Positions 1 to 64,000 of a stretch of DNA of 64,000 nucleotides are shown piece by piece; positions within the stretch are counted from its first letter, which is position 1, and every line of letters begins with the position of its first letter. A model generated the notes under the pieces. The model had not been told where the DNA came from. It saw only the letters and a program-made list of their open reading frames with translations, and did not search any database. The stretch comes from Streptomyces sp. RPT161 (lineage in GTDB: Bacteria; Actinomycetota; Actinomycetes; Streptomycetales; Streptomycetaceae), in contig NZ_JAPZVN010000025.1 of assembly GCF_027533845.1 (NCBI RefSeq), positions 1 through 64,000 of the forward strand. Direction: 5' to 3'. The position numbers and the translations under genes are program-made.

Positions 1-142
1 CCCCTTTCGTCGACTCTCGGCGCGGACACCGGTGCCGCCGGGGCTGTCGTAACGGGGTTTGACCGCGCTGGTTCGGCGCTCATTCGCGAGCGGGCGCCTA
101 CCTCATCCTCGCCCGGGAGAGTGTCCCGCCACTGCGTTCCGC

Positions 143-1462
143 TCAGACGTCGGCCAGCCAGTTCCCGTGGAAACCGGCAGGGACGCGCCGGGGGAGATGG
201 ACGGTGGCGACCGGAGGTGCGGTCAGGTCGTCCGCGTCGAGGATCACCAGGTCACTGCGGTCGGTCGCGGCGTCGTACACATATGTCATCAGCCAGCCGG
301 GCCCGCCCGGCGTGTCATCCGCGGGGACGAAGGCGGCCTCGCCGGGCGCGCGGCCCGGGCCGAAGCGGTGGCTGGTTACGGTGCCGTCACGTAGGTCGTA
401 GCGGTGGATCGCACCACCGTCGGGTCCGTTGGCGGTGCTGGCGTGCCCATAGCGATGCGGCAGGCCGGTGAGACGGTCGTCGATGCGGGGGAACTCGGCG
501 CGGCTGTCGTCCAGTTGCTCCTCGCGTACCGTTCCCGCCACCAGGTCGAGCGTCCAACGCCACAGCGCCGTACGCCCGTTGATGTCCACGCCGTCGCCGA
601 GCCGGTCATGGCGGATGGCGTGCAGGATCAGACGCTCTCCGTCGGACTCCTCATAGGCGCCCAGGGTGTGGAAGACATAGCAGGGGTCGATGGTGAACCA
701 CCGCACCTCGGCATAGGGCCTGTCCCGCCGCAGTACGCCCAACCGCGCACCATGGTCCGGCGCCCAGACGTAGGGCATACCGGCACCGGCCCTGGTCCGG
801 TCGTAGAGGGCGGGCAGGTCCATGAAGACAACGTGTCCGGCGGTCAGTTGGAAGTCATGCATCATCGTCGCCGCGGACACGTCCACCGGTCGGCTGATGG
901 TGAGTTCACCACGGTTGTCGGCCCGGTGGTAGGTGAGGTACGGGGCCGAGGGGCCACCGTACCCGAAGAAGTGCAGTTCCCCGGTGACGGGACAGGTCTT
1001 GGGGTGCGCGGTCATCGGCGTACGCAGGCGTCCGTCGAAGTCATAGGCGCCGATGGTCTCCAGCTCGTGACCAGCCCGGCAGTCCAGCTCGTACGGGTAG
1101 GAGGACTCGACCAGCGCCAGCGTGCGGCCCGCATGGCGTACGACGTGGGTGTTCGCGACACCGGCGGTCAGATCGACGTTGCCCTGGTCGTCGCGGAGCG
1201 GGGCGCCGTGGGTGAAGGTGGTCGTCCGCACCCAGCGGTTGCGGTACGAGACGGCCGTCCCGTGCTCCAACCGCACCCCGTGCACCATGCCGTCGCCCAG
1301 GAACCAGTGCGCGGAGGCGGCCTCATGCGGGTTGGGTCCGTTGCGCAGGTACCAGCCGCTCAGCTCGGGCGGTATGGCACCGGTGACCGGCAGTTCGGTG
1401 ACGGTGATCTCATCGGGCACGGGAGCGTAGTTGCCCAGCAGATGAGGGGCGATGGTGGTCAT
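143..1462 (-). CDS. Carotenoid cleavage oxygenase family protein (RPE65-like)
   Basis: This 439-residue protein belongs to the carotenoid oxygenase family, non-haem iron enzymes that split polyene or stilbene-type double bonds with O2. The four iron-ligand histidine motifs are visible in order: MTAHPK, MMHDFQLT, VFHTLGAYE and a C-terminal GFHGNW. The N-terminal GWYLRNGPNP and the GDGMVHG stretch are also typical. I chose the ATG at 1462 because GGAG lies 8 bases before it; the open frame runs further upstream but only antisense to the next gene. It sits 29 bp behind the membrane protein gene in one probable operon, under the divergent PadR regulator. The substrate cannot be read from the sequence; a stilbene or apocarotenal is as possible as a carotenoid. 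Confidence 0.9.
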   Translation of the reverse strand: MTTIAPHLLGNYAPVPDEITVTELPVTGAIPPELSGWYLRNGPNPHEAASAHWFLGDGMVHGVRLEHGTAVSYRNRWVRTTTFTHGAPLRDDQGNVDLTAGVANTHVVRHAGRTLALVESSYPYELDCRAGHELETIGAYDFDGRLRTPMTAHPKTCPVTGELHFFGYGGPSAPYLTYHRADNRGELTISRPVDVSAATMMHDFQLTAGHVVFMDLPALYDRTRAGAGMPYVWAPDHGARLGVLRRDRPYAEVRWFTIDPCYVFHTLGAYEESDGERLILHAIRHDRLGDGVDINGRTALWRWTLDLVAGTVREEQLDDSRAEFPRIDDRLTGLPHRYGHASTANGPDGGAIHRYDLRDGTVTSHRFGPGRAPGEAAFVPADDTPGGPGWLMTYVYDAATDRSDLVILDADDLTAPPVATVHLPRRVPAGFHGNWLADV

Positions 1463-1491
1463 GAGGGGCTCCGTGGGCGGTCGCAGGCGCT

Positions 1492-2055
1492 TCAGCGGGT
1501 GACGCCGAGGCGGGCTTGGACGATCTTCGGGTATCGGTTGGTGAAGACCGCGGGCGCTACGAAGCCGACGACCTGGCAGACGGTCGTGGCCAGCGGGCCC
1601 GTGTGCGCCGCGTCGCAGGCGGCGACGGCTGCGGCGGTCAGCGCGAAGCCGGTGGCCCATGCCGTGGTGATCACCATGTTGACGCGCAGGAACTGCGGAG
1701 TGTGCCAGACCTCCTGCGGAGTGCTGCGGCGCGCGATGCCCAGGGTGAAGGGGCGGCGGACGGCCAGCGTGCTCCACGCGGTGGCGGCGAGCCAGCCCAA
1801 GGACAGCGCACCCGCGTACGTCCTGACCGGCGAGTGCGGCACGGCGAACGCGAAGGCGGTCATGGCGGCGAAGTAGGCGACGGTGCTGGTCTCCAGGATC
1901 AGCGCGTCGGCGGCCACCCCGGACCTGCGGTCCTTGGCCAGTAGCCACACTCCGCTGACCAGTGCGGCCAGCGCTCCCCACTGCCAGCCGACGGTGGAGA
2001 TGGCGGCGAAGGCGATCCACGGGATGAAGCCGCGCAGGTAGCGCACAGCGCCCAT
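1492..2055 (-). CDS. Small multi-pass membrane protein, unknown function
   Basis: This 187-residue protein has four to six hydrophobic segments, for example around WIAFAAISTVGW, AYFAAMTAFAFAV, LSLGWLAATAW and VITTAWATGFAL, and ends in a short basic tail. I do not recognise a family with certainty. The ATG at 2055 was chosen over an upstream in-frame ATG because an AGGGGGA ribosome-binding site lies about 5 bases ahead. It is the first gene of the leftward transcript that continues into the carotenoid oxygenase gene, and its promoter overlaps the PadR promoter. A role in handling the hydrophobic substrate or product of the oxygenase is inference from position only. Confidence 0.75.
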   Translation of the reverse strand: MGAVRYLRGFIPWIAFAAISTVGWQWGALAALVSGVWLLAKDRRSGVAADALILETSTVAYFAAMTAFAFAVPHSPVRTYAGALSLGWLAATAWSTLAVRRPFTLGIARRSTPQEVWHTPQFLRVNMVITTAWATGFALTAAAVAACDAAHTGPLATTVCQVVGFVAPAVFTNRYPKIVQARLGVTR

Positions 2056-2110
2056 GACGAGTCCCCCTGAACAGCAGCCCGGATGCTCCGGGCGTGCGGA
2101 CATTCCAACT

Positions 2111-2151
2111 TTGACATGTCGAAGCTAGAACCTCCTATGATGACGTGTCAA
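2111..2151. promoter_or_regulatory. Divergent promoters inside a PadR-type operator
   Basis: TTGACATGTC (2111-2120) and GACGTGTCAA (2142-2151) form a 10-bp inverted repeat with one mismatch and a 21-bp spacer. Each arm carries a TTGACA -35 hexamer on a different strand. Rightwards it pairs with TATGAT at 2136-2141 (19-bp spacer) for the PadR gene; leftwards with TAGCTT at 2127-2122 (18-bp spacer) for the membrane protein/oxygenase operon. A dimer bound here would block both promoters. Binding by the neighbouring PadR protein is inferred. Confidence 0.65.
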
Positions 2152-2173
2152 CTGTGGAAGGTAGGATGGCTGC

Positions 2174-2698
2174 ATGAGCCTTCGCCACGCAGTCCTCGGT
2201 CTCCTCGTGGGAAAGCCCGCCAGCGGCTACGACCTGATGAAGCTGTTCAACAGCTCGCTGGCGAACGTCTGGCCCGCCACCCAGAGCCAGGTCTACGGTG
2301 AACTCGCCCGCCTCGCGGACAACGGACTGATCGACGTCGCGGCCGAAGGCCCGCGTGGCCGCAAGGAGTACACGCTCACCGAAGAGGGTCTGACCGAACT
2401 GCGTCGCTGGCTGATGGACGCCCAACCGGAAGCGCAGCGCAGCGCCGCCCTGCTGCGCGTGTTCTTCCTGGGCGTGCTCACACCGGAGCAGTCCCTTGAC
2501 CACCTGGCCAAACTGGCCGAACAGGCGGCGGCCGACCATGCGCGGCTGAAGGAACTCCAGAAGTCCCGGGACTGGGACGAGGGGGGCATGCTCACCGTCA
2601 ACGGCAGACTCGCCCTCGAATACGGTCTGCGGTTGTACGAGATGCGGGAGCAGTGGGCGCGGTGGGCCGCGCAGCAGATCGCCGCCAGCGACACGTAG
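2174..2698 (+). CDS. PadR family transcriptional regulator
   Basis: This 174-residue protein has the N-terminal PadR winged helix (SLRHAVLGLL, GYDLMKLF, WPATQSQVYGELARL, GRKEYTLTEEG, about residues 1-80) and a C-terminal alpha-helical dimerisation region (about 90-170) with the usual tail LYEMREQWARW. PadR proteins are typically repressors relieved by phenolic or drug-like ligands. The gene diverges from the membrane protein/carotenoid oxygenase operon, and a strong inverted repeat covers both promoters, so autoregulation and control of that operon are likely. The start is the ATG at 2174, preceded by GGTAGGA. Confidence 0.9.
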   Translation: MSLRHAVLGLLVGKPASGYDLMKLFNSSLANVWPATQSQVYGELARLADNGLIDVAAEGPRGRKEYTLTEEGLTELRRWLMDAQPEAQRSAALLRVFFLGVLTPEQSLDHLAKLAEQAAADHARLKELQKSRDWDEGGMLTVNGRLALEYGLRLYEMREQWARWAAQQIAASDT

Positions 2699-2753
2699 GC
2701 CGTCGCATCGCTTCCCGTCGGGGTCGAGGCTGCGGCGGCGTCACTCGGCTCAG

Positions 2754-2960
2754 TTGGTGGGCAGGCACTCCAGCGCGAGTCGCAGCAGGCGGCGCCAATC
2801 GCCGCTGCCGGTACGGACGGTGGCGGACACCGCGCCGATGATGACGCACATCGGTGACCGGGCGGTCCTCGCGCAGCGCGCCCGCCGCCTGACGCCCGCT
2901 CGATCAACTTCCCCACAGCTGCTGCTTCGAGTTCAGTCCGAGCCCGCCCGCCTGGTTCGC
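2754..2960 (-). pseudogene. Remnant of a TetR-family regulator C-terminus
   Basis: Read leftwards, three short stretches in different frames join into one recognisable TetR C-terminal region: ELEAAAVGKLIERA, then AAGALREDRPVTDV, then IIGAVSATVRTGSGDWRRLL, ending with a stop near 2754. The motif AGALRED followed by a hydrophobic GAV segment is common in actinobacterial TetR proteins. At least two frameshifts separate the pieces and no DNA-binding domain is left. The rest of 2699-3224 shows no gene I can support. Identification is by eye and needs a frameshift-tolerant search. Confidence 0.45.
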
Positions 2961-3224
2961 CGCCCGTCGCGCCGCGCGCCGCCTCGATGGCGGCCGACAG
3001 CCCGCGGTCGCCGGTGTTCGGTGGTGAACCCGGCACTTCATGGCCGCGGGCTGGGGGACCGCCCCGCCGGTCGCCACCCTCACCGCGCTTTTCGGTGGTC
3101 GTCTTCTTCCTGCCTGTCCAGCGCCGGATCGCCACCGGCCTGGCGGTCGGAGCCGTGCGTAGGTGAGGATGGCCGCTGAGTCCGCGTCCCACCGGTGGTG
3201 GCGGTCGAGGTCGGGGAGACGAAC

Positions 3225-3917
3225 ATGCTGGCGACCTTTGCCGAGTTGTCCACGCCGCTGCTGGCCGATGCCTGCCTGCGCCGCGGCGTACCGCTGCGCG
3301 CCGCGCCGCCCGGCATTCGCGCGGTCGCCGTCGGGCAGCGGATCGCCGGGCGGGTGCTGCCGGTGCGCCACTACGGGAGCGTGGATGTGTTCCTGGAGGC
3401 GTTCGGCCGGGCCGAAGCCGGTGATGTGCTGGTCATCGACAACGGCGGGCGGGCGGACGAGGCCTGCGTCGGTGACCTGGCGGTGCTGGAGGCCGAGGCG
3501 GCGGGTGTGACGGGACTGGTGGTCTGGGGGCTGCACCGCGACACACCGGAACTGGTGGAAATCGGCCTTCCGGTGTTCAGCTACGGCAGCTACCCGCCCG
3601 GCCCGGTACGACTCGACGAGCGCGAGCCCGAGGCACTGACCGCCGCGCGGTTCGGGCCGCATCTGGTGAGCGATGATGACGTCGTCTTCGGCGACGACGA
3701 CGGCGTGCTGTTCGTCGCCGCCGAACACGCCGAGGACGTACTGGCGGTGGCACAGCAGATCCGGCACACCGAACGTGAACAGGCCCGCAGGATCCGGGCG
3801 GGCGAGACACTGCGCCGGCAGACGTCCTTCGACGACTACCTGTCACGACGCGCCAGCGACCCGGCCTACACCTTCCGCCAGCACCTGCGCCGTACCGGCG
3901 GCGCCATCGAGGAGTAG
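3225..3917 (+). CDS. RraA family protein
   Basis: This 230-residue protein has the RraA fold, shared by the RNase E regulator RraA and by 4-hydroxy-4-methyl-2-oxoglutarate/oxaloacetate aldolases. The signature AGDVLVIDNGGRADEA (about 65-80) and the GLHRDTPEL stretch with the metal/substrate-binding Arg105-Asp106 pair are present. The frame is open from a GTG at 3195, but the ATG at 3225 has GGGGAGA six bases upstream and aligns with the usual N-terminus. In actinobacteria such proteins are more likely divalent-metal aldolases or decarboxylases than RNase E regulators; the exact activity is unknown. It converges on the SnoaL-like gene. Confidence 0.85.
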   Translation: MLATFAELSTPLLADACLRRGVPLRAAPPGIRAVAVGQRIAGRVLPVRHYGSVDVFLEAFGRAEAGDVLVIDNGGRADEACVGDLAVLEAEAAGVTGLVVWGLHRDTPELVEIGLPVFSYGSYPPGPVRLDEREPEALTAARFGPHLVSDDDVVFGDDDGVLFVAAEHAEDVLAVAQQIRHTEREQARRIRAGETLRRQTSFDDYLSRRASDPAYTFRQHLRRTGGAIEE

Positions 3918-3959
3918 CCGTGCCTCACCTCGGTGTCCGTCGTCGTCGGAGGACTGCCC

Positions 3960-4418
3960 CTAGCCGATGCGATCCGTCGGGCCTGCGAACGGAATGAACG
4001 TGGTCCGGGCGGCAAGCAGCCAACTGCCTGCCACCTTGCGGAAGGTGTCCTCGTAGTGCCCGATGTTCACCGGCGGCCGGGGCGGCACCATGCCTGAAGT
4101 GTGCCCGTCGACACGGTACGTCGCGAAGTACGTTGTGGCGCTGGCCGTTGTCGGCGAGGTGATCGTGACCAGGATGTTCGTGCACATACGGCGTGAGAGC
4201 CGGTCGGTGGGCCGCGAGCCGAAGTAGTCACGCAGCGCGTCACGGCCCTGGATCCGCCGGTCGCCGTCCGGCCACTCCCAGACTCCGTCCGCCGTGAACA
4301 GCTCAGCCACCGTGCTCGGTTCGCCCAGATCCAGCCGCCGGACGAAGTCGAGGATCAGACGCTCGCAGGCTCGCTCGGCGAGCAGACGTTCCATGGGGTC
4401 GATGGTTTCGGCATCCAT
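3960..4418 (-). CDS. SnoaL-like / NTF2-fold protein
   Basis: This 152-residue protein has the NTF2-like cone fold of the SnoaL_4 group. The pattern ERLILDFVRRLDLGEP then FTADGVWEW, a GRDALRDYF helix, and a C-terminal strand pair HYEDTFRKV and WLLAARTTF is typical. Members act as polyketide cyclases, isomerases or small dehydratases, and many have no known substrate. The ATG at 4418 has AGGGGAGATG just ahead. Nothing nearby is a polyketide synthase, so a housekeeping or detoxification role is equally possible. Confidence 0.75.
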   Translation of the reverse strand: MDAETIDPMERLLAERACERLILDFVRRLDLGEPSTVAELFTADGVWEWPDGDRRIQGRDALRDYFGSRPTDRLSRRMCTNILVTITSPTTASATTYFATYRVDGHTSGMVPPRPPVNIGHYEDTFRKVAGSWLLAARTTFIPFAGPTDRIG

Positions 4419-4482
4419 CTCCCCTTCCTAACAGGGCGTACCGCACGTCGCGAGCGCTTTTGCCGTGGCCCGCGCCGCCCGT

Positions 4483-5232
4483 TCAGCCCCATCCAGGGGC
4501 TGGCGGCAACGGCCACTTGGGCGGTTCCGGCAGCGGACGGTCGACGGTGAGCCCGGTGCCGGAACCGCGGCCGCTGAGCCAGCCGAGGAGCGTGTGACCG
4601 GTGCCGGTGACAGTGGGGCCGGTGGGGGAGAGGTTCCAGGACCGGCCCAGGTCGACGGCCTCGACACGGGCGACGGGGAAGCCATGGGCGCCCAGTGCGG
4701 CGAGGGTGTCGTCGAGGGCCCACGTCACATACGTACCGGGCCAACGGGCCGTGCCGTAGCCGACGTTCAGGTCGACATGGTGGGTCTCCAGCTCACGCCA
4801 GCAGCGGTACAGGGTGTACCAGGCCGGATGGCTCCAGCCTGCCAGTGCCGAGACCAGGACGTTCCACCGTTCGGCGGGCATCGCGGCCGCTTCATCGGCC
4901 AGTCGACTGAGCCGACCGCGTACATCAGCCGCCAGATCGCGCGCCGGTCGCCCGGCGCCTGCCTGGACCGCGCGGGACAGGGCCGCGGCATCGGTGCGCG
5001 GCCCCGGCTCAACACCGGTGCGGGCGACGGCCAGCAGCCACAGGTACGCGTCGATGCTGCGCGCCACGTGGGTGATGACCTGGCCGCGGTTCCAACCGGG
5101 CAGCGTCGAGGGCTCCCGGACCTGCGCATCGCTCAACGTCTCAACGGCGGCGGTGAACCGCTCGCCGGAGCGTATGACGTCACCGGTGATGTCGGGCACG
5201 GCCTCACTGTAGCGGCCAAGTTCGCAGGTCAC
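4483..5232 (-). CDS. Maleylpyruvate isomerase-type mycothiol-dependent protein
   Basis: This protein of about 249 residues matches the MDMPI family, DinB-fold zinc enzymes using mycothiol in actinobacteria. The N-terminal domain shows LPGWNRGQVITHVARS with the first metal histidine, and ELETHHVDLNVGY with the Glu and His of the remaining metal site. The C-terminal half carries the MDMPI_C-like segment ending in a GxGTGL strand. The start is uncertain: I used the GTG at 5232, since codons upstream run antisense to the divergent reductase gene. It may be a true maleylpyruvate isomerase, but most members are uncharacterised mycothiol transferases. Confidence 0.75.
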   Translation of the reverse strand: MTCELGRYSEAVPDITGDVIRSGERFTAAVETLSDAQVREPSTLPGWNRGQVITHVARSIDAYLWLLAVARTGVEPGPRTDAAALSRAVQAGAGRPARDLAADVRGRLSRLADEAAAMPAERWNVLVSALAGWSHPAWYTLYRCWRELETHHVDLNVGYGTARWPGTYVTWALDDTLAALGAHGFPVARVEAVDLGRSWNLSPTGPTVTGTGHTLLGWLSGRGSGTGLTVDRPLPEPPKWPLPPAPGWG

Positions 5233-5349
5233 CTCAGTCGCTCGTCCGGGACGCACCGCCCCCGCTGGTGCGCCACAGGCGCCGATCTGATCGAATTCGG
5301 CATCGAGACCGTCCGACCCGCACCGGTCTCCCGGAGAACAGGAGCGCAC

Positions 5350-6234
5350 ATGACAACAACCATCATGACAGTGGCCATCCTCGGGCCGGGCGGTGTGGGC
5401 GGCCTGATCGGAGCGCTGCTCGCACGCGGCGGACACCGCGTCATCTGCCTGGCCGGTGAGGAGACCACCGCCGTGCTGCGCCGCGAAGGGCTGCGCGTGC
5501 GCAGCGGACAGTACGGTGACTTCACGGCGCGGGTGGAGGCCGACACCGAGCTGCGCGAACCGGTCGACGCCGTCTTCGTCACGGTGAAGCAGACCGCGCT
5601 GTCCGCCGCCCTGGAGCGTGTGCCACCGCAGGCCGTCGGCGACGGGATCGTCGTGCCGCTGCTCAACGGCCTCGACCACGTCGCGGCGCTGCGCCAGCAC
5701 TACCCGGCCGCCCAGGTCGTAGCCGGAACCATCAAGGTGGAGGCCACCCGCACCGCGCCCGGACAGATCGCGCACACCAGCCCCTTCGCGTCGATCGAAC
5801 TGGCCGCCCCCGTCGATGACTTCGCGGCCCGGCTGAAGGACGCCGGCCTCGCTGTGACCCTGCGCCCCGACGAGGGCGCGATGCTCTGGGACAAGCTCGC
5901 CTTCCTGGCACCGTTCGCCCTGCTGACCACTCGCTACCAGGCCGCCGTCGGCACCATCCGCACCGAGCGGCGCGCCGAACTGCTGACGGTACTGGACGAG
6001 ATCACCGCCGTGGCCCGCGCCACCGGCGCACCGGTGACCGCCGAAGCGGTGCTCGACTTCTTCGACCGTGCTCCGGAGGGGATGAAGTCATCGATGCAAC
6101 GCGATGCGGAGGCGGGCCGTGCGATCGAACTCGACGCCATCGGCGGCGCCGTCCTGCGGGCCGCGGCCGCCCACGGCGTCGACACCCCCGTGACGTCGCG
6201 GCTCGTCGCCGAACTCGGCGCCAAGGCCAGCTGA
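5350..6234 (+). CDS. 2-dehydropantoate 2-reductase (ketopantoate reductase) family protein
   Basis: This 294-residue NADP-dependent reductase begins with a Rossmann nucleotide-binding loop, ILGPGGVGGLIGALLA, and contains the KPR features VFVTVKQTAL, PLLNGLDHV, the catalytic-lysine region MLWDKLAFLAPF, and the C-terminal helical domain with KSSMQRDAEAGRAIELDAIGG. The length fits the family. AGGAG is 5 bases before the ATG at 5350; the longer open frame upstream overlaps the divergent gene. Actinomycetes often carry several KPR paralogues, so it need not be the pantothenate-pathway PanE; reduction of another 2-keto acid is possible. Confidence 0.88.
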   Translation: MTTTIMTVAILGPGGVGGLIGALLARGGHRVICLAGEETTAVLRREGLRVRSGQYGDFTARVEADTELREPVDAVFVTVKQTALSAALERVPPQAVGDGIVVPLLNGLDHVAALRQHYPAAQVVAGTIKVEATRTAPGQIAHTSPFASIELAAPVDDFAARLKDAGLAVTLRPDEGAMLWDKLAFLAPFALLTTRYQAAVGTIRTERRAELLTVLDEITAVARATGAPVTAEAVLDFFDRAPEGMKSSMQRDAEAGRAIELDAIGGAVLRAAAAHGVDTPVTSRLVAELGAKAS

Positions 6235-6294
6235 GACCCGTAAGCGCCTAGAGTGCGCGGTAGCGGCGGGAGGGGTCCCGCTGTGGGAGGAGCA

Positions 6295-7029
6295 ATGGGG
6301 ATGAGCGGGCTGGGTCAGCGGGTGGTCACCGGTGGACCGACGAACGCGGAGGAGATGATCGCGGAGGCGCGAAAGGCGTTCTTCGTGATGTTCGGCTTCC
6401 TTGCCCTGGTATGGCTGCTTCAGCTCGCCAACTGGGCGGACCACTACGGCCTGTCGCGGGAGTACGGGGTGGTCTCCGGCGATGTGGGCAGGCTGCCGGA
6501 CATTCTCGTCGCGCCCTTTCTGCACTGGAGTTGGGCGCACATCGAGGGCAACTCCGGCCCGCTGTTCGTCTTCGGCTTCCTCGCCGCCTACCGCGGAGTG
6601 GCCCGCTTTCTGGGGTTGAGCCTGCTGGTGGCGCTGACCAGCGGACTGACGGTGTGGTTCTTGGAGCACGGTGGCGTTGACACGGTCGGCGCCAGCGGCT
6701 TGATCTTCGGGTACTTCGGCTATGTGGTGGTCCGGGGCCTTTTCGACCGACACCTGATCGACACGTTGATCGGCATCGTCATGGCCGCGTCCTTCGCCTA
6801 CACCCTCACTCTCACCGTGCCGGGCACGCCCGGCATCAGCTGGCTGGGACACCTCGGCGGTCTGGCCGGCGGGCTCGTCGGGGCCTGGATCTTCCGGGAC
6901 CGACGCCCACAGCCGGTCAACGCGGACCGGCCGGGCCGGACCACTGGTGGAGGCCCTGATCCCCGTACGCGCGCCGACGGCTCACGGGCGGACCTGCACA
7001 AGGAACTCGGCGACCTCGGCCTGCTGTAG
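6295..7029 (+). CDS. Rhomboid family intramembrane serine protease
   Basis: This 244-residue membrane protein has six hydrophobic segments. The catalytic dyad is visible: Ser134 in VGASGLIFGYFGY and His186 in LGHLGGLAGG. The upstream HxxxN motif appears as WAHIEGNSGPL. A soluble proline/arginine-rich tail follows residue 200. Rhomboids cleave membrane-anchored substrates within or near the bilayer. The ATG at 6295 is preceded by GGGAGGAGC. The gene lies 60 bp after the ketopantoate-reductase-like gene and converges on the TPR regulator; no substrate is suggested by the neighbourhood. Confidence 0.92.
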   Translation: MGMSGLGQRVVTGGPTNAEEMIAEARKAFFVMFGFLALVWLLQLANWADHYGLSREYGVVSGDVGRLPDILVAPFLHWSWAHIEGNSGPLFVFGFLAAYRGVARFLGLSLLVALTSGLTVWFLEHGGVDTVGASGLIFGYFGYVVVRGLFDRHLIDTLIGIVMAASFAYTLTLTVPGTPGISWLGHLGGLAGGLVGAWIFRDRRPQPVNADRPGRTTGGGPDPRTRADGSRADLHKELGDLGLL

Positions 7030-7048
7030 TCGGTGGCCGCCCGCGCCG

Positions 7049-8419
7049 TCAGAGCGGCGGATCGGCCGGGGCAGGGCCCAACGTCGTCGTTCCGGGCGGG
7101 GTGCGGTGGCCGAGGCCGGTGCGGTAGACGTCAAGTGCCGCTTCGACGCGGCCCGTTCGGCGCAGCAGGTCGCCGAGGAGCCGACACAGATCGGCGATGT
7201 CGCCCGTCGCACCGGCCTCCTCCAGCAGGTCGAGCGCGGCCCTGTAGTGCTCCTCTGCCTGCTCCGGGCGGTCCCGCTCCTCGGCGATGAGCCCGAGCAG
7301 CCGGTGCGCTCCGCCCGCGTGCACGGCGCCGCGTCCGCTGCCGAGTTCGCCGAGCAGGTCTGAAAGCAACTGCTCGGCCGCACCGTATCTGCCCTGCCGT
7401 CGCAGTACATCGGCGAGTTCCACGTTGACCTGCACCGTGTACAACGTGGCCTGGCGCTCGGCCAGAACGGCACGCGCGGTGCGCAACTCGGCCTCCGCCT
7501 GCGCCAGGTCACCTTCCTGGGCGCGCAGGTAGCCGCGCATCCAGTGGCAGTGGGCGAGTTCGGTGCGGATCTGCAACTGCTGGTACAGCTCCTGCGCTCT
7601 GGCCAGGGAGGCGTCCGCGTCGGCGGTACGGCCTTCGGCGAGCAGGGTGCGGGCCACACCACGGTGCATCCGGGCCACGAGCGCCGGGTCGGTCGCCTGC
7701 GGTGCGAGCGCCAGGGCCAACTCGGCGGCCCGTGCCGCACGCGCCTGCGCGCCCATGTCCATGTACGGGGCGATCACGGCGGAGTAGAGCAGCAGCAGGG
7801 CGTTGGGGTCGTGAAGTCCGGCGGTGTTCAGCCCGTCGATGGCGTTCTCCAGCAGGTAGCAGGAGTACCGCAGGTCACCGGCGAGCAGATGCGCGACGGC
7901 GCGGCCACGTAGCGCGGGGACGCGCTGCGGGAGTGGGGCGTCGGCCAGCAACTGCTCGGCGGCGTGGAAGCGTTCGATGGCCTGGTCGAGGTCTCCGGCC
8001 TCCAGAGCGCAGTCGCCCAGCCCCACCAGTGCGGCGGCCCGCTCCGAAGGCATGCCGAGCCGCTGTGCCTCCCGCTCCAGCTGGGTGTACCGCTGCGCCG
8101 CGTCCCGCAACGAGCCTTCGCAGAACGCCTGCCGGGCGTCAGTGAGCCGCATGCGCACTTCAGTGGCCAGTCGCACGGGCTGGCCGGTGCACAACTCCTC
8201 ATAGCTGACGCTTAGTCGGTCCGCGAGATAGCGCAGTGCGGTTTCCGAGGGGCGTACCTTGCCTGATTCAAGGGTGGAGATGTAGGCGGCGGTGTACTGC
8301 GGCTCCGCCAACTCACGCTGCGTGAGTTGGCGTTCGGTACGCAGACGCAGGACGCGCTGGCCTATTCCGGAGGGGTCCTGTGGACCCGGCGGTTCGGAAC
8401 GCCTCGTCGGCTTCGGCAC
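7049..8419 (-). CDS. XRE-family regulator with C-terminal TPR repeats
   Basis: This 456-residue protein has an N-terminal helix-turn-helix (QRVLRLRTERQLTQRELAEP, then YISTLESGKVRPSETALRYLA, about 18-75) followed by a long array of tetratricopeptide-type helices (about 85-440), for instance ALVGLGDCALEAGDLDQAIE and ADVLRRQGRYGAAEQLL. HTH-plus-TPR proteins include the RRNPP peptide-sensing regulators of Firmicutes and many unstudied actinobacterial relatives. The gene diverges from a secreted neprosin-domain protein, with two identical 10-bp direct repeats between them. Peptide sensing here is inference; other TPR regulators respond to small molecules or protein partners. Confidence 0.85.
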   Translation of the reverse strand: MPKPTRRSEPPGPQDPSGIGQRVLRLRTERQLTQRELAEPQYTAAYISTLESGKVRPSETALRYLADRLSVSYEELCTGQPVRLATEVRMRLTDARQAFCEGSLRDAAQRYTQLEREAQRLGMPSERAAALVGLGDCALEAGDLDQAIERFHAAEQLLADAPLPQRVPALRGRAVAHLLAGDLRYSCYLLENAIDGLNTAGLHDPNALLLLYSAVIAPYMDMGAQARAARAAELALALAPQATDPALVARMHRGVARTLLAEGRTADADASLARAQELYQQLQIRTELAHCHWMRGYLRAQEGDLAQAEAELRTARAVLAERQATLYTVQVNVELADVLRRQGRYGAAEQLLSDLLGELGSGRGAVHAGGAHRLLGLIAEERDRPEQAEEHYRAALDLLEEAGATGDIADLCRLLGDLLRRTGRVEAALDVYRTGLGHRTPPGTTTLGPAPADPPL

Positions 8420-8527
8420 GATGCTCCCCTTCGTCGCTGCCTCGTGGACCCGCGCGGTCCCCGAGACCGCCCAGGTGGGCGGGATCCCGCAAGTCAGGCT
8501 ATTGCGCCTCTGGTTGGGCCACCGCTA

Positions 8528-8571
8528 GCTTAACTCGTCACGTAAGCACAGTTATCAAGACGCTTAACTCG
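8528..8571. promoter_or_regulatory. 10-bp direct repeats between the TPR regulator and neprosin genes
   Basis: GCTTAACTCG occurs exactly at 8528-8537 and again at 8562-8571, 34 bp apart start to start, about three helical turns. The segment between them is AT-rich for this genome and includes TTATCAAG. The repeats lie in the 207-bp divergent intergenic region and are candidates for binding by the XRE-TPR regulator. Same-face spacing suggests cooperative binding of two dimers, which is inference. Confidence 0.5.
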
Positions 8572-8626
8572 CTGCTCCCGGCGGTGCACGCCTCGCGGCA
8601 CGTCCGTTACTCGATCGGAGCTGTCC

Positions 8627-9451
8627 ATGCGAATACGTCGAACGATCCGCAACGGTGTGACCACGTTCGCCGCGGCCGCACTCTGCCTGCTCTCCCCAGT
8701 TACATCGGCCCAGGCGGACGCCGCCCCACGGCACTCGCTCCTGGCGCCGTCAACGACCACGGGATCCGGGCCGGTCTGCTGGTTCGGGGCGTGCTACGAC
8801 TACGTCTCCGGAAGGCAGTTCACCGACGCCTCGGGGGCCAGCGTACGGATGCTTCAGGCGGACCCCCGCGTCAAGGCCGGTGACCAGCAGTCCCACTCCC
8901 TCCAGGAACTGGCCGTGCAGTCGACCGACCGCAAGTCCACCGTGGAGATCGGCTGGACGGTTGACCTGGGCCTCAACGGCGACACCCGTCCGCATCTCTT
9001 CGTCTACCACTGGGTGGACGGCGCCGAGAGCTGCTACAACGCCTGCGGCTTCGTCCCCATCTCGCACCGGATCAAGGCGGGCATGGCCGTACGTGCCGGA
9101 ACCGCCGCCCGGTTCACCATCTGGAACCTGGCCGGCGACTGGTGGCTGTTCTACAACCAGCAGCCCGTCGGATACTTCCCCGGCTCACTGTGGCACGGCG
9201 GCTTCACCCGCGCGCAGGTCATCACCGCCTTCGGCGAGGTCGCCCACGCCAACGGCACCACCTGTGAGGAGATGGGCGACGGCCTTCCCGGCACCGCCCG
9301 GGGCTCCTCCTGGATCCGTGGCTTCCGCCTGATCGGCTCGGCCGACGAACCCCGGATGACCGTCACATCCACCAGCCCCGCCCTCTACGACGCGGGGCAC
9401 ACCACGCGCACCGGCTTCCACCTGGGCGGCGAAGGCAGCGGTACCTGCTGA
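8627..9451 (+). CDS. Secreted neprosin-domain protein (putative glutamic peptidase)
   Basis: This 274-residue protein begins with a Sec signal peptide (RIRR, hydrophobic AAAALCLLSPV, cleavage probably after AQADA). The rest matches the neprosin domain known from pitcher-plant prolyl glutamic peptidase and widespread in bacteria: VEIGWTVDLGLNGD, HLFVYHWVDG, CYNACGFV, GDWWLFYN and VGYFPGSLW are all recognisable. Glu107 (in VEIGW) and Glu204 (in FGEVAHANG) are the candidate catalytic pair. Four or more cysteines suggest disulfides. The ATG at 8627 gives the best signal peptide. It diverges from the TPR regulator and probably acts outside the cell; proteolysis after proline is family knowledge, not shown here. 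Confidence 0.8.
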   Translation: MRIRRTIRNGVTTFAAAALCLLSPVTSAQADAAPRHSLLAPSTTTGSGPVCWFGACYDYVSGRQFTDASGASVRMLQADPRVKAGDQQSHSLQELAVQSTDRKSTVEIGWTVDLGLNGDTRPHLFVYHWVDGAESCYNACGFVPISHRIKAGMAVRAGTAARFTIWNLAGDWWLFYNQQPVGYFPGSLWHGGFTRAQVITAFGEVAHANGTTCEEMGDGLPGTARGSSWIRGFRLIGSADEPRMTVTSTSPALYDAGHTTRTGFHLGGEGSGTC

Positions 9452-9463
9452 CCACCGAAGGGC

Positions 9464-10207
9464 TCAGGGTGCGCGTGTCGGTGACGGCGTCCCGAACTCA
9501 CGCACGGCCTCGTCCACGATCGCGGCCAGGCGCTCATGGTGAGCGCCCTGCCAGTACGCCTGGCCGCAGTCGGCGCACTGCGCGAACGTGTCGTGCGTGC
9601 GCTGTGTGCCGATCCGCAACTGCTCGTGCACCGATGCCTTCGTGGCATCCCGCAACATCCCGTTGCAGGCCGTGCAGCGCGTCCAGGGGGCGAGCGGGGG
9701 CGCGAACCGGGACAGCACGTCCCTGAGCTGTTCCTCGGGGCGGTGACTGTAGACGTAGGCACCCGCCCAGACCTCCCGCCGACGCAGCAGTCCCCGGTCC
9801 CGTGACAGCATCACGCGCTGCTCGCCGGCCGAGCGCGCGGCGAGCGCGGCGTCGCCGATGTCCGGATTCTCGTACGCGGCGTCGACGCCCAGCAGGCGAA
9901 GCCGCCGCGCGAGCGTACCGAGGTGGATGTCGAGCAGGAAACGGGGCGGCCCGGACAGCTGTTGAGGTCTGGCCACGCTCCGCACCGAGATCTCCTCCCC
10001 GCCGGTGGGGATGTGCGCGGCGGGCACCTGCCGCCCGTCGACGGTCAGCGCACCGACCTCGGTGAGCGGAACGCCCAGTGACTGCACCACATGCCCGAGC
10101 GTCGAGGCACCGTCGGCGCGCACCGCCGAGCGCTCCGCACGATGTGCCGGGGCGACGAACACATACAGTTCAGGGGCCAAACTGAGCCAGAACTCCGTAC
10201 TGTCCAC
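9464..10207 (-). CDS. Mut7-C RNase domain protein with N-terminal ubiquitin-like domain
   Basis: This 247-residue protein combines an N-terminal beta-grasp (ubiquitin/ThiS-like) domain (about 1-85) with a C-terminal Mut7-C PIN-like RNase domain. The latter shows FLLDIHLGTLARRLRLLGVD, the acidic cluster NPDIGDAALAA, LSRDRGLLRR, and two zinc-binding CxxC pairs, CTAC and CADC. The domain is predicted to be a ribonuclease in RNA quality control; bacterial members are uncharacterised. The stop lies only 12 bp from the neprosin stop, so the two genes converge tightly and no separate terminator fits between them. Confidence 0.85.
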   Translation of the reverse strand: MDSTEFWLSLAPELYVFVAPAHRAERSAVRADGASTLGHVVQSLGVPLTEVGALTVDGRQVPAAHIPTGGEEISVRSVARPQQLSGPPRFLLDIHLGTLARRLRLLGVDAAYENPDIGDAALAARSAGEQRVMLSRDRGLLRRREVWAGAYVYSHRPEEQLRDVLSRFAPPLAPWTRCTACNGMLRDATKASVHEQLRIGTQRTHDTFAQCADCGQAYWQGAHHERLAAIVDEAVREFGTPSPTRAP

Positions 10208-10284
10208 CCGGTCAGCATGCCAGCGGAGGGTGGGCCGCTGCTATTGCTTTGCGTTGACGGGGCGCCCGCGGCTGAGATCGTGCG

Positions 10285-10860
10285 TCAACGCCGGGCGGCT
10301 CGGCGGGCGCGGAAGGCCGCTGCCTTGGTGCGGTTCTGGCATGCGGTCGAGCAGAACTGACGGGCGGCGTTGCGCGAGGTGTCGACGTAGACGCGATCGC
10401 ACTGGGCCGCCTGGCAGACACCCAGGCGGCCCGCCAGGTCGCTGCCGATCGCGATGGCCAGCCCCGTCGCGCAACCGGCGCTCCACCCCACCGCCAGGGA
10501 GTCATCCGTGCCGTGGAAGTGGAGTTGCCAGGGTTCGCCGTTGGCGCGGTCCAACTGCGGACGGGCGCCGTTGGACAGCAGCAACGCGTTGAGTGCCGTC
10601 GCGGCATCGTCCAGCATTCCGGCGTTCACGGCCTCGAAGACCTCGCGCATCTCCCGTGCTGTCCGGGCGAGATGGGCGGCCTGCTCCCCATCGATCGTGT
10701 GCTGCCCGTCCCTGGTGTTCGGGAGCGCACTGTGGACCGCGTCGACCAGTTGCGCACCTCGCGGCACGGTGTAGGGCTTGCCGCGCGCGGTGCCATCGGT
10801 CAGCGCGTTGACGAGTGAGACCGCGGTGTCCAGCAGCGTGGACACGTGACTGTCGAACAT
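10285..10860 (-). CDS. CGNR zinc-finger domain protein (putative transcriptional regulator)
   Basis: This protein of 191 residues has the architecture of actinobacterial CGNR/ABATE proteins: an N-terminal treble-clef-like region ending in an HFHGTDDSLAVGW strand pair, and a C-terminal zinc finger CQAAQCDRVYVDTSRN followed by FCSTACQNRTKAAAFR. The four cysteines are at the expected spacing. Such proteins are thought to bind DNA through the CGNR motif. I used the ATG at 10860, but the GTG immediately before it is equally possible. It diverges from the MFS transporter at 10936, which it probably regulates. Confidence 0.8.
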   Translation of the reverse strand: MFDSHVSTLLDTAVSLVNALTDGTARGKPYTVPRGAQLVDAVHSALPNTRDGQHTIDGEQAAHLARTAREMREVFEAVNAGMLDDAATALNALLLSNGARPQLDRANGEPWQLHFHGTDDSLAVGWSAGCATGLAIAIGSDLAGRLGVCQAAQCDRVYVDTSRNAARQFCSTACQNRTKAAAFRARRAARR

Positions 10861-10935
10861 CACTTGACCAGTTACCCCCTTCGGGCCTAGCGTCGCATCA
10901 CTGACGTCGGCCAATTCATCAGTGACGGGGAAATT

Positions 10936-12162
10936 GTGCAACCCTTGAGACGCGAAGGCCAGTTACCGCCTGCGGTCTGGCTGCTTCTGGCCGCCCGAGT
11001 GGTCAACCGGCTCGGGGCCTTCTCACTGCCCTTCCTCACCGTCCTCATTACCACCGACTACGGCGTGAGCGTCGCCACCGCCGGGCTCGTCCCGGCCGCC
11101 TTCGGGCTCGCGACCATCCCGTCCCGCCTGATCGGTGGGCGGCGCGCGGATCGACTGGGGCGCCGCCGCACGATCGTGTTCGGCCTGACCGGCTGCGCCA
11201 TCGCGCAGTTGGGGATCGCCGCAGCGAACTCCCTTGTGGAAGTCGGTGTTTGCGCCGTACTGCTGGGCCTGGTGTACGAGCTGTACGAACCGCCGAGCCA
11301 GGCGGTGATCGCCGACGCCGCGGGACCCGCCGAACGTGTTCGTGCCTACAGCCTGCTGAACGCCGCCCTGGCGGTAGGTGGCATGGGCGCCGGGCTGATC
11401 GCGACCGGACTGGGACGATGGGACCTGCGCTGGCTTTTCGTCGCTGACGCGGTGAGTTGTCTGGCCTGTGCGCTCATCGTGCGGGTCGTACTGCCCGCAG
11501 ACCGGACCCACTGCCCCGACCGCGGCGACGAGCGCTGCGCGGGCATCCGTCCCTGGCGCGACCGCGTACTGCTCCTCATGCTCGTGTTCGGCACCTTGTA
11601 CGCGCTGGTCTACCTACAGATCATGATCTCGCTTCCGCTGTCCCTGGAACGCCGAGGCATGCGGCCTTCGGACGCGGGACTGCTGTTCACCGTGTCGGCC
11701 GCGACCATCGTCGCGGCCCAGCCCGCACTGCGCCTCAAGCGCCTGGCCGCGCTGACCGCGCCCGCGGCGCTCGCGCTCGGATATGTACTGCTGGCAGGCG
11801 GTCTCGCTGGCTACGCGGTGGCGCCCACCCTGCCAACCTCCATGGCGGCAACGGTCGTCTGGAGCCTGGGTGACCTGCTGGTACTGGGCCGGGCGTACGC
11901 CCTCGCCGCAAACCTCGCCCCGCCCGGCGGCACCGGCCGCTATCTGGCCGCCTACGGCACGAGTTGGGGGTTCGCGGGGGTCGCCGCGCCGATCCTCGGC
12001 ACCCAACTGCTGGAACACGCCGGTGCCACGGCCCTGTGGGCCGGAATGGCGCTGCTTTGCCTGGTACTCGCCGCCGGTCAGTTCCTGATCACTCGTTCAC
12101 TTGCCGCGCGGGGGACGGCCGCGAACCAGTCGACGGCAGCCCTGGAGCCGTCCAGTCCGTAG
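10936..12162 (+). CDS. MFS transporter (drug/metabolite exporter type)
   Basis: This 408-residue protein has twelve predicted membrane segments and the loop 2-3 motif of the major facilitator superfamily, GGRRADRLGRRRT. It starts at a GTG with GGGGA ahead. Its nearest class appears to be small-molecule exporters of the DHA type. The neighbouring divergent CGNR regulator makes inducible export plausible. The substrate cannot be inferred. Confidence 0.88.
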   Translation: MQPLRREGQLPPAVWLLLAARVVNRLGAFSLPFLTVLITTDYGVSVATAGLVPAAFGLATIPSRLIGGRRADRLGRRRTIVFGLTGCAIAQLGIAAANSLVEVGVCAVLLGLVYELYEPPSQAVIADAAGPAERVRAYSLLNAALAVGGMGAGLIATGLGRWDLRWLFVADAVSCLACALIVRVVLPADRTHCPDRGDERCAGIRPWRDRVLLLMLVFGTLYALVYLQIMISLPLSLERRGMRPSDAGLLFTVSAATIVAAQPALRLKRLAALTAPAALALGYVLLAGGLAGYAVAPTLPTSMAATVVWSLGDLLVLGRAYALAANLAPPGGTGRYLAAYGTSWGFAGVAAPILGTQLLEHAGATALWAGMALLCLVLAAGQFLITRSLAARGTAANQSTAALEPSSP

Positions 12163-12339
12163 AAGTCGCCGGCCACATGCTCGGGGGCACGCATCCCAGT
12201 TCCTGGTGTTCGCCGCAGCATGTCCTCGGTGGTCAGTTCACCGCCGCCTCAGCCGTCATGCGTCGAGTTTCACCGCAACCGGGCTCAACGGGCGTCTGGC
12301 TGAGGGCAATTGTCAGTCCCCTACGGCAGGATGATCAGC

Positions 12340-14058
12340 ATGAGACGTACGCCCGTGCTCCCGCGCCCTGCCGTACCGAGTCGGCTCGGCAGGCTCTCCG
12401 CCACCGAACGCCGGGTCTGGCGTGCCTTTCCGCATGGCGAGTTGGTCGATCTGCGCACCGGCGACGCCGCGGTGGATGATCCGGCGAAGGCCCACGACTG
12501 GCCCGCCGACCGTGTGGTGCGTGGCGAGGTGATCGCCGCGCTGCTGCTCGGCGCATGCCCGGCAGCGCCCGGCGCGGTGGCAGCGGTGCGGCTCGCCGGT
12601 GCGCGCATCACCGGAGAACTCTGCATGGACCACGGGCAGGTTGACTCCCTTCTGCTGCTTCGAGGTTGCCGCTTCGAGGGCCCCGTCGACATCGATGACG
12701 CCGTCACCGAGTCGATAGACCTGAGCGGGTCGCAGCTGACCGCCATCAGCGCCTACGGAGCGCATGTGCGCGGCACGGTGAACCTCGGCCACACCGTGGT
12801 CACCGGCGACGACGATCGAGCCGTCCACGCTGACGGCATCCGCATCGACGGCAGCCTTTTGGCCAACGACGTCACGGTTCACGGCCCGCTCAGCCTGATC
12901 AACGCGCAGATAAGCGGCCAGGTGGCGCTCAAGGGCGCCAAGCTGGGCAACTCCGAGTCCGGCGGCACGTCGCTCAACGCCGGTGGTATGCGGGTGGGCC
13001 GGAGCCTGCTGGCCCAGCGGCTTGAGGCGTCCGGCGAACTGCGGCTGCCGGGTGCGCACATCGGCAGCGCGCTGGTGCTGGACGGCGCCACGCTGGACGG
13101 CCTCGGCCGACTGGCGCTGCACGGTGACTCCTTGACGGTGGCCAGCGAAGCGTCCTTCCGCCCTTACCCGGTCAAGGGTGGTGAGCGATGCTTCACGGCC
13201 CACGGGACGGTGCGGCTGTCGGGGGCCAGGTTCGACGGCGGACTCGACCTCGGCGGCGCGCGGCTCACTCCGACGAAGGGCCAGCCCGCGCTGCGCGGCG
13301 GCGGCATGGTGGTCGAGGGCAGCCTGCGGCTCAACGACGCCTTCCACACCGACGGCGAGATCCGGCTGACCGGCGTCCGCATCTCCGGCCATCTGGACCT
13401 TTGCGACATGGACAGCCCCGACGCCCTGCTCACCCTCTACGCCGCGACCGCCGTCGCCGGTATCCGTGATGGACTCGACGCGTGGCCAAAGCGGTTGAAC
13501 CTGGACGGTTTCACCTATGGCCCGTTCAGCGACTATGTCGCGGCGGTGCATCGAGTACGGCTGATCGGCCGCCAGGTACGGCGTGCGGACCGCAGCCAGG
13601 TCGGCGGTTTCCGCGCCCAACCCTACGAGCAGTTGGCGTCCTACTACCGTTCGCTCGGCAACGACGGCGAGGCCCGGACGGTGCTGCTGGCAAGACAACG
13701 CGCACAGCGCGCCAAGCTGCCCTGGTGGCAACGCATACCCGGCCATATGCTCGATCTGCTGGTCGGCTACGGCTACCGTCCGCTGCGCGCCATCGGCTGG
13801 GCGATCGCCCTGCTCGCGGCGAGCAGTGCGTACTTCAGCACGGTGCGCCCCGAGCACGTCAGCACCGAGGACCGCTCGGTCTTCAACCCGGTGTTGTACG
13901 CGGCCGACCACCTGATCCCGGTCATCCGGTTCGGCCAGTCGGAGGTGTGGCAGTACCACGGGGTGGCCGCGGTGGTCACGGTCGTGCTGACGGTCCTCGG
14001 CTGGACTCTGGGCATCGCGATCGCGGCTGCGGCGACACGCACCTTCACCCGTAACTGA
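12340..14058 (+). CDS. Beta-helix-like repeat protein with two C-terminal membrane segments
   Basis: This 572-residue protein has an N-terminal part (about 70-380) made of short irregular repeats with a G-x-hydrophobic-x-hydrophobic pattern (RLAGARITGELCM, DLSGSQLTAISAYGAHVRGTV, RLSGARFDGGLDLGGARL), which resemble a right-handed beta-helix of pentapeptide or bactofilin type. After a helical linker (YEQLASYYRSLGNDGEART) come two membrane segments near PLRAIGWAIALLAASSAYF and VVTVVLTVLGWTLGIAIA. The ATG at 12340 lies 8 bases after AGGA. Similar Streptomyces proteins are sometimes labelled membrane oxidoreductases, but I see no cofactor site. Function unknown; a membrane-tethered scaffold is one possibility. 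Confidence 0.7.
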   Translation: MRRTPVLPRPAVPSRLGRLSATERRVWRAFPHGELVDLRTGDAAVDDPAKAHDWPADRVVRGEVIAALLLGACPAAPGAVAAVRLAGARITGELCMDHGQVDSLLLLRGCRFEGPVDIDDAVTESIDLSGSQLTAISAYGAHVRGTVNLGHTVVTGDDDRAVHADGIRIDGSLLANDVTVHGPLSLINAQISGQVALKGAKLGNSESGGTSLNAGGMRVGRSLLAQRLEASGELRLPGAHIGSALVLDGATLDGLGRLALHGDSLTVASEASFRPYPVKGGERCFTAHGTVRLSGARFDGGLDLGGARLTPTKGQPALRGGGMVVEGSLRLNDAFHTDGEIRLTGVRISGHLDLCDMDSPDALLTLYAATAVAGIRDGLDAWPKRLNLDGFTYGPFSDYVAAVHRVRLIGRQVRRADRSQVGGFRAQPYEQLASYYRSLGNDGEARTVLLARQRAQRAKLPWWQRIPGHMLDLLVGYGYRPLRAIGWAIALLAASSAYFSTVRPEHVSTEDRSVFNPVLYAADHLIPVIRFGQSEVWQYHGVAAVVTVVLTVLGWTLGIAIAAAATRTFTRN

Positions 14059-14100
14059 GCCGCTTGAGCAACTGCACTGCCTCGTTGCCGACGAGGGCCG

Positions 14101-14481
14101 TCAGAGTGGCGCGAGGCGGGCCTTGAGCAGGCAGAACTCGTTGCCCTCGGGATCGGCGAGGACGTGCCAGGACTCTTCCCCGGTCTGGCCGATGTCGGCC
14201 GGGCGCGCTCCGAGCTTCAGGAGGCGTTCGAGCTCGGCGTCCTGATCGCGGTCGGTGGCGTTGACGTCGATGTGCAGCCGGGGTTTCCCGGGCTCCGGCT
14301 CGTCTCTGCGGCTGAGGAAGATCGTCGGCTGCGCGCCGCCGAAACCTTCGCGCGGCCCGATTTCGATGCTTCCGTCGTCCTCGCGATCGAGCACCACGAA
14401 GTCCAGGACCTCGCACCAGAAACGCGCCAGCACTTCGGGGTCGCGGCAACCGAGAACGAGTTCACTGATACGGCATGCCAT
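14101..14481 (-). CDS. VOC (glyoxalase/bleomycin-resistance fold) family protein
   Basis: This 126-residue protein is a single VOC domain of two beta-alpha-beta-beta-beta modules: ISELVLGCRDPEVLARFWCEVL then LHIDVNATDRDQDAELERLL and the closing WHVLADPEGNEFCLL. The last motif with its Glu is the typical metal or substrate-side signature. VOC members include glyoxalases, dioxygenases and antibiotic-binding proteins; the specific role is open. It converges with the beta-helix-like gene, 42 bp apart. Confidence 0.85.
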   Translation of the reverse strand: MACRISELVLGCRDPEVLARFWCEVLDFVVLDREDDGSIEIGPREGFGGAQPTIFLSRRDEPEPGKPRLHIDVNATDRDQDAELERLLKLGARPADIGQTGEESWHVLADPEGNEFCLLKARLAPL

Positions 14482-14668
14482 TGACGCAACCTACTCTCAG
14501 CGTGGGAACTGCCGGGGTGGCCGCGCGCAGATCCCAGGGGCTCCCAGCAGTGAGGACACTCTCGCGACGGTACCGGGCGAGGCGAGCGGTGGCGAATTGT
14601 TTTCAGGCCTCGCCTGGCTGGTCCGTCAGGCGAGGGCGGCATGCCGCGCAACTGACGTTGGGAGACGC

Positions 14669-15050
14669 CTAGTCGACGAGTGTGGTGAGCAGACCGGTCT
14701 TCAGGTCGTAGCGGTGCCCCGAGACCTTGACGTGGGAGGACAGCTGCGGGCTCCTGCGCAGGAGCCCGACGTCGTTCCGCAGTGCCTCGGCAGGCTCGAC
14801 CACGGCGAGGTCGGCGATGGTCTTGTCGTCGTAATCGAAACGCGTGACAAAGCGGCCACCCGCGTTACGTAGGGTGATCGCCTCGCCGAGTTCGACCCCG
14901 AGAATGGTTGCCGGTTCAACACGCGGATCGATGCAGGTGATCACGAACGTCTGCGTTGAACGGGATGAACGGGACGTCAGGCACGTGGAGCTTGGCGTCT
15001 GTCTCCGCGAACCGACGCCGATGGGTCCCTCGCCGCTGACGCCCCCGGGC
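14669..15050 (-). pseudogene. Decayed beta-class carbonic anhydrase
   Basis: Two lesions break this gene. The N-terminal part reads FAETDAKLHVPDVPFIPF in one frame and then shifts, near 14960, to TQTFVITCIDPRVEPATILG and GEAITLRNAGGR in another. After NAGGR the sequence jumps straight to FDYDDKTIADLAVVEP and the normal tail SGHRYDLKTGLLTTLVD. In intact beta carbonic anhydrases, which supply bicarbonate from CO2, about 70-80 residues containing the histidine and second cysteine zinc ligands lie between those points; they are missing. The gene cannot encode an active enzyme. Nothing else is evident in 14482-14668. Confidence 0.75.
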
Positions 15051-15179
15051 TGCTGAGTTTGCCGCCTCCCCATGGAAGGCCGTGGTGCTACCTGCCTCCC
15101 GGTTCTGGTCTGCCGGGATCATCGCCGGTGAAAGCGGGGGCGGCAGGTTTGCCGTCAAGGTTCCCTGTGCGGCGGAGAC

Positions 15180-16532
15180 TTACGGTGCGGATGCGGGTTC
15201 CACCGGAACCAGCACCTCGAAGACCGTGCCGTGCGGTGCGTTGGGCCGCAGGGTGAACCGTCCCCCCGCTCCCTCGACGCGGGTCCGGTGCGAGGCGAGC
15301 CCGATGTGTCCGGCGCTGAGCTGGTCGTCCAGCACGCCAGGCGACATCCCGATGCCGTCGTCGGCGATCTCCAACCGTATCCAGCGCGGATCCGGGCTGG
15401 TCAGCCGCAGGGACACGTGCTGTGCCCGGGCGTGCTTGACGGCGTTGCCGAGCAACTCGCGGGCGACCCGGTACAACAGCCGGTCGGCGGAGCTTGTGCT
15501 GGGTACCGCGCCGTCGATGTGGACCTTGATCCGGGTGCGGTGCGCCAGTTGGCGCGCCAGACCCCGCAATGCCTGTGCGAGCCCGGCGTGTTCCAGCACC
15601 TCCGGGTGGAGCGCCGTGACCGAGCAGCGCAGTTGCCTGGTTGCCTCCCGTAGGGCCCGGGCGGCGCGGTCAAGCGCCTCGTTGGGATTGGCCGCGGCTG
15701 CCTCCTCGACGTCCTGGCGGGCCGCGAGCACGTTCTGCAGTGCCCCGTCGTGGATGATCTCGGCCAGGTCGCTGCGTTCGCGTTCCTCGGCCGACATGAC
15801 GCGGGACAGCAGCCAGGAGCGGTGCTGGAGCAGTGTGCCGATCGTGCGCACCCGTGACTGCTGGATCCGGGTGAGCAGGACGCAGCCTGCTCCCACCACG
15901 GCGATGAACAGGGCATGCACCAGGGTGGAGTTCCAGTAGGGGTCGTCGCCGCGGTGCCCGATGCCGACTCCCACCACGTAGGCGAGGGCCGCGGCCACGC
16001 TCACCATCGCGGTGGCCCTTGGCCGGAGTTGGAAGGCGGCCAGGATGGGAATCATCAGGAAGGCATCGTCCACCAGGGGAGAGGCCCACTGCGGATCGGA
16101 GAACACTCCGGAGGCCGCCAGCAGCGCACCGAGGGCCAGCAGGTCGATCATCGGTACGCACACGGCCGGTAGCGGCAGCTTCTCGGACCACGCGGCTCCC
16201 ATCAGCGCCAGACTCCATGCCGCGTAGGCGGTGGCGATCATGAGGGAGAGGACGGCGTGTTGCCGTGGTGGGAAGACGATCAGTTCCACGACCAGGGACG
16301 CCACGATGACCAGTCGCAGCACTGCCTGCTTGCGCAGCGCGCGCCGTAGCTGCACTGCTGTCGTGGCCTCGACAGGTCTGGAGTGTTCGCCCGTGGGCGG
16401 TAGGGACGCCGGGGGTGGGCCGGTGCCGTGCCCGGGTGTTGGGTCGCCCCCGCCCAGGGGCGTTGACGCTGGCATGGGTCCTCCCACCGCCTGCTGATCA
16501 CTGCTCCAGGTCAAGTATCCCTTATCGTCCAT
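15180..16532 (-). CDS. NarL-type sensor histidine kinase
   Basis: This 450-residue kinase has a proline/glycine-rich cytosolic N-terminus (about 1-60), five or six membrane segments (about 72-222), a HisKA_3 dimerisation helix with the phospho-acceptor His261 in LAEIIHDGALQ, and a C-terminal HATPase domain (RELLGNAVKHARA, ADDGIGM, GHIGLAS, GTVFEVLVPV). It diverges by 54 bp from the response regulator at 16587, its obvious partner. It is clearly paralogous to the kinase at 19904 (MSAEERER before the H-box, IHDGALQ versus LHDGPLQ). The stimulus is unknown; the membrane domain lacks an obvious extracellular sensor. Confidence 0.92.
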   Translation of the reverse strand: MDDKGYLTWSSDQQAVGGPMPASTPLGGGDPTPGHGTGPPPASLPPTGEHSRPVEATTAVQLRRALRKQAVLRLVIVASLVVELIVFPPRQHAVLSLMIATAYAAWSLALMGAAWSEKLPLPAVCVPMIDLLALGALLAASGVFSDPQWASPLVDDAFLMIPILAAFQLRPRATAMVSVAAALAYVVGVGIGHRGDDPYWNSTLVHALFIAVVGAGCVLLTRIQQSRVRTIGTLLQHRSWLLSRVMSAEERERSDLAEIIHDGALQNVLAARQDVEEAAAANPNEALDRAARALREATRQLRCSVTALHPEVLEHAGLAQALRGLARQLAHRTRIKVHIDGAVPSTSSADRLLYRVARELLGNAVKHARAQHVSLRLTSPDPRWIRLEIADDGIGMSPGVLDDQLSAGHIGLASHRTRVEGAGGRFTLRPNAPHGTVFEVLVPVEPASAP

Positions 16533-16586
16533 TTTGCCAAAGTTTGGGTAGCCTGGAGGTGATCGTCAGCCCATCGTTGGAGGGAC

Positions 16587-17237
16587 GTGTCCGTAGCCAG
16601 GGCGCCCCGGGTACGGGTGGTCGTGGCCGATGACCACCCGATCTACCGGGAAGGCATCACCCGCGGCCTGACGCTGAGCGGCCAGGTGGAAGTGGTGGCC
16701 GAGGCGGAGGACGGCCCTGAGGCGCTCGCACTGATCCGCAGGGAGACTCCCCAGGTCGCGGTGGTCGACTACCGGCTGCCCGGCCTTGATGGCATCGACG
16801 TGGCGCATGCGGTGACCCGTGACGGCCTGGTCACCAAGGTGATCATCCTGTCCGCCACCACGGACGGTTCCGTGGTCTTCCGCGCCGTGCAGGAGGGCGC
16901 GGCCGGATATCTGCCCAAGGACGCGCGCCGCGAGGAGATCGTGGAAGCGGTGCTGAAGGTGGCCGACGGGCGCATGGTCATCCCCTCGGAACTGGCCGGT
17001 GGACTGGCCGGGGAGATCCGGTTGCGTGCCGACCATGACGCCCCAGTGCTCTCCGAGCGGGAGCGCCAGGTGCTCCAGGCGTTCGCCCGTGGGCTGAGCA
17101 TTCCGCAGGCCGCCGCCGAGCTGTTCATCGGCGCGAGCACGGTGAAGACCCACACCCAGCGGCTCTACGAGAAGCTCGGCGTGTCCGATCGTGCCGCGGC
17201 GGTGGCCGAGGCCATGCGCCGAGGACTACTGGAGTAG
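16587..17237 (+). CDS. NarL/LuxR-type response regulator
   Basis: This 216-residue regulator has a receiver domain (about 8-125) with the acidic pair in VVADDHPIYREG and phospho-acceptor Asp61 in VVDYRLPGLDG, then a LuxR helix-turn-helix (about 150-215; LSERERQVLQAFARGLS, STVKTHTQRLYEKLGVSDRAA). It starts at GTG with GGAGGG ahead. It pairs with the divergent kinase at 15180-16532. Its closest relative in the window is the regulator at 19272. The wall-anchored protein and sortase genes that follow are candidate targets. Confidence 0.93.
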   Translation: MSVARAPRVRVVVADDHPIYREGITRGLTLSGQVEVVAEAEDGPEALALIRRETPQVAVVDYRLPGLDGIDVAHAVTRDGLVTKVIILSATTDGSVVFRAVQEGAAGYLPKDARREEIVEAVLKVADGRMVIPSELAGGLAGEIRLRADHDAPVLSERERQVLQAFARGLSIPQAAAELFIGASTVKTHTQRLYEKLGVSDRAAAVAEAMRRGLLE

Positions 17238-17534
17238 GACGGCCACCGCGCCAACTGCGCTTCTGAGATGGCCAGTTGCGTCTGGTGGTGAGTTGGCCTC
17301 TTACGGCCGGGGGACAGCGTCTCCACCGATCGGGGGAGGCGTACATCGTGCGATCGGTAGGCCGGTGAGGGGAGGAGTCCCGACGGCGGATCCGCGCAAG
17401 CTGTTGGGGCGAAGTAAACGACCGCCCAACGGAACGCGGCATCAGGCCAGTCGACGGGCCCACGCGCTCCGCAGATCGTCGCTTCACCCGGCAGACCTGT
17501 CGGTGATCATTGGCTCACCAGAAAGCAAGAAAGC

Positions 17535-18164
17535 ATGCGTAAGTCCACTACGACGGTAGCGGCCACCCTGGTGGCGACGGGTGTCTGCGTCCTCGGCGCC
17601 AGCACCGCCCTCGCCGAGACCGCGTCCGGCTCCGCCACACCGACCTCCTCCGCCACCTCCTCAGCCGATGCCAACGGCTACGTGGGCGTATCACCGGATC
17701 CGGCCAAGGCCGGCCAGCTGGTGCACATCGACGGGACCTGCCCGGCGAACGCCGATGCCATCATCTCCGTTTCCTCCCCGGCGTTCGACAACGGCGGCCA
17801 AGCGAAGCTCGTGAAGCGTGACCCGTCGGCCTTCGCCACAACCGCCCACGTGCGATCGGGGATCGCCGCGAAGGGTTACCCCGTGACGGTCACCTGCTCG
17901 GTGGCGCACGCGGAGGTCCCGGTGCACGGCACCGTGACGGTGGCCGCCAGCCATCCGGCCAAGCCCACGCAGCACCCCACCTCGCCTGCGACCAACCCGA
18001 CACAAGCACCGCAGGTGGTGGTTCCGCGGGGTGCGCCCGACACCGGCGCCGGGCCCACCGGGCCGTCGACCGGTGACGCGTTGCTGGTCACCGGCGGCGC
18101 CGTACTGGCCCTCGGCGGAGGCGCCGTGGTCATGGCGGTCCGCCGTCGTGGCGCGGGCAAGTGA
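17535..18164 (+). CDS. Secreted, probably sortase-anchored surface protein
   Basis: This 209-residue protein has a signal peptide (MRKSTTTVAATLVATGVCVLGASTALA reads as basic start, hydrophobic core, ALA cleavage site), a Ser/Thr-rich stretch, a small Ig-like domain (VGVSPDPAKAGQLVHIDGTC, closing cysteine in VTVTCSVAH), a Pro/Thr-rich wall-spanning linker, and a sorting-signal-like C-terminus: PDTGAG, hydrophobic LLVTGGAVLALGGGAVVM, then the basic tail RRRG. There is no standard LPXTG; the GAPDTGAG region is the likely sortase site, as in other Streptomyces proteins with DTGAG. The class F sortase gene starts 45 bp downstream. Confidence 0.8.
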   Translation: MRKSTTTVAATLVATGVCVLGASTALAETASGSATPTSSATSSADANGYVGVSPDPAKAGQLVHIDGTCPANADAIISVSSPAFDNGGQAKLVKRDPSAFATTAHVRSGIAAKGYPVTVTCSVAHAEVPVHGTVTVAASHPAKPTQHPTSPATNPTQAPQVVVPRGAPDTGAGPTGPSTGDALLVTGGAVLALGGGAVVMAVRRRGAGK

Positions 18165-18209
18165 CCGGGCCGGCGGCCAAGCCGTGACCGAGAACAGGTG
18201 AAACATCAC

Positions 18210-18854
18210 ATGCCTCTGCGCCCTGCCTCCCGCGTCGGTCAACTGGCCGCCGCAGGAGGGGTGTTCCTCGCACTGACCATCCTCCTGGCCGGCGGCGGGC
18301 TGGTGTTGGCCACGACAGCGGCCTCGCCGTCGCCACCCACCACATCGGCCAGCCATGCCGCGAAGGCCGAGGTGCGTGCGGCTCCGCCGATGCCCCGATC
18401 CGTGCCCGTCAGCGTAGACATTCCCGCGATCGATGTGCATACGGCAGTCATGCGACTGGGACTGTGGTCAGACGGCACCGTGCAGGTGCCGCCCATCGGG
18501 AAGGACGCACCCGCGGGCTGGTACGAAGGCTCACCGACCCCCGGTCAACGCGGCCCCGCCGTGCTTCTGGGCCACGTCACGGTCGGCGACTTCGGCGAAG
18601 GCGTCTTCTACCGGCTGGCCCAACTCGCCCCCGGCGCCCAGATCAAGGTCACCCGAGCCGACGGCAAGCAGGCCATCTTCACCGTCCAGCGCTCCGCCGA
18701 GGTCCCCAAGGATCGCTTCCCGCGCCAGGAAGTCTACGAAGACACCGACAAGCCCGAGTTGCGCCTGATCACCTGCGGTGGCCCCTACGACCGGAAGGCG
18801 CACAGCTATCCGGACAACATCGTCGTCTTCGCCACGCTCACCGCATCCGGATGA
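18210..18854 (+). CDS. Class F sortase
   Basis: This 214-residue transpeptidase has an N-terminal membrane anchor (about 10-38), a short linker and a sortase domain starting near VSVDIPAIDV. The catalytic His122 is in VLLGHVTV and Cys189 in LRLITCGGPYD; Arg195 follows closely. Class F enzymes of actinobacteria lack accessory domains, as here. The ATG at 18210 has AGGTGA eight bases before; a GTG at 18198 is in frame. It sits directly after a secreted protein with a C-terminal sorting signal, so that protein is the probable substrate, covalently attached to peptidoglycan outside the membrane. Confidence 0.9.
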   Translation: MPLRPASRVGQLAAAGGVFLALTILLAGGGLVLATTAASPSPPTTSASHAAKAEVRAAPPMPRSVPVSVDIPAIDVHTAVMRLGLWSDGTVQVPPIGKDAPAGWYEGSPTPGQRGPAVLLGHVTVGDFGEGVFYRLAQLAPGAQIKVTRADGKQAIFTVQRSAEVPKDRFPRQEVYEDTDKPELRLITCGGPYDRKAHSYPDNIVVFATLTASG

Positions 18855-18869
18855 GGCGAAGACCGTCCG

Positions 18870-19178
18870 CTACGGTTCCTGCCCGCTCTGCCCGGTACGT
18901 CGAATGCGCACTATCTTGGCGTCAAGGTCCACATGGAACGGCGGCTCCTCGGCCGGTCTGACGTTCTTACGCACCCGTTCCTGCTCCATGGCGCGCTTGA
19001 GGACCTGTGCGCCGGGGCTGCCCTCCTGCATGAAGTCAACACCAATGGACGACAGGCCCCTGCGCTTGCGCCAGTAGATCCACCCCCGTTCCTCCATCCA
19101 TAACAGGGCACGATCCGTGAGGAAGAGGACAGCGGCCAGCGCTGCCACCGCTCCGGCAACCAGCCATACGGTGCTCAT
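18870..19178 (-). CDS. Small membrane-anchored protein (DUF6191-like)
   Basis: This 102-residue protein has one N-terminal membrane helix (WLVAGAVAALAAVLFLTDRALL) followed by WMEERGWIYWRKRRGL and a soluble acidic/basic tail. The pattern resembles the actinobacterial DUF6191 family of unknown function; that label is from memory. It converges with the sortase gene (15 bp apart) and diverges from the second response regulator. No further role can be read. Confidence 0.65.
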   Translation of the reverse strand: MSTVWLVAGAVAALAAVLFLTDRALLWMEERGWIYWRKRRGLSSIGVDFMQEGSPGAQVLKRAMEQERVRKNVRPAEEPPFHVDLDAKIVRIRRTGQSGQEP

Positions 19179-19271
19179 CACTTGTGAACGCGCCGGGGGG
19201 CGGCCACCGTTCCCGCGGTTGGCAGGAGAGCGCGCCGGGCAGCCGACCAACCAGCAACCAAGGATGAACCC

Positions 19272-19907
19272 ATGGACGAACAGCGGGTAAGGGTGCTCGT
19301 CGGCGAGGACCACCCGGTCTACCGGGAAGGCGTCGTGCGCGCACTGCGCGCGTACGTCGCCGTTGTGGCGGATGTCGCCGACGGGGTGCAGGCACTGGCC
19401 GGCGTCCGCCAACTACGCCCAGACGTCGCGGTCCTGGACTACCGCATGCCGGGGCTCGACGGCCGCCAGGTCGCCCGTGCGATACGGCGCGAGGAGCTAC
19501 CGACCAGGGTGCTCATCCTCACCGCGCTGGATGACAGCGCCCTGGTCTACGGAGCACTGCAGGACGGCGTCAGCGGATATCTGACCAAGGAGGCGGAACC
19601 GTACGAGATCACCGAGGCGGTGCTGGCCTGCGCCCGCGACGAGACCGTGATGCCGCGCAGTCTGACCTCCGGCCTGATCCACGAGATACGCCAACGCGCC
19701 GATCACATGTCGCCGGCGCTGAGCGCCCGCGAGCACCAGGTGTTGTGCATGATCGCGGAAGGCAAGTCGGTCCCCCAGATCTCCAAGGAGATCTTCCTCG
19801 CGCCCACCACCATCAAGTCCCACGTCCAACGCATCTACGAGAAGCTGGGCGTCTCCACCCGGGGTGCCGTGGTCGCCGAAGCCATGCGTAGAGGGCTCCT
19901 GGAATGA
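19272..19907 (+). CDS. NarL/LuxR-type response regulator (second system)
   Basis: This 211-residue protein has a receiver domain with LVGEDHPVYREG and phospho-acceptor Asp56 (AVLDYRMPGLDG), and a C-terminal LuxR domain (LSAREHQVLCMIAEGKS, TTIKSHVQRIYEKLGVSTRGA). Its last codons overlap the kinase start by 4 bases, so the pair is translationally coupled. Throughout its length it resembles the regulator at 16587, including the identical tail AEAMRRGLLE, which points to duplication. Confidence 0.93.
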   Translation: MDEQRVRVLVGEDHPVYREGVVRALRAYVAVVADVADGVQALAGVRQLRPDVAVLDYRMPGLDGRQVARAIRREELPTRVLILTALDDSALVYGALQDGVSGYLTKEAEPYEITEAVLACARDETVMPRSLTSGLIHEIRQRADHMSPALSAREHQVLCMIAEGKSVPQISKEIFLAPTTIKSHVQRIYEKLGVSTRGAVVAEAMRRGLLE

Positions 19908-21157
19908 GTGGTACCGCGAACGGGCGCGGCACAGCACCCGACGTGACCGAAGCCGCCACCATGCGGCGTCTGATGCGGTGCTGCGAGCTGTCGGCGCAGC
20001 GCGCCCAAGCCATCTTGCGGATCGCCTTGGCGGGAGTGCTCACCGGCGCTGTCACCGCCGAGCTTCCGGCGGACCGGGCAGCGTCCCAGTTCTCGGTGCT
20101 GGGCGCCTACGTCGTGATCGCCGTGCTGGTCGCACTGTGTCTGCGCCGTCCGCACGGCCGTGCGGGCACCACCGCGATGACGGTGGTGATGGGGCTGGTG
20201 GACGTGGTGGCGCTGGTGACCCTGCAACTCCTGTCCCAGGGCTCCGCGCTGCTGGTACTGGCCCTGTTCCTGCTGCCCCTGCTGGCCGCCTTCAACAGCC
20301 GGCCACCCGTGACGGCGCTCATCATTGTCCTGGACACTGCGGCCTACTCCATCGCCGCCGCGGTCAACTCAAGCGTTCACGACCAACTGCGCCACTCGCA
20401 GGCCATCGTGCTGCTGGTGTTCCTCGTACTGGTCGGCGCGTGCAGTCTCGCGTTGTCCCTCTCGCACTCCCGCCGCTGTCGGCAGGTCGCACAACTCATC
20501 GTGGACCGCTCGCGGTTGCTGGTCGACGTCATGTCCGCGGAGGAACGGGAACGCACCCGGCTGGCCGAGTTCCTGCACGACGGGCCGCTACAGGAGGTGC
20601 TGGCCGCCCGTTTCGACCTCCAGCAGAGCATGGCGCACCGCGACCTCGACGCCTCCGCCGAGATCAGCGGCCGACTCCTGGACGTCGCCCGCCAACTGCG
20701 GCAGACCACAAGCCAACTGCACCCCCAGGTCCTGCACACCGCCGGACTCGGCGAGGCCGTGCGCTCGTTGGTCCGAACAACCTCGGAACGTTCCGGCATT
20801 CCGATCACCTACACCGCGGCCTACTACGGCCCCACCCGGCACGACCTGTTGGTGTACTGCGCGGCCCGAGAGCTTCTGGACAACGTAGTACGCCACTCGT
20901 CCGCCGCCCAAGCCCACGTCGTCCTCGTCACCGACAGCAGGACACTCCGTCTGACGGTGACCGACGACGGCGTCGGCACCGATCCGACCCGTCTGCGACA
21001 ACGCCTCGGCGCAGGCCATATCGGCCTGGCCTCGCAGCGGGTTCGGATCGAAGCCGCGGGCGGTCGGATGGAGCACCTGTCGACGGAGGCGGGCACCAGG
21101 ATCCGCATCACCCTGCCGCTCCCGGGGGCCGGACCCCAGGTGCAGGAGAAGCCGTAG
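19904..21157 (+). CDS. NarL-type sensor histidine kinase (second system)
   Basis: This 417-residue kinase has five or six membrane segments (about 38-186), a HisKA_3 helix with His225 in LAEFLHDGPLQEVLAARFDLQ, and an HATPase domain (RELLDNVVRHSSA, DDGVGTD, GHIGLASQRVRIEAAGG). Its ATG overlaps the stop of the cognate regulator in ATGA. It is a paralogue of the kinase at 15180 but has the opposite gene order relative to its regulator. No sensor domain outside the membrane helices is evident. Confidence 0.92.
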   Translation: MSGTANGRGTAPDVTEAATMRRLMRCCELSAQRAQAILRIALAGVLTGAVTAELPADRAASQFSVLGAYVVIAVLVALCLRRPHGRAGTTAMTVVMGLVDVVALVTLQLLSQGSALLVLALFLLPLLAAFNSRPPVTALIIVLDTAAYSIAAAVNSSVHDQLRHSQAIVLLVFLVLVGACSLALSLSHSRRCRQVAQLIVDRSRLLVDVMSAEERERTRLAEFLHDGPLQEVLAARFDLQQSMAHRDLDASAEISGRLLDVARQLRQTTSQLHPQVLHTAGLGEAVRSLVRTTSERSGIPITYTAAYYGPTRHDLLVYCAARELLDNVVRHSSAAQAHVVLVTDSRTLRLTVTDDGVGTDPTRLRQRLGAGHIGLASQRVRIEAAGGRMEHLSTEAGTRIRITLPLPGAGPQVQEKP

Positions 21158-21266
21158 CAGCCGCGACCCGGCGGGAATAGGCTCCTCGGGGAAGCCCTTT
21201 CGCTGGCGGCGGGGTGAACTCGGGGCGCGCCGTGTCCCCCGTGCACGGCCCGCCCCGCGGCACGGG

Positions 21267-21297
21267 GCGCCCCACCGCGCGGTCGGCGGTGGGGCGC
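21267..21297. terminator. Bidirectional terminator hairpin
   Basis: A perfect 12-bp GC-rich stem (GCGCCCCACCGC at 21267-21278, complement at 21286-21297) with a 7-base loop lies between the convergent kinase and hydrolase genes. It has no strong U-tract, which is normal for high-GC actinomycete terminators. Confidence 0.8.
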
Positions 21298-21310
21298 GTG
21301 TGTCCTCGCC

Positions 21311-22129
21311 TCAGCTCTTGATGAACTCGAGCAGGTCGTCGTTGAGTTGCCCGGCATGGGTGATGTGCAGGCCGTGGCCGGCGGTCGGGTACTCGTTGTA
21401 GACGCTGTGCGGTACGAGCTTGGCGGTGCGTCGGCTGGAGACGTCGATCGGTACGGACTGGTCGGCGACGCCGTGGGCGATGAACGTCGGGACGTTGATC
21501 TGGGCCAGGTCGGCGCGGTGGTCGGTGTGGAAGATCTGCCGCTGCACCTCCAAGGTGGCGTGGGGGGAGGCCGACAGGCACTGTTGGACCAGGTGGTCGA
21601 TCAGCGCCTGGGACGTGTTGTTGCCCAGATGGGTGGCGAAGTAGCCCGCCGCACGGTCGGCGAACCACCGGGGGCGGTCAGTCCGGAGCTGGGCCAGGTC
21701 AGCCTCCAGCACGGCCTCCGGCACTCCCTCCGGGTTGTCGTCGGTCAGCTTGAGGAACGGCAGCGTGGTCGCCAGCAGCGCGACCCGGGCGATCCGGTCC
21801 TGGCCGTGCCGGGTGAGGTAGCGCACCGCCTCGCCACCACCGCCGGACTGAGCGACGAGGGTGATCCGGTCCAGTTCCAAGTGCTCGATCAGTGCGGCGA
21901 CATCATCGGTGCGGGTGTCCACGTCGTATCCGGTGGAGGGCCGGTCGGAGCGACCGTGGCCACGCCGGTCCAGCATGACGCAGCGGTAGCCGTGCTGGAG
22001 GAAGAACGGGACCTGGTACTCCCACATGTCGGCGCCCAGCGCCCAACTGGCCAGGAACACGATGGGCTCGCCCGCACCGTAGTCCTCGTAGGCCAGCCGC
22101 ACTCCGTCACTGGTCTCGAAAAACGGCAT
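21311..22129 (-). CDS. Alpha/beta hydrolase
   Basis: This 272-residue protein has the alpha/beta-hydrolase fold of the non-haem haloperoxidase/esterase group: LDRRGHGRSDRP, the catalytic acid in IAHGVADQSVP and the catalytic His in AGHGLHITH. The nucleophile elbow reads VAQSGGGGEAV, so the residue before Ser is Gln and the one after is Gly; most relatives have G-H-S-M-G-G-G. The triad is still complete. The ATG at 22129 follows AGGAGATCGGG. The upstream gap contains a broken AraC-family regulator, which may once have controlled it. Confidence 0.88.
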   Translation of the reverse strand: MPFFETSDGVRLAYEDYGAGEPIVFLASWALGADMWEYQVPFFLQHGYRCVMLDRRGHGRSDRPSTGYDVDTRTDDVAALIEHLELDRITLVAQSGGGGEAVRYLTRHGQDRIARVALLATTLPFLKLTDDNPEGVPEAVLEADLAQLRTDRPRWFADRAAGYFATHLGNNTSQALIDHLVQQCLSASPHATLEVQRQIFHTDHRADLAQINVPTFIAHGVADQSVPIDVSSRRTAKLVPHSVYNEYPTAGHGLHITHAGQLNDDLLEFIKS

Positions 22130-22257
22130 CCCGATCTCCTCGTCTCATGGTTCGTCGCTCTCACCGAACAGGAGGCTATGAAGACCGCGGCGGCCGCGAA
22201 TCAGTCACGCATAGGTAACTCCACGAGCCCGCCACTTCAGCGATGTGATTGTGCGAA

Positions 22258-22360
22258 GGCCTTCCGTTACGCCGTGGCGTCGTGCCCACCAGGCGGCGCA
22301 AGTGCAGTCGCAGGTTGGCGGCGCTGCCTGAAGCGGCAGACCAGCGCCACTCGCTGGGGT
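22258..22360 (-). pseudogene. Remnant of an AraC/GlxA-type regulator C-terminus
   Basis: Reading leftwards, RVALVCRF (22353-22330) continues after a single extra base into GSAANLRLHLRRLVGTTP (22328-22275), the second helix-turn-helix of AraC/GlxA proteins, normally VAxxCGFGSAANLRxHFRRxxGTTP. Just beyond, another shift gives TA-stop-RKAF in place of the usual TAYRKAF, with TAC changed to TAA. So there are at least two indels and a nonsense change. No other part of the gene is clear in 22130-22553. Confidence 0.6.
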
Positions 22361-22553
22361 AACTGAGCACGGCTCACCCCTTCGGTGCAGCCCATCAGAC
22401 GGAGCGCTTCGCCCGCCGGGCGCTCCGCGGGCCGAACGAAGCGGTGGGACTCCCCATACCGGCGGCACAGCGCAGGCGACTTCCGCCGTTCCGCACGATG
22501 ATCGAGAGGCGATCCACTTCCTTCTTGCCCACATCTCCGTGAGAGGAACTCCC

Positions 22554-23954
22554 ATGCCACCGCGCCTGCGCGCGGCGGTGCGCCGTTTCGTACGACCCCG
22601 CCAGCTCACCCGTACGTCCCATCAGTCGCGCACCGCCATGCTGGCCCTGGTGGCCGTCTACGCCGCCGGTTCGCTCGCCGGATACCTTCTCCCCAGCGTC
22701 GTCGAACGTATGACCAGTTGCCTGCGGCTGACGGCCGGGCAGGCCGGCGCGGTCGGCAGTGCGTTGCTGTTCGCCTCCGCCGGTGCGGGTTTCGCCTTCG
22801 CCTCACGGGTCGCCCGGATCGGTCCCAAACGATTGGCCAGGGCCGGGCTGTCGCTCGCCGCCGGTGGATTCGCCGTCGCCGCCTGCGCTGACTGCGCGCC
22901 GCTGGTGGTGGTGGGCAGCGTCGCCGGGGGATTCGGTTCCGGTACGGCGACGGCGGTGGCCTCCGTCGGCATCGCCGACCGGCCGGACCCGCAGCGGGCC
23001 TCGGTGCTGGCTCTTTTGGCCACGTCGGCTGCCGCGGCCGGGATGTATCTGCTGCTGCCGCGACTCGGCGGCGGCCACCAGTTGCCTTTCGCGGCCCTTG
23101 CCTGCGTCACCGCGGGCGTGCTGCCCGCGGTACGACGGCTGCCGTCGGTGCCCCAGCGTACGGAACGCCGGGCGGGCGTCACCGCCGGTCGGCTGCCGGG
23201 CATGGTGCTCGTGGGCGCCACGCTGGGCTGGTCCGTCGTACAGACCGCGCTGTGGAGCGTCAGCAGCCGGATCGGCCTGGAACGGGTCGGTCTGTCCGAG
23301 ACCGCGCTCGGAGTGGTCCTGGCCTTGGCGCTCGGTGGCGGTCTTGCCGGGGTGGTCGGCGCCGGGGCGCTCGGCTCCCGGCTGGGGCGGGCGGTGCCGG
23401 TCGGGGTGGGCACCGCTGTCATCGCGGTGTGCGTCACGGTCAGTTCGGTGAGCCGGGCGGCGTGGGCGTTCACCGCGGGGGAGGTGTTGTGGAACACCGT
23501 CTACCCCGTGGTGTTCTCCCATCTGATCGGCGTAGCCGCCTCCATCGGCGCCCACGGACGATGGGTGGTGTTCGCCGGTTCGGCGTCATCCCTGGGTGTC
23601 GCGGGCGGGCCGGTCACCGGAACGCTCTTGTCCAGCCGTGCCGGATATCCGGCGATGGGCGCGGTCCTCGGCACCACCTTGCTGTTGGCCGCGATCCCGC
23701 TGACCGCGGTGGCGCTGCACGCCGACGGCCGGGCGGTACGGCGACGTGTTGCCGGGGCGGCCGGCGCGCGTGCTGTCCCGTTGCCGGAGCCGGAGCCCCC
23801 CGCCCTCCTCGGCGTGGATCCGACTCCGCTTGTGGAGATACCAGGGCTGGTCCGCGATGCGGGCGAGTCGGACATGCCGCCTGAAACAGCCACCCAGGCA
23901 GGCGGTCCCGGAGGGGCTCCGGGCACGCCTCCCACGGGGTTGGTCAGCGTCTAG
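22554..23954 (+). CDS. MFS transporter with long C-terminal tail
   Basis: This 466-residue protein has about twelve membrane segments (about 30-395) with SLAGYLLPSVV near the start and an Arg-rich loop (RVARIGPKRLARAG), followed by a soluble Pro/Gly/Glu-rich tail of about 75 residues. It looks like a divergent MFS member. The ATG at 22554 has AGAGGA six bases upstream; an in-frame GTG at 22539 is less likely. No partner gene indicates the substrate. Confidence 0.8.
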   Translation: MPPRLRAAVRRFVRPRQLTRTSHQSRTAMLALVAVYAAGSLAGYLLPSVVERMTSCLRLTAGQAGAVGSALLFASAGAGFAFASRVARIGPKRLARAGLSLAAGGFAVAACADCAPLVVVGSVAGGFGSGTATAVASVGIADRPDPQRASVLALLATSAAAAGMYLLLPRLGGGHQLPFAALACVTAGVLPAVRRLPSVPQRTERRAGVTAGRLPGMVLVGATLGWSVVQTALWSVSSRIGLERVGLSETALGVVLALALGGGLAGVVGAGALGSRLGRAVPVGVGTAVIAVCVTVSSVSRAAWAFTAGEVLWNTVYPVVFSHLIGVAASIGAHGRWVVFAGSASSLGVAGGPVTGTLLSSRAGYPAMGAVLGTTLLLAAIPLTAVALHADGRAVRRRVAGAAGARAVPLPEPEPPALLGVDPTPLVEIPGLVRDAGESDMPPETATQAGGPGGAPGTPPTGLVSV

Positions 23955-24231
23955 CGGCAGTTCCGGTGTGGCCTGCGGTGCCACTTTGAACAGCGCGTAC
24001 GGACCTCCTTCACGCTGCGCGGCCCGCCGCCGTCGCCCGACGCGTGAGTTCCGCGTGGCCGTCAACTCCGGGCATCGAGGGCGACTTGGCAAACAGCGCG
24101 GCTTTGCCCACACATGACTGCTTGTTCAACTACCGGTCATACGGGAGGTCTTCACGAGCCATCAGTCCCGTGCCTTACTAATGGGCGCGCTACGCGCGTT
24201 GCACCTTCCGGACTACGACAGGAGCCCCCGG

Positions 24232-26235
24232 ATGAGCGTCACCCGCCGTCTGAGACATGCCGTGGTGGCCGGCGCCACAGCCGCGGCAGCCGTGCTCGTG
24301 CCCACCATCGCCCACGCCGCCAGCGCCTACTCGTTGGTGATCCTGCCCGACCAGGGCGAGAGCGCGATCTACGACTTCGTGAACTCGGCCACGAAGTCGA
24401 TCGACATGACCATCTACGAACTGCGTGACACCACCCTGGTCAACGACCTGGTGAACAAGGAGAAGGCGGGCGTGCAGGTCCGCGTCATCCTGGACGCACA
24501 GCACACCTCCGTGAACGGCGCCGCGTACAACGCGCTGTCCGCGGGCGGAGTCGGAGTCACCTACTCGTCCTCGGCGTACGTCTACACCCACCAGAAGACG
24601 ATCACCGTGGACGGCGCCAGGTCCTACGTCAGCACCGGGAACTTCGACACCACGTACTACAGCACCTCACGCGACTACGGTGTCTTCGACAGCGACAGCA
24701 ACGACGTCGCCGCGATCGAGCAGGTCTTCGACGCCGACTACGCCAAGACCTCGATCACCCCGTCCGACGGCGACAACCTGGTCTGGTCGCCCACCGACTC
24801 GCAGAGCCACCTGCTGTCGCTGGTCAACGGCGCACAGCACAGCCTGGACGTCGAGGAGGAGGAGTTCGGCGACACCGCCCTGGTCAACGCCGTCGTCGCG
24901 GACGCCCAGCGCGGCGTCACCGTACGCGTGGTCGCGGAGAACCAGAACTCGTCGTACACCAGCCAGCTCAACCAGGTCACCGCGGCGGGTGGCAAGGTGA
25001 CCACCTACACCAGCTCGACCGGCTACTACATCCACGCCAAGGCGATCGTCGCGGACTACGGCACGTCAACTGCCAGGGCCTTCGCGGGGTCGGAGAACTT
25101 CTCCGACAACTCCCTCAACCACAACCGGGAGTTGGGTCTGATCACCACGGACTCGGGTGTGCTGAGCGGCATCGAGTCAGCGTTCAACGCGGACTTCAAC
25201 CAGTCCACTGGCAGCAACGTCACCGTGACCAACCCCGGTGACCAGACGAGCACGGTGGGTGCCTCGGCCAACCTGCAGATCGCGGCGACCGACACCGCGG
25301 GCGGCACGCTCTCCTATGCGGCCACCGGCCTGCCCTCGGGGCTGTCAATCGATTCCTCGACGGGTCTGATATCCGGTACGCCGACCGCGGCGGGTACGTC
25401 CACCGTCACCATCACCGCCACCGACTCCACGGGCCCCTCCGGTACCACGTCCTTCACCTGGACCGTGAAACCCGCCGCGGGCAACACGGTCACGGTGACC
25501 GACCCGGGTAACCAGACGGGCACGGTGGGCACCGCCGCCAGCCTGCAGGTCCACGCGAGCGACTCGGCGTCCGGTCAGAGCCTCACGTACAGCGCCAGCG
25601 GGCTGCCTTCGGGCCTGTCGATCAGCTCGTCGACGGGTCTGATTTCGGGTACGCCGACCGCGGCGGGTACGTCCACCGTCACCATCACCGCCACCGACTC
25701 CACCAACGCGAGCGGCAGCGCCACCTTCACCTGGACCGTCAAGCCCTCGTCCAGTGGTTGCAGCCCCGCACAACTGCTGGGCAACCCCGGCTTCGAGACC
25801 GGCAGCGCGGCACCCTGGTCAGCGTCTTCCGGTGTGATCAACAACAGCAGCAGCGAGCCCCCGCACAGTGGATCCTGGGACGCCTGGCTCGACGGCTACG
25901 GCACCACGCACACCGACACCCTCGCGCAGTCAGTCAGCATCCCGAGCGGCTGCTCCAGCTACCAGTTGGGCTTCTGGCTGCACATCGACACCGCGGAGAC
26001 CAGCACAACCACCGCCTACGACACCCTCACCGTGCAGGTCCTCAACAGCTCGGGCACGGTGCTCGGGACGCTGGCCACCTACTCGAACCTCAACCACAAC
26101 ACCGGCTACACCCAGCACACCTTCGACCTGTCGGCCTACGCCGGGCAGAACATCACCCTGAAGTTCACCGGCAGCGAGGACAAGGAGCTACAGACCTCCT
26201 TCGTCATCGACGACGCCGCCCTCAACGTCAGCTGA
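24232..26235 (+). CDS. Secreted phospholipase D-like protein with two Ig-like repeats and a C-terminal jelly-roll domain
   Basis: This 667-residue protein has a signal peptide (RRLRH, hydrophobic core, cleavage after AHA), then two PLD-type halves with complete HKD motifs, HQKTITVD with STGNFD downstream and HAKAIVAD with GSENFSDNSL downstream. These would form one active site for phosphodiester cleavage. Two putative-Ig (He_PIG) repeats follow, each with GLPSGLS and GLISGTPTAAGTSTVTITATD, and then a carbohydrate-binding-like beta-sandwich (about 525-667; NPGFETGS, FVIDDAALNV). AGGAG lies 7 bases before the ATG. It probably acts on extracellular phospholipid or another phosphodiester while bound to a surface. 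The two Ig repeats share a 56-bp identical DNA block. Confidence 0.88.
   Translation: MSVTRRLRHAVVAGATAAAAVLVPTIAHAASAYSLVILPDQGESAIYDFVNSATKSIDMTIYELRDTTLVNDLVNKEKAGVQVRVILDAQHTSVNGAAYNALSAGGVGVTYSSSAYVYTHQKTITVDGARSYVSTGNFDTTYYSTSRDYGVFDSDSNDVAAIEQVFDADYAKTSITPSDGDNLVWSPTDSQSHLLSLVNGAQHSLDVEEEEFGDTALVNAVVADAQRGVTVRVVAENQNSSYTSQLNQVTAAGGKVTTYTSSTGYYIHAKAIVADYGTSTARAFAGSENFSDNSLNHNRELGLITTDSGVLSGIESAFNADFNQSTGSNVTVTNPGDQTSTVGASANLQIAATDTAGGTLSYAATGLPSGLSIDSSTGLISGTPTAAGTSTVTITATDSTGPSGTTSFTWTVKPAAGNTVTVTDPGNQTGTVGTAASLQVHASDSASGQSLTYSASGLPSGLSISSSTGLISGTPTAAGTSTVTITATDSTNASGSATFTWTVKPSSSGCSPAQLLGNPGFETGSAAPWSASSGVINNSSSEPPHSGSWDAWLDGYGTTHTDTLAQSVSIPSGCSSYQLGFWLHIDTAETSTTTAYDTLTVQVLNSSGTVLGTLATYSNLNHNTGYTQHTFDLSAYAGQNITLKFTGSEDKELQTSFVIDDAALNVS
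25375..25703 (+). repeat. 56-bp exact direct repeat within the phospholipase D-like gene
   Basis: The segments 25375-25430 and 25648-25703 are identical over 56 bp, 273 bp apart (91 codons), inside the two Ig-like repeats. The identity includes third codon positions, unlike the flanking parts of the same repeats, so it suggests recent duplication or gene conversion and could allow repeat-number change by recombination. Confidence 0.85.
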
Positions 26236-26247
26236 CCAGCCCCCACC

Positions 26248-26283
26248 CGTGGCTCCCGTCCTACCGCCGGGGCGGGAGTCACG
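26248..26283 (+). terminator. Probable terminator of the phospholipase D-like gene
   Basis: CGTGGCTCCCG (26248-26258) pairs with CGGGAGTCACG (26273-26283), ten Watson-Crick pairs and one G-U, starting 12 bases after the stop codon. The loop is 14 bases. Confidence 0.6.
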
Positions 26284-26509
26284 TCCTGGTTCGAGACCAG
26301 CCCCGCGCAGCGGTGGCCTGGCCGACCAAGACGGTCATCGATTCGGTCGGGACCCGCGGATCGCCGCCGCACGGGCGAACCACGAAGCCGGACGTTCCCG
26401 GCCCGCCTCGGGGCAAACCCCGCAGGTCACCGCCAAGCTGGGCGAACCTTGCCCATGCCGGAGATATTCATGCGACAGCCTGCCCGCAGCGCTGTTAACT
26501 TCACGCCCC

Positions 26510-27010
26510 ATGGAACCACTTGGCGAGAACGACATACGCGCCTCCTTCGTCAACTGCTCGAAAGGTGAGGCCCGCAGGCTCAACCTGCCCCGCAACCTGG
26601 CCGAACTTCCCTGGGACGACCTTGACTTCCTGGGTTGGCGCGACCCGGGGGCGCCGGACCGCGGCTACCTCGTCACCCGGTATGACGGAAAGACCGTGGG
26701 CATCACGCTGAGGGTGCCGCAGAGCGGCCCAAAGAGCTTCGCCAAGACCACTTTGTGCTCCATGTGCATGACCGGCCACCCCGGATCGGGCGTCTCACTA
26801 CTGGCCGCACGCAAGGTCGGCGCCTCCGGACGCGAGGGAAACACGGTCGGCGCCTACATCTGCGCCGACCTTGCCTGCCCGCTGTACGTACGCGGCAGGA
26901 AGGCGTCGGCGCTGGTGAGCCGCTATCGCGAATCCCTCACGGTGGAGGAGCGACTGGCCCGTATGCGGGCCAATCTCGACGATTTCCTGGGCAAGGTCTT
27001 CGCGGAATAG
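26510..27010 (+). CDS. FBP-domain protein (FusB-like, EF-G-binding type)
   Basis: This 166-residue protein matches the FBP domain (FusB/fibronectin-binding-protein C-terminal zinc domain). Zinc ligands are in CSMCMTGHPGSG and YICADLACPLYVRGRK. FusB binds elongation factor G and rescues it from fusidic acid in staphylococci; actinobacterial FBP proteins share the fold but their function is not established. The ATG at 26510 is the only reasonable start; there is no strong ribosome-binding site. Upstream, 26284-26509 shows no gene. Confidence 0.82.
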   Translation: MEPLGENDIRASFVNCSKGEARRLNLPRNLAELPWDDLDFLGWRDPGAPDRGYLVTRYDGKTVGITLRVPQSGPKSFAKTTLCSMCMTGHPGSGVSLLAARKVGASGREGNTVGAYICADLACPLYVRGRKASALVSRYRESLTVEERLARMRANLDDFLGKVFAE

Positions 27011-27056
27011 TTCCGGATCGTTCACTGCCCGCCAAGTGCGCTACGGCCAGGGGCGG

Positions 27057-27986
27057 TTACCTAGCCGTCTCGACCAGTGCCGCGGCCAGCAACTCCGCGG
27101 TCCTGGCGATCAGCGGTTCGTCCGCCGGGGCCTTCGGATCGTGTTTGGTGGCGAGTACGGCCAGGACGACGGGGGTGTGGTCCGGGGTCCAGGCGATGCC
27201 CACGTCGTTGGTGGTGCCGTAGTCACCGGTGCCGGTCTTGTCGCCGAGCGTCCAGTCCTTGGGGAGCCCGGCACGGAAGCGCGCCGCGCTGGTGGTGTTG
27301 CCCAGCAGCCACGTGGTGAGCTGTCGGCGATCGTCAGTCGAGAGCGTGTTGCCCAGCGTGAGCTTCGCGTAGGTCCGCGCCACGGCGCTCGGGCTCGTGG
27401 TGTCGGTGATGCGCCATGGCTCGGCAGAGTTGAGCCTGGGTTCCCACCGGTCGAGACGGGTGGTGCGGTCACCGATCGAGCGGCAGAAGCGGGTGACCGC
27501 CGTCGGGCCGCCGAGTTCGTGGAGAATGAGGTTGGCCGCGCCGTTGTCGCTGTACTCGATTGCCGCGGCACACAGTTCCGCGACGGTCATGCCGTGCGCC
27601 AGGTTCTCGGGCCGACCGGTGACGGGACCGTAGCCCGAGTCCGTGACCTCCTTCTCCGTGTAGTGGATGCGCTTGGCGAGAAACCCTCCGTGCCGGTCCA
27701 GGTCCCTGAGCACGGCGGCGGCGGCGATGGTCTTGAACACCGAGCAGATCGGGAACAGCTCGTCCGCGCGGTACAGCACACTCGCACCCGTCACCATGTT
27801 CCTGCCGAACACCCCAAGCCGCGCGGAGTGCTGGCGTTCAAGGTCCCGGAGCGCCTGGGCGGTGTCGGCGGCGCGCGGCGATGCCGCGTGGGCGGGCGTA
27901 CCCGTGGACACGGCGGCGGCCAGCGTCGTCCCGGCACCCCAGGCGAGTATCCTGCGACGGCTCGGACGTGCTTCGAAGGTCTCCAA
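27057..27986 (-). CDS. bla: Class A beta-lactamase, Tat-exported
   Basis: This 309-residue protein carries all class A motifs: Ser82-x-x-Lys85 (CSVFK), Ser146-Asp147-Asn148, Glu182 in WEPRLN and Lys250-Thr-Gly. It should hydrolyse penicillins and perhaps cephalosporins outside the membrane. The N-terminus has a twin-arginine signal (SRRRILAW) followed by a hydrophobic core and AHA cleavage site, so export is by Tat. The start appears to be TTG at 27986, since GGAGGAA lies 7 bases before it and no ATG or GTG fits; this start is easily missed. Confidence 0.92.
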   Translation of the reverse strand: METFEARPSRRRILAWGAGTTLAAAVSTGTPAHAASPRAADTAQALRDLERQHSARLGVFGRNMVTGASVLYRADELFPICSVFKTIAAAAVLRDLDRHGGFLAKRIHYTEKEVTDSGYGPVTGRPENLAHGMTVAELCAAAIEYSDNGAANLILHELGGPTAVTRFCRSIGDRTTRLDRWEPRLNSAEPWRITDTTSPSAVARTYAKLTLGNTLSTDDRRQLTTWLLGNTTSAARFRAGLPKDWTLGDKTGTGDYGTTNDVGIAWTPDHTPVVLAVLATKHDPKAPADEPLIARTAELLAAALVETAR

Positions 27987-28167
27987 GATCGCGTTCCTCC
28001 AAGGCCGATGACCAGCGTTCTCAGGACAAGACGCCCCAAGTGCCCCAATGGTTCGCCAGCCTGGAAGGCACTTGCCGCTGTCGCGATGCCGCCCGTGGTG
28101 CGGCGCTTCGGCAAGTGGAAAACGGCACGGTGGCTGCTGCCACCGTGCAGCGCCCACCCGGCACGCC

Positions 28168-29619
28168 CTAGTGGACCATTCCGTCGCCGATCACCGGCAC
28201 GCCCTTGCGCAGGTTCGCCATGAACCGGCGTAGCGCGGGGCGCGGCTGGTCCGCATTCGCCCCCGCGTCTGCCTCCGTCCTCTGGCCGGGCGTCGCCGCC
28301 TCGGGGGCGGCCGTCGGGTCGGCGCTGCGCGTACCGGGCGCCGGAATCGGCTGTGCGCGCATCTGGAACTTCACCGGGAACGACCGCATACCGCGAACAT
28401 AGGTGGACGACCGCCACGGCAACTGGTCTACAGGAAGGCCGAGTTCGAGGTCGCACCGTTCGAAGAGGCGGCCCACTGCCGCGCTCACCATCATGTCGGC
28501 CAGGCCCCGGCCGGGGCACTGGTGCGGTCCGGCGCCCCAGGCGAGATGGGCGCGCGAACTCATCGCGGACTCCTCATTGATGGCGCTGGCGAACAGCGGG
28601 TCGCCGTGTGCGGCGGCGATCGACGGCATGACCACATCGCCCGCGGCGATCCGGAAGCCACCGAGTGAGGTGTCGGCCACCGGGTAGCGGAAGGTGAGGT
28701 TGGACCACGGCGGGGACACGATGTGCACCCGGTTGACCAACTCGCCGATCAACCCTGCCGTCAGACTGCCCCGTGCCCCGCTGTTGCCGGTCAGCACCTC
28801 CAGCACGCCGTTGGTGACCGAATGGGTGGTGGTGTCGGCGATGGCGACCAGTATCGCGTACAGCTCCCGGCCGGCCTGCTCCACCGTCAGCGACTGATCC
28901 GCGGCCAGCAGCCGACTGGTCAGGTCGTCGCCGGGCTGGGAGCGCTTGTGCGCGGCCAGTTCGGTCGTGGCGGCCAGCAGCCGCTCGATGGCGGCCGCCG
29001 CGTCAGGGCCGGAGTCCATCATGCGCCAGGCGTCCATGAAGATCTCGTCGCCCTGTTCGACCGGGAAGCCGAACAGCCGGTTGACCACCATCAGCGGCAG
29101 TGGCCGCGCGAACTGGGCGCACAGGTCCACCCATCCGCTGCTGCCGCCGTCGGCGAAGAACGTGATCAACTCGTCCACCTGCCGCGCCACCGCGGACGTC
29201 AGCGCGCGGGCCTGTGGCTGCCGTGGGTCCTGAAACGGCCTCAGTGCCGCGTCCACCGCGGTACGGGTCGCCGCCCGCCGCTGGTCGTCCTGGAACAGCA
29301 ACTGGTCCACGCGGTAAGCGGGCAGCAGCGGCCAGTCGGACGGTATCCGGCCCTGCTGGAGCGCCCGCCAGTGCCGGACGTCCTTCTTCCACCGGCCCTC
29401 GTCACGCAGGACGTCCAGCACCTCACGGAAGCCGAGTACCAGCCACACCGGCACCCCGAACACCTCCACCGGCGCCACCGGACCGTACCGCTCGCGCAAC
29501 CGCTCGTAGACCAGGGCGGGGCGAGTATCGAAGTCCCTGGTCATCAGGGGTTCGACGGGCAGCGAGTCCAGCAGCGAGGAGACCGCGGCGTTCGAAGCAG
29601 GAGGCAGGTGCGATTCCAT
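28168..29619 (-). CDS. Cytochrome P450 lacking the ExxR motif, with C-terminal extension
   Basis: This 483-residue P450 has the haem loop WGAGPHQCPGRG with Cys368 and the downstream RYPVADTSLGGFRIAAGDVV region. The I-helix reads ILVAIADTTTHS rather than AGxDT. The K-helix, where nearly all P450s have ExxR, reads GELVNRV, that is Glu293-x-x-Asn296. Loss of ExxR is known from the Streptomyces CYP157 family, which this may belong to. The last 65 residues after the haem domain are Pro/Ala-rich and end in ALRRFMANLRKGVPVIG, unusual for a bacterial P450. The ATG at 29619 has AAGGAC ahead. Its redox partner is not adjacent; it diverges from the OFA transporter. Confidence 0.88.
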   Translation of the reverse strand: MESHLPPASNAAVSSLLDSLPVEPLMTRDFDTRPALVYERLRERYGPVAPVEVFGVPVWLVLGFREVLDVLRDEGRWKKDVRHWRALQQGRIPSDWPLLPAYRVDQLLFQDDQRRAATRTAVDAALRPFQDPRQPQARALTSAVARQVDELITFFADGGSSGWVDLCAQFARPLPLMVVNRLFGFPVEQGDEIFMDAWRMMDSGPDAAAAIERLLAATTELAAHKRSQPGDDLTSRLLAADQSLTVEQAGRELYAILVAIADTTTHSVTNGVLEVLTGNSGARGSLTAGLIGELVNRVHIVSPPWSNLTFRYPVADTSLGGFRIAAGDVVMPSIAAAHGDPLFASAINEESAMSSRAHLAWGAGPHQCPGRGLADMMVSAAVGRLFERCDLELGLPVDQLPWRSSTYVRGMRSFPVKFQMRAQPIPAPGTRSADPTAAPEAATPGQRTEADAGANADQPRPALRRFMANLRKGVPVIGDGMVH

Positions 29620-29949
29620 GACTGTCCTTGGCTGTCCGATGCAACAAAGCTGGAGCGGTCCCAACGCCGCTCCATCCCGGTGCGGCGGCGGGACCGGCCG
29701 AACGGCATCGGGGACGCGCCATGGGAAGGGAGCAGCCCTCCTTGGCCGGACAGACTAACCGCCGGTGACCAGAAGTGATAGACGCTCACACAGGATAGTG
29801 GCCCACCGACCGGTTCTGATCGGCGCAGGTCGCGCGACGTGTGCCGTGATCGAGAACTTCACCAGTCCGTCACGTGTGCGGACTTGTTGAGTGGTGCGCG
29901 ATCTCCCTACGCTGTCATGTACGCCGTCAATCCTGCCTGAAGGTCGTAC
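29620..29949. other. Divergent intergenic region between P450 and OFA transporter
   Basis: These 330 bp hold no gene I can support. It must contain promoters in both directions. AT-richer pieces occur around 29770-29815 and 29880-29930, but no hexamer pair is good enough to name a promoter. Confidence 0.4.
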
Positions 29950-31332
29950 ATGGCATTGCTCGCCCCCACCGGAGTGCTCAGCCGCTCAAGGACTGTCGCA
30001 CCCGAATCCTGGAACCGTTGGCTCGTACCGCCCGCCGCGCTCTGTATCCATCTCGCCATCGGGCAGGCGTACGCCTGGAGCGTCTTCAAACCACCGCTGG
30101 AATCCTCGTTGCACCTGGACGGTACGCAGAGCGCTTTGCCGTTCCAGTTCGCGATCGTCGTGCTCGGCCTGTCGGCCGCGTTCGGCGGCACGCTCGTCGA
30201 ACGCAACGGGCCGCGTTGGGCGATGGCGGTGTCCACCATCTGCTTCTCCGCCGGATTCCTGGTCGCCGCGCTGGGGGCGGCCACCAGCCAGTACTGGCTG
30301 GTGGTGGTCGGCTACGGGGTCATCGGCGGCATCGGTCTGGGCATCGGCTACATCTCTCCGGTCTCCACGTTGATCGCCTGGTTCCCGGACCGGCCGGGAC
30401 TGGCCACCGGGATCGCCATCATGGGATTCGGCGGCGGTGCGCTGATCGCCTCACCGTGGTCGGCCTGGTTGCTCACCGAGTTCGGCGCCAAGCCGGGCGG
30501 GATCGGCGCGACGTTCCTGGTGATGGGCCTGGCCTACGCGGTGTTCATGACGCTGGGCGTGCTGCTGGTGCGCGTACCCGCGCCGGGGTGGCGGCCGTTG
30601 GGCCATGAATCCGTCACGGCGGCGCCCCGGCCGCTGGTGACCACGGGACACGTCTCGGCACACAACGCCGTGCGCACACCGCAGTTCTGGATGTTGTGGG
30701 TGGTGCTCTGCCTCAACGTCACCGCGGGCATCGGCATCCTGGAGAAGGCCGCTCCGATGGTGATGGACTTCTTCTCCGGCACCTCCACTCCGGTCAGCGC
30801 GGCCGCCGCCGCGGGCTTCGTCGCCCTGCTGTCACTGGCGAACATGGTCGGACGCATCTTCTGGTCCGCGCTGTCCGACCTGGTGGGACGGAAGAACATC
30901 TACCGGTGCTATCTGGGCGCCGGGGCACTGATGTACCTACTGATCGAGCTGGTCGGCAGCGGTTCGAAGCCGCTGTTCATCGTTGCCGCGATGGTTGTGC
31001 TGTCCTGCTACGGTGGTGGGTTCGCGACCGTACCGGCCTACTTGAAGGACCTGTTCGGCACGTACCAGATCGGTGCCATCCACGGACGGCTGCTGACCGC
31101 CTGGTCGGTGGCGGGTGTCGCCGGTCCGCTGATCGTCAACGCCATCGCGGACGCCCAGAAGCACGCCGGGCGGCACGGCACCGCGCTCTACACCACTTCG
31201 CTGACCATCATGATCGCACTCCTGGTGGTGGGCTTCATCGCCAACGAGCTGATCCGCCCGGTGAACCCGCGCTTCCACGAGTCGCCCCAGTCCCAGTCCG
31301 CCTCGCAGCAAGCAACGAGGGCCGACGCATGA
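29950..31332 (+). CDS. OFA-family MFS transporter (oxalate/formate antiporter-like)
   Basis: This 460-residue transporter has twelve membrane segments and the OFA signatures near the start (IGQAYAWSVFKPPL) and middle (GIGYISPVSTLIAWFPDRPGLATGIAIMG). OFA proteins exchange carboxylates such as oxalate, formate, lactate or pyruvate. The ATG has GAAGG nearby. Its stop overlaps the start of a 35-residue membrane peptide gene. It diverges from the unusual P450. No oxalate-decarboxylation genes are present, so the substrate is open. Confidence 0.9.
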   Translation: MALLAPTGVLSRSRTVAPESWNRWLVPPAALCIHLAIGQAYAWSVFKPPLESSLHLDGTQSALPFQFAIVVLGLSAAFGGTLVERNGPRWAMAVSTICFSAGFLVAALGAATSQYWLVVVGYGVIGGIGLGIGYISPVSTLIAWFPDRPGLATGIAIMGFGGGALIASPWSAWLLTEFGAKPGGIGATFLVMGLAYAVFMTLGVLLVRVPAPGWRPLGHESVTAAPRPLVTTGHVSAHNAVRTPQFWMLWVVLCLNVTAGIGILEKAAPMVMDFFSGTSTPVSAAAAAGFVALLSLANMVGRIFWSALSDLVGRKNIYRCYLGAGALMYLLIELVGSGSKPLFIVAAMVVLSCYGGGFATVPAYLKDLFGTYQIGAIHGRLLTAWSVAGVAGPLIVNAIADAQKHAGRHGTALYTTSLTIMIALLVVGFIANELIRPVNPRFHESPQSQSASQQATRADA

Positions 31333-31436
31333 AATCCCGTCAGACCACGCTCATGGTGTTCAGCTGGGCATGGGTGGGCTTGCCGTCCGCGTACGGCATC
31401 TACGAACTGCTGCTGAAACTGCGGCAACTCTTCTGA
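31329..31436 (+). CDS. OFA transporter small subunit-like membrane peptide
   Basis: This 35-residue protein (MKSRQTTLMVF, then SWAWVGLPSAYGIYELLLK) has one hydrophobic helix and a basic end. Its ATG overlaps the transporter stop in ATGA, giving translational coupling. Short proteins in this position and with this pattern accompany many OFA transporters and are labelled MFS transporter small subunit; their role is not established. It is easily overlooked because of its size. Confidence 0.8.
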   Translation: MKSRQTTLMVFSWAWVGLPSAYGIYELLLKLRQLF

Positions 31437-31650
31437 ACTCCGCCTCGGCCCAGGCGGTCTCGGACACAGCAGCGCCAGGACCGCCGCCGCGGGGTGCGCC
31501 GTCGCCTTCATCACCGCGACCCGCCCCGTGGCGCTGGCCGGGGGTTCTCGGCCCCTTTGGGCTTGAGTACGCCGTGTCACGGCGTGCATGGCTGGGTACG
31601 AGGGAGCCGGTTTGCCAAGATGGGGGAAGCGCGGTTCAACGTAGCGACAC

Positions 31651-31666
31651 CTGTCAGCGTTGACAG
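31651..31666. promoter_or_regulatory. Small inverted repeat upstream of the amidohydrolase gene
   Basis: CTGTCA (31651-31656) and TGACAG (31661-31666) form a 6-bp inverted repeat with a 4-bp spacer, overlapping a TTGACA at 31660-31665. It lies 55 bp before the start and may be a -35 region or operator. The rest of 31437-31721 shows nothing I can name. Confidence 0.3.
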
Positions 31667-31721
31667 CGCAGCAGGCCCGGACGGATGAACCCACCGCACC
31701 CGAAGGCAAGGGAGAGCCCGA

Positions 31722-32840
31722 ATGACCGGATCGGCGCCGTCCGAGCCCGACACATCCCGCCGCGAGAAATCGGCTCTGACGCACGTTCGGGTCTTCGACG
31801 GCCGTCAGCTTCGGGCCCCGGGTACGGTCGTCATCGACGGCGACCGGATCGGCACCGACCCCGCGGGCGCACGGGTGATCGACGGCGGCGGTGCCGTGCT
31901 GTTGCCGGGCCTCATCGACTGCCACGTCCACCTCTCTGGTGCGCAGGACCTGCGTCGGCTGTGCGAACACGGGGTGACCACAGCCCTGGACATGGCAGCC
32001 TGGCCTCCTGCCATGGTCGACTCCCTGCGGAACGTACGGGGGTTGACCGACATCCGTAGCGCGGGCACCCTTGCCGTCAGCGCGGGCGGTATGCACGCCA
32101 AGCTGGGCGGTATCCCCGAAGACAGCATCGTGAACGGCCCCGCTGACGCGGAACGGTTCGTCGCGGCCCGGGTGGCCGAGGGCTCGGACTACATCAAGAT
32201 CGTTGCTGAACACCCCGATGCCGAGGGCCTCGACCAGTCCACCCTCAACGCCTTGGTAGCCGCCGCACACGCACACGGCAAGGCGGTGGTCGCCCACGCG
32301 GCCGACTACGGCGCCGTCGCCATGGCGCAGCAGGCGGGCGCCGACGTCATCACCCACGCACCGCTGGACCGAGCGCTCGACACGGAGGCCGTGGCCCTCA
32401 TGGTCGCCGACGACCGCGTCGCCGTTCCGACCCTCACCATGACGGAGGCGGTCATCGAACGGGCGGGTGGTGGTGCTGGCTTGGACTACGCTCCGGCACG
32501 CGCGAGCGTCACCGCTCTCTATCAGGCGGGCGTACCCGTCCTCGCGGGCACCGATGCCAACTCCACCCCCGGGTCGCCGGCACACGTCCCGCACGGCACG
32601 AGCCTCCACCGCGAACTGGAACTCCTCGTGGACGCCGGACTGACCACCGTGGACGCCCTACGCGCCGCGACCGAACTTCCGGCACAGCACTTCGGCCTGG
32701 CCGACCGGGGCGCCATCGAACCCGGCCTGCGCGCCGACCTCGTACTCATCGACGGCGACCCGGTCGCAGACATCCGCGCCACTCGACGCCTCAGGCGCAT
32801 CTGGTGCGCGGGCGTTGAACACGCTCCGGCCCAGGGGTGA
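31722..32840 (+). CDS. Amidohydrolase family protein
   Basis: This 372-residue metal-dependent hydrolase has the amidohydrolase TIM barrel: LPGLIDCHVHL with the first metal histidines, EGSDYIKIVAE carrying the bridging lysine, AVVAHAADYG and VITHAPLD with further metal histidines, and VLAGTDANSTPG with the catalytic Asp. The C-terminal strand GLRADLVLIDGDPVADI is typical of the prolidase/imidazolonepropionase-like group. It starts at ATG after GGGAGAGCC. Substrates in this group are cyclic amides, dipeptides or lactones; none is indicated. Confidence 0.88.
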   Translation: MTGSAPSEPDTSRREKSALTHVRVFDGRQLRAPGTVVIDGDRIGTDPAGARVIDGGGAVLLPGLIDCHVHLSGAQDLRRLCEHGVTTALDMAAWPPAMVDSLRNVRGLTDIRSAGTLAVSAGGMHAKLGGIPEDSIVNGPADAERFVAARVAEGSDYIKIVAEHPDAEGLDQSTLNALVAAAHAHGKAVVAHAADYGAVAMAQQAGADVITHAPLDRALDTEAVALMVADDRVAVPTLTMTEAVIERAGGGAGLDYAPARASVTALYQAGVPVLAGTDANSTPGSPAHVPHGTSLHRELELLVDAGLTTVDALRAATELPAQHFGLADRGAIEPGLRADLVLIDGDPVADIRATRRLRRIWCAGVEHAPAQG

Positions 32841-32979
32841 TTGGGCTTGCGTCGAGCCCAGCGCTCTCCGAGACCGCTGGACACGGCACGGTCCCGTGGG
32901 CATCAGCGTGATGGCCTTCCCCCTACAGCACGAGACGCACGCGTAGACAGAACGACCTTGCCTGGGGTTCCACTCCGCA

Positions 32980-33543
32980 TCACACGCCGACCGCTCCGTC
33001 GATCCGTTCACGGAGCAGGTCGGCGTGGCCGTTGTGCCGGGCGTACTCCTCGATCATGTGGATGAGCACCCACCGCAGTGACACGGTGCCGCGCCATGCG
33101 TCATCACCTTCGACGTCGAGGCTGGGCGCATCGGCGACGAAACCGTCGGCGAACGCCACTTCGGCACGCCACGCCTCCCACGCCGTCGCCACGACCGCCG
33201 CGGCGGGCAGCGCACCGGCGAAGTCACCGTCGGGGTCGTCCGCTGAGGAGAAGAGGGCTGGCGCGTCCTGCCCGGCCAGCACGCGTCGGAACCAGCGACG
33301 CTCCACATCGGCGAGATGCCGTACGAGGCCGAGCAACGACAGCGTGGACGGTGCGACGGACCGCCGCGACAACTCCTCCGCCACGCCCGCGCACTTCAGC
33401 TCCAACGTGGCACGCTGGGCCCCGAGGAAGGCGACGAGCATGTGTCGCTCGTCGCCGGTCGCGGGGCCCTCGAAACGGCGGTCAGTACCAGCGCCGACGA
33501 AGATCTCGGCTTTCCTACGTGGTGTGGTCATACCCGCAGTCAT
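32980..33543 (-). CDS. DinB-family protein (mycothiol transferase type, DUF664-like)
   Basis: This 187-residue protein is a four-helix DinB fold: LVRHLADVERRWFRRVL supplies the first metal histidine and WVLIHMIEEYARHNGHADLLRE the other two. Actinobacterial members are thought to be mycothiol-dependent transferases in detoxification. Its ATG overlaps the stop of the upstream amidase gene in ATGA, so the two are coupled and I keep the start at 33543; an ATG four codons later is possible. The pairing with a wall hydrolase has no obvious logic. Confidence 0.82.
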   Translation of the reverse strand: MTAGMTTPRRKAEIFVGAGTDRRFEGPATGDERHMLVAFLGAQRATLELKCAGVAEELSRRSVAPSTLSLLGLVRHLADVERRWFRRVLAGQDAPALFSSADDPDGDFAGALPAAAVVATAWEAWRAEVAFADGFVADAPSLDVEGDDAWRGTVSLRWVLIHMIEEYARHNGHADLLRERIDGAVGV

Positions 33544-35504
33544 CGTCGGTGCGGACGCCCGGCGGACGGGTGGTCCGGGAACCAGGTGCCGTTCGCCGAG
33601 ACATCGTTGGCGTTCACCAGGGCCACCCGGTGGTTGTACTGGATCGTGTAGAACTGTTCGGAGCCGGTCACGACGGTGTCCGGTGGGTTCTTGGCGAAGA
33701 AGTCGTCGGCGGGTACCGGGGGAGCGGTCGCCACGTATGCCTGGCCCGCGGGCAACGCGTAGGCGCTCAGCGGCTTTTCGGTCGACGGGGCGAGCCCCGG
33801 CGGGTATTCGGATGGTTGGGGGTAGCCCTCACCGTAGACGCCCACCGTGGACGACGCGTCGGCCGCGCTGATCACCGTCGCACCGAAGGCGAGCGTGGTG
33901 TTGCGCCCATGAGGATTGTAGAACCAGGCCTTCTGTCCGCCGAACCAGACTGCCGTCCAGTCACCGCTGCGCCCCGCGACGACGAACTGCTGGCCGGTCG
34001 ACAGGGTGTCGCCCCAGTCGGTGATTTCTACGGTGCCGCCGGATCCGGCGGTGGGGTGAAGATAGGGGTCCGTGATAAGGGGCGCGTCGGCGTTGGGTTG
34101 GGTGCGAACGAACAGGAAGTTCGCCGGCTGGGTCTGATCGGTGCAGGTGGTGGTGGCCCCGGAGCCGTCATCGGCGGGGCAGACCCGCACGGTCTGGACG
34201 TTGTGCGCGAAGGTGGGTGTGATCGTCACGACGGATCCCACCGGCCCCACGCCGCGCCACCCCCAGTCGACTGGGGAGCCGACCAGCCGCATGAAGTAGG
34301 CCCAGTCCCAGTACGGACCCGGATCCCAGTGCATGCCGGCCACGTAACCGTCCACCGGACCAGGCACGTTGTCGTGGCCGATGATGTGCTGGCGGTCCAG
34401 CGGGATGTCGTACTTCGCGGCCAGATAACGCACCAGGTCCGCCGTGGCCCGGTACTGGGCCTGCGTGTACCACGTGGCGCCGTGAGCCGCGAAGCCCTCG
34501 TGCTCGATGCCCACCGAGTGCATGTTGAACCAGTAGTTGCCCGCATGGAACGCCAGGTCCTTGGCGGGCACCATCTGGGTGACCGTACCGTCCGCGGCAC
34601 GCATGACGTAGTTCGCCGCGTCGCCGTTGGCCGGGTTCTGGAAGGCGTCGATGGCCTGCTGGTAGGTGGTCTCGGTGTCGTGGATGACGATGTAGCGGAT
34701 GTCCAGTCCGTCCGAAGGCCGGTTGGCGAACTGGTAGTTCGTCGTCGCCGCCGGGACGAACTGGCAGTCCAGCTCGGCCGGGCAGTCCGGCGACGGCGAA
34801 GCGGAAGCCCGTAGACGGAGCAGGGCGAGTTGGCCGGTGGCCGGTTGCAGGGAGATCGCGGGCAGCCGGACCTGTTGGCCGTCGGCGGTGGCGCGCTGGG
34901 CCCCGGTGCGGATGGTCGCGTACACATCGTCGGCGAACCTCTTGGCCGCGCCCGCGTCCGGTGACTGGAAGTACCGTGCGACCGCGCCGTACCACTGTGC
35001 GGGGTCAGCGGACGTGCCGCCGGTGAGCGCCTTCTCGTACGACGCCAACAGCGCCGCGCCACCACGGATGTTCTGCAGATCGCTCGTACGCAGCTGCGCC
35101 GTGGGGGCCTTTGTCAGCTTCGCGGCGGCCGTGAGGGTGTGCAGGGACGGATCGTCGGTCAGCGTGGCGAGGTCCGCGCGACCGGCGGCCCCGGACTGGT
35201 CACCGGCCATCATGCTCACTGTCGCATCGGTGAGGTTCATCGGACCGTACCCACCAACGGTGTTGTACTGTCCGGCGTGCCCCTCCCACAGCGACTCCTG
35301 GTAGGAGACACCCAGCAGAACGGGCAACGGTACGTGGAACTCGGCAGCGGCGGCATCGAAATGCCGCTGTCTGCTGTTTGTCCTGGCAACGCTGCTCGGC
35401 TGGGCCGACGCCTGTGGTGAGAGGCAGACCAGACCCGTCAGCGGCATTGCGGCGCAGATGGCGATCGCCGATGACAGTCGCCGTGCTCTTCGAAAACCAA
35501 TCAA
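33540..35504 (-). CDS. Secreted N-acetylmuramoyl-L-alanine amidase with N-terminal lysozyme-like domain
   Basis: This 654-residue protein has a signal peptide (FRRARR, hydrophobic core, ASA cleavage), a helical domain with PVLLGVSYQESLWEGH resembling a lytic transglycosylase start (about 45-200), and an Amidase_2 domain (about 265-415). The zinc site is indicated by YIVIHDTETT, GIEHEG and IIGHDNVPGP with DPGPYWDW. The C-terminal 230 residues hold SH3-like beta-rich repeats (LFVRTQPNADAPLI, GDTLSTGQQFVVAG). It should cut the bond between muramic acid and the stem peptide in the cell wall. It is coupled to the DinB gene downstream. Confidence 0.88.
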   Translation of the reverse strand: MIGFRRARRLSSAIAICAAMPLTGLVCLSPQASAQPSSVARTNSRQRHFDAAAAEFHVPLPVLLGVSYQESLWEGHAGQYNTVGGYGPMNLTDATVSMMAGDQSGAAGRADLATLTDDPSLHTLTAAAKLTKAPTAQLRTSDLQNIRGGAALLASYEKALTGGTSADPAQWYGAVARYFQSPDAGAAKRFADDVYATIRTGAQRATADGQQVRLPAISLQPATGQLALLRLRASASPSPDCPAELDCQFVPAATTNYQFANRPSDGLDIRYIVIHDTETTYQQAIDAFQNPANGDAANYVMRAADGTVTQMVPAKDLAFHAGNYWFNMHSVGIEHEGFAAHGATWYTQAQYRATADLVRYLAAKYDIPLDRQHIIGHDNVPGPVDGYVAGMHWDPGPYWDWAYFMRLVGSPVDWGWRGVGPVGSVVTITPTFAHNVQTVRVCPADDGSGATTTCTDQTQPANFLFVRTQPNADAPLITDPYLHPTAGSGGTVEITDWGDTLSTGQQFVVAGRSGDWTAVWFGGQKAWFYNPHGRNTTLAFGATVISAADASSTVGVYGEGYPQPSEYPPGLAPSTEKPLSAYALPAGQAYVATAPPVPADDFFAKNPPDTVVTGSEQFYTIQYNHRVALVNANDVSANGTWFPDHPSAGRPHRR

Positions 35505-35789
35505 AGCGCAGCCTTTCGATGGAGGAGTCGCCTTCGCGGCGCGCTGCCGCGAACGCCCGTGAGTGACTGCTCACCTCCTCCTCGGTCCCCGCGCGGTGGC
35601 CTTCCCGCTCTGGCACGGCACCACCGACTCATCAATGCCACCAGGACGGCCACCTGGCAACCGCTGTGACGTTAAAAGGGAGTTGTGTACCCGTTTCCTG
35701 GTCCTGAGCGGTCGAACGGCTTGGGAACGCCGAGGGAGCAGCGGAGAAGCGCACGCGCGCCATGGTGCTCCCACCCACGTCCGACACAC

Positions 35790-36210
35790 TGGCCGAAGCC
35801 CCGGACAGTCCGCCATGAGCCCGGCCACCACCGGGTCGGCGGCGGCTAGTTGGGGGAAGCCGCTGCCGTCCATGTCGAGCGAGAGGATGCGGGCGAGCTG
35901 GCCCCGGACGGCCCTGCCGGGTGCGGACCCGGCGGACACGGGGTCCGCCGGGTGGTCGCCCCGGCCACCGGGTCACAGGGTGAACTGGGCCCGGACCCGG
36001 CCCTCGGTGCCGTCCGCGTTCTGCTCCTGCCGCACCGCGGCGGCCACCACCGAGTGGCCGTCGTCGGCAGGAAAGGCTAGGCGGACCATCCCGTCCCCCG
36101 CGTCGTGGTAGCTCGCGGGGGTGAAGCCCTCCAGGAAGCGCACACTCGCCGCGAGCGAGAAGGGGCGGGACGGGGTGAAGGCGACGGCGTGTTGGTCAGC
36201 CTCCGTGCAC
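35790..36210 (-). pseudogene. Broken AlkA-type DNA-3-methyladenine glycosylase
   Basis: Leftwards from just after the VOC stop, one frame reads RPFSLAASVRFLEGF and MVRLAFPADDGHSVVAAAVR, an AlkA N-terminal domain, until a stop at 35975. In another frame from about 35910 comes GQLARILSLDMDGSGFP then DPVVAGLMADCPGLRPVC, the central part of the same family. The expected continuation (HSPYEAAxW) and the helix-hairpin-helix with the catalytic Asp are absent. The gene, which would excise alkylated bases, is therefore truncated and frameshifted. It has no start codon of its own and may have been coupled to the VOC gene. Outside the remnant, 35505-36195 shows no intact gene. Confidence 0.7.
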
Positions 36211-36567
36211 TGTCATGGCGTAGCCCCCGGGGCCGGTGAAGGTGAACGTGCGGCCGAAGGGACTGTCCGTGGGTGGGCTGACGATCGGCACCCCGGCGGC
36301 GGTGAGCTGGTCGTGCAGCTTCTGGGCGTCCGTGGTGCGGAACCACAGGGCCACCCCGAGACCGGGCTGTGCGACGCCGTCGAGATCCACGCCCGGCAGC
36401 GGCTCGCGGACGGCGAACGGGATCGGCTCGGTGGCGAACACCACCGCACCGGGAGGCGAGGCCGGCGCCCGCCGCAGTCCCAGGTGCTTTTCGCAGAAGG
36501 TGGCCGCTGCCTCGACATCGCGTACCTGCAGAGCGATGAAGTCAGGGCCGTCAACGATGACAGTCAT
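36196..36567 (-). CDS. VOC-family protein under MarR control
   Basis: This 123-residue single VOC domain reads DFIALQVRDVEAAATFCEKHLGL, GVALWFRTTDAQKLHDQL and the closing FTFTGPGGYAMTVH. It resembles glyoxalase-like resistance or dioxygenase proteins. It diverges from a MarR gene; a TTGACA/TACAGT promoter with a 17-bp spacer lies upstream within palindromic repeats. Detoxification of a phenolic or electrophilic inducer is inference from that arrangement. Confidence 0.87.
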   Translation of the reverse strand: MTVIVDGPDFIALQVRDVEAAATFCEKHLGLRRAPASPPGAVVFATEPIPFAVREPLPGVDLDGVAQPGLGVALWFRTTDAQKLHDQLTAAGVPIVSPPTDSPFGRTFTFTGPGGYAMTVHGG

Positions 36568-36583
36568 GAGGCGTCCTCGATTC

Positions 36584-36649
36584 CTTATGTCAGGACTTTG
36601 ACATAAGAGACTGTACGCACGGCCCTCTCCTATGTCAAAATCCTGACAT
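36584..36649. promoter_or_regulatory. Two MarR-type operators with the VOC promoter
   Basis: CTTATGTCA-N6-TGACATAAG (36584-36607) is a perfect 9-bp inverted repeat. A second copy with the same half-site, ATGTCA-N6-TGACAT (36632-36649), overlaps the MarR start codon. Leftward promoter: -35 TTGACA (36638-36633), 17-bp spacer, -10 TACAGT (36615-36610), running to the VOC gene. Each operator would block transcription: one downstream of the leftward -10, one at the -35. Binding by the adjacent MarR is inferred. Confidence 0.75.
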
Positions 36650-37109
36650 GGAAGACCGAAAGTCCGTCGCCCCGCCGCACCCCGCTCACGACGTCACCGA
36701 GCACGTGGGGTACCGCCTCAAGCGCGCCGCCGCGGCGCTGCGCGGCGCCATGGACAAAGCACTGCGCCAGCACGGTCTGACGGTGCCGCAGTACGCGTGC
36801 CTGGAACTGCTCGACGAGCAGCCGGGCCTGTCCAACGCCGAACTCGCCCGTGGCGCGTTCGTCACGCGGCAGTCCATGAATGTCGTGCTCCGCGGCCTCC
36901 AGGACGCGGAGCTGATCTCCCGCCCTGCCACCACCGACCACGGCCGCGCCCTCCCCGCACACCTCACCGCACAGGGCCGCAGTCGTCTCGACGCGGCTCG
37001 GTCCGCCGTCTACGCCATCGAACAGCAGATGATCGAAGCGGTCCCGCAGCGGCGTCTGGGTGCCCTCCTCGACGACCTCGACGGTATGGCCGCAGCCCTC
37101 GGCGGTTGA
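36648..37109 (+). CDS. MarR-family transcriptional regulator
   Basis: This 153-residue protein has the MarR winged helix: LRQHGLTVPQYACLELL, LSNAELARGAFVTRQSMNVVLRGL (recognition helix), then AELISRPATTDHGRALPAHLT in the wing and a C-terminal dimerisation helix. The ATG at 36648 lies inside the second operator and has no ribosome-binding site, so the transcript may be leaderless. It diverges from the VOC gene and probably represses both. Confidence 0.92.
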   Translation: MEDRKSVAPPHPAHDVTEHVGYRLKRAAAALRGAMDKALRQHGLTVPQYACLELLDEQPGLSNAELARGAFVTRQSMNVVLRGLQDAELISRPATTDHGRALPAHLTAQGRSRLDAARSAVYAIEQQMIEAVPQRRLGALLDDLDGMAAALGG

Positions 37110-37355
37110 CCTGTCGCCCCCAACCGGCGCCGACCGCGCCGGGCCGCGTTTCGAGAAGACACTGCCCCGGCTCTCCCGCGCGTCGCGCGACAGGCCAGAC
37201 AGCTGCCTGCCACACCTGGAAGAGTAGAAGTCCCGGCCACTACGCAGTTGAACTGCTCGGCTTCCCGCGGCTACTACCGGCGGATGTTCGCCGGACGGGC
37301 GGTCCCGCACCAGCGCACGGCCCCGGGCAGCTTGCTGGTGCGGCCGCGTGGTGGA

Positions 37356-38321
37356 CTACAACTGCCTTAGCGCGGGCAGCAGTTCCTTCTCCGCCCAGTT
37401 CAGGAAGGGCAGTTGACTGTCGCCCCCGACCTGGACCAGGGCGACCTCGGTGAACCCGGCGTCCGCGTACGGTCGTACGGCCTGTACGAATTCGTCCACG
37501 TCGTCTCCGCAGGGGATGGACGAGGCCACGTCCTCAGGCCGTACGTAGGCGTTGGCCGAGGCGAAGGCGGCGGGGCCGGGCAGTTCCGCATTGACCTTCC
37601 AGCCGCCGCCGAACCAGCGGAACTGGTCGTGTGCGCTACGTACGGCGGTCGCCCGGTCCGGGTCGTAGCAGACGGGTAGTTGCCCGACTCGTGGTTTCCC
37701 GCTGCCGCCGTGCTTGTCGAACGCGGTCAGCAGCTCCGCTTTCGGCTCGACGGCGATCACCAGGTCGGCCAGTTCCCCGGCGAGTTCGCAGGAGCGGGGA
37801 CCGGAGACCGCGATGCCGATCGGGGGCGGCTGCTCGGGCAGGTCCCACAGCTTGGCGGACTCCACGTCGAAGTGTTCACCGCGGTGGTTGACGTATCCGC
37901 CCGCGAAGAGGGCCCGGATGATGTGCACGGCCTCGGAGAGCATGTCCTGGCGTACGGCAGCCGCTGGCCAACCGCCCCCGATGATGTGCTCGTTGAGGTT
38001 CTCACCCGAGCCCAGGCCGAGCCGGAACCGGCCCTCGGACAGCAGCTGGACGGTCGCCGCCTTCTGCGCCACGACAGCGGGGTGGTAGCGCAGCGTCGGG
38101 CAGGTCACATAGGTCATCAACGGGATACGTTCGGTGGCCTGCGCCGCAGCGCCGAGCACACTCCATGCGTAGGGGGAGTGCCCCTGCGAGTCGAGCCACG
38201 GGAAGTAGTGGTCTGAGGTGACCGAGAAGTCAAAGCCCGCCTGCTCCGCGCGGACCACATGGTCCACGAGCTCCCGGGGTCCTGCCTGCTCCGTCATCAT
38301 CGTGTAGCCGATCTGCACCAT
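37356..38321 (-). CDS. F420-dependent LLM-class oxidoreductase
   Basis: This 321-residue protein is a luciferase-like monooxygenase family TIM barrel of the F420-binding type (TIGR03557-like): IGYTMMTEQ, FDFSVTSDHYFPW, FRLGLGSGENLNEH, and GIAVSGPRSCELAGELADLVI. The ending LNWAEKELLPAL is typical. It would reduce or oxidise a small substrate with coenzyme F420, a cofactor common in actinobacteria. It stands alone: 37110-37355 upstream of its stop and the region past its start contain no partner gene. Confidence 0.9.
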   Translation of the reverse strand: MVQIGYTMMTEQAGPRELVDHVVRAEQAGFDFSVTSDHYFPWLDSQGHSPYAWSVLGAAAQATERIPLMTYVTCPTLRYHPAVVAQKAATVQLLSEGRFRLGLGSGENLNEHIIGGGWPAAAVRQDMLSEAVHIIRALFAGGYVNHRGEHFDVESAKLWDLPEQPPPIGIAVSGPRSCELAGELADLVIAVEPKAELLTAFDKHGGSGKPRVGQLPVCYDPDRATAVRSAHDQFRWFGGGWKVNAELPGPAAFASANAYVRPEDVASSIPCGDDVDEFVQAVRPYADAGFTEVALVQVGGDSQLPFLNWAEKELLPALRQL

Positions 38322-38630
38322 ATGGCACGCTTTCCCGCTCGGTACCGTGGCTAACGTGTCTCCGACCGATCACCGCGTGGTGTGACGCGATCGGCTCAGT
38401 GGTCGCCCCGAGGGCGTTGTGGTCAGCTGGAGGTTCGCTGGCGCGAAGCGCCACCGGTGGCAGTGCTTGACCTGACGTCAGCGGTTCGCGCGATCCTACG
38501 CGCAGTAGTGGAATGGTTACTCTTAGGGCCGTTCGCTGTTATCCCACTCGGCGCTGGGTACCGGCAACCCGGAGCCTGCAAGGCGCGGGAACCGTGGCGC
38601 CGCCAGCGGGCCGAGGCGCTCCGGAGAAGA

Positions 38631-38681
38631 CCCGGAAAAATTTTTCCCGGACGATGTCGATCCGGCCGTCGCCCGATCGAC
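38631..38681 (+). promoter_or_regulatory. Putative ECF42-type promoter with AT-rich palindrome
   Basis: TGTCGA (38655-38660) and CGAC (38678-38681), 17 bp apart, match the -35 and -10 pattern I recall for ECF42 sigma factors, which drive DGPF-domain genes in Streptomyces. Just upstream GGAAAAA/TTTTTCC (38634-38647) forms a perfect AT-rich palindrome that stands out in this genome and could act as an UP-like element. The downstream gene encodes a DGPF protein. The rest of 38322-38735 shows no gene. Confidence 0.6.
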
Positions 38682-38735
38682 GCAAGGGTGAGAGGCGGGG
38701 AAAGAGTCACCGCCCTCCTTGATCGAGGAGTCACC

Positions 38736-39092
38736 ATGCCGCGTTTTCTGTCGCTGATCCGCATCGACGAGCAGGACCACCCCATCAAGTACGCCACCCC
38801 GGAGTTCGGTGAGCGTATGGGCGCGCTGTTGGAGGAGATCACCAAGGCCGGGGTCATGCAGGAGACCGCCGGGCTCACCCCCACTTCCGACGGAACCCGG
38901 CTCACCTGGTCCGGCGGCAGGATCAGCGCCACCGACGGTCCCTTCACCGAGAGCAAGGAAGTCGTCGGCGGTTACGCCATCCTTCAGGCCAAGGACAAGG
39001 CCGAGGCGCTGGAGTGGACCCGGCGGTTCCTGGAGGTCCACGACGAGCACATGAGGGTCACCGCGGAGGTCCGCGAGATCACCGAGGGCTGA
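38736..39092 (+). CDS. DGPF-domain (YCII-related) protein
   Basis: This 118-residue protein has the YCII/DGPF pattern: FLSLIRIDE, a LLEEITKAGVM helix, LTWSGGRISATDGPFTESKEVVGGYAILQ containing the signature DGPF, and ALEWTRRFLEVH. In actinobacteria such proteins are controlled by ECF42 sigma factors; they have a ferredoxin-like fold and no assigned reaction. GAGGAG lies five bases before the ATG at 38736. No sigma-factor gene is next to it in this window. Confidence 0.9.
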   Translation: MPRFLSLIRIDEQDHPIKYATPEFGERMGALLEEITKAGVMQETAGLTPTSDGTRLTWSGGRISATDGPFTESKEVVGGYAILQAKDKAEALEWTRRFLEVHDEHMRVTAEVREITEG

Positions 39093-39155
39093 CCCGGCGC
39101 CGCCGCCTTCGCCTCGATGGCACCGCTCAGCGCGGTGCCATCGAGGCCGCCGCTC

Positions 39156-39770
39156 TCACCACCCCCGCTGACGGTTGTTCTGGGCGGCCTCCTCCAGCCT
39201 TCCCACTCGCCGTCGCCGTTCCGTCGCCAGTTCCTCCAACGCGTACTCAACCGCATCAAGCACCGCCAGCACCGACTCGTCGGTGACGCTCGGCGTATCC
39301 GGTGTGCGTCTGTCGTGGATGCCGAGCGCCGCCACCAGGGCGGTGAGTACGGGCTCGTCCGACGCCCAGCGGTCGTCCGCCCGGCGGCGGTCGGGCGTAT
39401 CGACCAGTTCCGTACTGGTGGTCTGGAACAGCAGCCAGCGGCGACGCCGTTGCAGGGTGATCTGTCCCTCCGCCTCGAACTCAGCCAGATACGCCGAGGA
39501 CAGATCGCGGCCCCTGCGCCACAGCCAGTCACTGATCGACTCGTACGGTGCCTCCCGTACGAGCGAGGACGCGGCCTGGTCCAGCAGGCGATCGGCGATC
39601 GTCGGCTGGTAGTTCGGCACGATGCGGTCGCCCTCCAGGCTGACCGCCTGGGCATCCAGTAGGTCGACCAACTCGGCGCCCGCGAGCGCGAGCGAGAGGT
39701 CGCCTCGCTCCACCGGGCGATCGGACGCGATGTCCAGGGAAACGGTGAACAGGTCCCGTGGTGTGGTCAT
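39156..39770 (-). CDS. GPP34/GOLPH3-family protein
   Basis: This 204-residue protein resembles the actinobacterial GPP34 family, homologues of the eukaryotic Golgi phosphoprotein GOLPH3/Vps74: LSLALAGAELVDLL, a GDRIVPN strand, RRRWLLFQTT, and a helical C-terminus (VLAVLDAVEYALEELATERRRR). Eukaryotic members bind phosphatidylinositol-4-phosphate; the bacterial role is unknown. The ATG at 39770 has GGAG 6-7 bases ahead. Confidence 0.82.
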   Translation of the reverse strand: MTTPRDLFTVSLDIASDRPVERGDLSLALAGAELVDLLDAQAVSLEGDRIVPNYQPTIADRLLDQAASSLVREAPYESISDWLWRRGRDLSSAYLAEFEAEGQITLQRRRRWLLFQTTSTELVDTPDRRRADDRWASDEPVLTALVAALGIHDRRTPDTPSVTDESVLAVLDAVEYALEELATERRRRVGRLEEAAQNNRQRGW

Positions 39771-39899
39771 GGACGTCTCCACCTCAGGGGCGCTGCGGGC
39801 GCCGGAAGCATCAGCAACCAGCCTGCCTAGGCCATTGTCGCTCCGGGTGACCCGGGCTGCCAGTGAGGGGCGGCAGCCCGCCGCCGGAAGACCGGACGG

Positions 39900-40619
39900 T
39901 CAGGCCCCCCCGTGCCGCACAGCCGCGGCTGCCAGGCCCCGGATGATGGGATGCGGACGGGTGCCGTCACCGTGTAGTTCCGGCTGGAACAGGGTGGCCA
40001 GGAAGAACGGGTGTCCGGGGAGTTCGGCGATGCGGACGTCGCCTGCCTCGTCGGTGCCGGTGAAGCGCAGGCCGTGGCCGCGCAGCGTGTCCAAGTACCT
40101 TGGGTTCGGGCCGTAGTTGCAGTGGTAGCGCTCCACGCTCCGTTCGGCGCCGACCAGTTGGGCCGCCTGCGAGTCGGGAGCCAGCAGTACCGCGGCCTCG
40201 TGGCCGACCAGGGAGCAGGACAGGGGGACGATCAGCGCGTCCTCGACGCTGGACCGCGGTGTGTTCTCGGCGTGTACGACGTCGCCGAGACCGCACACGT
40301 GGCGGGCGTACTCCAGCAGCGTGTGCTGGAAGCCACCGCACGTACCGAGGAACGGGATGCCCTTCAGGCGGGCGGTGTGGATGGCCGCGAGCACCCCCGC
40401 CTCGCTGCGGTACGGGCTGCCGGGCAGCACCCAGACCGCGTCGAAGCCGTCGACCCCACCGGACCCGGCCGTCTCGGCCTCCTCTGTGGGGATCCAGTAG
40501 GCGTCGAGGTCCAGGCCGTCGCGGACCCGCAGGGCGTCCAGCAGTACCGGGACGCGGGTATGAGAGCGGACCTGCGGGGAGCGGTCGCCGACCAGGGCGA
40601 TACGTGCGGTGTTCGTCAT
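39900..40619 (-). CDS. CTP synthase C-terminal region-related class I GATase-like protein
   Basis: This 239-residue protein has a class I glutamine-amidotransferase fold: AVWVLPGSPYRSEAGVLAAI, a nucleophile elbow FLGTCGGFQHTLLEY with Cys94, and a late strand LATLFQPELHGDG. In active GATases the last motif is H-P-E; here it is Gln212-Pro-Glu, so the triad His is missing. That fits the family named after the CTP synthase C-terminus, which includes selenoproteins with Sec at the Cys position. No synthetase domain is present. It diverges from a LysR regulator. The reaction is unknown. Confidence 0.8.
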   Translation of the reverse strand: MTNTARIALVGDRSPQVRSHTRVPVLLDALRVRDGLDLDAYWIPTEEAETAGSGGVDGFDAVWVLPGSPYRSEAGVLAAIHTARLKGIPFLGTCGGFQHTLLEYARHVCGLGDVVHAENTPRSSVEDALIVPLSCSLVGHEAAVLLAPDSQAAQLVGAERSVERYHCNYGPNPRYLDTLRGHGLRFTGTDEAGDVRIAELPGHPFFLATLFQPELHGDGTRPHPIIRGLAAAAVRHGGA

Positions 40620-40683
40620 GGACACATCCTCGGCGGCGGTGCTCCATCACGTCCAACGATGATCCCTGGATCTTTCATTAGCG

Positions 40684-41577
40684 ATGCTGATGCACATGGA
40701 TCCGCATCTCCTCCGCACCTTCGTGGCGGTCATCGAGCACGGTTCGTTCTCCGCGGCGGCCCAGGGGCTCGGCTACACGCAGTCCGCGGTCTCGCAGCAC
40801 ATCGCCGCACTGGAGGCTGATCTCGGAACCCGGCTGGTGGAGCGCCGACCGGTCGGACCGACGGCCGCGGGGGAACGGTTGGTGGAACACGCCCGGCCGT
40901 TGCTGCTACGCCTTGACGCGGCCCGCGCGGACATCGCCCGGCTCCGGCAGGTGCGGCCCGCACGGCTGGCCGTGGCCTGCGCTCCCATCACACTCACGCC
41001 CGCCTTGACCATGGCGCTGGCTCGGGTGCGTGCGGCAACTCCCGGGCTCACGCTCGCAGTCGAGGTGCGCGGCCGGGACGAGGCGGTGCGGGCGGTACTG
41101 ACCGGCGCGGCGGACGTCGCCCTGGTGGACGGTGTCGCCGCACCCAGCGACCCGTTGCCGCTGCCGGACGCGGGCCCGATGTCCACCCTTGCCGTTGCCG
41201 AGGCGCCCCTCGCGATCCTGCTCCCGGCCGACCACCCATTGGCCCGGCGCCCGTCACTGCGCCTCGGGGACCTCGCGGACGCCCACTGGGTGGACGCTCC
41301 GGACACGGCCGTCCCCCTCGGCCAGCTACGCTCCGCGGTCCGCTCGGATGGCTTCACTCCGCACATGACGTACGACGGGACCGATGTGCGCGGCCTCGGA
41401 GCGCTGGTCGCGAGCGGCCACGGCCTCGCCGCGCTCCCGCTTCCCGCGGCCACCGGCCTCGCCGGGACGGCGGCCGTACGGATCCGCGCGCCGCGCCTGG
41501 TGCACCGTACGGAAGTGGTTCACCCTCGGACGCCGACCTCGGCCGTCCGCGCGCTGGTCAGCGAGCTGAACGGCTGA
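40684..41577 (+). CDS. LysR-family transcriptional regulator
   Basis: This 297-residue protein has the LysR helix-turn-helix (HLLRTFVAVIEHGSFSAAAQGL, then QSAVSQHIAALEADLG) and a substrate-binding co-inducer domain (about 95-290). Three in-frame ATGs (40684, 40690, 40696) give possible starts; none has a good ribosome-binding site, and the last matches the usual LysR N-terminus best. It diverges from the GATase-like gene by 64 bp and probably regulates it. The co-inducer is unknown. Confidence 0.9.
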   Translation: MLMHMDPHLLRTFVAVIEHGSFSAAAQGLGYTQSAVSQHIAALEADLGTRLVERRPVGPTAAGERLVEHARPLLLRLDAARADIARLRQVRPARLAVACAPITLTPALTMALARVRAATPGLTLAVEVRGRDEAVRAVLTGAADVALVDGVAAPSDPLPLPDAGPMSTLAVAEAPLAILLPADHPLARRPSLRLGDLADAHWVDAPDTAVPLGQLRSAVRSDGFTPHMTYDGTDVRGLGALVASGHGLAALPLPAATGLAGTAAVRIRAPRLVHRTEVVHPRTPTSAVRALVSELNG

Positions 41578-41608
41578 CGGCGACAACCACGGCCTGGGGT
41601 GGGCTGTT

Positions 41609-42307
41609 TCAGCGCAGCACGCAGTCTCCGCAGGGAGCGGCGCCGGGCTTGCGGTGATACAGGCAGCAACTGCGCCGTCGGAAAGCCTGGTTGCCCGGCC
41701 CGGTGAGCCACTCGCCCAGGCCGCGGTGACTGCCGCGCCCCACCAGCTCACGGCCGATGGTCAGGGCCTGCCGCGCGTGCTCGGGGTGGGCCGTGGCGAC
41801 CGCCTGGAGTGCCTCCGCGACGGTGGAGGCGGAGTTGCCCCACAGCACTTTCCGGGAGATGGGCAGGAGATCGCGCAGCGCGTTCGCGACAGGCTCCAGC
41901 AGCCCGTGTCCCATCGAGTACACCGCTTCCGGCGAAGCCTCCCGACAGGCTGTGGGCCGGGCCAGGTGCAGTGGTACCGCGCCACCCGGTGCGGGCAGCC
42001 AGCTCAGGTCACCGCCGGTCAGGTCGAGCAGCAGTCCGTGGCGCAGGTACGCGCCGAGCAGCGGGGACCAGATCCGGGCCGCCAGCCCCTGGAACATGAC
42101 GGAGGCGGCCACCCGCCGCTCCGCCAGGTCGAGGCGTCGTGCGACACCGTCGACACGGTCGCCGAGCACGCGGCGATCGGTCGCCAACTCGGTCCAGGGG
42201 CGGGCGCCGTGGGGTGGTGGACCGGTGCTGACGGTGAAGAAGCGCCCCAAGGCGGCGAGTTGGGGGAGATCCGGGAAGGCACGGTCCGGGTCGATGGATG
42301 GTGGCAT
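41609..42307 (-). CDS. FhuF-like (2Fe-2S) siderophore-iron reductase family protein
   Basis: This 232-residue protein ends in RRSCCLYHRKPGAAPCGDC, the four-cysteine 2Fe-2S site of FhuF-type ferric-siderophore reductases, preceded by a helical domain typical of that family (FQGLAARIWSPLLGAYL). FhuF releases iron from imported siderophores by reduction. The ATG at 42307 has AGGA nine bases before it. It diverges from a riboswitch-controlled BtuFCD-like transporter, which would suit either iron-siderophore or corrinoid handling. Confidence 0.82.
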   Translation of the reverse strand: MPPSIDPDRAFPDLPQLAALGRFFTVSTGPPPHGARPWTELATDRRVLGDRVDGVARRLDLAERRVAASVMFQGLAARIWSPLLGAYLRHGLLLDLTGGDLSWLPAPGGAVPLHLARPTACREASPEAVYSMGHGLLEPVANALRDLLPISRKVLWGNSASTVAEALQAVATAHPEHARQALTIGRELVGRGSHRGLGEWLTGPGNQAFRRRSCCLYHRKPGAAPCGDCVLR

Positions 42308-42349
42308 CGGTCGCGATCCTGCCACAGATGCCGCAGAACATATCCCCTA

Positions 42350-42500
42350 AGATGTTGGTGGATGCCAGGAAGCCGGTGCAATTCCGGCACGGTCGCGCCA
42401 CTGTGATCGGGGAGCGAACCTCAACGAAGGCCACGGCCGTAAGGCGGGAAGGCCGAGGGGAGCGCTGATCCGGGAGTCAGGAGACTGGCCCGCTGCTGTA
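42350..42500 (+). ncRNA. Cobalamin (B12) riboswitch
   Basis: The leader of the transporter operon has the cobalamin aptamer landmarks in order: AGGAAGCCGGTGCAATTCC (B12 box region), GGCACGGTCGCGCCACTG, GGCCACGGCCGTAAGGCGGG, and the closing GGGAGTCAGGAGACTGGCC. The start codon follows within 45 bases of the last element, so control may be at translation initiation. Bound adenosylcobalamin normally lowers expression, so the operon should be induced when B12 is scarce. Confidence 0.95.
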
Positions 42501-42543
42501 CCCCGACTCCGGCCCGGTTCCGGTGAGAGGATCCAACTCCATC

Positions 42544-43521
42544 ATGCGCATGCGCGTGCTTCCCGGCCTCGCGGCGGCCGTCTGCCTGCTGTTCCTGGCG
42601 GGCTGCGGCTCGGCCGTGCCCAAGCCCGACCCGACGGGCACCGTCAAGGGCTTCCCGTACACCGTGCACAACTGCGGCGTTACCACCACCTACCGACACC
42701 CGCCCACCCGCGCGGTGACGCTCAACCAGCACACCACCGAGATCATGCTGGCGCTGGGACTGCGGAAGTCCATGGTCGGTACCGCCTACCTGGATGACGC
42801 GGTCCTGCCGCAGTACCGGGACGCCTACGACTCGGTCAAGGTGCTGGCCAAACGGTATCCCTCCCAGGAGGCGCTGCTCTCCGCCGAACCCGACTTCGTC
42901 TACGGCGGCTTCACCAGTGCCTTCGACGAGTCCCAGGGGCGTGGCCGTGCCGCTCTCGCCAAGGACGGCATCAACACCCACCTCAGCATCGAGAACTGCC
43001 CTGCCGGCCCGGTGACCGAGACCACCGACGACCAGGAGATCCTGACCATCGGCCGGATCTTCGCCGTGGAGGACCGGGCGAAGGCTCTGGTCGCCTCGAT
43101 GCACACCGCCTTGGACCGGGTTCGGTCCCAACTCGCCCATGCGAAGCCGGTGAAGGCGTTCGTCTACGACAGCGGCGAGCGGACCGCGTTCACCGCTGGT
43201 GGCGCGGGCATCGGCAACGAGATCCTCGAACTGGCCGGTGGCAGCAATGCCTTCGCCGACCTCGACAAACGCTTCGGTGACGTGTCGTTCGAGCAGGTCG
43301 CCCAGCGCGCCCCCGACGTCATCGTCATCTACGACTACGGGGAGCAGTCTGTAGCGGCCAAGAAGGCCTTCTTGCTGTCGAACCCGGCGCTCAGGGACGT
43401 GCCTGCCATTCGCCACCGGCACTTCGCCGTACTGCCGCTCAGCTCGACGGTGTTGGGTGTGCGGCTGCCTTCGGCGGTCGAGTCGCTGGCCAGGCAGCTG
43501 CATCCGGGCGACTTCCGATGA
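42544..43521 (+). CDS. Corrinoid-type ABC transporter substrate-binding lipoprotein (BtuF-like)
   Basis: This 325-residue lipoprotein has a lipobox LFLAGC and the two-lobed helical-backbone fold of FecB/BtuF binding proteins: RAVTLNQHTTEIMLALGL, LLSAEPDFVYGGFTS, and the C-terminal RAPDVIVIYDYGE, NPALRDVPAIR and FAVLPLSS. The upstream cobalamin riboswitch indicates corrinoid rather than ferrisiderophore as substrate, although cobalamin riboswitches also control cobalt transporters. The ATG at 42544 was chosen; GTG at 42523 is an alternative. The stop overlaps the permease start. Confidence 0.88.
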   Translation: MRMRVLPGLAAAVCLLFLAGCGSAVPKPDPTGTVKGFPYTVHNCGVTTTYRHPPTRAVTLNQHTTEIMLALGLRKSMVGTAYLDDAVLPQYRDAYDSVKVLAKRYPSQEALLSAEPDFVYGGFTSAFDESQGRGRAALAKDGINTHLSIENCPAGPVTETTDDQEILTIGRIFAVEDRAKALVASMHTALDRVRSQLAHAKPVKAFVYDSGERTAFTAGGAGIGNEILELAGGSNAFADLDKRFGDVSFEQVAQRAPDVIVIYDYGEQSVAAKKAFLLSNPALRDVPAIRHRHFAVLPLSSTVLGVRLPSAVESLARQLHPGDFR

Positions 43522-44537
43522 CCCGGTACTGGTCGGTGGTCGCGGGGCTGCTCGTCCTGCTGTTCGCGGTCGCCACGTTCGGGGTCGCTCTCGGTTCGGT
43601 GGCGGTGCCGCCCGGACAGGTCTGGCGGATCCTGCTGCACAGACTGGCGCCGCCGCTGGTCGGCGCCGACTGGCCGCAGGTCCGGGACACCATCGTGGTG
43701 GGCGTCCGACTGCCCAGAGTGCTGCTCGGCGGGACTGTGGGGGCGGGGCTGTCGGTCTGCGGGATGGCACTTCAGGCCCTGGTGCGCAATCCACTCGCGG
43801 ACCCGGCACTGCTCGGCGTCTCCTCCGGGGCGAGCGTGGGCGCGGTGTTGGTGGTTGTCTGCGGAGTCACCCTGTTCGGACAGTATTCGCTGTCCGCCGC
43901 CGCGTTTCTCGGTGGGCTGGTCGCGTTGCTGGTGGTCTACGCTCTGGCGCGATCGGGCGGTCGGATGACGACGGTACGGCTGATCCTGGCCGGGGTGGCC
44001 ACCGCCCAGGTGCTGTCGGCGGTGGCCAGCTTGCTGATCGTGACGTCCGGCCAACCGCAGCAGGCACAGGCCGCGTTGCAGTGGATGCTGGGTGGGCTGG
44101 GCGGCACCGGCTGGGACGGTCTGTGGCTGCCCGCGGTCGCCGTGCTGGCCGGCACCGTCGTACTGCTGGGGACGGCCAGGCAACTCAACCTGCTGCTGGC
44201 CGGGGAGGAGGCCGCCGCGGCGCTCGGCCTGGACGTCGGCCGCTTCCGTGGCCTGTTGTTCGTGCTGTGCGCCCTGTTGACCGGGGTGATGGTGGCGGTC
44301 AGTGGCGCGATCGGGTTCGTCGGCCTGATGATGCCGCACATTACCCGGCTGCTGGTCGGTGCCAACCACCGGCGCGCCCTGCCTGTCGCCGCGCTGCTCG
44401 GCGCGGTCTTCCTGATCGCCGCCGACCTGCTCGCCAGGACGGTGATCCGCCCCGAGGAGATACCTGTCGGCATCGTCACGGCGCTGGTCGGCGGCCCTGC
44501 CTTCCTGTGGCTGATGTACCGCAGGGGGCTGGCATGA
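43518..44537 (+). CDS. FecCD/BtuC-type ABC transporter permease
   Basis: This 339-residue permease has about ten membrane helices with the FecCD signatures: RLPRVLLGGTVGAGLSVCG, NPLADPALLGVSSGA, and the coupling helix region GAIGFVGLMMPHITRLLVG. It overlaps the genes on both sides by 4 bases (ATGA), so the three are translated together. It forms the membrane channel of the corrinoid importer. Confidence 0.93.
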   Translation: MTRYWSVVAGLLVLLFAVATFGVALGSVAVPPGQVWRILLHRLAPPLVGADWPQVRDTIVVGVRLPRVLLGGTVGAGLSVCGMALQALVRNPLADPALLGVSSGASVGAVLVVVCGVTLFGQYSLSAAAFLGGLVALLVVYALARSGGRMTTVRLILAGVATAQVLSAVASLLIVTSGQPQQAQAALQWMLGGLGGTGWDGLWLPAVAVLAGTVVLLGTARQLNLLLAGEEAAAALGLDVGRFRGLLFVLCALLTGVMVAVSGAIGFVGLMMPHITRLLVGANHRRALPVAALLGAVFLIAADLLARTVIRPEEIPVGIVTALVGGPAFLWLMYRRGLA

Positions 44538-45298
44538 GCGAGCTGTGTACGGAGTCGGTGACCGTGCTCGCGGGCGGGCGCGCACTGGTCGACGCGGTCT
44601 CGCTGCGGGCCGGGCCGGGCGAGGTGCTGGGACTGGTCGGCCCCAACGGCGCCGGGAAGTCAACCCTGTTGCGTACCTGCTACCGGGCGCTGCGGCCGAC
44701 ATCCGGACGGGTGTTGTTGGACGGCGAGGACGTCTGGCGGATGCCCGGGCGGCGGTTTGCCCGCGGGCTGGCCGCGGTGCTTCAGGAGACGCCGGCGGAC
44801 TTCCAACTGACGGTGCGCGACGTGGTGTTGATGGGGCGTGCGCCGTACCAGCGTGCCTTCCACGGCGAGGGCCGAGAGGACCGGCAGGCCGTTGGCACCG
44901 CTCTGGAGGCCTTGGGCGTTGCCGAACTGGCCGAGCGGCGCTTCGATCGGCTCTCCGGCGGCGAGAAGCAGCGGGTGCTGATCGCCAGGGCGCTGGCCCA
45001 GCAGCCGTCGGTGATGGTGCTGGACGAGCCGACCAACCATCTCGACCTGCGCCACCAGCTCGACGCCCTCCTGTTGGTAAGGAAGTTGGGGGTCACGGCC
45101 GTCATCGCGCTGCATGACCTCAATCTGGCGGCCGCGTTCTGCGATCGCGTCTGTGTGCTGCGCGGCGGTCGGCTGCTGGCCGCCGGGACCCCGGAGGCGG
45201 TGCTCACTCCGCGACTGATCGCCGACGTCTACGGAGTGGCCGCGGAAGCCACCCGGCATCCGCGTACCGGGAAGTTGAACATCGTCGTGCTTCCGTAG
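44534..45298 (+). CDS. BtuD/FecE-type ABC transporter ATP-binding protein
   Basis: This 254-residue ATPase has Walker [10 protein letters not shown], the signature LSGGEKQR, Walker [13 protein letters not shown] and the H-loop in IALHDLNLA. It energises import by the adjacent permease and binding protein. Its ATG overlaps the permease stop in ATGA. Confidence 0.94.
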
Positions 45299-45472
45299 GT
45301 GGGCGAACGTGGTCGCTCGCAACACGTGATCCCGGCGCTGGCTGGGCCTCCGGCTGCCCTGCCGGAGGCCGAACTCTTTTGACGCCAGTACCAGGCCCGG
45401 CGACGGGTCGGAGCCGGCCGCCGAGGCTCGCGCCAGTGGGCCGATCCCAGGGCCGGACCTCGCGGGCACGCG

Positions 45473-45495
45473 ATGGAAATGGAATCCATTTCCAT
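45473..45495. promoter_or_regulatory. Zur box before zinc-free L32
   Basis: A perfect 23-bp palindrome with 11-bp arms (ATGGAAATGGA and its complement) around a central A lies 39 bp before the L32 start. The ATGGAAATG...CATTTCCAT half-sites match actinobacterial Zur boxes (TGaAAatGattTTCAttTtCA type). The downstream genes are textbook Zur targets. Zinc-loaded Zur would repress; zinc starvation would release. The flanking 45299-45472 shows no gene. Confidence 0.85.
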
Positions 45496-45534
45496 GTACG
45501 CTCGGGGCTCCACACTCCGAGGAGGACTGGTCCC

Positions 45535-45705
45535 ATGGCCGTGCCGAAGCGCAGGATGTCCCGCAGCAACACCCGTCATCGCCGGGCACAGTGGAAGGCC
45601 AGTCGGCCGGACCTGGTGCCCATCACGGTCGACGGCTCGGTCTACCAGGTGCCGCGCAGGCTGGTGAAGGCGTACCAGCGCGGCCTGCTCGACCCGAGGG
45701 ACTGA
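45535..45705 (+). CDS. rpmF: 50S ribosomal protein L32, cysteine-free (zinc-independent) paralogue
   Basis: This 56-residue protein begins [20 protein letters not shown], the invariant L32 start. Standard L32 has two CxxC pairs holding zinc; this copy has no cysteine at all, the C-minus form that replaces the zinc form under zinc limitation and frees zinc. The gene lies just after a Zur box and 7 bp before a zinc-chaperone GTPase gene. The ATG has GGAGGA in front. Confidence 0.95.
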
Positions 45706-45712
45706 CCGCACC

Positions 45713-46897
45713 GTGGCACTGCCCCTCCCCGTGATCGTGCTGTCCGGCTTTCTCGGTTCCGGCAAGACCACCATGCTCAACCACCTGCTGAGCAACCGAG
45801 AGGGCCTGCGGGTGGCCGTCATCGTCAACGACATGAGCGAGATCAACATCGACGCCGCGCTGGTACGCGGAGGCGATGCCGCCCTGTCGCGCACCGAGGA
45901 ACGTCTCGTGGAGATGACCAACGGATGCATCTGCTGCACGCTCAGGGACGACCTGCTGGAGGAGGTCGACCGGCTGGCGCGTGAGGGCCGGTTCGACTAC
46001 CTGCTCATCGAGTCGAGCGGCATCTCCGAGCCGATGCCGGTCGCGGCGACGTTCGCCTTCCCCCGCGATGACGGCGCCACGCTGGGGGACGTGGCTCGAC
46101 TGGACACCATGGTCACCGTCGTCGACGCCGCGAACTTCCTGCCCGAGCTGACCACCGGGGACGCACTCGTCGAGCGCGGCCTGGACCAGTACGAGGACGA
46201 CGAGCGCACTGTCAGTGACCTGTTGGTGGACCAGATCGAGTTCGCCGACGTCATCGTGCTCAACAAGCTGGACCTGGTGGACGAGAACCAGGCCGCCACC
46301 CTGCGCGCAGCGCTGACCAGGCTCAATCCCGCCGCGCGGATCGTGTCCGCGCGGTACGGACGGGTGGCTCCGGCGGACGTGCTGGGCACCAACCGCTTCG
46401 ATCTGGAACGCGCGCAGCAAGCTCCCGGCTGGGTAATGGAGTTGAACGGCGACCACGTCCCGGAGACCGAGGAGTACGGGATCTCCAGCACCGTCTTCCG
46501 CGCCGACCGGGCGTTCCACCCCGGCAGGCTCTGGGAGTTCGTCACCAGCGGCCTGGACAGCGGGGCGTACGGCGACATCCTCCGCTCGAAGGGCTTCTTC
46601 TGGCTCGCCAGCCGCCCGCACCTGACAGGCATCTGGTCACAGGCCGGCGCGGTCGCCCGTTTCGAACCCTCGGGCACGCGGGACGCGCACACCGAGCAGG
46701 GCCAGGAACTCGTCTTCATCGGCACCGGGCTACGGCCCGAAGCCCTGCACAGCGCCCTCACCGCGTGCCTCGCGGCCGACGATGACCCCGTCGCGGCCTA
46801 CGACCCTTTCCCCGCCTGGGACTTGCTCGGCGGGGACGGCGCGGTCTGCGACCATGAGGACACCGTCCTGGTGGCTTCCGGTGATCAGGCGGGCTGA
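45713..46897 (+). CDS. CobW/ZNG1-family GTPase metallochaperone
   Basis: This 394-residue protein is a COG0523 GTPase: Walker A SGFLGSGKTT, the metal motif GCICC (72-75), the Glu-containing LIESSGISEP and the guanine motif LNKLDL, followed by a CobW C-terminal domain. COG0523 proteins deliver metals; with a Zur box and C-minus L32 immediately upstream, this one is almost surely a zinc chaperone made under zinc starvation. It starts at GTG 45713. No cobalamin synthesis role is suggested despite the B12 transporter nearby. Confidence 0.92.
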   Translation: MALPLPVIVLSGFLGSGKTTMLNHLLSNREGLRVAVIVNDMSEINIDAALVRGGDAALSRTEERLVEMTNGCICCTLRDDLLEEVDRLAREGRFDYLLIESSGISEPMPVAATFAFPRDDGATLGDVARLDTMVTVVDAANFLPELTTGDALVERGLDQYEDDERTVSDLLVDQIEFADVIVLNKLDLVDENQAATLRAALTRLNPAARIVSARYGRVAPADVLGTNRFDLERAQQAPGWVMELNGDHVPETEEYGISSTVFRADRAFHPGRLWEFVTSGLDSGAYGDILRSKGFFWLASRPHLTGIWSQAGAVARFEPSGTRDAHTEQGQELVFIGTGLRPEALHSALTACLAADDDPVAAYDPFPAWDLLGGDGAVCDHEDTVLVASGDQAG

Positions 46898-47215
46898 CGA
46901 GACCGCCTTGTCGAAGAACGGCGGTAGCCGGTCGACGAACTCGCCCGGCGCCACGATCATCGACCGGCCGCGGAACGCGCAGTCGATGAACAACTCCAGG
47001 TGCATCATCGTCTTGTTGGCCACGGACGTGGTCAACCCGGCGTGCCAGTCATAGCCGTTGAGCGAGGCGACGGACTCGTTGGCGATCACCGTCTGCCCCA
47101 GCGTGGGACTGGCCCCACCCGGGCAGGGCGTGTTGTAGTTCGCGTGCTCGTAGAGGGCGTAGTAGCCCTCCGGGCAGGTGTCCCGGCCAGCGGTATGGAC
47201 GCACCGCACGGGCAT
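46730..47215 (-). CDS. Peptidase inhibitor I36-like protein, overlapping the zinc chaperone gene
   Basis: This protein of up to 161 residues has an I36/beta-gamma-crystallin-like domain: CPEGYYALYEHANY, SLNGYDWHAGLTTSVAN and ELFIDCAFRGRSMIVAPGEF, with conserved cysteines. AGGAG lies six bases before the ATG at 47215. Two oddities: no signal peptide, although I36 inhibitors are normally secreted, and after ARLITGS the frame continues 168 bp antisense into the 3' end of the zinc chaperone gene. That tail looks like antisense readthrough rather than designed sequence, so the original stop may have been lost. Confidence 0.65.
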   Translation of the reverse strand: MPVRCVHTAGRDTCPEGYYALYEHANYNTPCPGGASPTLGQTVIANESVASLNGYDWHAGLTTSVANKTMMHLELFIDCAFRGRSMIVAPGEFVDRLPPFFDKAVSSARLITGSHQDGVLMVADRAVPAEQVPGGERVVGRDGVIVGREARGEGAVQGFGP

Positions 47216-47675
47216 GGCGAGCTCCTGGGTGTTGGTGACACGACTCGCTGAAGGGCCCACGAACGACTTCGTGGGTCCTTCGGTCCGCACCAACTCTTGC
47301 CGAGGATGTGCCGGGCGGCGCGAGACACTCGCCCAATCGGGGGATCCGCGCCCCGAGAAATCCGCTTCCCGGCTCAGGCAGGGCTCACCGCACCCGCCGA
47401 CGAATCGCACCCCACCAGGAGTGCCCGGCCTTGACGAGTGCGGAACGTTCACCAGCCGACCCACCGGCCATGCCCCGGCGCCAGCCGTCAGTGAGTGGCA
47501 CCCGGGTAGTGCCCTGGATGGCCCAGCCCGCAGACGGCGGGGCCGTCCCGTGGTCCTTACTCCCTTGGAGTGTTTCTGGAGGGTAAAGATGACGGAATTA
47601 CAGTGCGCGGCGGATGGTGTGTTGTGGTGCCATAGTGCGCGTCGAGGTCCGCGTGATTCGCATGAGAGGACTGTC
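47216..47675. other. Intergenic region with a strong stem-loop
   Basis: Between the I36-like gene and the S53 peptidase gene I find no supported gene. AAGGGCCCACGAA (47251-47263) and TTCGTGGGTCCTT (47268-47280) form a 13-bp stem with one G-U pair and a CGAC loop, 36 bp upstream of the I36 start on its transcript. It could be a 5' leader attenuator, an mRNA-stability element, or a terminator for leftward transcription. A CATAGT hexamer at 47631 is a weak -10 candidate for the peptidase. Confidence 0.6.
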
Positions 47676-48992
47676 ATGAACCTGACTTTTTCGCGGCGTC
47701 TTAGGCTGCTCGCGGGTGCCGCCCTCTCCGCCGCGCTGGCCTTCGCTCCAGCCATGGGCACGTACGCGACCGCCGGCCCGGCGCGCACCGTACCGGCCCC
47801 GCAGGCCGGGCCGCAGCGAGCGAAGGACGCGAACCCGGTGTTCAGCGCACCGGTGAGCACCAGCGAATGCCGTAAGCGGATCGGCCGCGGCTGCTACTCA
47901 CCCCTCCAGTACCGCGCCGCCTACGACTTGGCGCCGCTGTTCGCCAAGGGAATCACCGGCAAGGGGCGAACGATCGTCATCGTGGACTCGTTCGGCTCAC
48001 CCACCATCCAGCACGACCTGGATGTCTTCGACCGGCAGTGGGGTTTGCCGAACACCGCCGTCGACGTCGTCAAATGGGGCAAGGTACCGCCGTTCAACCC
48101 CAAGGACCCCGACCAGAACGGCTGGGCGGACGAAACCACCCTTGATGTCGAGGCCGCCCACGCTATGGCACCCGGCGCACACATCGTGCTCGTGGAAACC
48201 GCCGTCGCCGAGACCGAAGGCCCCGTTGGCGTGCCGGAGATGATGAGCGCGATCAACCATCTCGTCAACGAAGGCAAGGGCGATGTCGTCTCGATGAGCT
48301 GGGCCACCAGCGAGGCCGAGTTCCCCGGCTTCGCCCAGGGCGACTACACCAGCCTGACCACGCTCCGGTACGCCTTCGCCAACGCGGCCCGGCACGGTGT
48401 GACGCTCACCGCCAGCTCCGGCGACGGCGGCGGGCACGCCAACCGGCTCGACTCCGCCTGGCCCGCCGGTGACCCGCTGGTCACCGCCGTCGGCGGCACC
48501 GAACTCCACCTGGACGACGCAGGCAAGCGCATCGCACCCGACAGTGCCTGGTCGGGCAGTGGCGGAGACCACTCCAAGGTGTTCGCCCGCCCCACCTACC
48601 AGTACCCCGTGCGCAACGTCGTCGGCGCACACCGCGGCACCCCGGACATCAGCATGGCCGCATCAACCAACGGCGCCCTGTGGCTGTACTCCAGCTATGA
48701 CCCGACCCGGGTCGGCTGGACCGCGGGCGGCAACGGCACCAGTGAGGCATCGCCGTTGTTCGCCGGCATCGTGGCGCTGGCCGACCAGGCAGCCGGGCAC
48801 CGGCTCGGCGTCATCGACCGGCTCCTGTACCGCCTCTACGGCCACTCGCGCACCGGCCTCGTGGACGTCACCACCGGTCGCACCGGTCCCGGTGGTTTCT
48901 CCGCCGGGCCCGGATACGACCAGGCGACCGGCCTCGGCACGGTTGACGCCAATCTGCTCGTGCACGCTCTGGCCCGGCGGTCGGCGAGTTGA
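47676..48992 (+). CDS. Secreted S53-family (sedolisin-like) peptidase
   Basis: This 438-residue protein has a signal peptide (SRRLRLLAGAALSAALAFAPA) and a sedolisin catalytic domain. The triad is Glu153 and Asp157 (DETTLDVEAAHA) with Ser356 in GGNGTSEASPLFAG; Asp250 (SSGDGG) is the oxyanion residue; GPGYDQATGLGTVD forms the calcium site. Unlike kumamolisin-type enzymes it lacks the usual N-terminal activation domain of about 180 residues, having only about 40 residues between signal and catalytic part. AGAGGA precedes the ATG. It should be an acid-active endopeptidase outside the cell. Confidence 0.9.
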   Translation: MNLTFSRRLRLLAGAALSAALAFAPAMGTYATAGPARTVPAPQAGPQRAKDANPVFSAPVSTSECRKRIGRGCYSPLQYRAAYDLAPLFAKGITGKGRTIVIVDSFGSPTIQHDLDVFDRQWGLPNTAVDVVKWGKVPPFNPKDPDQNGWADETTLDVEAAHAMAPGAHIVLVETAVAETEGPVGVPEMMSAINHLVNEGKGDVVSMSWATSEAEFPGFAQGDYTSLTTLRYAFANAARHGVTLTASSGDGGGHANRLDSAWPAGDPLVTAVGGTELHLDDAGKRIAPDSAWSGSGGDHSKVFARPTYQYPVRNVVGAHRGTPDISMAASTNGALWLYSSYDPTRVGWTAGGNGTSEASPLFAGIVALADQAAGHRLGVIDRLLYRLYGHSRTGLVDVTTGRTGPGGFSAGPGYDQATGLGTVDANLLVHALARRSAS

Positions 48993-49619
48993 GGGTGCTG
49001 CCGCTGCCTTCCTGACCGGCGCCCGTGAACCAGCACGTCAACCAGCTGACGAGCCCGTTCATCCCAGCAGTGGCTGCTGTTCCACAACGAAATCAGCCGC
49101 CGGACACGGCCGCGTGAAGGCGTCATCCGCCGTGCGAACCACGGGCGGAAACCACCAGGCCCCGGGCCCTCGCCGAAGTCGTCCAGCTCCACCGCGCCTT
49201 GGTGGAGCTGGACGACTTCGTGGCATGACCTCGGTCACCAACCTTGTGTTGATGCGTTCCAGCAGGCATGATGCGCGCACAGCCCGGCCGTTGCACCTCG
49301 GCCGCGGAACTGGATGTGGGGCGTGGCCAGTTGCCGTTCGTGTGGTGCAGGCAACGTCCCACTCCGTCCGTGCCGAAGTCCCGTTCGGGTAGGGGACATT
49401 ACTGGCGGCGGTGAGGAAACTTCGGATACGAGGCAGGCCGCTGAGTACGCGAAGTGTGGTAAACCGCCGTAAGGTGTCCGCCAGTGGGTGCGCGGTCGTG
49501 GCCCTGCCTGTGTGGACAAGGCGCCATGAACGAGTGCACGCGAAGGGGGGCACGGGTTCCCGCTGTGGACGGCGCGGACCCGCGTTGACAACCGCTACGA
49601 ACGAATGAGGAACACGACG
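48993..49619. other. Intergenic region with a 20-bp perfect hairpin
   Basis: No intact gene is evident in these 627 bp. CGAAGTCGTCCAGCTCCACC (49174-49193) is followed after the 7-base loop GCGCCTT by its exact complement (49201-49220). A 20-bp perfect stem exceeds a normal terminator. Rightward through it a short frame reads ALAEVVQLHRALVELDDFVA and stops, like the C-terminus of a lost gene. The remainder to 49619 shows only non-coding frames. Confidence 0.65.
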
Positions 49620-50276
49620 GTGGCAGCCACCTTCGACACACATGACGGTATTGAAACCACGATCTCGTTGCTGCAGGACGAGCTTCCCCGGTTGCAGGAG
49701 CAGCAGCAGACGCTGGAGAAGCAGCTCGCGGCGGTCACCGAAAGGGAGACCGCGGTCCGTGAGGCACTGCGCAGCCTCCAGACGTTGGCTTCCGCCGCGC
49801 CGGTCCCCGAAGTAGCCGCTGACCTGCGGAAGGCAGCAGCGGCCGCAGGGGTCACGGCAGCAGCGGAACAGCCGCGAGAGGTCGCGGTGCCTGCGCCCCG
49901 GCAGGCCGAGGAGCAGACCACCGAGGCCGCCGAAGAGGCCCCGGCCGACGCAAAGCCGGCCACTGCTCCCACCAAGGCACGGCGGTCCGCGGGCCGCGCC
50001 CGGAAGAAGGTCGCGAAGGCCGCCCAGGCCACCAAGAAGGCTCCGGCAGCCAAGGCCGCGAAGGTCGCCAAGCGGACCCGCGGGTTGAGCGAGAGCATCG
50101 TGACCTGCCTGGGCGAGGCCGACGGTCCGCTGCGGGCCGGTGAGGTCAACCAGGCGCTGGGCCGCGACAACACCTCCGGCAGCGTCAACTCCGTGCGCAC
50201 CGCGCTGGAGCGGCTGGCGGCGGCGTCCCGTGTGCAGCGTGCGGGCCGCGGGCTGTACCAGATCGCCAAGGGCTGA
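49620..50276 (+). CDS. Coiled-coil, lysine/alanine-rich protein with C-terminal winged-helix-like domain
   Basis: This 218-residue protein has an N-terminal coiled coil (ISLLQDELPRLQEQQQTLEK and following heptads, about 10-60), an Ala/Lys-rich linker resembling histone H1 tails (about 110-150; AGRARKKVAKAAQATKKAPA), and a C-terminal domain GLSESIVTCLGEADGPLRAGE ending RVQRAGRGLYQI, like a small winged helix. I favour the GTG at 49620, preceded by AGGAAC, over the ATG at 49605. The layout suggests a DNA-binding, nucleoid-associated-type protein; that is inference and I know no named family. Confidence 0.7.
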   Translation: MAATFDTHDGIETTISLLQDELPRLQEQQQTLEKQLAAVTERETAVREALRSLQTLASAAPVPEVAADLRKAAAAAGVTAAAEQPREVAVPAPRQAEEQTTEAAEEAPADAKPATAPTKARRSAGRARKKVAKAAQATKKAPAAKAAKVAKRTRGLSESIVTCLGEADGPLRAGEVNQALGRDNTSGSVNSVRTALERLAAASRVQRAGRGLYQIAKG

Positions 50277-50292
50277 TCCTCCGGCGGAGCAG

Positions 50293-50339
50293 GCCATCGC
50301 ACCGTGCGAGCGCGATGGCGTACCGGCCTTCGGGCCGGT
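50293..50339 (+). terminator. Double hairpin terminator
   Basis: GCCATCGC (50293-50300) pairs with GCGATGGC (50312-50319). Directly after, ACCGGCC-TTCG-GGCCGGT (50322-50339) forms a 7-bp stem with a stable cUUCGg tetraloop. Together they lie 17-63 bp after the stop of the coiled-coil protein gene. The rest of 50340-50586 shows no gene. Confidence 0.8.
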
Positions 50340-50586
50340 GGTGTCTTCGACGCCGGTGATGGACAGGGCGGCATGGTCGTGCCGCATCCCATGTCGCCCT
50401 GTCTGATTGGGGGCCGAACCCCCGTTGCATCGTGGCGACTTCCGCCGCGGCGGCCTCGGCCCTCATCACGGGGCACGCCCACCGGGCCGGTAGTGCCACG
50501 TCTGATCACCGCCAGCGGTGACCACCTCAACGCGGCAGGGTGGCCAGCGGTAACAGTCAACGCACCGCTGGAAGTGAGCCCCAAGC

Positions 50587-51288
50587 GTGAACCACTCCGC
50601 GCCGCACCGTGAGATGGAACCGGCGATCCTGTACTTCGGCACGCCCGTCGTCCTCATCAGCACGCTCAACCCCGATCAGACACCCAACCTCGCTCCCATG
50701 TCCTCGGCGTTCTGGTTGGGTTGGCGCGCGGTCCTGGGCATGGCGGCAAGTTCGCAGACCGTTCAGAACCTGCTGCGGACCGGTGAGTGCGTACTCAACC
50801 TGCCGTCGGCAACGCAGGCCGCGGCCGTCGACCGCCTCGCACGTACCACGGCAGCCGATCCGGTTCCACCCACCAAGCAGCGCCGCGGCTACCGCCACGA
50901 GCGCGACAAGTTCGGCACCGCGGGGCTGTCAGCCGTGGCGTCCGCGACGGTTGGACCGCCGCGTGCCCTGGAATGCCCTGTGCACCTGGAGGCGGTGCTC
51001 GCGGCCGTGCATCCGATGTCCGCGGATGACGAACAGCTGAACGGCCGGATCGTCACGATGGAAGTGCGAGTCCAGAAGGTCCATGTGCACCCCGGCATAG
51101 CCATGGACGGGACGGCCGACCGCGTCGACCCGGACAAGTGGCGGCCACTCGTCATGAGCTTCCAGAAGTTCTACGGCCTTGGCCCGCAGGTCCACCCCTC
51201 CACGCTCGCCGAGATCGACGAGGAGCTCTACCGCAGCCCCGACACCGAGCGGGCGCGTCTGGCCCCGGTGAGGGGCGCGCACCGCTAG
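50587..51288 (+). CDS. Flavin reductase-like FMN-binding split-barrel protein
   Basis: This 233-residue protein has the flavin-reductase-like domain: ILYFGTPVVLISTLNPDQTPNLA reads as the typical first strands (within PVVLISTLNPDQTPNLAPMS), followed by FWLGWRAVLGMAASSQT and VLNLPSA, and later AALxCPVHLE-like ALECPVHLEA. Members reduce FMN for partner monooxygenases or bind flavin stably. It starts at GTG 50587; the ATG at 50614 is a possible shorter start. It converges on the PBP gene 14 bp away. Confidence 0.85.
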   Translation: MNHSAPHREMEPAILYFGTPVVLISTLNPDQTPNLAPMSSAFWLGWRAVLGMAASSQTVQNLLRTGECVLNLPSATQAAAVDRLARTTAADPVPPTKQRRGYRHERDKFGTAGLSAVASATVGPPRALECPVHLEAVLAAVHPMSADDEQLNGRIVTMEVRVQKVHVHPGIAMDGTADRVDPDKWRPLVMSFQKFYGLGPQVHPSTLAEIDEELYRSPDTERARLAPVRGAHR

Positions 51289-51302
51289 TCAGTCGGCAGG
51301 CC

Positions 51303-53375
51303 TCACCCACCGTCCGTACCGGATCCGTTGGGCAGTCGTACCAGCGAGAAGCGCCCGGCGGGGGTCCCGGCCAGGGCTCCTTCCATGGCGTCCTGCCAGA
51401 TGGGACCGGCGAGGGTGCCGCCGAACGCCTGGCCGACGATGTCGCCGCCGATGCTCTGGCCGTCCAGGTCCTGAGTGTTGCTGGTGTCGCTGACCACGGT
51501 GGCGCCGGACAGCTCCGGGGTGTAACCGACGAACCAGACCTGCTTGCTGGCATCGGTGGTGCCCGTCTTGCCCGCGTTGTCGCGGTCGGTGAGCCCGGCG
51601 GGCTTGCCGGTGCCGTCCTGGACCACGCCCTTGAGCATGGTGGTGATGGTGTCGGCGGTCTGCGCCGACATCACCCGCGTGCAGTTGGACCGTGGTACGG
51701 CCAGGTTCCGATGGTCGGCTGTGGTCACCGAGGTGATGGCGACCGGTGAGCAGTAGACGCCGTGGTTGGCGAACGTCGCGTAGACGTTCGCCATTTCCAG
51801 TGGGGTGAGGTCGTTGCTGCCCAGGGTGAGGGAGGGCACGACCTGCAGCGCCGCGCCGTTGGCCTGGTCGGTGATGCCGAGCTTGTTGGCCATGTCGGCG
51901 ACGTTGCACAGGCCGGTGTCGGCCTCCAGTTGGGCGAAGTAGGTGTTGACCGACTGCGCCATCGCGGCAGGCATGGCGAACGGGCCGACCAGTGAGGTGC
52001 TGTCGTTGTGCACCTCGCCGCCTTGCGGGTAGTCGTGTCCCGCGCAGTCGGCCATGTCCGGCCAGGGCATGGAGTACGGGGAGGGGTATCGCTGGGACGG
52101 CTGGAGACCGTCCTCCAACGCGGCTGCCGCGACGATCGGTTTGAACGTCGATCCGGTTGGAAAGCCCAAGCCGCCGCCCATCGCGGCGCCGACGTTGAGG
52201 TTGATCTCCGTCTGATTCGGTCCGACACCGTAGTCACGGCTCTGCCCCATGGCGACGATCGCGCCGCTGCCGGGTCGCACCAGGGTCATGGCCGTGGCGG
52301 CCTGGTCCGTGGTGTAGACGTGCGAGGTCACGGACCGCTGCAGCGCCTGCTGTGCCCTGGGGTCCAGTGTGGTGTGGATCTGCAACCCGCCTCGCTGCCA
52401 CAGTGCTTGGCGTTGTGCTGCCGTCCTGCCGAAGGACGGGTCGCTGAGCACGATGTGGCGTACGTAGTCGCAGAAGAACCCCTCGCCCTGTTGTGCGGTG
52501 ATGCAACCCTGCCGCGGCGTGCTGACCCTGAGCTGAATCGGGGTTCGGATCGCCTGTTGCGCCTGGGCGGAGGTGATGCTCCCGTACTGGGCCATCTTGC
52601 GCAGTACGGTGTCGCGGCGCTGCTTGGCGACTGCTGGGTGCACGGTCGGGTCGTAGGACGACGGTGACTGGACCAGTCCGGCGAGCAGCGCGGCCTGCGG
52701 GAGCGACAGGTCCTTGGCGTGGACGCTGAAGTACCGTTCAGCCGCGGCCTCGACCCCGTAAGCCTGTTCGCCGAAGTAAGTGATGTTGAGGTAGTTGGTG
52801 AGGATCTGGTCCTTGCTCAGGGTCTGCTCGACCTTGATCGCATAGCGCAGTTCCTGGACCTTGCGGCCGAGAGTCTGCCGCTGGGCCTGCAGCACGGCCC
52901 GCTGGTCGTTGCCCGCCTCCTCGACGAACACGTTCTTGACGTACTGCTGGGTCAGGGTGGAGGCGCCCTGCACGACACCACCACTGGCCGCGTTGGTGTT
53001 GAGCGCACGCAGAACGCCCTTCACGTCGATGGCACCGTGCTGGTAGAAGCGGTGGTCCTCGATGTCGACCAGCGCGGTGCGCATGACGGGGGCGATCTGG
53101 TCCTCGGGTACGACGGTCCGGTCGCGGTCGTAGACGGTGGCGATGAGGCCGCCGTCGGCATCGTAGATCGACGTCGCCTGGGCCAGCGGGGGTGCTTTGA
53201 GGTCGTCGGGCAGGTCGTTGAAGTCCTCGGTCGCTGACTTGGCACTGACCCCGATGGCGCCTACGGCGGGCAGTGCGAGACCCGCCGCCAGTACCCCGGC
53301 CAGAACGCTTGTACCCATCATGCGGCAGGCAAGACGGATCTTGGACGGGGCTCGACCCGAATCCGTTAGCGGCAT
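51303..53375 (-). CDS. Class A penicillin-binding protein (transglycosylase/transpeptidase)
   Basis: This 690-residue protein has one N-terminal membrane segment (about 20-45), a glycosyltransferase-51 domain with Glu106 in IEDHRFYQHGAID and GASTLTQQYVKN, and a transpeptidase domain with Ser409-x-x-Lys412 (GSTFK), Ser475-Val-Asn477 and Lys603-Thr-Gly. It polymerises and cross-links peptidoglycan at the outer face of the membrane. There is no PASTA domain. The ATG at 53375 has no clear ribosome-binding site, so the start is uncertain. A Tat-type beta-lactamase lies 24 kb away, not linked. Confidence 0.92.
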   Translation of the reverse strand: MPLTDSGRAPSKIRLACRMMGTSVLAGVLAAGLALPAVGAIGVSAKSATEDFNDLPDDLKAPPLAQATSIYDADGGLIATVYDRDRTVVPEDQIAPVMRTALVDIEDHRFYQHGAIDVKGVLRALNTNAASGGVVQGASTLTQQYVKNVFVEEAGNDQRAVLQAQRQTLGRKVQELRYAIKVEQTLSKDQILTNYLNITYFGEQAYGVEAAAERYFSVHAKDLSLPQAALLAGLVQSPSSYDPTVHPAVAKQRRDTVLRKMAQYGSITSAQAQQAIRTPIQLRVSTPRQGCITAQQGEGFFCDYVRHIVLSDPSFGRTAAQRQALWQRGGLQIHTTLDPRAQQALQRSVTSHVYTTDQAATAMTLVRPGSGAIVAMGQSRDYGVGPNQTEINLNVGAAMGGGLGFPTGSTFKPIVAAAALEDGLQPSQRYPSPYSMPWPDMADCAGHDYPQGGEVHNDSTSLVGPFAMPAAMAQSVNTYFAQLEADTGLCNVADMANKLGITDQANGAALQVVPSLTLGSNDLTPLEMANVYATFANHGVYCSPVAITSVTTADHRNLAVPRSNCTRVMSAQTADTITTMLKGVVQDGTGKPAGLTDRDNAGKTGTTDASKQVWFVGYTPELSGATVVSDTSNTQDLDGQSIGGDIVGQAFGGTLAGPIWQDAMEGALAGTPAGRFSLVRLPNGSGTDGG

Positions 53376-53705
53376 AGATCGCACGGTACGTCGCTTGGCT
53401 GTGTAAGGAACCTGTTGTGTGCGGCGGGTTCCGCATCGACCCCCGGGCGTCAACTGGCGTTGAGGCCCGGGTCACCCGACCGACCGCCGTCGACAGGGCC
53501 GTGACGCAGACGGGCCGACACCACCAGCCACCTGGATCGTCCAGCGGTACCGTGGCACCAGCTTACTTGTGCGGAGACGCGGCAGCGGGCTGGGAGGTTG
53601 CCACGCAGGCCGCAACCGCCGCTCGGCGGTTGCGGGTTCCCGTCACCATCACGAAGTGCGGCATGATCGGCTGGGCGCGCAAGGCGTCGGCGTAGGGGCC
53701 GCCCC
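53376..53705. other. Intergenic region with terminator of the ferredoxin-P450 operon
   Basis: No gene is supported in these 330 bp. CCGCAACCGCC (53610-53620) and its exact complement (53625-53635) form an 11-bp stem with a GCTC loop, 71 bp past the ferredoxin stop, and most likely end the leftward P450-ferredoxin transcript. A short rightward frame at 53417-53695 has poor codon bias and no recognisable similarity. Confidence 0.7.
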
Positions 53706-53909
53706 TCAGCCCTCGTCCTCGCCCAGCGACAGCGCGCGTGACGGGCACAGGTCGACGGCCTCCCGCACGGTCTTGGCGTACTCCGGCCCCGGTCGCTCCG
53801 CCAGCAGCCGTACCCGGCCGTCGTCGTCGCTCTGGTCGAAGACCGCTGGCTCGGTGAGCACACACTGACCGGAGCCCACACACACTTCCCTGTCGGCCTG
53901 GATCCGCAT
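53706..53909 (-). CDS. [3Fe-4S]-type ferredoxin, P450 redox partner
   Basis: This 67-residue ferredoxin has CVGSGQC then DLCPSRAL, three cysteines where a [4Fe-4S] protein has four, with Gly in place of the second. That is the standard [3Fe-4S] form of Streptomyces P450 partners. AGGGAG lies eight bases before the ATG at 53909. It follows the P450 gene by 32 bp in one operon and should carry electrons from a ferredoxin reductase to it. Confidence 0.94.
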   Translation of the reverse strand: MRIQADREVCVGSGQCVLTEPAVFDQSDDDGRVRLLAERPGPEYAKTVREAVDLCPSRALSLGEDEG

Positions 53910-53941
53910 GACCAACTCCCTTTCGTCGTGTGTACGCAAGT

Positions 53942-55174
53942 TCACCAGGTGACGGGCAGTTGGTACAGGCCGTAGATGGTCGCGTCGTCCTTGAACGGCA
54001 GTTCGGCGACGGGCGCGGCCAGTCGTAGGCCGGGGACGCGGGCGAAGAGTGTGGTGAACACGATCTCAAGTTCCATCCGGGCCAGGTTCTGCCCCAGGCA
54101 CTGGTGGATCCCGTAGCCGAATGCCACATGGTGTCGGCCGCCGCGTTGGATGTCCAACTCGTCGGCCCGGCCGAAGGCAACGCCGTCGCGGTTGGCCCCG
54201 CCGACGCTCAGCGCGACCCCGTCGCCCGCGTGGATGGTGACTCCGCCGATCTCGATGTCGGCCAGTGCCACCCGGGGAATGGCGTCGACAATGCTGAAGT
54301 ACCGCAGCAGTTCCTCGACCGTCTGGCCGACCAGTGCCGGATCGGCCCTCAGCTGGTCGAGTTGTTGGGGATTCTGCAACAGTCCGGCCGTACCCAGCGA
54401 GATCATGTTCGCGGTGGTCTCGTGTCCGGCCAGCAGCAGCAACGCGGCCAGGCCGACCAGCAGTTCATGCGTGAACACCTCTGCTTCGCGGTTGCGCAAG
54501 ATCAACCGGCCTAGCAGGTCGTCGCTCGGCTCCCGCTCCTTGGCCGTGACCAGTTCGTCCAGGAAGCCGCGCAGGGCACGGATCGCCGCGGACCGATCTT
54601 CCGGACTGGCGTTGAAACTCACCACCGTCCTGGTCCGGCTCTGGAAGAAGTCACGGTCCGCGTAGGGGACACCCAGCAACTCGCAGATCACCATGGACGG
54701 AACCGGAAGCGACAGCGCGCTCACGAGGTCCGCGGGACGTGGACCGGCCAGGAGGTCGGCGACACAGCCCTCCGCGATCTCCTGGATGCGTGGCCGTAGG
54801 GCCTGCACTCGTTTCACCGTGAACTCGGTGATGAGCATGCGCCGATGCGTCGAGTGCCGAGGTGCGTCGAGACCGATGAGCGCGTTGGCGATGGGGGCGA
54901 AGTCCTGCTGTGCCTGCGCCTGCAACGACGGGACGGGTGTCGGCAGATTGGGGTGCGTACGGTCGGAACTCAGCCGTGGATCCGTCAGCAACTGGCGTAG
55001 GAGGTCATGCCGGGTGACTAACCATGCGGTTCGGTCACCGGGCAGGGCGACTCGGGCGATGGGCCGTTCCGCGCGGAGCGCCGAGTACTGCTCGGGTGGA
55101 TCGAAGGGACAGCCCCTGGCCATCGGGAAGGCGGGCAACTCACGGGTGGGGGCGCTTGTGGAGACGTCGGTCAT
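53942..55174 (-). CDS. Cytochrome P450, CYP105-like
   Basis: This 410-residue P450 has all core motifs: AGHETTAN (249-256) in the I-helix, ExxR at Glu288-Arg291 (EELLRY), and the haem loop FGYGIHQCLGQNLAR with Cys359. The sequence, including FPMARGCPFDPPEQY and RRMLITEFTVKRV, resembles CYP105 enzymes, broad-range hydroxylases of drugs and natural products. The ATG at 55174 has GGGAG five bases ahead. It is cotranscribed with the ferredoxin and diverges from the XRE-cupin regulator. Confidence 0.93.
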   Translation of the reverse strand: MTDVSTSAPTRELPAFPMARGCPFDPPEQYSALRAERPIARVALPGDRTAWLVTRHDLLRQLLTDPRLSSDRTHPNLPTPVPSLQAQAQQDFAPIANALIGLDAPRHSTHRRMLITEFTVKRVQALRPRIQEIAEGCVADLLAGPRPADLVSALSLPVPSMVICELLGVPYADRDFFQSRTRTVVSFNASPEDRSAAIRALRGFLDELVTAKEREPSDDLLGRLILRNREAEVFTHELLVGLAALLLLAGHETTANMISLGTAGLLQNPQQLDQLRADPALVGQTVEELLRYFSIVDAIPRVALADIEIGGVTIHAGDGVALSVGGANRDGVAFGRADELDIQRGGRHHVAFGYGIHQCLGQNLARMELEIVFTTLFARVPGLRLAAPVAELPFKDDATIYGLYQLPVTW

Positions 55175-55214
55175 GTCTACTCCCAACCTCTTTTCGGAGG
55201 ATGTGAATGTGACT

Positions 55215-55226
55215 CTCTTTAAAGAG
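55215..55226. promoter_or_regulatory. Palindrome upstream of the P450-ferredoxin operon
   Basis: CTCTTTAAAGAG is a perfect 12-bp AT-rich palindrome, 41 bp before the P450 start, inside the promoter region. It may be an operator or the -10 region. A single half-site CGGCAA at 55274-55279 resembles the arm of the XRE-cupin operator described below. Confidence 0.4.
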
Positions 55227-55328
55227 TAGACGTTAATTGTCAGTAACCTTCAAGAATTTCTGGGAGAGGTTGTCGGCAAGACGCGGGCAGCGTTACTGGC
55301 CGCCGTGAGAGAGGGTTGCAATCGCCCA

Positions 55329-55342
55329 TGCCGTTTCGGCAA
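55329..55342. promoter_or_regulatory. XRE-cupin operator, copy 1 (own gene)
   Basis: TGCCGTTTCGGCAA lies 10 bp before the regulator start, overlapping the ribosome-binding region. Its 13-bp core TGCCG-TTT-CGGCA is an inverted repeat. The same sequence, as TTGCCG-TTT-CGGCAA, recurs at 57105-57119 before the flavoprotein gene. Recurrence of a 14-bp match at both ends of a convergent pair strongly suggests one shared regulator, most simply the XRE-cupin protein. Confidence 0.75.
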
Positions 55343-55352
55343 GCTGCCAGGT

Positions 55353-55940
55353 ATGGACGATCTCACCGATGTGCTGGCGGCCGTGGGCCCGCGGCTGCGA
55401 GAACTGCGCCGACAGCACAGCATGACCCTGGCAGACCTCGCGGAGGCGACCGGCATCTCGGAGAGCACCCTGTCCCGGCTGGAGAGCGGTGGCCGCCGCC
55501 CCAACCTGGAACTGCTGCTCCCACTGGCCCGCGCCTACGGTGTGCCGCTGGACGAGCTCGTCGGAGCGCCGCACACCGGTGACCCGCGGGTGCATCTACG
55601 CCCTGTCCGGCGCAACGGGGTGACGTTCGTGCCGCTGACCCGGCGCGCCGGAGGACTGCAGGCGCACAAGATGGTGATCCCGCCCAGGCGCGGGGACGAC
55701 GACCCCGACCTGAAGACACACGAGGGGTACGAGTGGCTGTACGTCCTCAACGGCAGACTGCGGCTGCTGCTCGGGCAGCACGACCTGATCCTCAAGCCGG
55801 GTGAGGTCGCGGAGTTCGACACACATCTGCCGCACTGGATGGGGGCCGCGGACGACGAACCGGTGGAACTGCTCGTCCTGTTCGGCCAGCAGGGCGAACG
55901 CGCTCACCTGCGTGCCCGTCCGGCCTCACCCCGTCAGTAG
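55353..55940 (+). CDS. XRE-family regulator with C-terminal cupin domain
   Basis: This 195-residue protein has an N-terminal helix-turn-helix (LRELRRQHSMTLADLAEATG, then SESTLSRLESGGRRP, about 14-65) and a cupin sensor domain (about 100-190; THEGYEWLYVLNGRLRLLL, LKPGEVAEFDTHLPHWM). Cupin residues His and Glu near HEGYE and DTHLPHW could bind a metal or ligand. It diverges from the P450 operon and converges on the flavoprotein gene. An operator sits directly before its start. Confidence 0.92.
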   Translation: MDDLTDVLAAVGPRLRELRRQHSMTLADLAEATGISESTLSRLESGGRRPNLELLLPLARAYGVPLDELVGAPHTGDPRVHLRPVRRNGVTFVPLTRRAGGLQAHKMVIPPRRGDDDPDLKTHEGYEWLYVLNGRLRLLLGQHDLILKPGEVAEFDTHLPHWMGAADDEPVELLVLFGQQGERAHLRARPASPRQ

Positions 55941-55979
55941 GCACACCTCATGGCGGGCTTCGTGATCCCGCATCGAGGG

Positions 55980-57062
55980 TCACCGCCGCGCGCGGTCGGC
56001 TGAGCGCAGCAAGGTGTCGAGACCGTGTCGGCGCTCGCCCAGAACCCGCTCACAGACGGCGGCCTCGCTCGCCGGGCTGAAGGCGTCGGTGAGTTCGCCC
56101 CGCGGGACGGCCCTGCGCCGGGCCACCGCGTCATCGGTGTCAGCGGTCACCAGATCCGCGTTGATCGCCACCGCGGCCTGCACCCCGGCGCCCGCCGCGG
56201 CCGGTACGCCGGCCATCAGGTCGGTGATGTTGCCGGCGACCCACACCCCGGCGGCGGCGGTCCGGCCAGTCGCGTCCGACTCCACGTACGCCCCCACGCC
56301 CATGGGGTGTTCGACCGCCGTCACGCCCAGACCGGACAGGACCTCACTGCGGGCCACGAAGCGCGGGGCCACCACCAGAGCCCGCGCCGGAACCCGTCGC
56401 CCCGAGGACAGCCGTACGCCAGCGAGTTGATCGTCTCGGACCTCCAGACCGGTGACCTCGCCATCGACCACGCTGATCCCGCGGGCGGCCAACCGCTCCC
56501 ACTCCTCCTCGCTCGGGTCCTCCGCGGTGTGGATGAAGTAGGTCACCTGGGACGACCACTGCCGGAACAACAGCGCCTGATGCATCGAGGTCGGGCCGCC
56601 GGCCAGCACGCCGATCGGCACATCCCGTACCTCCCAACCGTGGCAGTACGGGCAGTGCAGCACGTCGCGCCCCCACCGTTCCCGCACCCTGGGCACCTCC
56701 GGTAGTTGGTCCACCAGCCCCGTCGTCACCAGCAAACGGCGTGCGCTGAAGCTGTCCCCGCTCGCGGTCTCGACGACGAAGCAGTCATCCGCCCGCCGGG
56801 CGGCCACGGCCCGGCCGGACACGATCCGTCCGCCGTACCCGGTGATCTCCTCCCGTCCCGCCCGCAGGAGTTCCAGTGGCGGCACGCCATCCCGGGAGAG
56901 CAGCCCGTGCGCCGCGGACGCGGGCGCGTTGCGCGGTTCACCGGCATCGACGACCAGTACGGAGCGACGGGCCCGCGCCAGCGTCAGCGCCCCCGACAGG
57001 CCGGCGACGCCTCCGCCGACGACCACGACATCCCACTCAGCGGCATTCTTCTGTGCAGTCAT
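55980..57062 (-). CDS. Thioredoxin-reductase-like FAD/NAD(P) oxidoreductase
   Basis: This 360-residue flavoprotein has an N-terminal FAD loop VVVVGGGVAGLSGALTLARA, the redox-active CPYC (137-140) in VLHCPYCHGWEV, a second nucleotide loop GVLAGG, and the C-terminal FAD motif GVWVAGNITD. The layout is that of thioredoxin reductases, but low similarity to TrxB-type ends suggests the group acting on natural-product dithiols or unknown partners. The frame is open much further upstream; the ATG at 57062 is chosen from the Rossmann start. A XRE-cupin operator lies 43 bp upstream, so it is probably that regulator's target. Confidence 0.9.
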   Translation of the reverse strand: MTAQKNAAEWDVVVVGGGVAGLSGALTLARARRSVLVVDAGEPRNAPASAAHGLLSRDGVPPLELLRAGREEITGYGGRIVSGRAVAARRADDCFVVETASGDSFSARRLLVTTGLVDQLPEVPRVRERWGRDVLHCPYCHGWEVRDVPIGVLAGGPTSMHQALLFRQWSSQVTYFIHTAEDPSEEEWERLAARGISVVDGEVTGLEVRDDQLAGVRLSSGRRVPARALVVAPRFVARSEVLSGLGVTAVEHPMGVGAYVESDATGRTAAAGVWVAGNITDLMAGVPAAAGAGVQAAVAINADLVTADTDDAVARRRAVPRGELTDAFSPASEAAVCERVLGERRHGLDTLLRSADRARR

Positions 57063-57104
57063 GTGTGCACCATGGAACGCCAGCAGCCGGAATCGCAAGG
57101 TTCC

Positions 57105-57119
57105 TTGCCGTTTCGGCAA
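57105..57119. promoter_or_regulatory. XRE-cupin operator, copy 2 (flavoprotein gene)
   Basis: TTGCCG-TTT-CGGCAA is a perfect 15-bp inverted repeat, 43 bp upstream of the flavoprotein start, in a position to block its promoter. It matches 14 bases of copy 1 at 55329-55342. Confidence 0.75.
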
Positions 57120-57202
57120 TAGGCTGGACAGGTCGGCGCGCCGAGGAGCTTCGTCGTGCCCTGCTGCCCCGGCTGTTCTACTGGTCGGCGGGGTCCGTCG
57201 AC

Positions 57203-58480
57203 TCAAGTGGGCGAGGCTGTCGCCCGGGGAACCGGCTTGTCGAACATGGCGCAGACCGCGGCGTTGACCAGTGCCTGGTCGGCTCGACCGGTCCTGGGGT
57301 TGGCCAGGCCGAAGATGGTGGAGGTGAAGACGGAGACGGTACGTTGACCGGTGCCGTCGGTGTAGTCCTCGCTGGAGTAGCCGGGGACCTGACCGCCATG
57401 ACCCCAGGCAGTGCCGCAGGGAGTGACGATCTGTTCCAGCCCGAGTCCGTAGCGGTTGGAGGTGGAAGATCCCTCGGAGACGGTGGTGCGCATTTCCCGC
57501 ATCTGGGCGGGCGGCAGCAGCCTGCCGGACAAGAGGGACTTGTCGAAGCGGGCCCAGTCGTCGGCGGTCGAGATGACGCCGCCCGCACCGGCCTCCGTGG
57601 TCAGACCGATGCGCGTGACGTCGACGTAACCGTCGGCCCGTGAACCGCCGACGAAGTGGGTGCCCGGCGGGGTGCCTGCCGGGAGCACGGGTCCCAGATG
57701 CGCTGCGTCGGGTTCGTACCCGTGCGCGAGGTGCGGGTCCGTCGGCTGGATGACGCCGCTGGACAGGTAAGTGTGTTCCAAGTGCAGGGGCTTGACAATG
57801 CGCTGCTGAATGAGGTCGGCCAGGCGCTGCCCGGTTGCCTTCTCGGCTACGAGGCCGAGGGCGACGTAGTTGGTGTTGCTGTAGGAGAAGCGGGCACCCG
57901 GTGCGAACAGGGGGCCGTGTTCGACGGCCGCGGCGACCAGCTGTTGCGGGGTCCACTGCCGGGTGTCCTGGCCGGTGAACGTCCTCAGTACCGCCGGGTC
58001 GTTGGAGTGGTTGAACAGGCCGCTGGTGTGGTTCAGCAGCATGCCCACGGGGATGGCGTGCCCGTTGGGAACGAGGCCGGGCAGCCACTTGTCCACCGGG
58101 TCGGTCAGCTCGATCCGGTGCTCGGCGACCAGTTGCAGGATCACGGTGGCGACCATCGTCTTGCTGTTGGAACCCATCTTGAACTGGTCGTCGACGTCGA
58201 GCCTGTGATCGGCGACGGACCAGGCGGCTTGCCGGGCGATCTGGATGGGGGATCCATGGCCGTCGTCAACCCGCACGAGCACGCCCGGCGCGCCGGCGGC
58301 CACATCCTGCCGGGCCAGCCGGGCGAGTTGGAGCTGCCCGACTGAGGCAGTCGTGGTGGTGGACGTTGGCCTAACGGACCCCGCGCTGCACGCTGTTGCC
58401 GCGCAGACGAGTGCGGCGGTGAGCGGCACCGCCAGCGCCATCCTGCGTCGGCGGCGCGACGGCCGGGTGTGCTGGGTCAT
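57203..58480 (-). CDS. Serine hydrolase (class C beta-lactamase/DD-peptidase family), probable lipoprotein
   Basis: This 425-residue protein has Ser104-x-x-Lys107 (GSNSK), Tyr200-Ser-Asn202 (FSYSN) and a late HGG in AWGHGGQVPG, the triad of class C/DD-carboxypeptidase-type enzymes. The N-terminus is very basic (RPSRRRRR) followed by a hydrophobic stretch ending in ATAC31, a likely lipobox; the arginines could also direct it to Tat. AAGGAG precedes the ATG. It may be a D-alanyl-D-alanine carboxypeptidase or an esterase; true beta-lactamase activity is less likely. The overlapping antisense frames are not genes. Confidence 0.88.
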   Translation of the reverse strand: MTQHTRPSRRRRRMALAVPLTAALVCAATACSAGSVRPTSTTTTASVGQLQLARLARQDVAAGAPGVLVRVDDGHGSPIQIARQAAWSVADHRLDVDDQFKMGSNSKTMVATVILQLVAEHRIELTDPVDKWLPGLVPNGHAIPVGMLLNHTSGLFNHSNDPAVLRTFTGQDTRQWTPQQLVAAAVEHGPLFAPGARFSYSNTNYVALGLVAEKATGQRLADLIQQRIVKPLHLEHTYLSSGVIQPTDPHLAHGYEPDAAHLGPVLPAGTPPGTHFVGGSRADGYVDVTRIGLTTEAGAGGVISTADDWARFDKSLLSGRLLPPAQMREMRTTVSEGSSTSNRYGLGLEQIVTPCGTAWGHGGQVPGYSSEDYTDGTGQRTVSVFTSTIFGLANPRTGRADQALVNAAVCAMFDKPVPRATASPT

Positions 58481-58605
58481 GAGATCTGCTCCTTGCCTAC
58501 GGTGCATGCGACTTGGTGATGGTGCGCGGGCGCACTGCACCACGCTCTGCCATGAGCAGTCTGATCGGCCAGGTGCCTCTGCTCGATGCAGCGGTCACCC
58601 GAGTG

Positions 58606-58926
58606 AGTGGTACGGCTGGCCCCAGGCCGAGCTACGGCTGGCCCCACCAGCTTTCGGGGCAAAGGAACGTGGCCGGGGTGACCCTTCGTCACGGGCTGCC
58701 CGGTGACCAAGGGTCGCGGCTCTCCGACGCCACCGCGAGCGCCCCGTCCGGCCTGCTCGTCCGTCCGGACGGCATCGTCGCCTGGGCCGCCGACCACGCC
58801 GATCCATCCGGCGCCGAGGCCGCCCTGCGCTGCTGGGCCGGTGGAGCCGGTGCGTCGTCAGGTGGCATGACCGGGGCAGCCGACGGGCGGTCAACTCGGC
58901 TCGGAGGGCGCGACGGACGTACCTGA
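58606..58926 (+). pseudogene. Remnant of a FAD-dependent aromatic monooxygenase C-terminus
   Basis: The frame carries GLLVRPDGIVAWAADHADP, followed by AEAALRCWAGG, the C-terminal thioredoxin-like domain of rifampicin/aromatic monooxygenases; compare ALLVRPDHVIAWRATD in the intact enzyme at 63027. The FAD-binding and catalytic domains are absent and no start is evident. Nothing else in 58481-58980 looks coding. Confidence 0.6.
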
Positions 58927-58980
58927 AGGGCTCACCGGTGGCTGCCCGGCGGCGTCAACACCGCCGAGCAGGCTCGGCGT

Positions 58981-59439
58981 TCAGCCGAAGTCGGTGGCGG
59001 GTGTCGTGGCGTAACGGCTCATCACCTCGGCGGTGGCCTGCTCCGTGAGCCCTCCGCCCTCGGTGATGGCGTCGCGCAGGTCGCGGAAGTACTGGACGTA
59101 CAGGTCCGGGGTGAAGGTGCAGAGCATGACCAGTGGTTCGTCCCCCGGGTTGGCGAAGGTGTGCGGGACTTCAGGGGGGACCATCACCAGGGTGCCCGGA
59201 GTCGCGTCGTGGACGCGATCACCGACAGTGAAACGGCCGGTCCCGGAGACGACGTAGAAACCCTCGTCGTGACGGGCGTGACGGTGCTGGAGCGGGCCGT
59301 CAGTGTGCGGGGGGAGGGTGGCCACACCGACCCCGAGGCGATGACCGGTGGTGCTGCCGTCCTCCAGGACGCGCAGGCGGACGGGCCCCAAGTCGATGAC
59401 CTCGCCGCCGTCCGGAGCGGTGATCGAGACGTCATTCAT
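58981..59439 (-). CDS. Cupin-domain protein
   Basis: This 152-residue protein has a single cupin barrel: PLQHRHARHDEGFYVVSGTGRFTVGD with the metal His-His-Glu set, and PGTLVMVPPEVPHTFANPGDEPL with the last His. It may be a small-molecule dioxygenase, isomerase or binding protein. It diverges from a TetR gene, with a palindrome between, so it is probably TetR-controlled. The ATG at 59439 follows a GGAGGC. Confidence 0.87.
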   Translation of the reverse strand: MNDVSITAPDGGEVIDLGPVRLRVLEDGSTTGHRLGVGVATLPPHTDGPLQHRHARHDEGFYVVSGTGRFTVGDRVHDATPGTLVMVPPEVPHTFANPGDEPLVMLCTFTPDLYVQYFRDLRDAITEGGGLTEQATAEVMSRYATTPATDFG

Positions 59440-59463
59440 AGCCGCCTCCGTTATGAGGGTACG

Positions 59464-59475
59464 CTCTCATGAGAG
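59464..59475. promoter_or_regulatory. TetR-type operator between cupin and TetR genes
   Basis: CTCTCATGAGAG is a perfect 12-bp palindrome with TAC to the left and AGTAGG to the right, 25 bp from the cupin start and 84 bp from the TetR start. It is the obvious site for the TetR protein. Binding is inferred. Confidence 0.55.
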
Positions 59476-59558
59476 TAGGTTGCTGGTCGATTCCGATGCA
59501 AGCGTCCTCTCGCCTTGGGGGGAGTGCCCAGTCGAAGACCTGACAGGAGGGTGGATCG

Positions 59559-60194
59559 ATGACGCCGCAGGCCCCGGCCGGCCGCGCCAACCAGAAGCTG
59601 CGTACGCGCAACGCGATCGTGCAGGCCGCGGCCGAGCTGACCCGTACCGGCCGTGAGGTCACCATGCCCGCGGTCGCCAAGGCGGCCCTGGTCTCCGAGG
59701 CCACGGCCTACCGCTACTTCCCCGATCTGGCCAGCCTGCTACAGGAGGCCATCGCCGGACAGTTGCCCAGCCCGGAGGAGGCGCTGGCTCCGGTCGCCGA
59801 CTCCGCCGATCCCGTGGAGCGGATCGCCGTCGCCACCGAGTACCTTGCGCGCCACGTCCTGGCACGCCAGGGCGCGGTCCGCGCCCTGATGGCCGCCACC
59901 ATCGCCCGCCCCGAGCAGGTGAGCGCGCGGCCGGGACTGCGCTTCGGCCTCATCGACCATGCACTCGCCCCGCTCGCGGACACGCCGGACGTCTGCGCCC
60001 CCGACGCGCTGGCACAGCTCAAGCGCGACCTCGCCGTCGTCGTCGGATCCGAGGCCCTGTTCACCCTGACCGACCTGTGCGGCCTCGACCCGGAGGTCGC
60101 CATCGCCAGCGTCGTGCACACCGCGACGGCCCTCACCCGAGCCGCCGTACAGGGCGTCGATGGCGAGCAGCGCCACGCGGGGACGTCGCGCTGA
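59559..60194 (+). CDS. TetR-family transcriptional regulator
   Basis: This 211-residue protein has the TetR N-terminal helix-turn-helix: TRNAIVQAAAELTRTGREVTMPAV, then AALVSEATAYRYFPDLASLLQ (each within about 15-65), and a helical ligand domain. AGGAGGGTGG precedes the ATG. It diverges from the cupin gene and probably represses it through the palindrome at 59464. Confidence 0.92.
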   Translation: MTPQAPAGRANQKLRTRNAIVQAAAELTRTGREVTMPAVAKAALVSEATAYRYFPDLASLLQEAIAGQLPSPEEALAPVADSADPVERIAVATEYLARHVLARQGAVRALMAATIARPEQVSARPGLRFGLIDHALAPLADTPDVCAPDALAQLKRDLAVVVGSEALFTLTDLCGLDPEVAIASVVHTATALTRAAVQGVDGEQRHAGTSR

Positions 60195-60251
60195 CGGCCA
60201 ACTGCCCTTGCCTCACGGCGAGTTGAGGGGCTGGATCCAGTGGGCGGGCGG

Positions 60252-60271
60252 CGATATCGTGAGCGATATCG
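60252..60271. promoter_or_regulatory. Tandem CGATATCG palindromes, likely RHH operator
   Basis: CGATATCG occurs at 60252-60259 and 60264-60271, 12 bp apart, each self-complementary and both within the repeat GCGATATCG. They lie 32-51 bp before the next gene, whose product has a ribbon-helix-helix-like C-terminus. RHH repressors bind tandem short sites of this spacing. Confidence 0.6.
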
Positions 60272-60302
60272 ATGAGGTATCGCAGGATCGCGAGGTGCGC
60301 CG

Positions 60303-60698
60303 GTGCCGAACGAGGAGAAGTCGCCCGCCGAGCTGCTGCTCCGGGCCGTGGACACGCTGCCCAAGGACGAGCGCGACCGGGTCCTGACGTGGCTGATCGC
60401 CCCCGCGCCCCGCTCGGCCCAGACGGCTTGGGAACTTCAGTCGTACAACCAAGGACTCGTCAGCCAACTGCGGGAGATGACCCCAGGAGTCAGTGCGGCC
60501 CTGCGCCGTCGCACCGCCGCACAAGGCGAGGAGCTACAGGTGGTGCCCGTGCGCCTGACGGGAGATCAGCACGCCGTGCTGCGCGAGTGGTGCCAGGACC
60601 ACGGTTTCTCCATGGCCACGGTGATCCGCGGCCTGGTGTCGCGCTTCCTCGATGGCCAGGGCGCCGCGTCCTCTTCCAAGGAGACGAAAGAGGACTAG
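60303..60698 (+). CDS. Small protein with ribbon-helix-helix-like C-terminus
   Basis: This 131-residue protein has an N-terminal helical part (SPAELLLRAVDTLPKDERDRVLTWL, within 7-31) and a C-terminal segment VVPVRLTGDQHAVLREWCQD followed by GFSMATVIRGLVSRFLDG, which has the strand-helix-helix pattern of RHH DNA-binding proteins. It starts at GTG 60303 after GAGGTG. No toxin gene lies next to it, so it is more likely an autoregulator than an antitoxin. I cannot name a family. Confidence 0.7.
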   Translation: MPNEEKSPAELLLRAVDTLPKDERDRVLTWLIAPAPRSAQTAWELQSYNQGLVSQLREMTPGVSAALRRRTAAQGEELQVVPVRLTGDQHAVLREWCQDHGFSMATVIRGLVSRFLDGQGAASSSKETKED

Positions 60699-60728
60699 GC
60701 CAGCCTTCGGAGCAATGGCGGGGCGCCC

Positions 60729-61802
60729 TCAGGGGAGCTGATCAGCTGGGCGCGATCCGTCGCCGGGCGGCGCCGCATCGAACTCGACCGTGATGTGCGG
60801 GGACAGCGAGCGCAGGAAGTCACGCGCGTCGAACATCTCGCCCGGGGATGCGACTCCGGCCAGCCTGCCCTGTCCGTCCAGTAGACGACGGACCGCCTCC
60901 ACCGCCAGGGGCGCACTCACCGCGTAGATGTCCTGGCCGCGGGCCACCGCACGGCGCTCGGTGTCGCCGGAGCGGACGGCCACCTCGACCAGGAAGGTCT
61001 GGTCGGAGCGCCCGCGGCCGTCGACCGGCTTCGGCAGCGGTGTGTCGGGGGCGAGTACGTCCTTGACCGCCCCAACCGTCATACAGGTGTGGATACTTGG
61101 GACGGCGAGGTGCCGTGGGATGGTCACGCTGTCCGCCGTGGTGAACTCCGTCAGCACGTCCTGGTCGCCGATCGGCGGGGGAAAGGACCACCGGCCGGTC
61201 GGCGCCTGGCTGGTCCGGTACTCCAGGCGGCCGCTGACGTGGACGGGGCGGCGGCCGTTGCGGCGCTGCCGGGAGACCTGGGAAGTGGCGCGGCTCCCGG
61301 CTGTGGGATGCCAACTGCTCAGCGCGTAGGCGATGAACACCTCGTCGGCCGACGACCAGTCACCCAGCGCCGCGGTGGCCAGCAGGTCGCCGAGGCCACC
61401 GAAGAAGGCCATCGCGGGGACGATCGCGGTACCGACGGTGCGTGCCCGATCCGTGAAGTGGGTGAACGTGTCCACGACGGCCTCCACTTCGGCCGCTACG
61501 TCCACGTAGGGAACCCCGGCGCGCAACACCGCCTCGATCACGGGGGCGGCCGTAGCGGCGAAAGGGCCCGCGCAGTTGATCACGGCGACCGCATCGTCCA
61601 GGGCGCGGTCGAGTGAGGCGGGGTCGTCCATCAACACCGGTCGGATGCCGAGCCCTGGATGCAGGGCAGTGAGCGCATTGAGCCGGTCGGCGTCACGACC
61701 GGCGAGGACCGGGGTGAAGCCGCGGTCCAGGAGTTCCGAAACCACGAAGCGTCCGGTGTGTCCATAGGCGCCGAAGACGGCGACCTTCTGATTCGATCCC
61801 AT
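60729..61802 (-). CDS. Saccharopine-dehydrogenase-type NAD(P)-binding oxidoreductase
   Basis: This 357-residue protein begins with a Rossmann motif VAVFGAYGHTGRFVV and shows AGRDADRLNALT, VINCAGPFAATAAPVIEAVL and YVDVAAEVEAV, typical of saccharopine dehydrogenase-like/trans-acting enoyl reductase proteins. The substrate is unknown. GGGGAA precedes the double ATG; I use the one at 61802. It diverges from a GlxA-type regulator 101 bp away, which probably controls it. Confidence 0.85.
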   Translation of the reverse strand: MGSNQKVAVFGAYGHTGRFVVSELLDRGFTPVLAGRDADRLNALTALHPGLGIRPVLMDDPASLDRALDDAVAVINCAGPFAATAAPVIEAVLRAGVPYVDVAAEVEAVVDTFTHFTDRARTVGTAIVPAMAFFGGLGDLLATAALGDWSSADEVFIAYALSSWHPTAGSRATSQVSRQRRNGRRPVHVSGRLEYRTSQAPTGRWSFPPPIGDQDVLTEFTTADSVTIPRHLAVPSIHTCMTVGAVKDVLAPDTPLPKPVDGRGRSDQTFLVEVAVRSGDTERRAVARGQDIYAVSAPLAVEAVRRLLDGQGRLAGVASPGEMFDARDFLRSLSPHITVEFDAAPPGDGSRPADQLP

Positions 61803-61903
61803 CATTTCCCCCGTTCTGCTCGAGTGATCCATCGCGGACAGCCTGCCCGCGGCGGACGAGAGCGACGAGTGTCCCTGGTGACAAAGCCCGTACAGTTTCG
61901 GAC

Positions 61904-62884
61904 ATGAGTACAGTCGCGCTGGCCGTCACGGATGGGGTGAGCCATTTCGAACTCGCCGCTCCCTGCGAGGTGTTCGGTGTCGACCGGTCCGATCTGGTCG
62001 ATCCGTGGTACGAGTTGGCCGTCTGCGGCCCGGCGGATGCGCGGGTCGGCGGCCGGTTCCGGTTGGAGCCCGATCGGGGGCTCGACCGGCTGGTGCACGC
62101 GGACACGGTGATCGTCCCGGCCTGTGCCGATATCGACGCTGAACCGCCCGACGAGCTGGTCGAAGCGGTACGCGCGGCGCACCAGGCCGGCGCACGAGTG
62201 GTTTCCCTGTGCACCGGCGCGTTCGTCCTGGCTGCCGCCGGCCTGCTCGACGGGCGGCGGGCCACCACCCACTGGATGCACGCCGCCGCGCTCGCGGCGA
62301 GGTACCCCCGGGTGCGGGTAGACGCGGACGTGCTCTACGTCGATGACGGCAACGTGCTCACCTCCGCGGGCAAGGCCGCCGCCATGGACCTCTGCCTGCA
62401 CCTGGTCCGCCTCGACCACGGCTCGGCGATCGCCAACGCGGTGGCCCGCCGCCTGGTCGTGCCGCCTCACCGGCCCGGTGGCCAGGCCCAGTTCGTCAGC
62501 ACCCCGCTGCCCGACCCACGCTCCCACGCGCTCGCCGCGCTGTTCCCCTGGGCGATGCAGCGGCTCGACCAACCGTTGACGGTGCGGGACCTGGCCCGTC
62601 AGGCGAACATGAGCTCGCGCAATCTGGCCCGCCATTTCAATGCCATCACCGGTACCACTCCGCTGCGGTGGCTGCACGCGCAGCGGATCCACCGCGCCCA
62701 GGAACTCCTGGAGACCACCGACGACAGCGTCGACGCCATCGCCGGGGCCACCGGCATGGGCACCGCCGCCTCGCTGCGCCGACACTTCAACCGCACCGTC
62801 GGCGTACCGCCGGACACCTACCGGCGCACCTTCCGCAACGCCCCGCCGCGGCAGTCGGGTTCGCGGAACCCGGGACACGGATGA
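61904..62884 (+). CDS. GlxA-type AraC-family transcriptional regulator
   Basis: This 326-residue protein has an N-terminal DJ-1/PfpI-like domain (about 1-170; VVSLCTGAFVLAAAGLLDGR with a nucleophile-elbow cysteine) and a C-terminal AraC double helix-turn-helix (about 215-315; DLARQANMSSRNLARHFN, GMGTAASLRRHFNRTVG). It diverges from the saccharopine-dehydrogenase-like gene. The decayed AraC fragment at 22258-22360 belongs to the same broad family. Confidence 0.93.
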   Translation: MSTVALAVTDGVSHFELAAPCEVFGVDRSDLVDPWYELAVCGPADARVGGRFRLEPDRGLDRLVHADTVIVPACADIDAEPPDELVEAVRAAHQAGARVVSLCTGAFVLAAAGLLDGRRATTHWMHAAALAARYPRVRVDADVLYVDDGNVLTSAGKAAAMDLCLHLVRLDHGSAIANAVARRLVVPPHRPGGQAQFVSTPLPDPRSHALAALFPWAMQRLDQPLTVRDLARQANMSSRNLARHFNAITGTTPLRWLHAQRIHRAQELLETTDDSVDAIAGATGMGTAASLRRHFNRTVGVPPDTYRRTFRNAPPRQSGSRNPGHG

Positions 62885-63026
62885 CCGCGAACCCACACGG
62901 GTCCCACCAACCAACCGCATCGACGGCGGAGCGCTTTATCTCCGGCCGAGAGCCACGAGGTTGATGGCGAAGCCGGGGGAGTGGCGCACTCATCGGCTGA
63001 GGTGTCCTCTCAGGGCTTCCCCCTCC

Positions 63027-64000
63027 TCAAAACCCCTTTCCCAGCGCCCGCCGGGTGGCGTCGGTCAGGAGTGCGGTGGCGTCCGGGGTGGCGTCCGTGG
63101 CGCGCCAGGCGATCACATGGTCGGGGCGGACCAGCAGGGCGCCGTGGTCGCCGATGCCGCAGGCGTCGGCGGGCCGCGCGGGTCCGGAACTGGCCTGGCG
63201 GGGCAGCAGCGCCACGTCGAGGAAGGCGCCTTGCGGATCCAGACCGCGCGCGGCCCGCGCCCATGGGTGTCCTTCGGCCCCGGCGAGCAGCAGATAGCGG
63301 CCGTCGCGGACGAGGTCGAGCGTCGAGCCGCCGTCGCCACCGGTGAGGGGCAGGTGCGGCAGCCGGGTGCCGGGCTCGCCGCGCCAACGGCCCGGCTCGT
63401 CGGCCACCGCCGTACCGGGATCTGCGGGAACGTCGCCTGGCATGCGATAGCGGTAGCCGCCCGCCACCGCCGCTTCGCTGAGCAGCGGGCGTTCCTCGAC
63501 TGCCGCCCCGGCGCGGTCACTCAGGCGCAGCAGTGCCTGTTCCACCGTCAGTCTGCCCACCGCACCGCGTTCGGGCTCGTAGTCGTCAAGCAGCCGCGGG
63601 TCGGCGTCGCCGCGCAGTACGGAGACCAGTTTGCTGGTGAGGTTCCAGGCGTCCTGGATGCCGGTGTTGGCGCCGAACCCACCGGTCGGCGGGGTGACGT
63701 GCACCGCGTCCCCGAGCAGGAAGACCCGCCCCGCGCGGTAGGAGTCGGCCACCCAGCCGCCCATGTGCCACGGTCGGCTCCCGGTGATCGTGAAACGCGA
63801 CGCGGGCAGTCCGAGAGCGCGGGAGACCACCTGACGGCACCGCGCGGCATCGAACGCGGTCGTTGGATCCGTGACCGCCGGATCGTACGTCACCGACACC
63901 GTGCCGTGGTCCCGTGCCGTGCTCCAGGAGATGAACGCGCGCTCGGGCGCGTCGGTCCAGGCCATGGCGAGCCGACGGCCGTCGAGGGCCCGGCGCAGGT
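63027..64000 (-). CDS. FAD-dependent aromatic monooxygenase (5' end outside the window)
   Basis: The visible 324 residues are the C-terminal two thirds of a PHBH-type flavoprotein hydroxylase of the rifampicin/polyketide monooxygenase group. The FAD-ribityl motif VFLLGDAVHVTPPTGGFGAN and NTGIQDAWNLTSKL are intact, followed by a thioredoxin-like C-terminus with ALLVRPDHVIAWRATD. The frame is open through base 64000, so the N-terminal GxGxxG is beyond the window. It would hydroxylate an aromatic compound using NAD(P)H and O2. It converges with the GlxA-type gene. Confidence 0.9.
   Translation of the reverse strand, partial: LRRALDGRRLAMAWTDAPERAFISWSTARDHGTVSVTYDPAVTDPTTAFDAARCRQVVSRALGLPASRFTITGSRPWHMGGWVADSYRAGRVFLLGDAVHVTPPTGGFGANTGIQDAWNLTSKLVSVLRGDADPRLLDDYEPERGAVGRLTVEQALLRLSDRAGAAVEERPLLSEAAVAGGYRYRMPGDVPADPGTAVADEPGRWRGEPGTRLPHLPLTGGDGGSTLDLVRDGRYLLLAGAEGHPWARAARGLDPQGAFLDVALLPRQASSGPARPADACGIGDHGALLVRPDHVIAWRATDATPDATALLTDATRRALGKGF

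Follow-up and report, generated by a model that had tools for sequence, protein, structure and literature searches.

The palindrome that occurs twice in a 64,000-nucleotide stretch of DNA from Streptomyces sp. RPT161 (contig NZ_JAPZVN010000025.1; the window) is very probably, judging from comparative sequence analysis, the operator of a repressor that is widespread in Streptomyces-like bacteria and controls scattered detoxification genes. We read it as the operator of the adjacent XRE-cupin regulator, which would be an autorepressor with a small detoxification regulon scattered in trans, and assign this reading a probability of about 0.75. The operator is conserved, is placed consistently, recurs before unlinked genes, and co-occurs with the regulator. 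The features are collected in Table 1.

Table 1. Features discussed in the text (bare positions refer to the window; C129 and C96 are other contigs of the same genome)
Feature	Position	Strand	Remarks
Ferredoxin, regulon membership not supported	53706..53909	-	Fer4_19/Fer4_13
Cytochrome P450, regulon membership not supported	53942..55174	-	PF00067
Different 15-bp palindrome CTCTTTAAAGAGTAG in the P450 promoter region	55215..55229	n/a	Shared in the genome only with 59464-59478
Half-site TTGCAA, at 21 bp from the palindrome and in register with it	55316..55321	+	Also -35-like; conserved GCAA in 64 regions
Putative regulator-gene operator ATGCCGTTTCGGCAA	55328..55342	n/a	10 nt upstream of the ATG at 55353; placed alike in most relatives; 21.4 bits, in-sample
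CAAGCT, presumed -10 element that overlaps the operator	55340..55345	+	18-bp spacer to 55316-55321; T18 95% conserved; promoter reading inferred
XRE-cupin regulator, 195 aa, no cysteine	55353..55940	+	HTH_3 7.8e-18, Cupin_2 1.6e-13 (Pfam)
HlmI/DepH-type dithiol flavoprotein (predicted), CPYCHGWE	55980..57062	-	Pyr_redox_2; closest PDB chain 4NTD, E 2.4e-74
Half-site TTGC	57095..57098	-	On the gene side of the flavoprotein palindrome, at exactly 21 bp
Putative flavoprotein-gene operator TTGCCGTTTCGGCAA	57105..57119	n/a	Flavoprotein ATG at 57062, minus strand; 24.2 bits
Putative operator before SAM methyltransferase (212 aa)	C129:34580; gene C129:34704-35339		WTGCYRNNNYRGCAA match
Putative operator before epoxide hydrolase	C96:39690; gene C96:38606-39658		WTGCYRNNNYRGCAA match

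Placement rather than copy number identifies the operator

The initial annotation had described a 14-base repeat located before the regulator gene and before a convergent flavoprotein gene. Both copies of TGCCGTTTCGGCAA were found: one, at 55329-55342, lies 10 nt upstream of the XRE-cupin regulator gene, and the other, at 57106-57119, lies 42 nt upstream of the flavoprotein gene. The two genes do form a convergent pair. The corresponding 15-bp palindromes, ATGCCGTTTCGGCAA and TTGCCGTTTCGGCAA, share 14 bases and differ at the fifteenth. The accompanying argument that two copies make chance very unlikely did not hold, since the motif occurs at chance level in the window if up to two mismatches are allowed (6 sites for 4.8 expected), and we therefore rejected the two copies as proof. 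The exact motif occurs once in the 7.69-Mb genome, and sites with at most one mismatch (n = 23) are fewer than those of the backwards control (n = 44). The looser pattern WTGCYRNNNYRGCAA gave 5 forward and 6 reverse matches in the genome, compared to 7 and 11 for the control, indicating no enrichment, and the counts per genome in the family were also of the order of the control among the matches listed. Enrichment of the motif across the genome was rejected on the ground that none of these counts exceeds the backwards control. Because the copy counts are at or below those of the control, placement and conservation carry the case.

Seven places in the genome correspond to WTGCYRNNNYRGCAA. Four are promoter-placed, before the regulator, flavoprotein, methyltransferase, and epoxide hydrolase genes, and the remaining three fall within open reading frames. 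Thus, the genome search that the initial annotation had called for did not reveal a motif that is abundant without a link to the regulator family. A weight matrix was built from 64 regulator operators of relatives, including the window's own regulator site as one of the 64 rows; it scored 24.2 bits at 57105 and 21.4 bits at 55328, the highest score elsewhere in the window being 9.8 bits. The chance-level count in the window and the unexceptional genome counts are compatible with a conserved sequence that is coincidental and devoid of function. We consider this extremely unlikely, since the site is placed before the regulator gene and before three gene families, including unlinked members, at frequencies far above those of shuffled regions and paralogue controls (see below).

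The XRE-cupin regulator and the operator at its own promoter

The regulator consists of an XRE-type helix-turn-helix (HTH) followed by a cupin domain, which places it among the XRE-cupin proteins. Of the 59 aligned regulator rows, all of which except that of the window's protein cover 180 residues, every one has His123 and His161, and 57 have Glu127. Going by the cupin motif, we take these residues to be three of the four metal ligands, the first position being occupied by Lys, Gln, Arg, or Asn. Thiol-based sensing by the regulator was rejected because cysteine is absent from the window's protein and from 52 of the 59 rows. A PDB sequence search revealed no close full-length solved relative: the best match (8.4e-9) extended over the HTH alone, and 1Y9Q matched weakly over both domains. 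The best fold match of the AlphaFold model (pLDDT 77.8, pTM 0.53) was HppE (E 6.2e-14), with a TM-score of 0.43 and an rmsd of 16.5 over both domains, values that probably reflect domain orientation; 1Y9Q ranked fifth. HppE contains a metal triad with the pattern H-x3-E...H. According to the model, the regulator would resemble HppE, an epoxidase also composed of an HTH and a cupin, both in fold and in this triad pattern, although HppE is an enzyme and not a regulator.

Upstream regions were compared for the best 80 of 434 confirmed relatives (67 to 83% identity in the best segment). A site with at most one mismatch to TTGC[CT][GA]N3[CT][GA]GCAA was present within 150 nt upstream of the regulator gene in 73 of the 80 loci, whereas the same site was found in 8 of 1,518 control windows. 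The call at locus L092 is an artefact, since the regulator start lies outside that locus, and its omission leaves 72 of 79 usable loci. Six of the 80 loci (L041, L048, L050, L068, L092, and L095) lacked a primary operator for the sequence logo. The gap between operator and start codon is mostly 9 to 10 nt in these relatives. In 64 dereplicated regions, a GCAA half-site at positions -9 to -6, 21 bp from the GCAA of the right half of the palindrome, is retained at 95, 95, 96, and 84%, and a T at column +18 is conserved at 95%, both elements lying outside the columns used for the alignment. The sequence CAAnCT may be a -10 element, in which case the operator would cover the core promoter and the regulator would repress its own gene. 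As judged by conservation, the regulator gene thus has a palindromic operator at its own promoter, as expected for XRE-cupin factors.

Residue 37 of the recognition helix covaries with base 10 of the operator. Among the 51 regulators of the E or V type with a scored operator, E37 was associated with C in 17 of 18 cases and V37 with T in 31 of 33; columns 65, 24, and 74 are associated with base 10 equally well, so that this link is confounded by ancestry.

Occurrence of the operator before unlinked genes

In the genome of RPT161, the methyltransferase on contig C129 matched the Pfam families Methyltransf_25 (3.5e-18), TPMT (6.7e-8), and TehB (2.2e-6). The thiol methyltransferase 9H0D appeared at 6.6e-7 among 71 matches, the better ones having other functions. 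A regulator remnant lacking the HTH lies beside the methyltransferase gene, and the operator stands before this remnant too. The enzyme encoded on C96 was assigned to the epoxide hydrolases by its sequence match to the solved epoxide hydrolase 6UNW (E 7.9e-159).

The neighborhoods of the regulator gene point to the same families. In the loci of the best 80 of 434 relatives, some of which end early at contig ends, a flavoprotein homologue was found in 40, a methyltransferase (at least 75 bits) in 31, both in 15, and neither in 24. Other neighbors in these loci included MFS (at least 60%) in 5, flavin oxidoreductase (at least 55%) in 6, and Na/H exchanger genes in 6. Plasmid pCLA1 of Streptomyces clavuligerus carries a gene for a 70% identical regulator, a divergent methyltransferase gene (product 51% identical to the enzyme of locus L033), and an operator that is one mismatch off.

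We then considered 81 genomes of the family Streptomycetaceae, genes being scored as linked if located within 3 kb of a regulator match. The regulator (E ≤ 1e-45) was detected in 74 of these genomes (116 matches), three of which (G003, G004, and G049) have only a type that is 47 to 53% identical. The flavoprotein (E ≤ 1e-45) was detected in 58 of the 81 genomes (65 matches) and the methyltransferase (E ≤ 1e-30) in 52 (69 matches). Among the 116 regulator matches, 37 lie within 3 kb of a flavoprotein gene, 32 of a methyltransferase gene, 13 of both, and 60 of neither. At least one of the two enzymes was present in 67 of the 74 regulator-bearing genomes versus 2 of the 7 regulator-less genomes.

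The upstream regions of unlinked genes were scored with the 64-operator matrix at a threshold of at least 12 bits. The operator was present before 25 of 34 unlinked methyltransferases (3 of the 37 were left out since they lie downstream of a flavoprotein) and before 14 of 28 unlinked flavoproteins (two short regions of 69 and 265 nt were counted as misses), compared to 0.23% of shuffled regions. The site was absent from the other 14 flavoproteins and 9 methyltransferases, and 8 of these 9 are distant homologues (45 to 47%). The epoxide hydrolase gene was found through 18 strict palindromes picked by hand from those listed, 8 of which precede epoxide hydrolases by eye and two more by coordinates, which is not a frequency, and it was then tested separately. 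Two partial sequences and 21 of 35 paralogues were left out of the 91 epoxide hydrolase matches. Fifteen of the 54 orthologues adjoin a sister regulator (48 to 55% identity, 14 genomes). The operator was present before 35 of the 39 unlinked orthologues, at both the 12-bit and the 14-bit threshold, versus none of 14 paralogues. These 14 were a manual choice, mostly of the highest-ranking matches, and the upstream region of one was only 160 nt long. The shuffled regions gave 0.26% (at least 12 bits) and 0.19% (at least 14 bits).

Genomes below the regulator cut-off were also inspected. The epoxide hydrolase orthologue of the regulator-less genome G057 has no operator (4.9 bits). The methyltransferase of regulator-less G013 has none either (-10.4 bits), which is weak support since this enzyme is one of the distant homologues that mostly lack the site. 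Genome G070 has no regulator at the cut-off, yet its flavoprotein gene is preceded by a weak site of 13.8 bits.

The half-site recurs at the unlinked genes. Among the flavoprotein sites, 13 of 15 (that of the window included) carry T[TC]GC toward the gene at a distance of exactly 21 bp; it is found at this distance in 17 of 35 sites before epoxide hydrolases and in 4 of 25 before methyltransferases. The ten other offsets gave 0 to 1 occurrences. Across the 40 methyltransferase and flavoprotein sites, the half-site bases T, T, and G were found in 39, 33, and 40 sites, respectively, and the fourth base was C or T in 39.

Another regulator could read this operator, or the XRE-cupin protein could activate transcription instead of repressing it. 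Paralogues of the regulator are numerous (14 matches at E ≤ 0.001 in the genome of RPT161), and the intergenic regions between the sister regulators and the epoxide hydrolase genes that they adjoin contain a site of at least 12 bits in 6 of the 7 regions scored. We regard this alternative as unlikely, since the operator, mostly 9 to 10 nt before the regulator gene and over the presumed -10 element, occupies the position of a repressor site, and the XRE-cupin proteins studied in Pseudomonas are inhibitors of transcription whose binding sites lie mostly in core promoters (PMC7901475).

The flavoprotein is a predicted dithiol oxidase

The closest PDB matches of the flavoprotein were 4NTD ("Thioredoxin reductase"; 2.4e-74), which we take to be HlmI, DepH (6e-53), the unnamed oxidoreductase 3FBS (1.4e-52), the putative thioredoxin reductase 4FK1 (3e-38), and GliT (5.6e-19). 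Other chains named thioredoxin reductase start at 1.6e-16, and the flavoprotein scored below the curated TRX_reduct cut-off (63.3 versus 343.45 bits). Its CPYCHGWE motif aligns with CPYCHGYE of 4NTD; the CxxC-HG(W/Y)E signature and the nearest sequence place it in the HlmI/DepH/GliT group. No second close copy was found in the genome of RPT161, the next match being 29% identical. HlmI, DepH, and GliT are characterized dithiol oxidases that share the CXXC motif (PMC11317636). HlmI is part of the holomycin cluster (PMC3826145); around the flavoprotein gene, no NRPS or PKS domain was found in the seven neighbors scanned between 50.6 and 62.9 kb. Dithiol oxidation is predicted for the flavoprotein from sequence. 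It is likely to be a target of the regulator and would act as a dithiol oxidase.

The P450 and ferredoxin genes

According to the initial annotation, the P450, the ferredoxin, and the dithiol flavoprotein form one local redox module under a cupin sensor. The regulator, the palindromic operator, and the dithiol flavoprotein as a likely target stood up to analysis; the P450, the ferredoxin, and the purely local scope did not. The module is not purely local because the methyltransferase and the epoxide hydrolase, both predicted targets, are encoded elsewhere in the genome. A search of up to 4 kb on each side of the regulator gene in the best 80 of 434 relatives revealed a P450 homologue in a single locus, weak at 24%, and a ferredoxin in none. 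The half-site reported near the P450-ferredoxin promoter does exist (TCGGCAA at 55273-55279), but the window contains 14 such sequences for 6.6 expected, and the matrix scan detected no full operator starting in 55175-55310 (best score, -15.4 bits). Moreover, a palindrome of a different sequence lies in the P450 promoter region. CTCTNNNNAGAGTAG occurs only twice in the genome, at 55215 in this region and at 59464, flanked by a cupin gene and a TetR gene, and control of the P450 by TetR is therefore likelier. The single and zero loci, the ordinary half-site, and the separate promoter palindrome led us to reject membership of the P450-ferredoxin pair in the regulon. The P450 gene is nevertheless divergent from the regulator gene, 153 bases from the operator, in a slot held by a methyltransferase, flavoprotein, or MFS gene in many relatives, so that some effect of the operator on the P450 is possible. 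The palindrome and its half-site also have the same orientation toward the P450 as toward the genes at other sites, which makes dual control possible. Taken together, the local redox module appears unlikely.

Proposed mechanism

Binding, the sign of regulation, the inducer, and the enzyme substrates are the elements that we infer in the following scheme. A dimer of the regulator would bind TTGCYGnnnYRGCAA and make a second contact at the TTGY/GCAA half-site 21 bp away, i.e., at a distance of two helical turns. At its own gene, the operator would lie over the presumed core promoter and mediate autorepression. In trans, repression would extend to the gene for the HlmI-type dithiol flavoprotein, the convergent neighbor in RPT161, to the gene on contig C129 for a SAM methyltransferase similar to TPMT and TehB, and to the gene on contig C96 for a soluble epoxide hydrolase. 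Genes for MFS efflux or for flavin oxidoreductases may also be under the operator in other species. The presumed ligand of the cupin, which contains a His-Glu-His metal triad, is a small molecule or a metal, and the repressor would be released when thiol/dithiol or epoxide toxins appear. Family resemblance suggests thiol and dithiol toxins as the substrates.

Alternatively, the regulon may serve sulfur-gas or general thiol homeostasis, by methylation of H2S or methanethiol as for MddM1, instead of defense against dithiol natural products. MddM1 is a 210-residue protein found in 51% of the genomes of Actinomycetota (PMC12904073), and the methyltransferase of RPT161 (212 residues) belongs to the same size class. 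The authors of that study inferred that mddM1 of Streptomyces venezuelae was not expressed under the conditions tested (PMC12904073). The methyltransferase is likened to MddM1, as a SAM methyltransferase of about 210 residues common in Actinomycetota, by size and spread and not by sequence, and an epoxide hydrolase and an HlmI-type enzyme do not fit the removal of sulfur gases alone. We hold sulfur-gas or thiol homeostasis to be possible, if somewhat doubtful. The main text of PMC12904073 contains none of the words regulator, XRE, and cupin.

A bolder version of the detoxification scheme, which we put forward as a long shot, is that the regulator is a metal-centered toxin sensor. Dithiol (or epoxide) natural products would bind or strip its HppE-like His-Glu-His metal site and thereby release a dedicated antidote regulon, made up across the Streptomycetaceae of the dithiol oxidase, a thiol methyltransferase, and the epoxide hydrolase. 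In S. clavuligerus, which produces holomycin, the pCLA1 methyltransferase would account for the S-methylation reported for holomycin intermediates.

Relation to known systems and significance

The regulator resembles ErfA, PsdR, and PauR of Pseudomonas, which combine an HTH with a cupin and have palindromic operators, autoregulation (PauR), and small metabolic regulons (PMC7901475). Members of that group act mostly locally on one or two direct targets, with the exception of PauR (PMC7901475). In contrast to these Pseudomonas repressors, the predicted detoxification targets are scattered here and the site combines a 15-bp palindrome with a half-site at 21 bp. DnoP of P. aeruginosa, a member of the DepH group, is induced by low zinc via a cascade that is not yet known, and its role is resistance to disulfide toxins in a nonproducer (PMC11317636). 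A similar role is proposed for the flavoprotein of RPT161, for which, unlike DnoP, a candidate repressor can be named and which is joined by a methyltransferase and an epoxide hydrolase.

No description of the regulator, the operator, or the regulon was found by title or abstract start among the papers listed from the open-licence part of PubMed Central. A total of 223 XRE motif clusters have been reported (PMC12565409); neither TTGCC nor GGCAA appears in the text of that article, and the operator motif may be among the clusters in its figures or supplements. This is apparently an XRE-cupin repressor with a widely conserved, undescribed trans-regulon.

The analysis defines an operator and predicts a regulon for a regulator present in 74 of the 81 family genomes. 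If correct, it places three detoxification enzymes under the control of a single repressor and suggests a testable explanation for the possible silence of an actinobacterial thiol methyltransferase gene. HlmI oxidizes reduced holomycin, and S-methylated intermediates build up in an hlmI mutant (PMC3826145; PMC5356443); the regulon would supply a candidate for the S-methylation of these holomycin intermediates and, possibly, a promoter for use as a biosensor.

A second palindrome possibly linking the P450 and TetR genes

A genome search placed a second palindrome, CTCTNNNNAGAGTAG, at two sites only in the 7.69-Mb genome of RPT161. Since the sequence is common only to the P450 promoter region and the cupin/TetR intergenic region, its distribution suggests that the P450-ferredoxin pair is under the control of TetR.

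Positions of CTCTNNNNAGAGTAG and of the regulator remnant
Feature	Position	Location
CTCTNNNNAGAGTAG copy	55215-55229	P450 promoter region
CTCTNNNNAGAGTAG copy	59464-59478	intergenic, cupin gene/TetR gene
Regulator remnant	L131:2380-2595	RPT161 (G000), contig C129

Remnant, relatives and neighbors of the XRE-cupin regulator

The shortened regulator remnant, divergent from the methyltransferase gene, has lost the HTH and retained the operator and start codon. The epoxide hydrolase gene is adjoined in 15 of 54 cases by a sister XRE-cupin regulator (48-55% identity), and six of the seven intergenic regions fetched for this pair (loci L276-L282) contain a site scoring at least 12 bits.

TTGCCTnnnAGGCAA palindromes lie close to an XRE-cupin paralogue (41-42% identical) in loci L006 and L008, possibly reflecting a variant specificity. 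TTGCCGAGGTGGCAA was found repeatedly, apart from regulon genes, in at least nine family genomes (among the matches listed, G008, G032, G042, G046, G050, G058, G062, G070, and G074); this recurrence is perhaps that of a coding stretch under conservation. In six Microbispora loci (L048, L057, L061, L075, L076, and L085), genes for a TrkA-C protein and an Na/H exchanger are divergent from the regulator gene, an unexpected neighborhood for this one.
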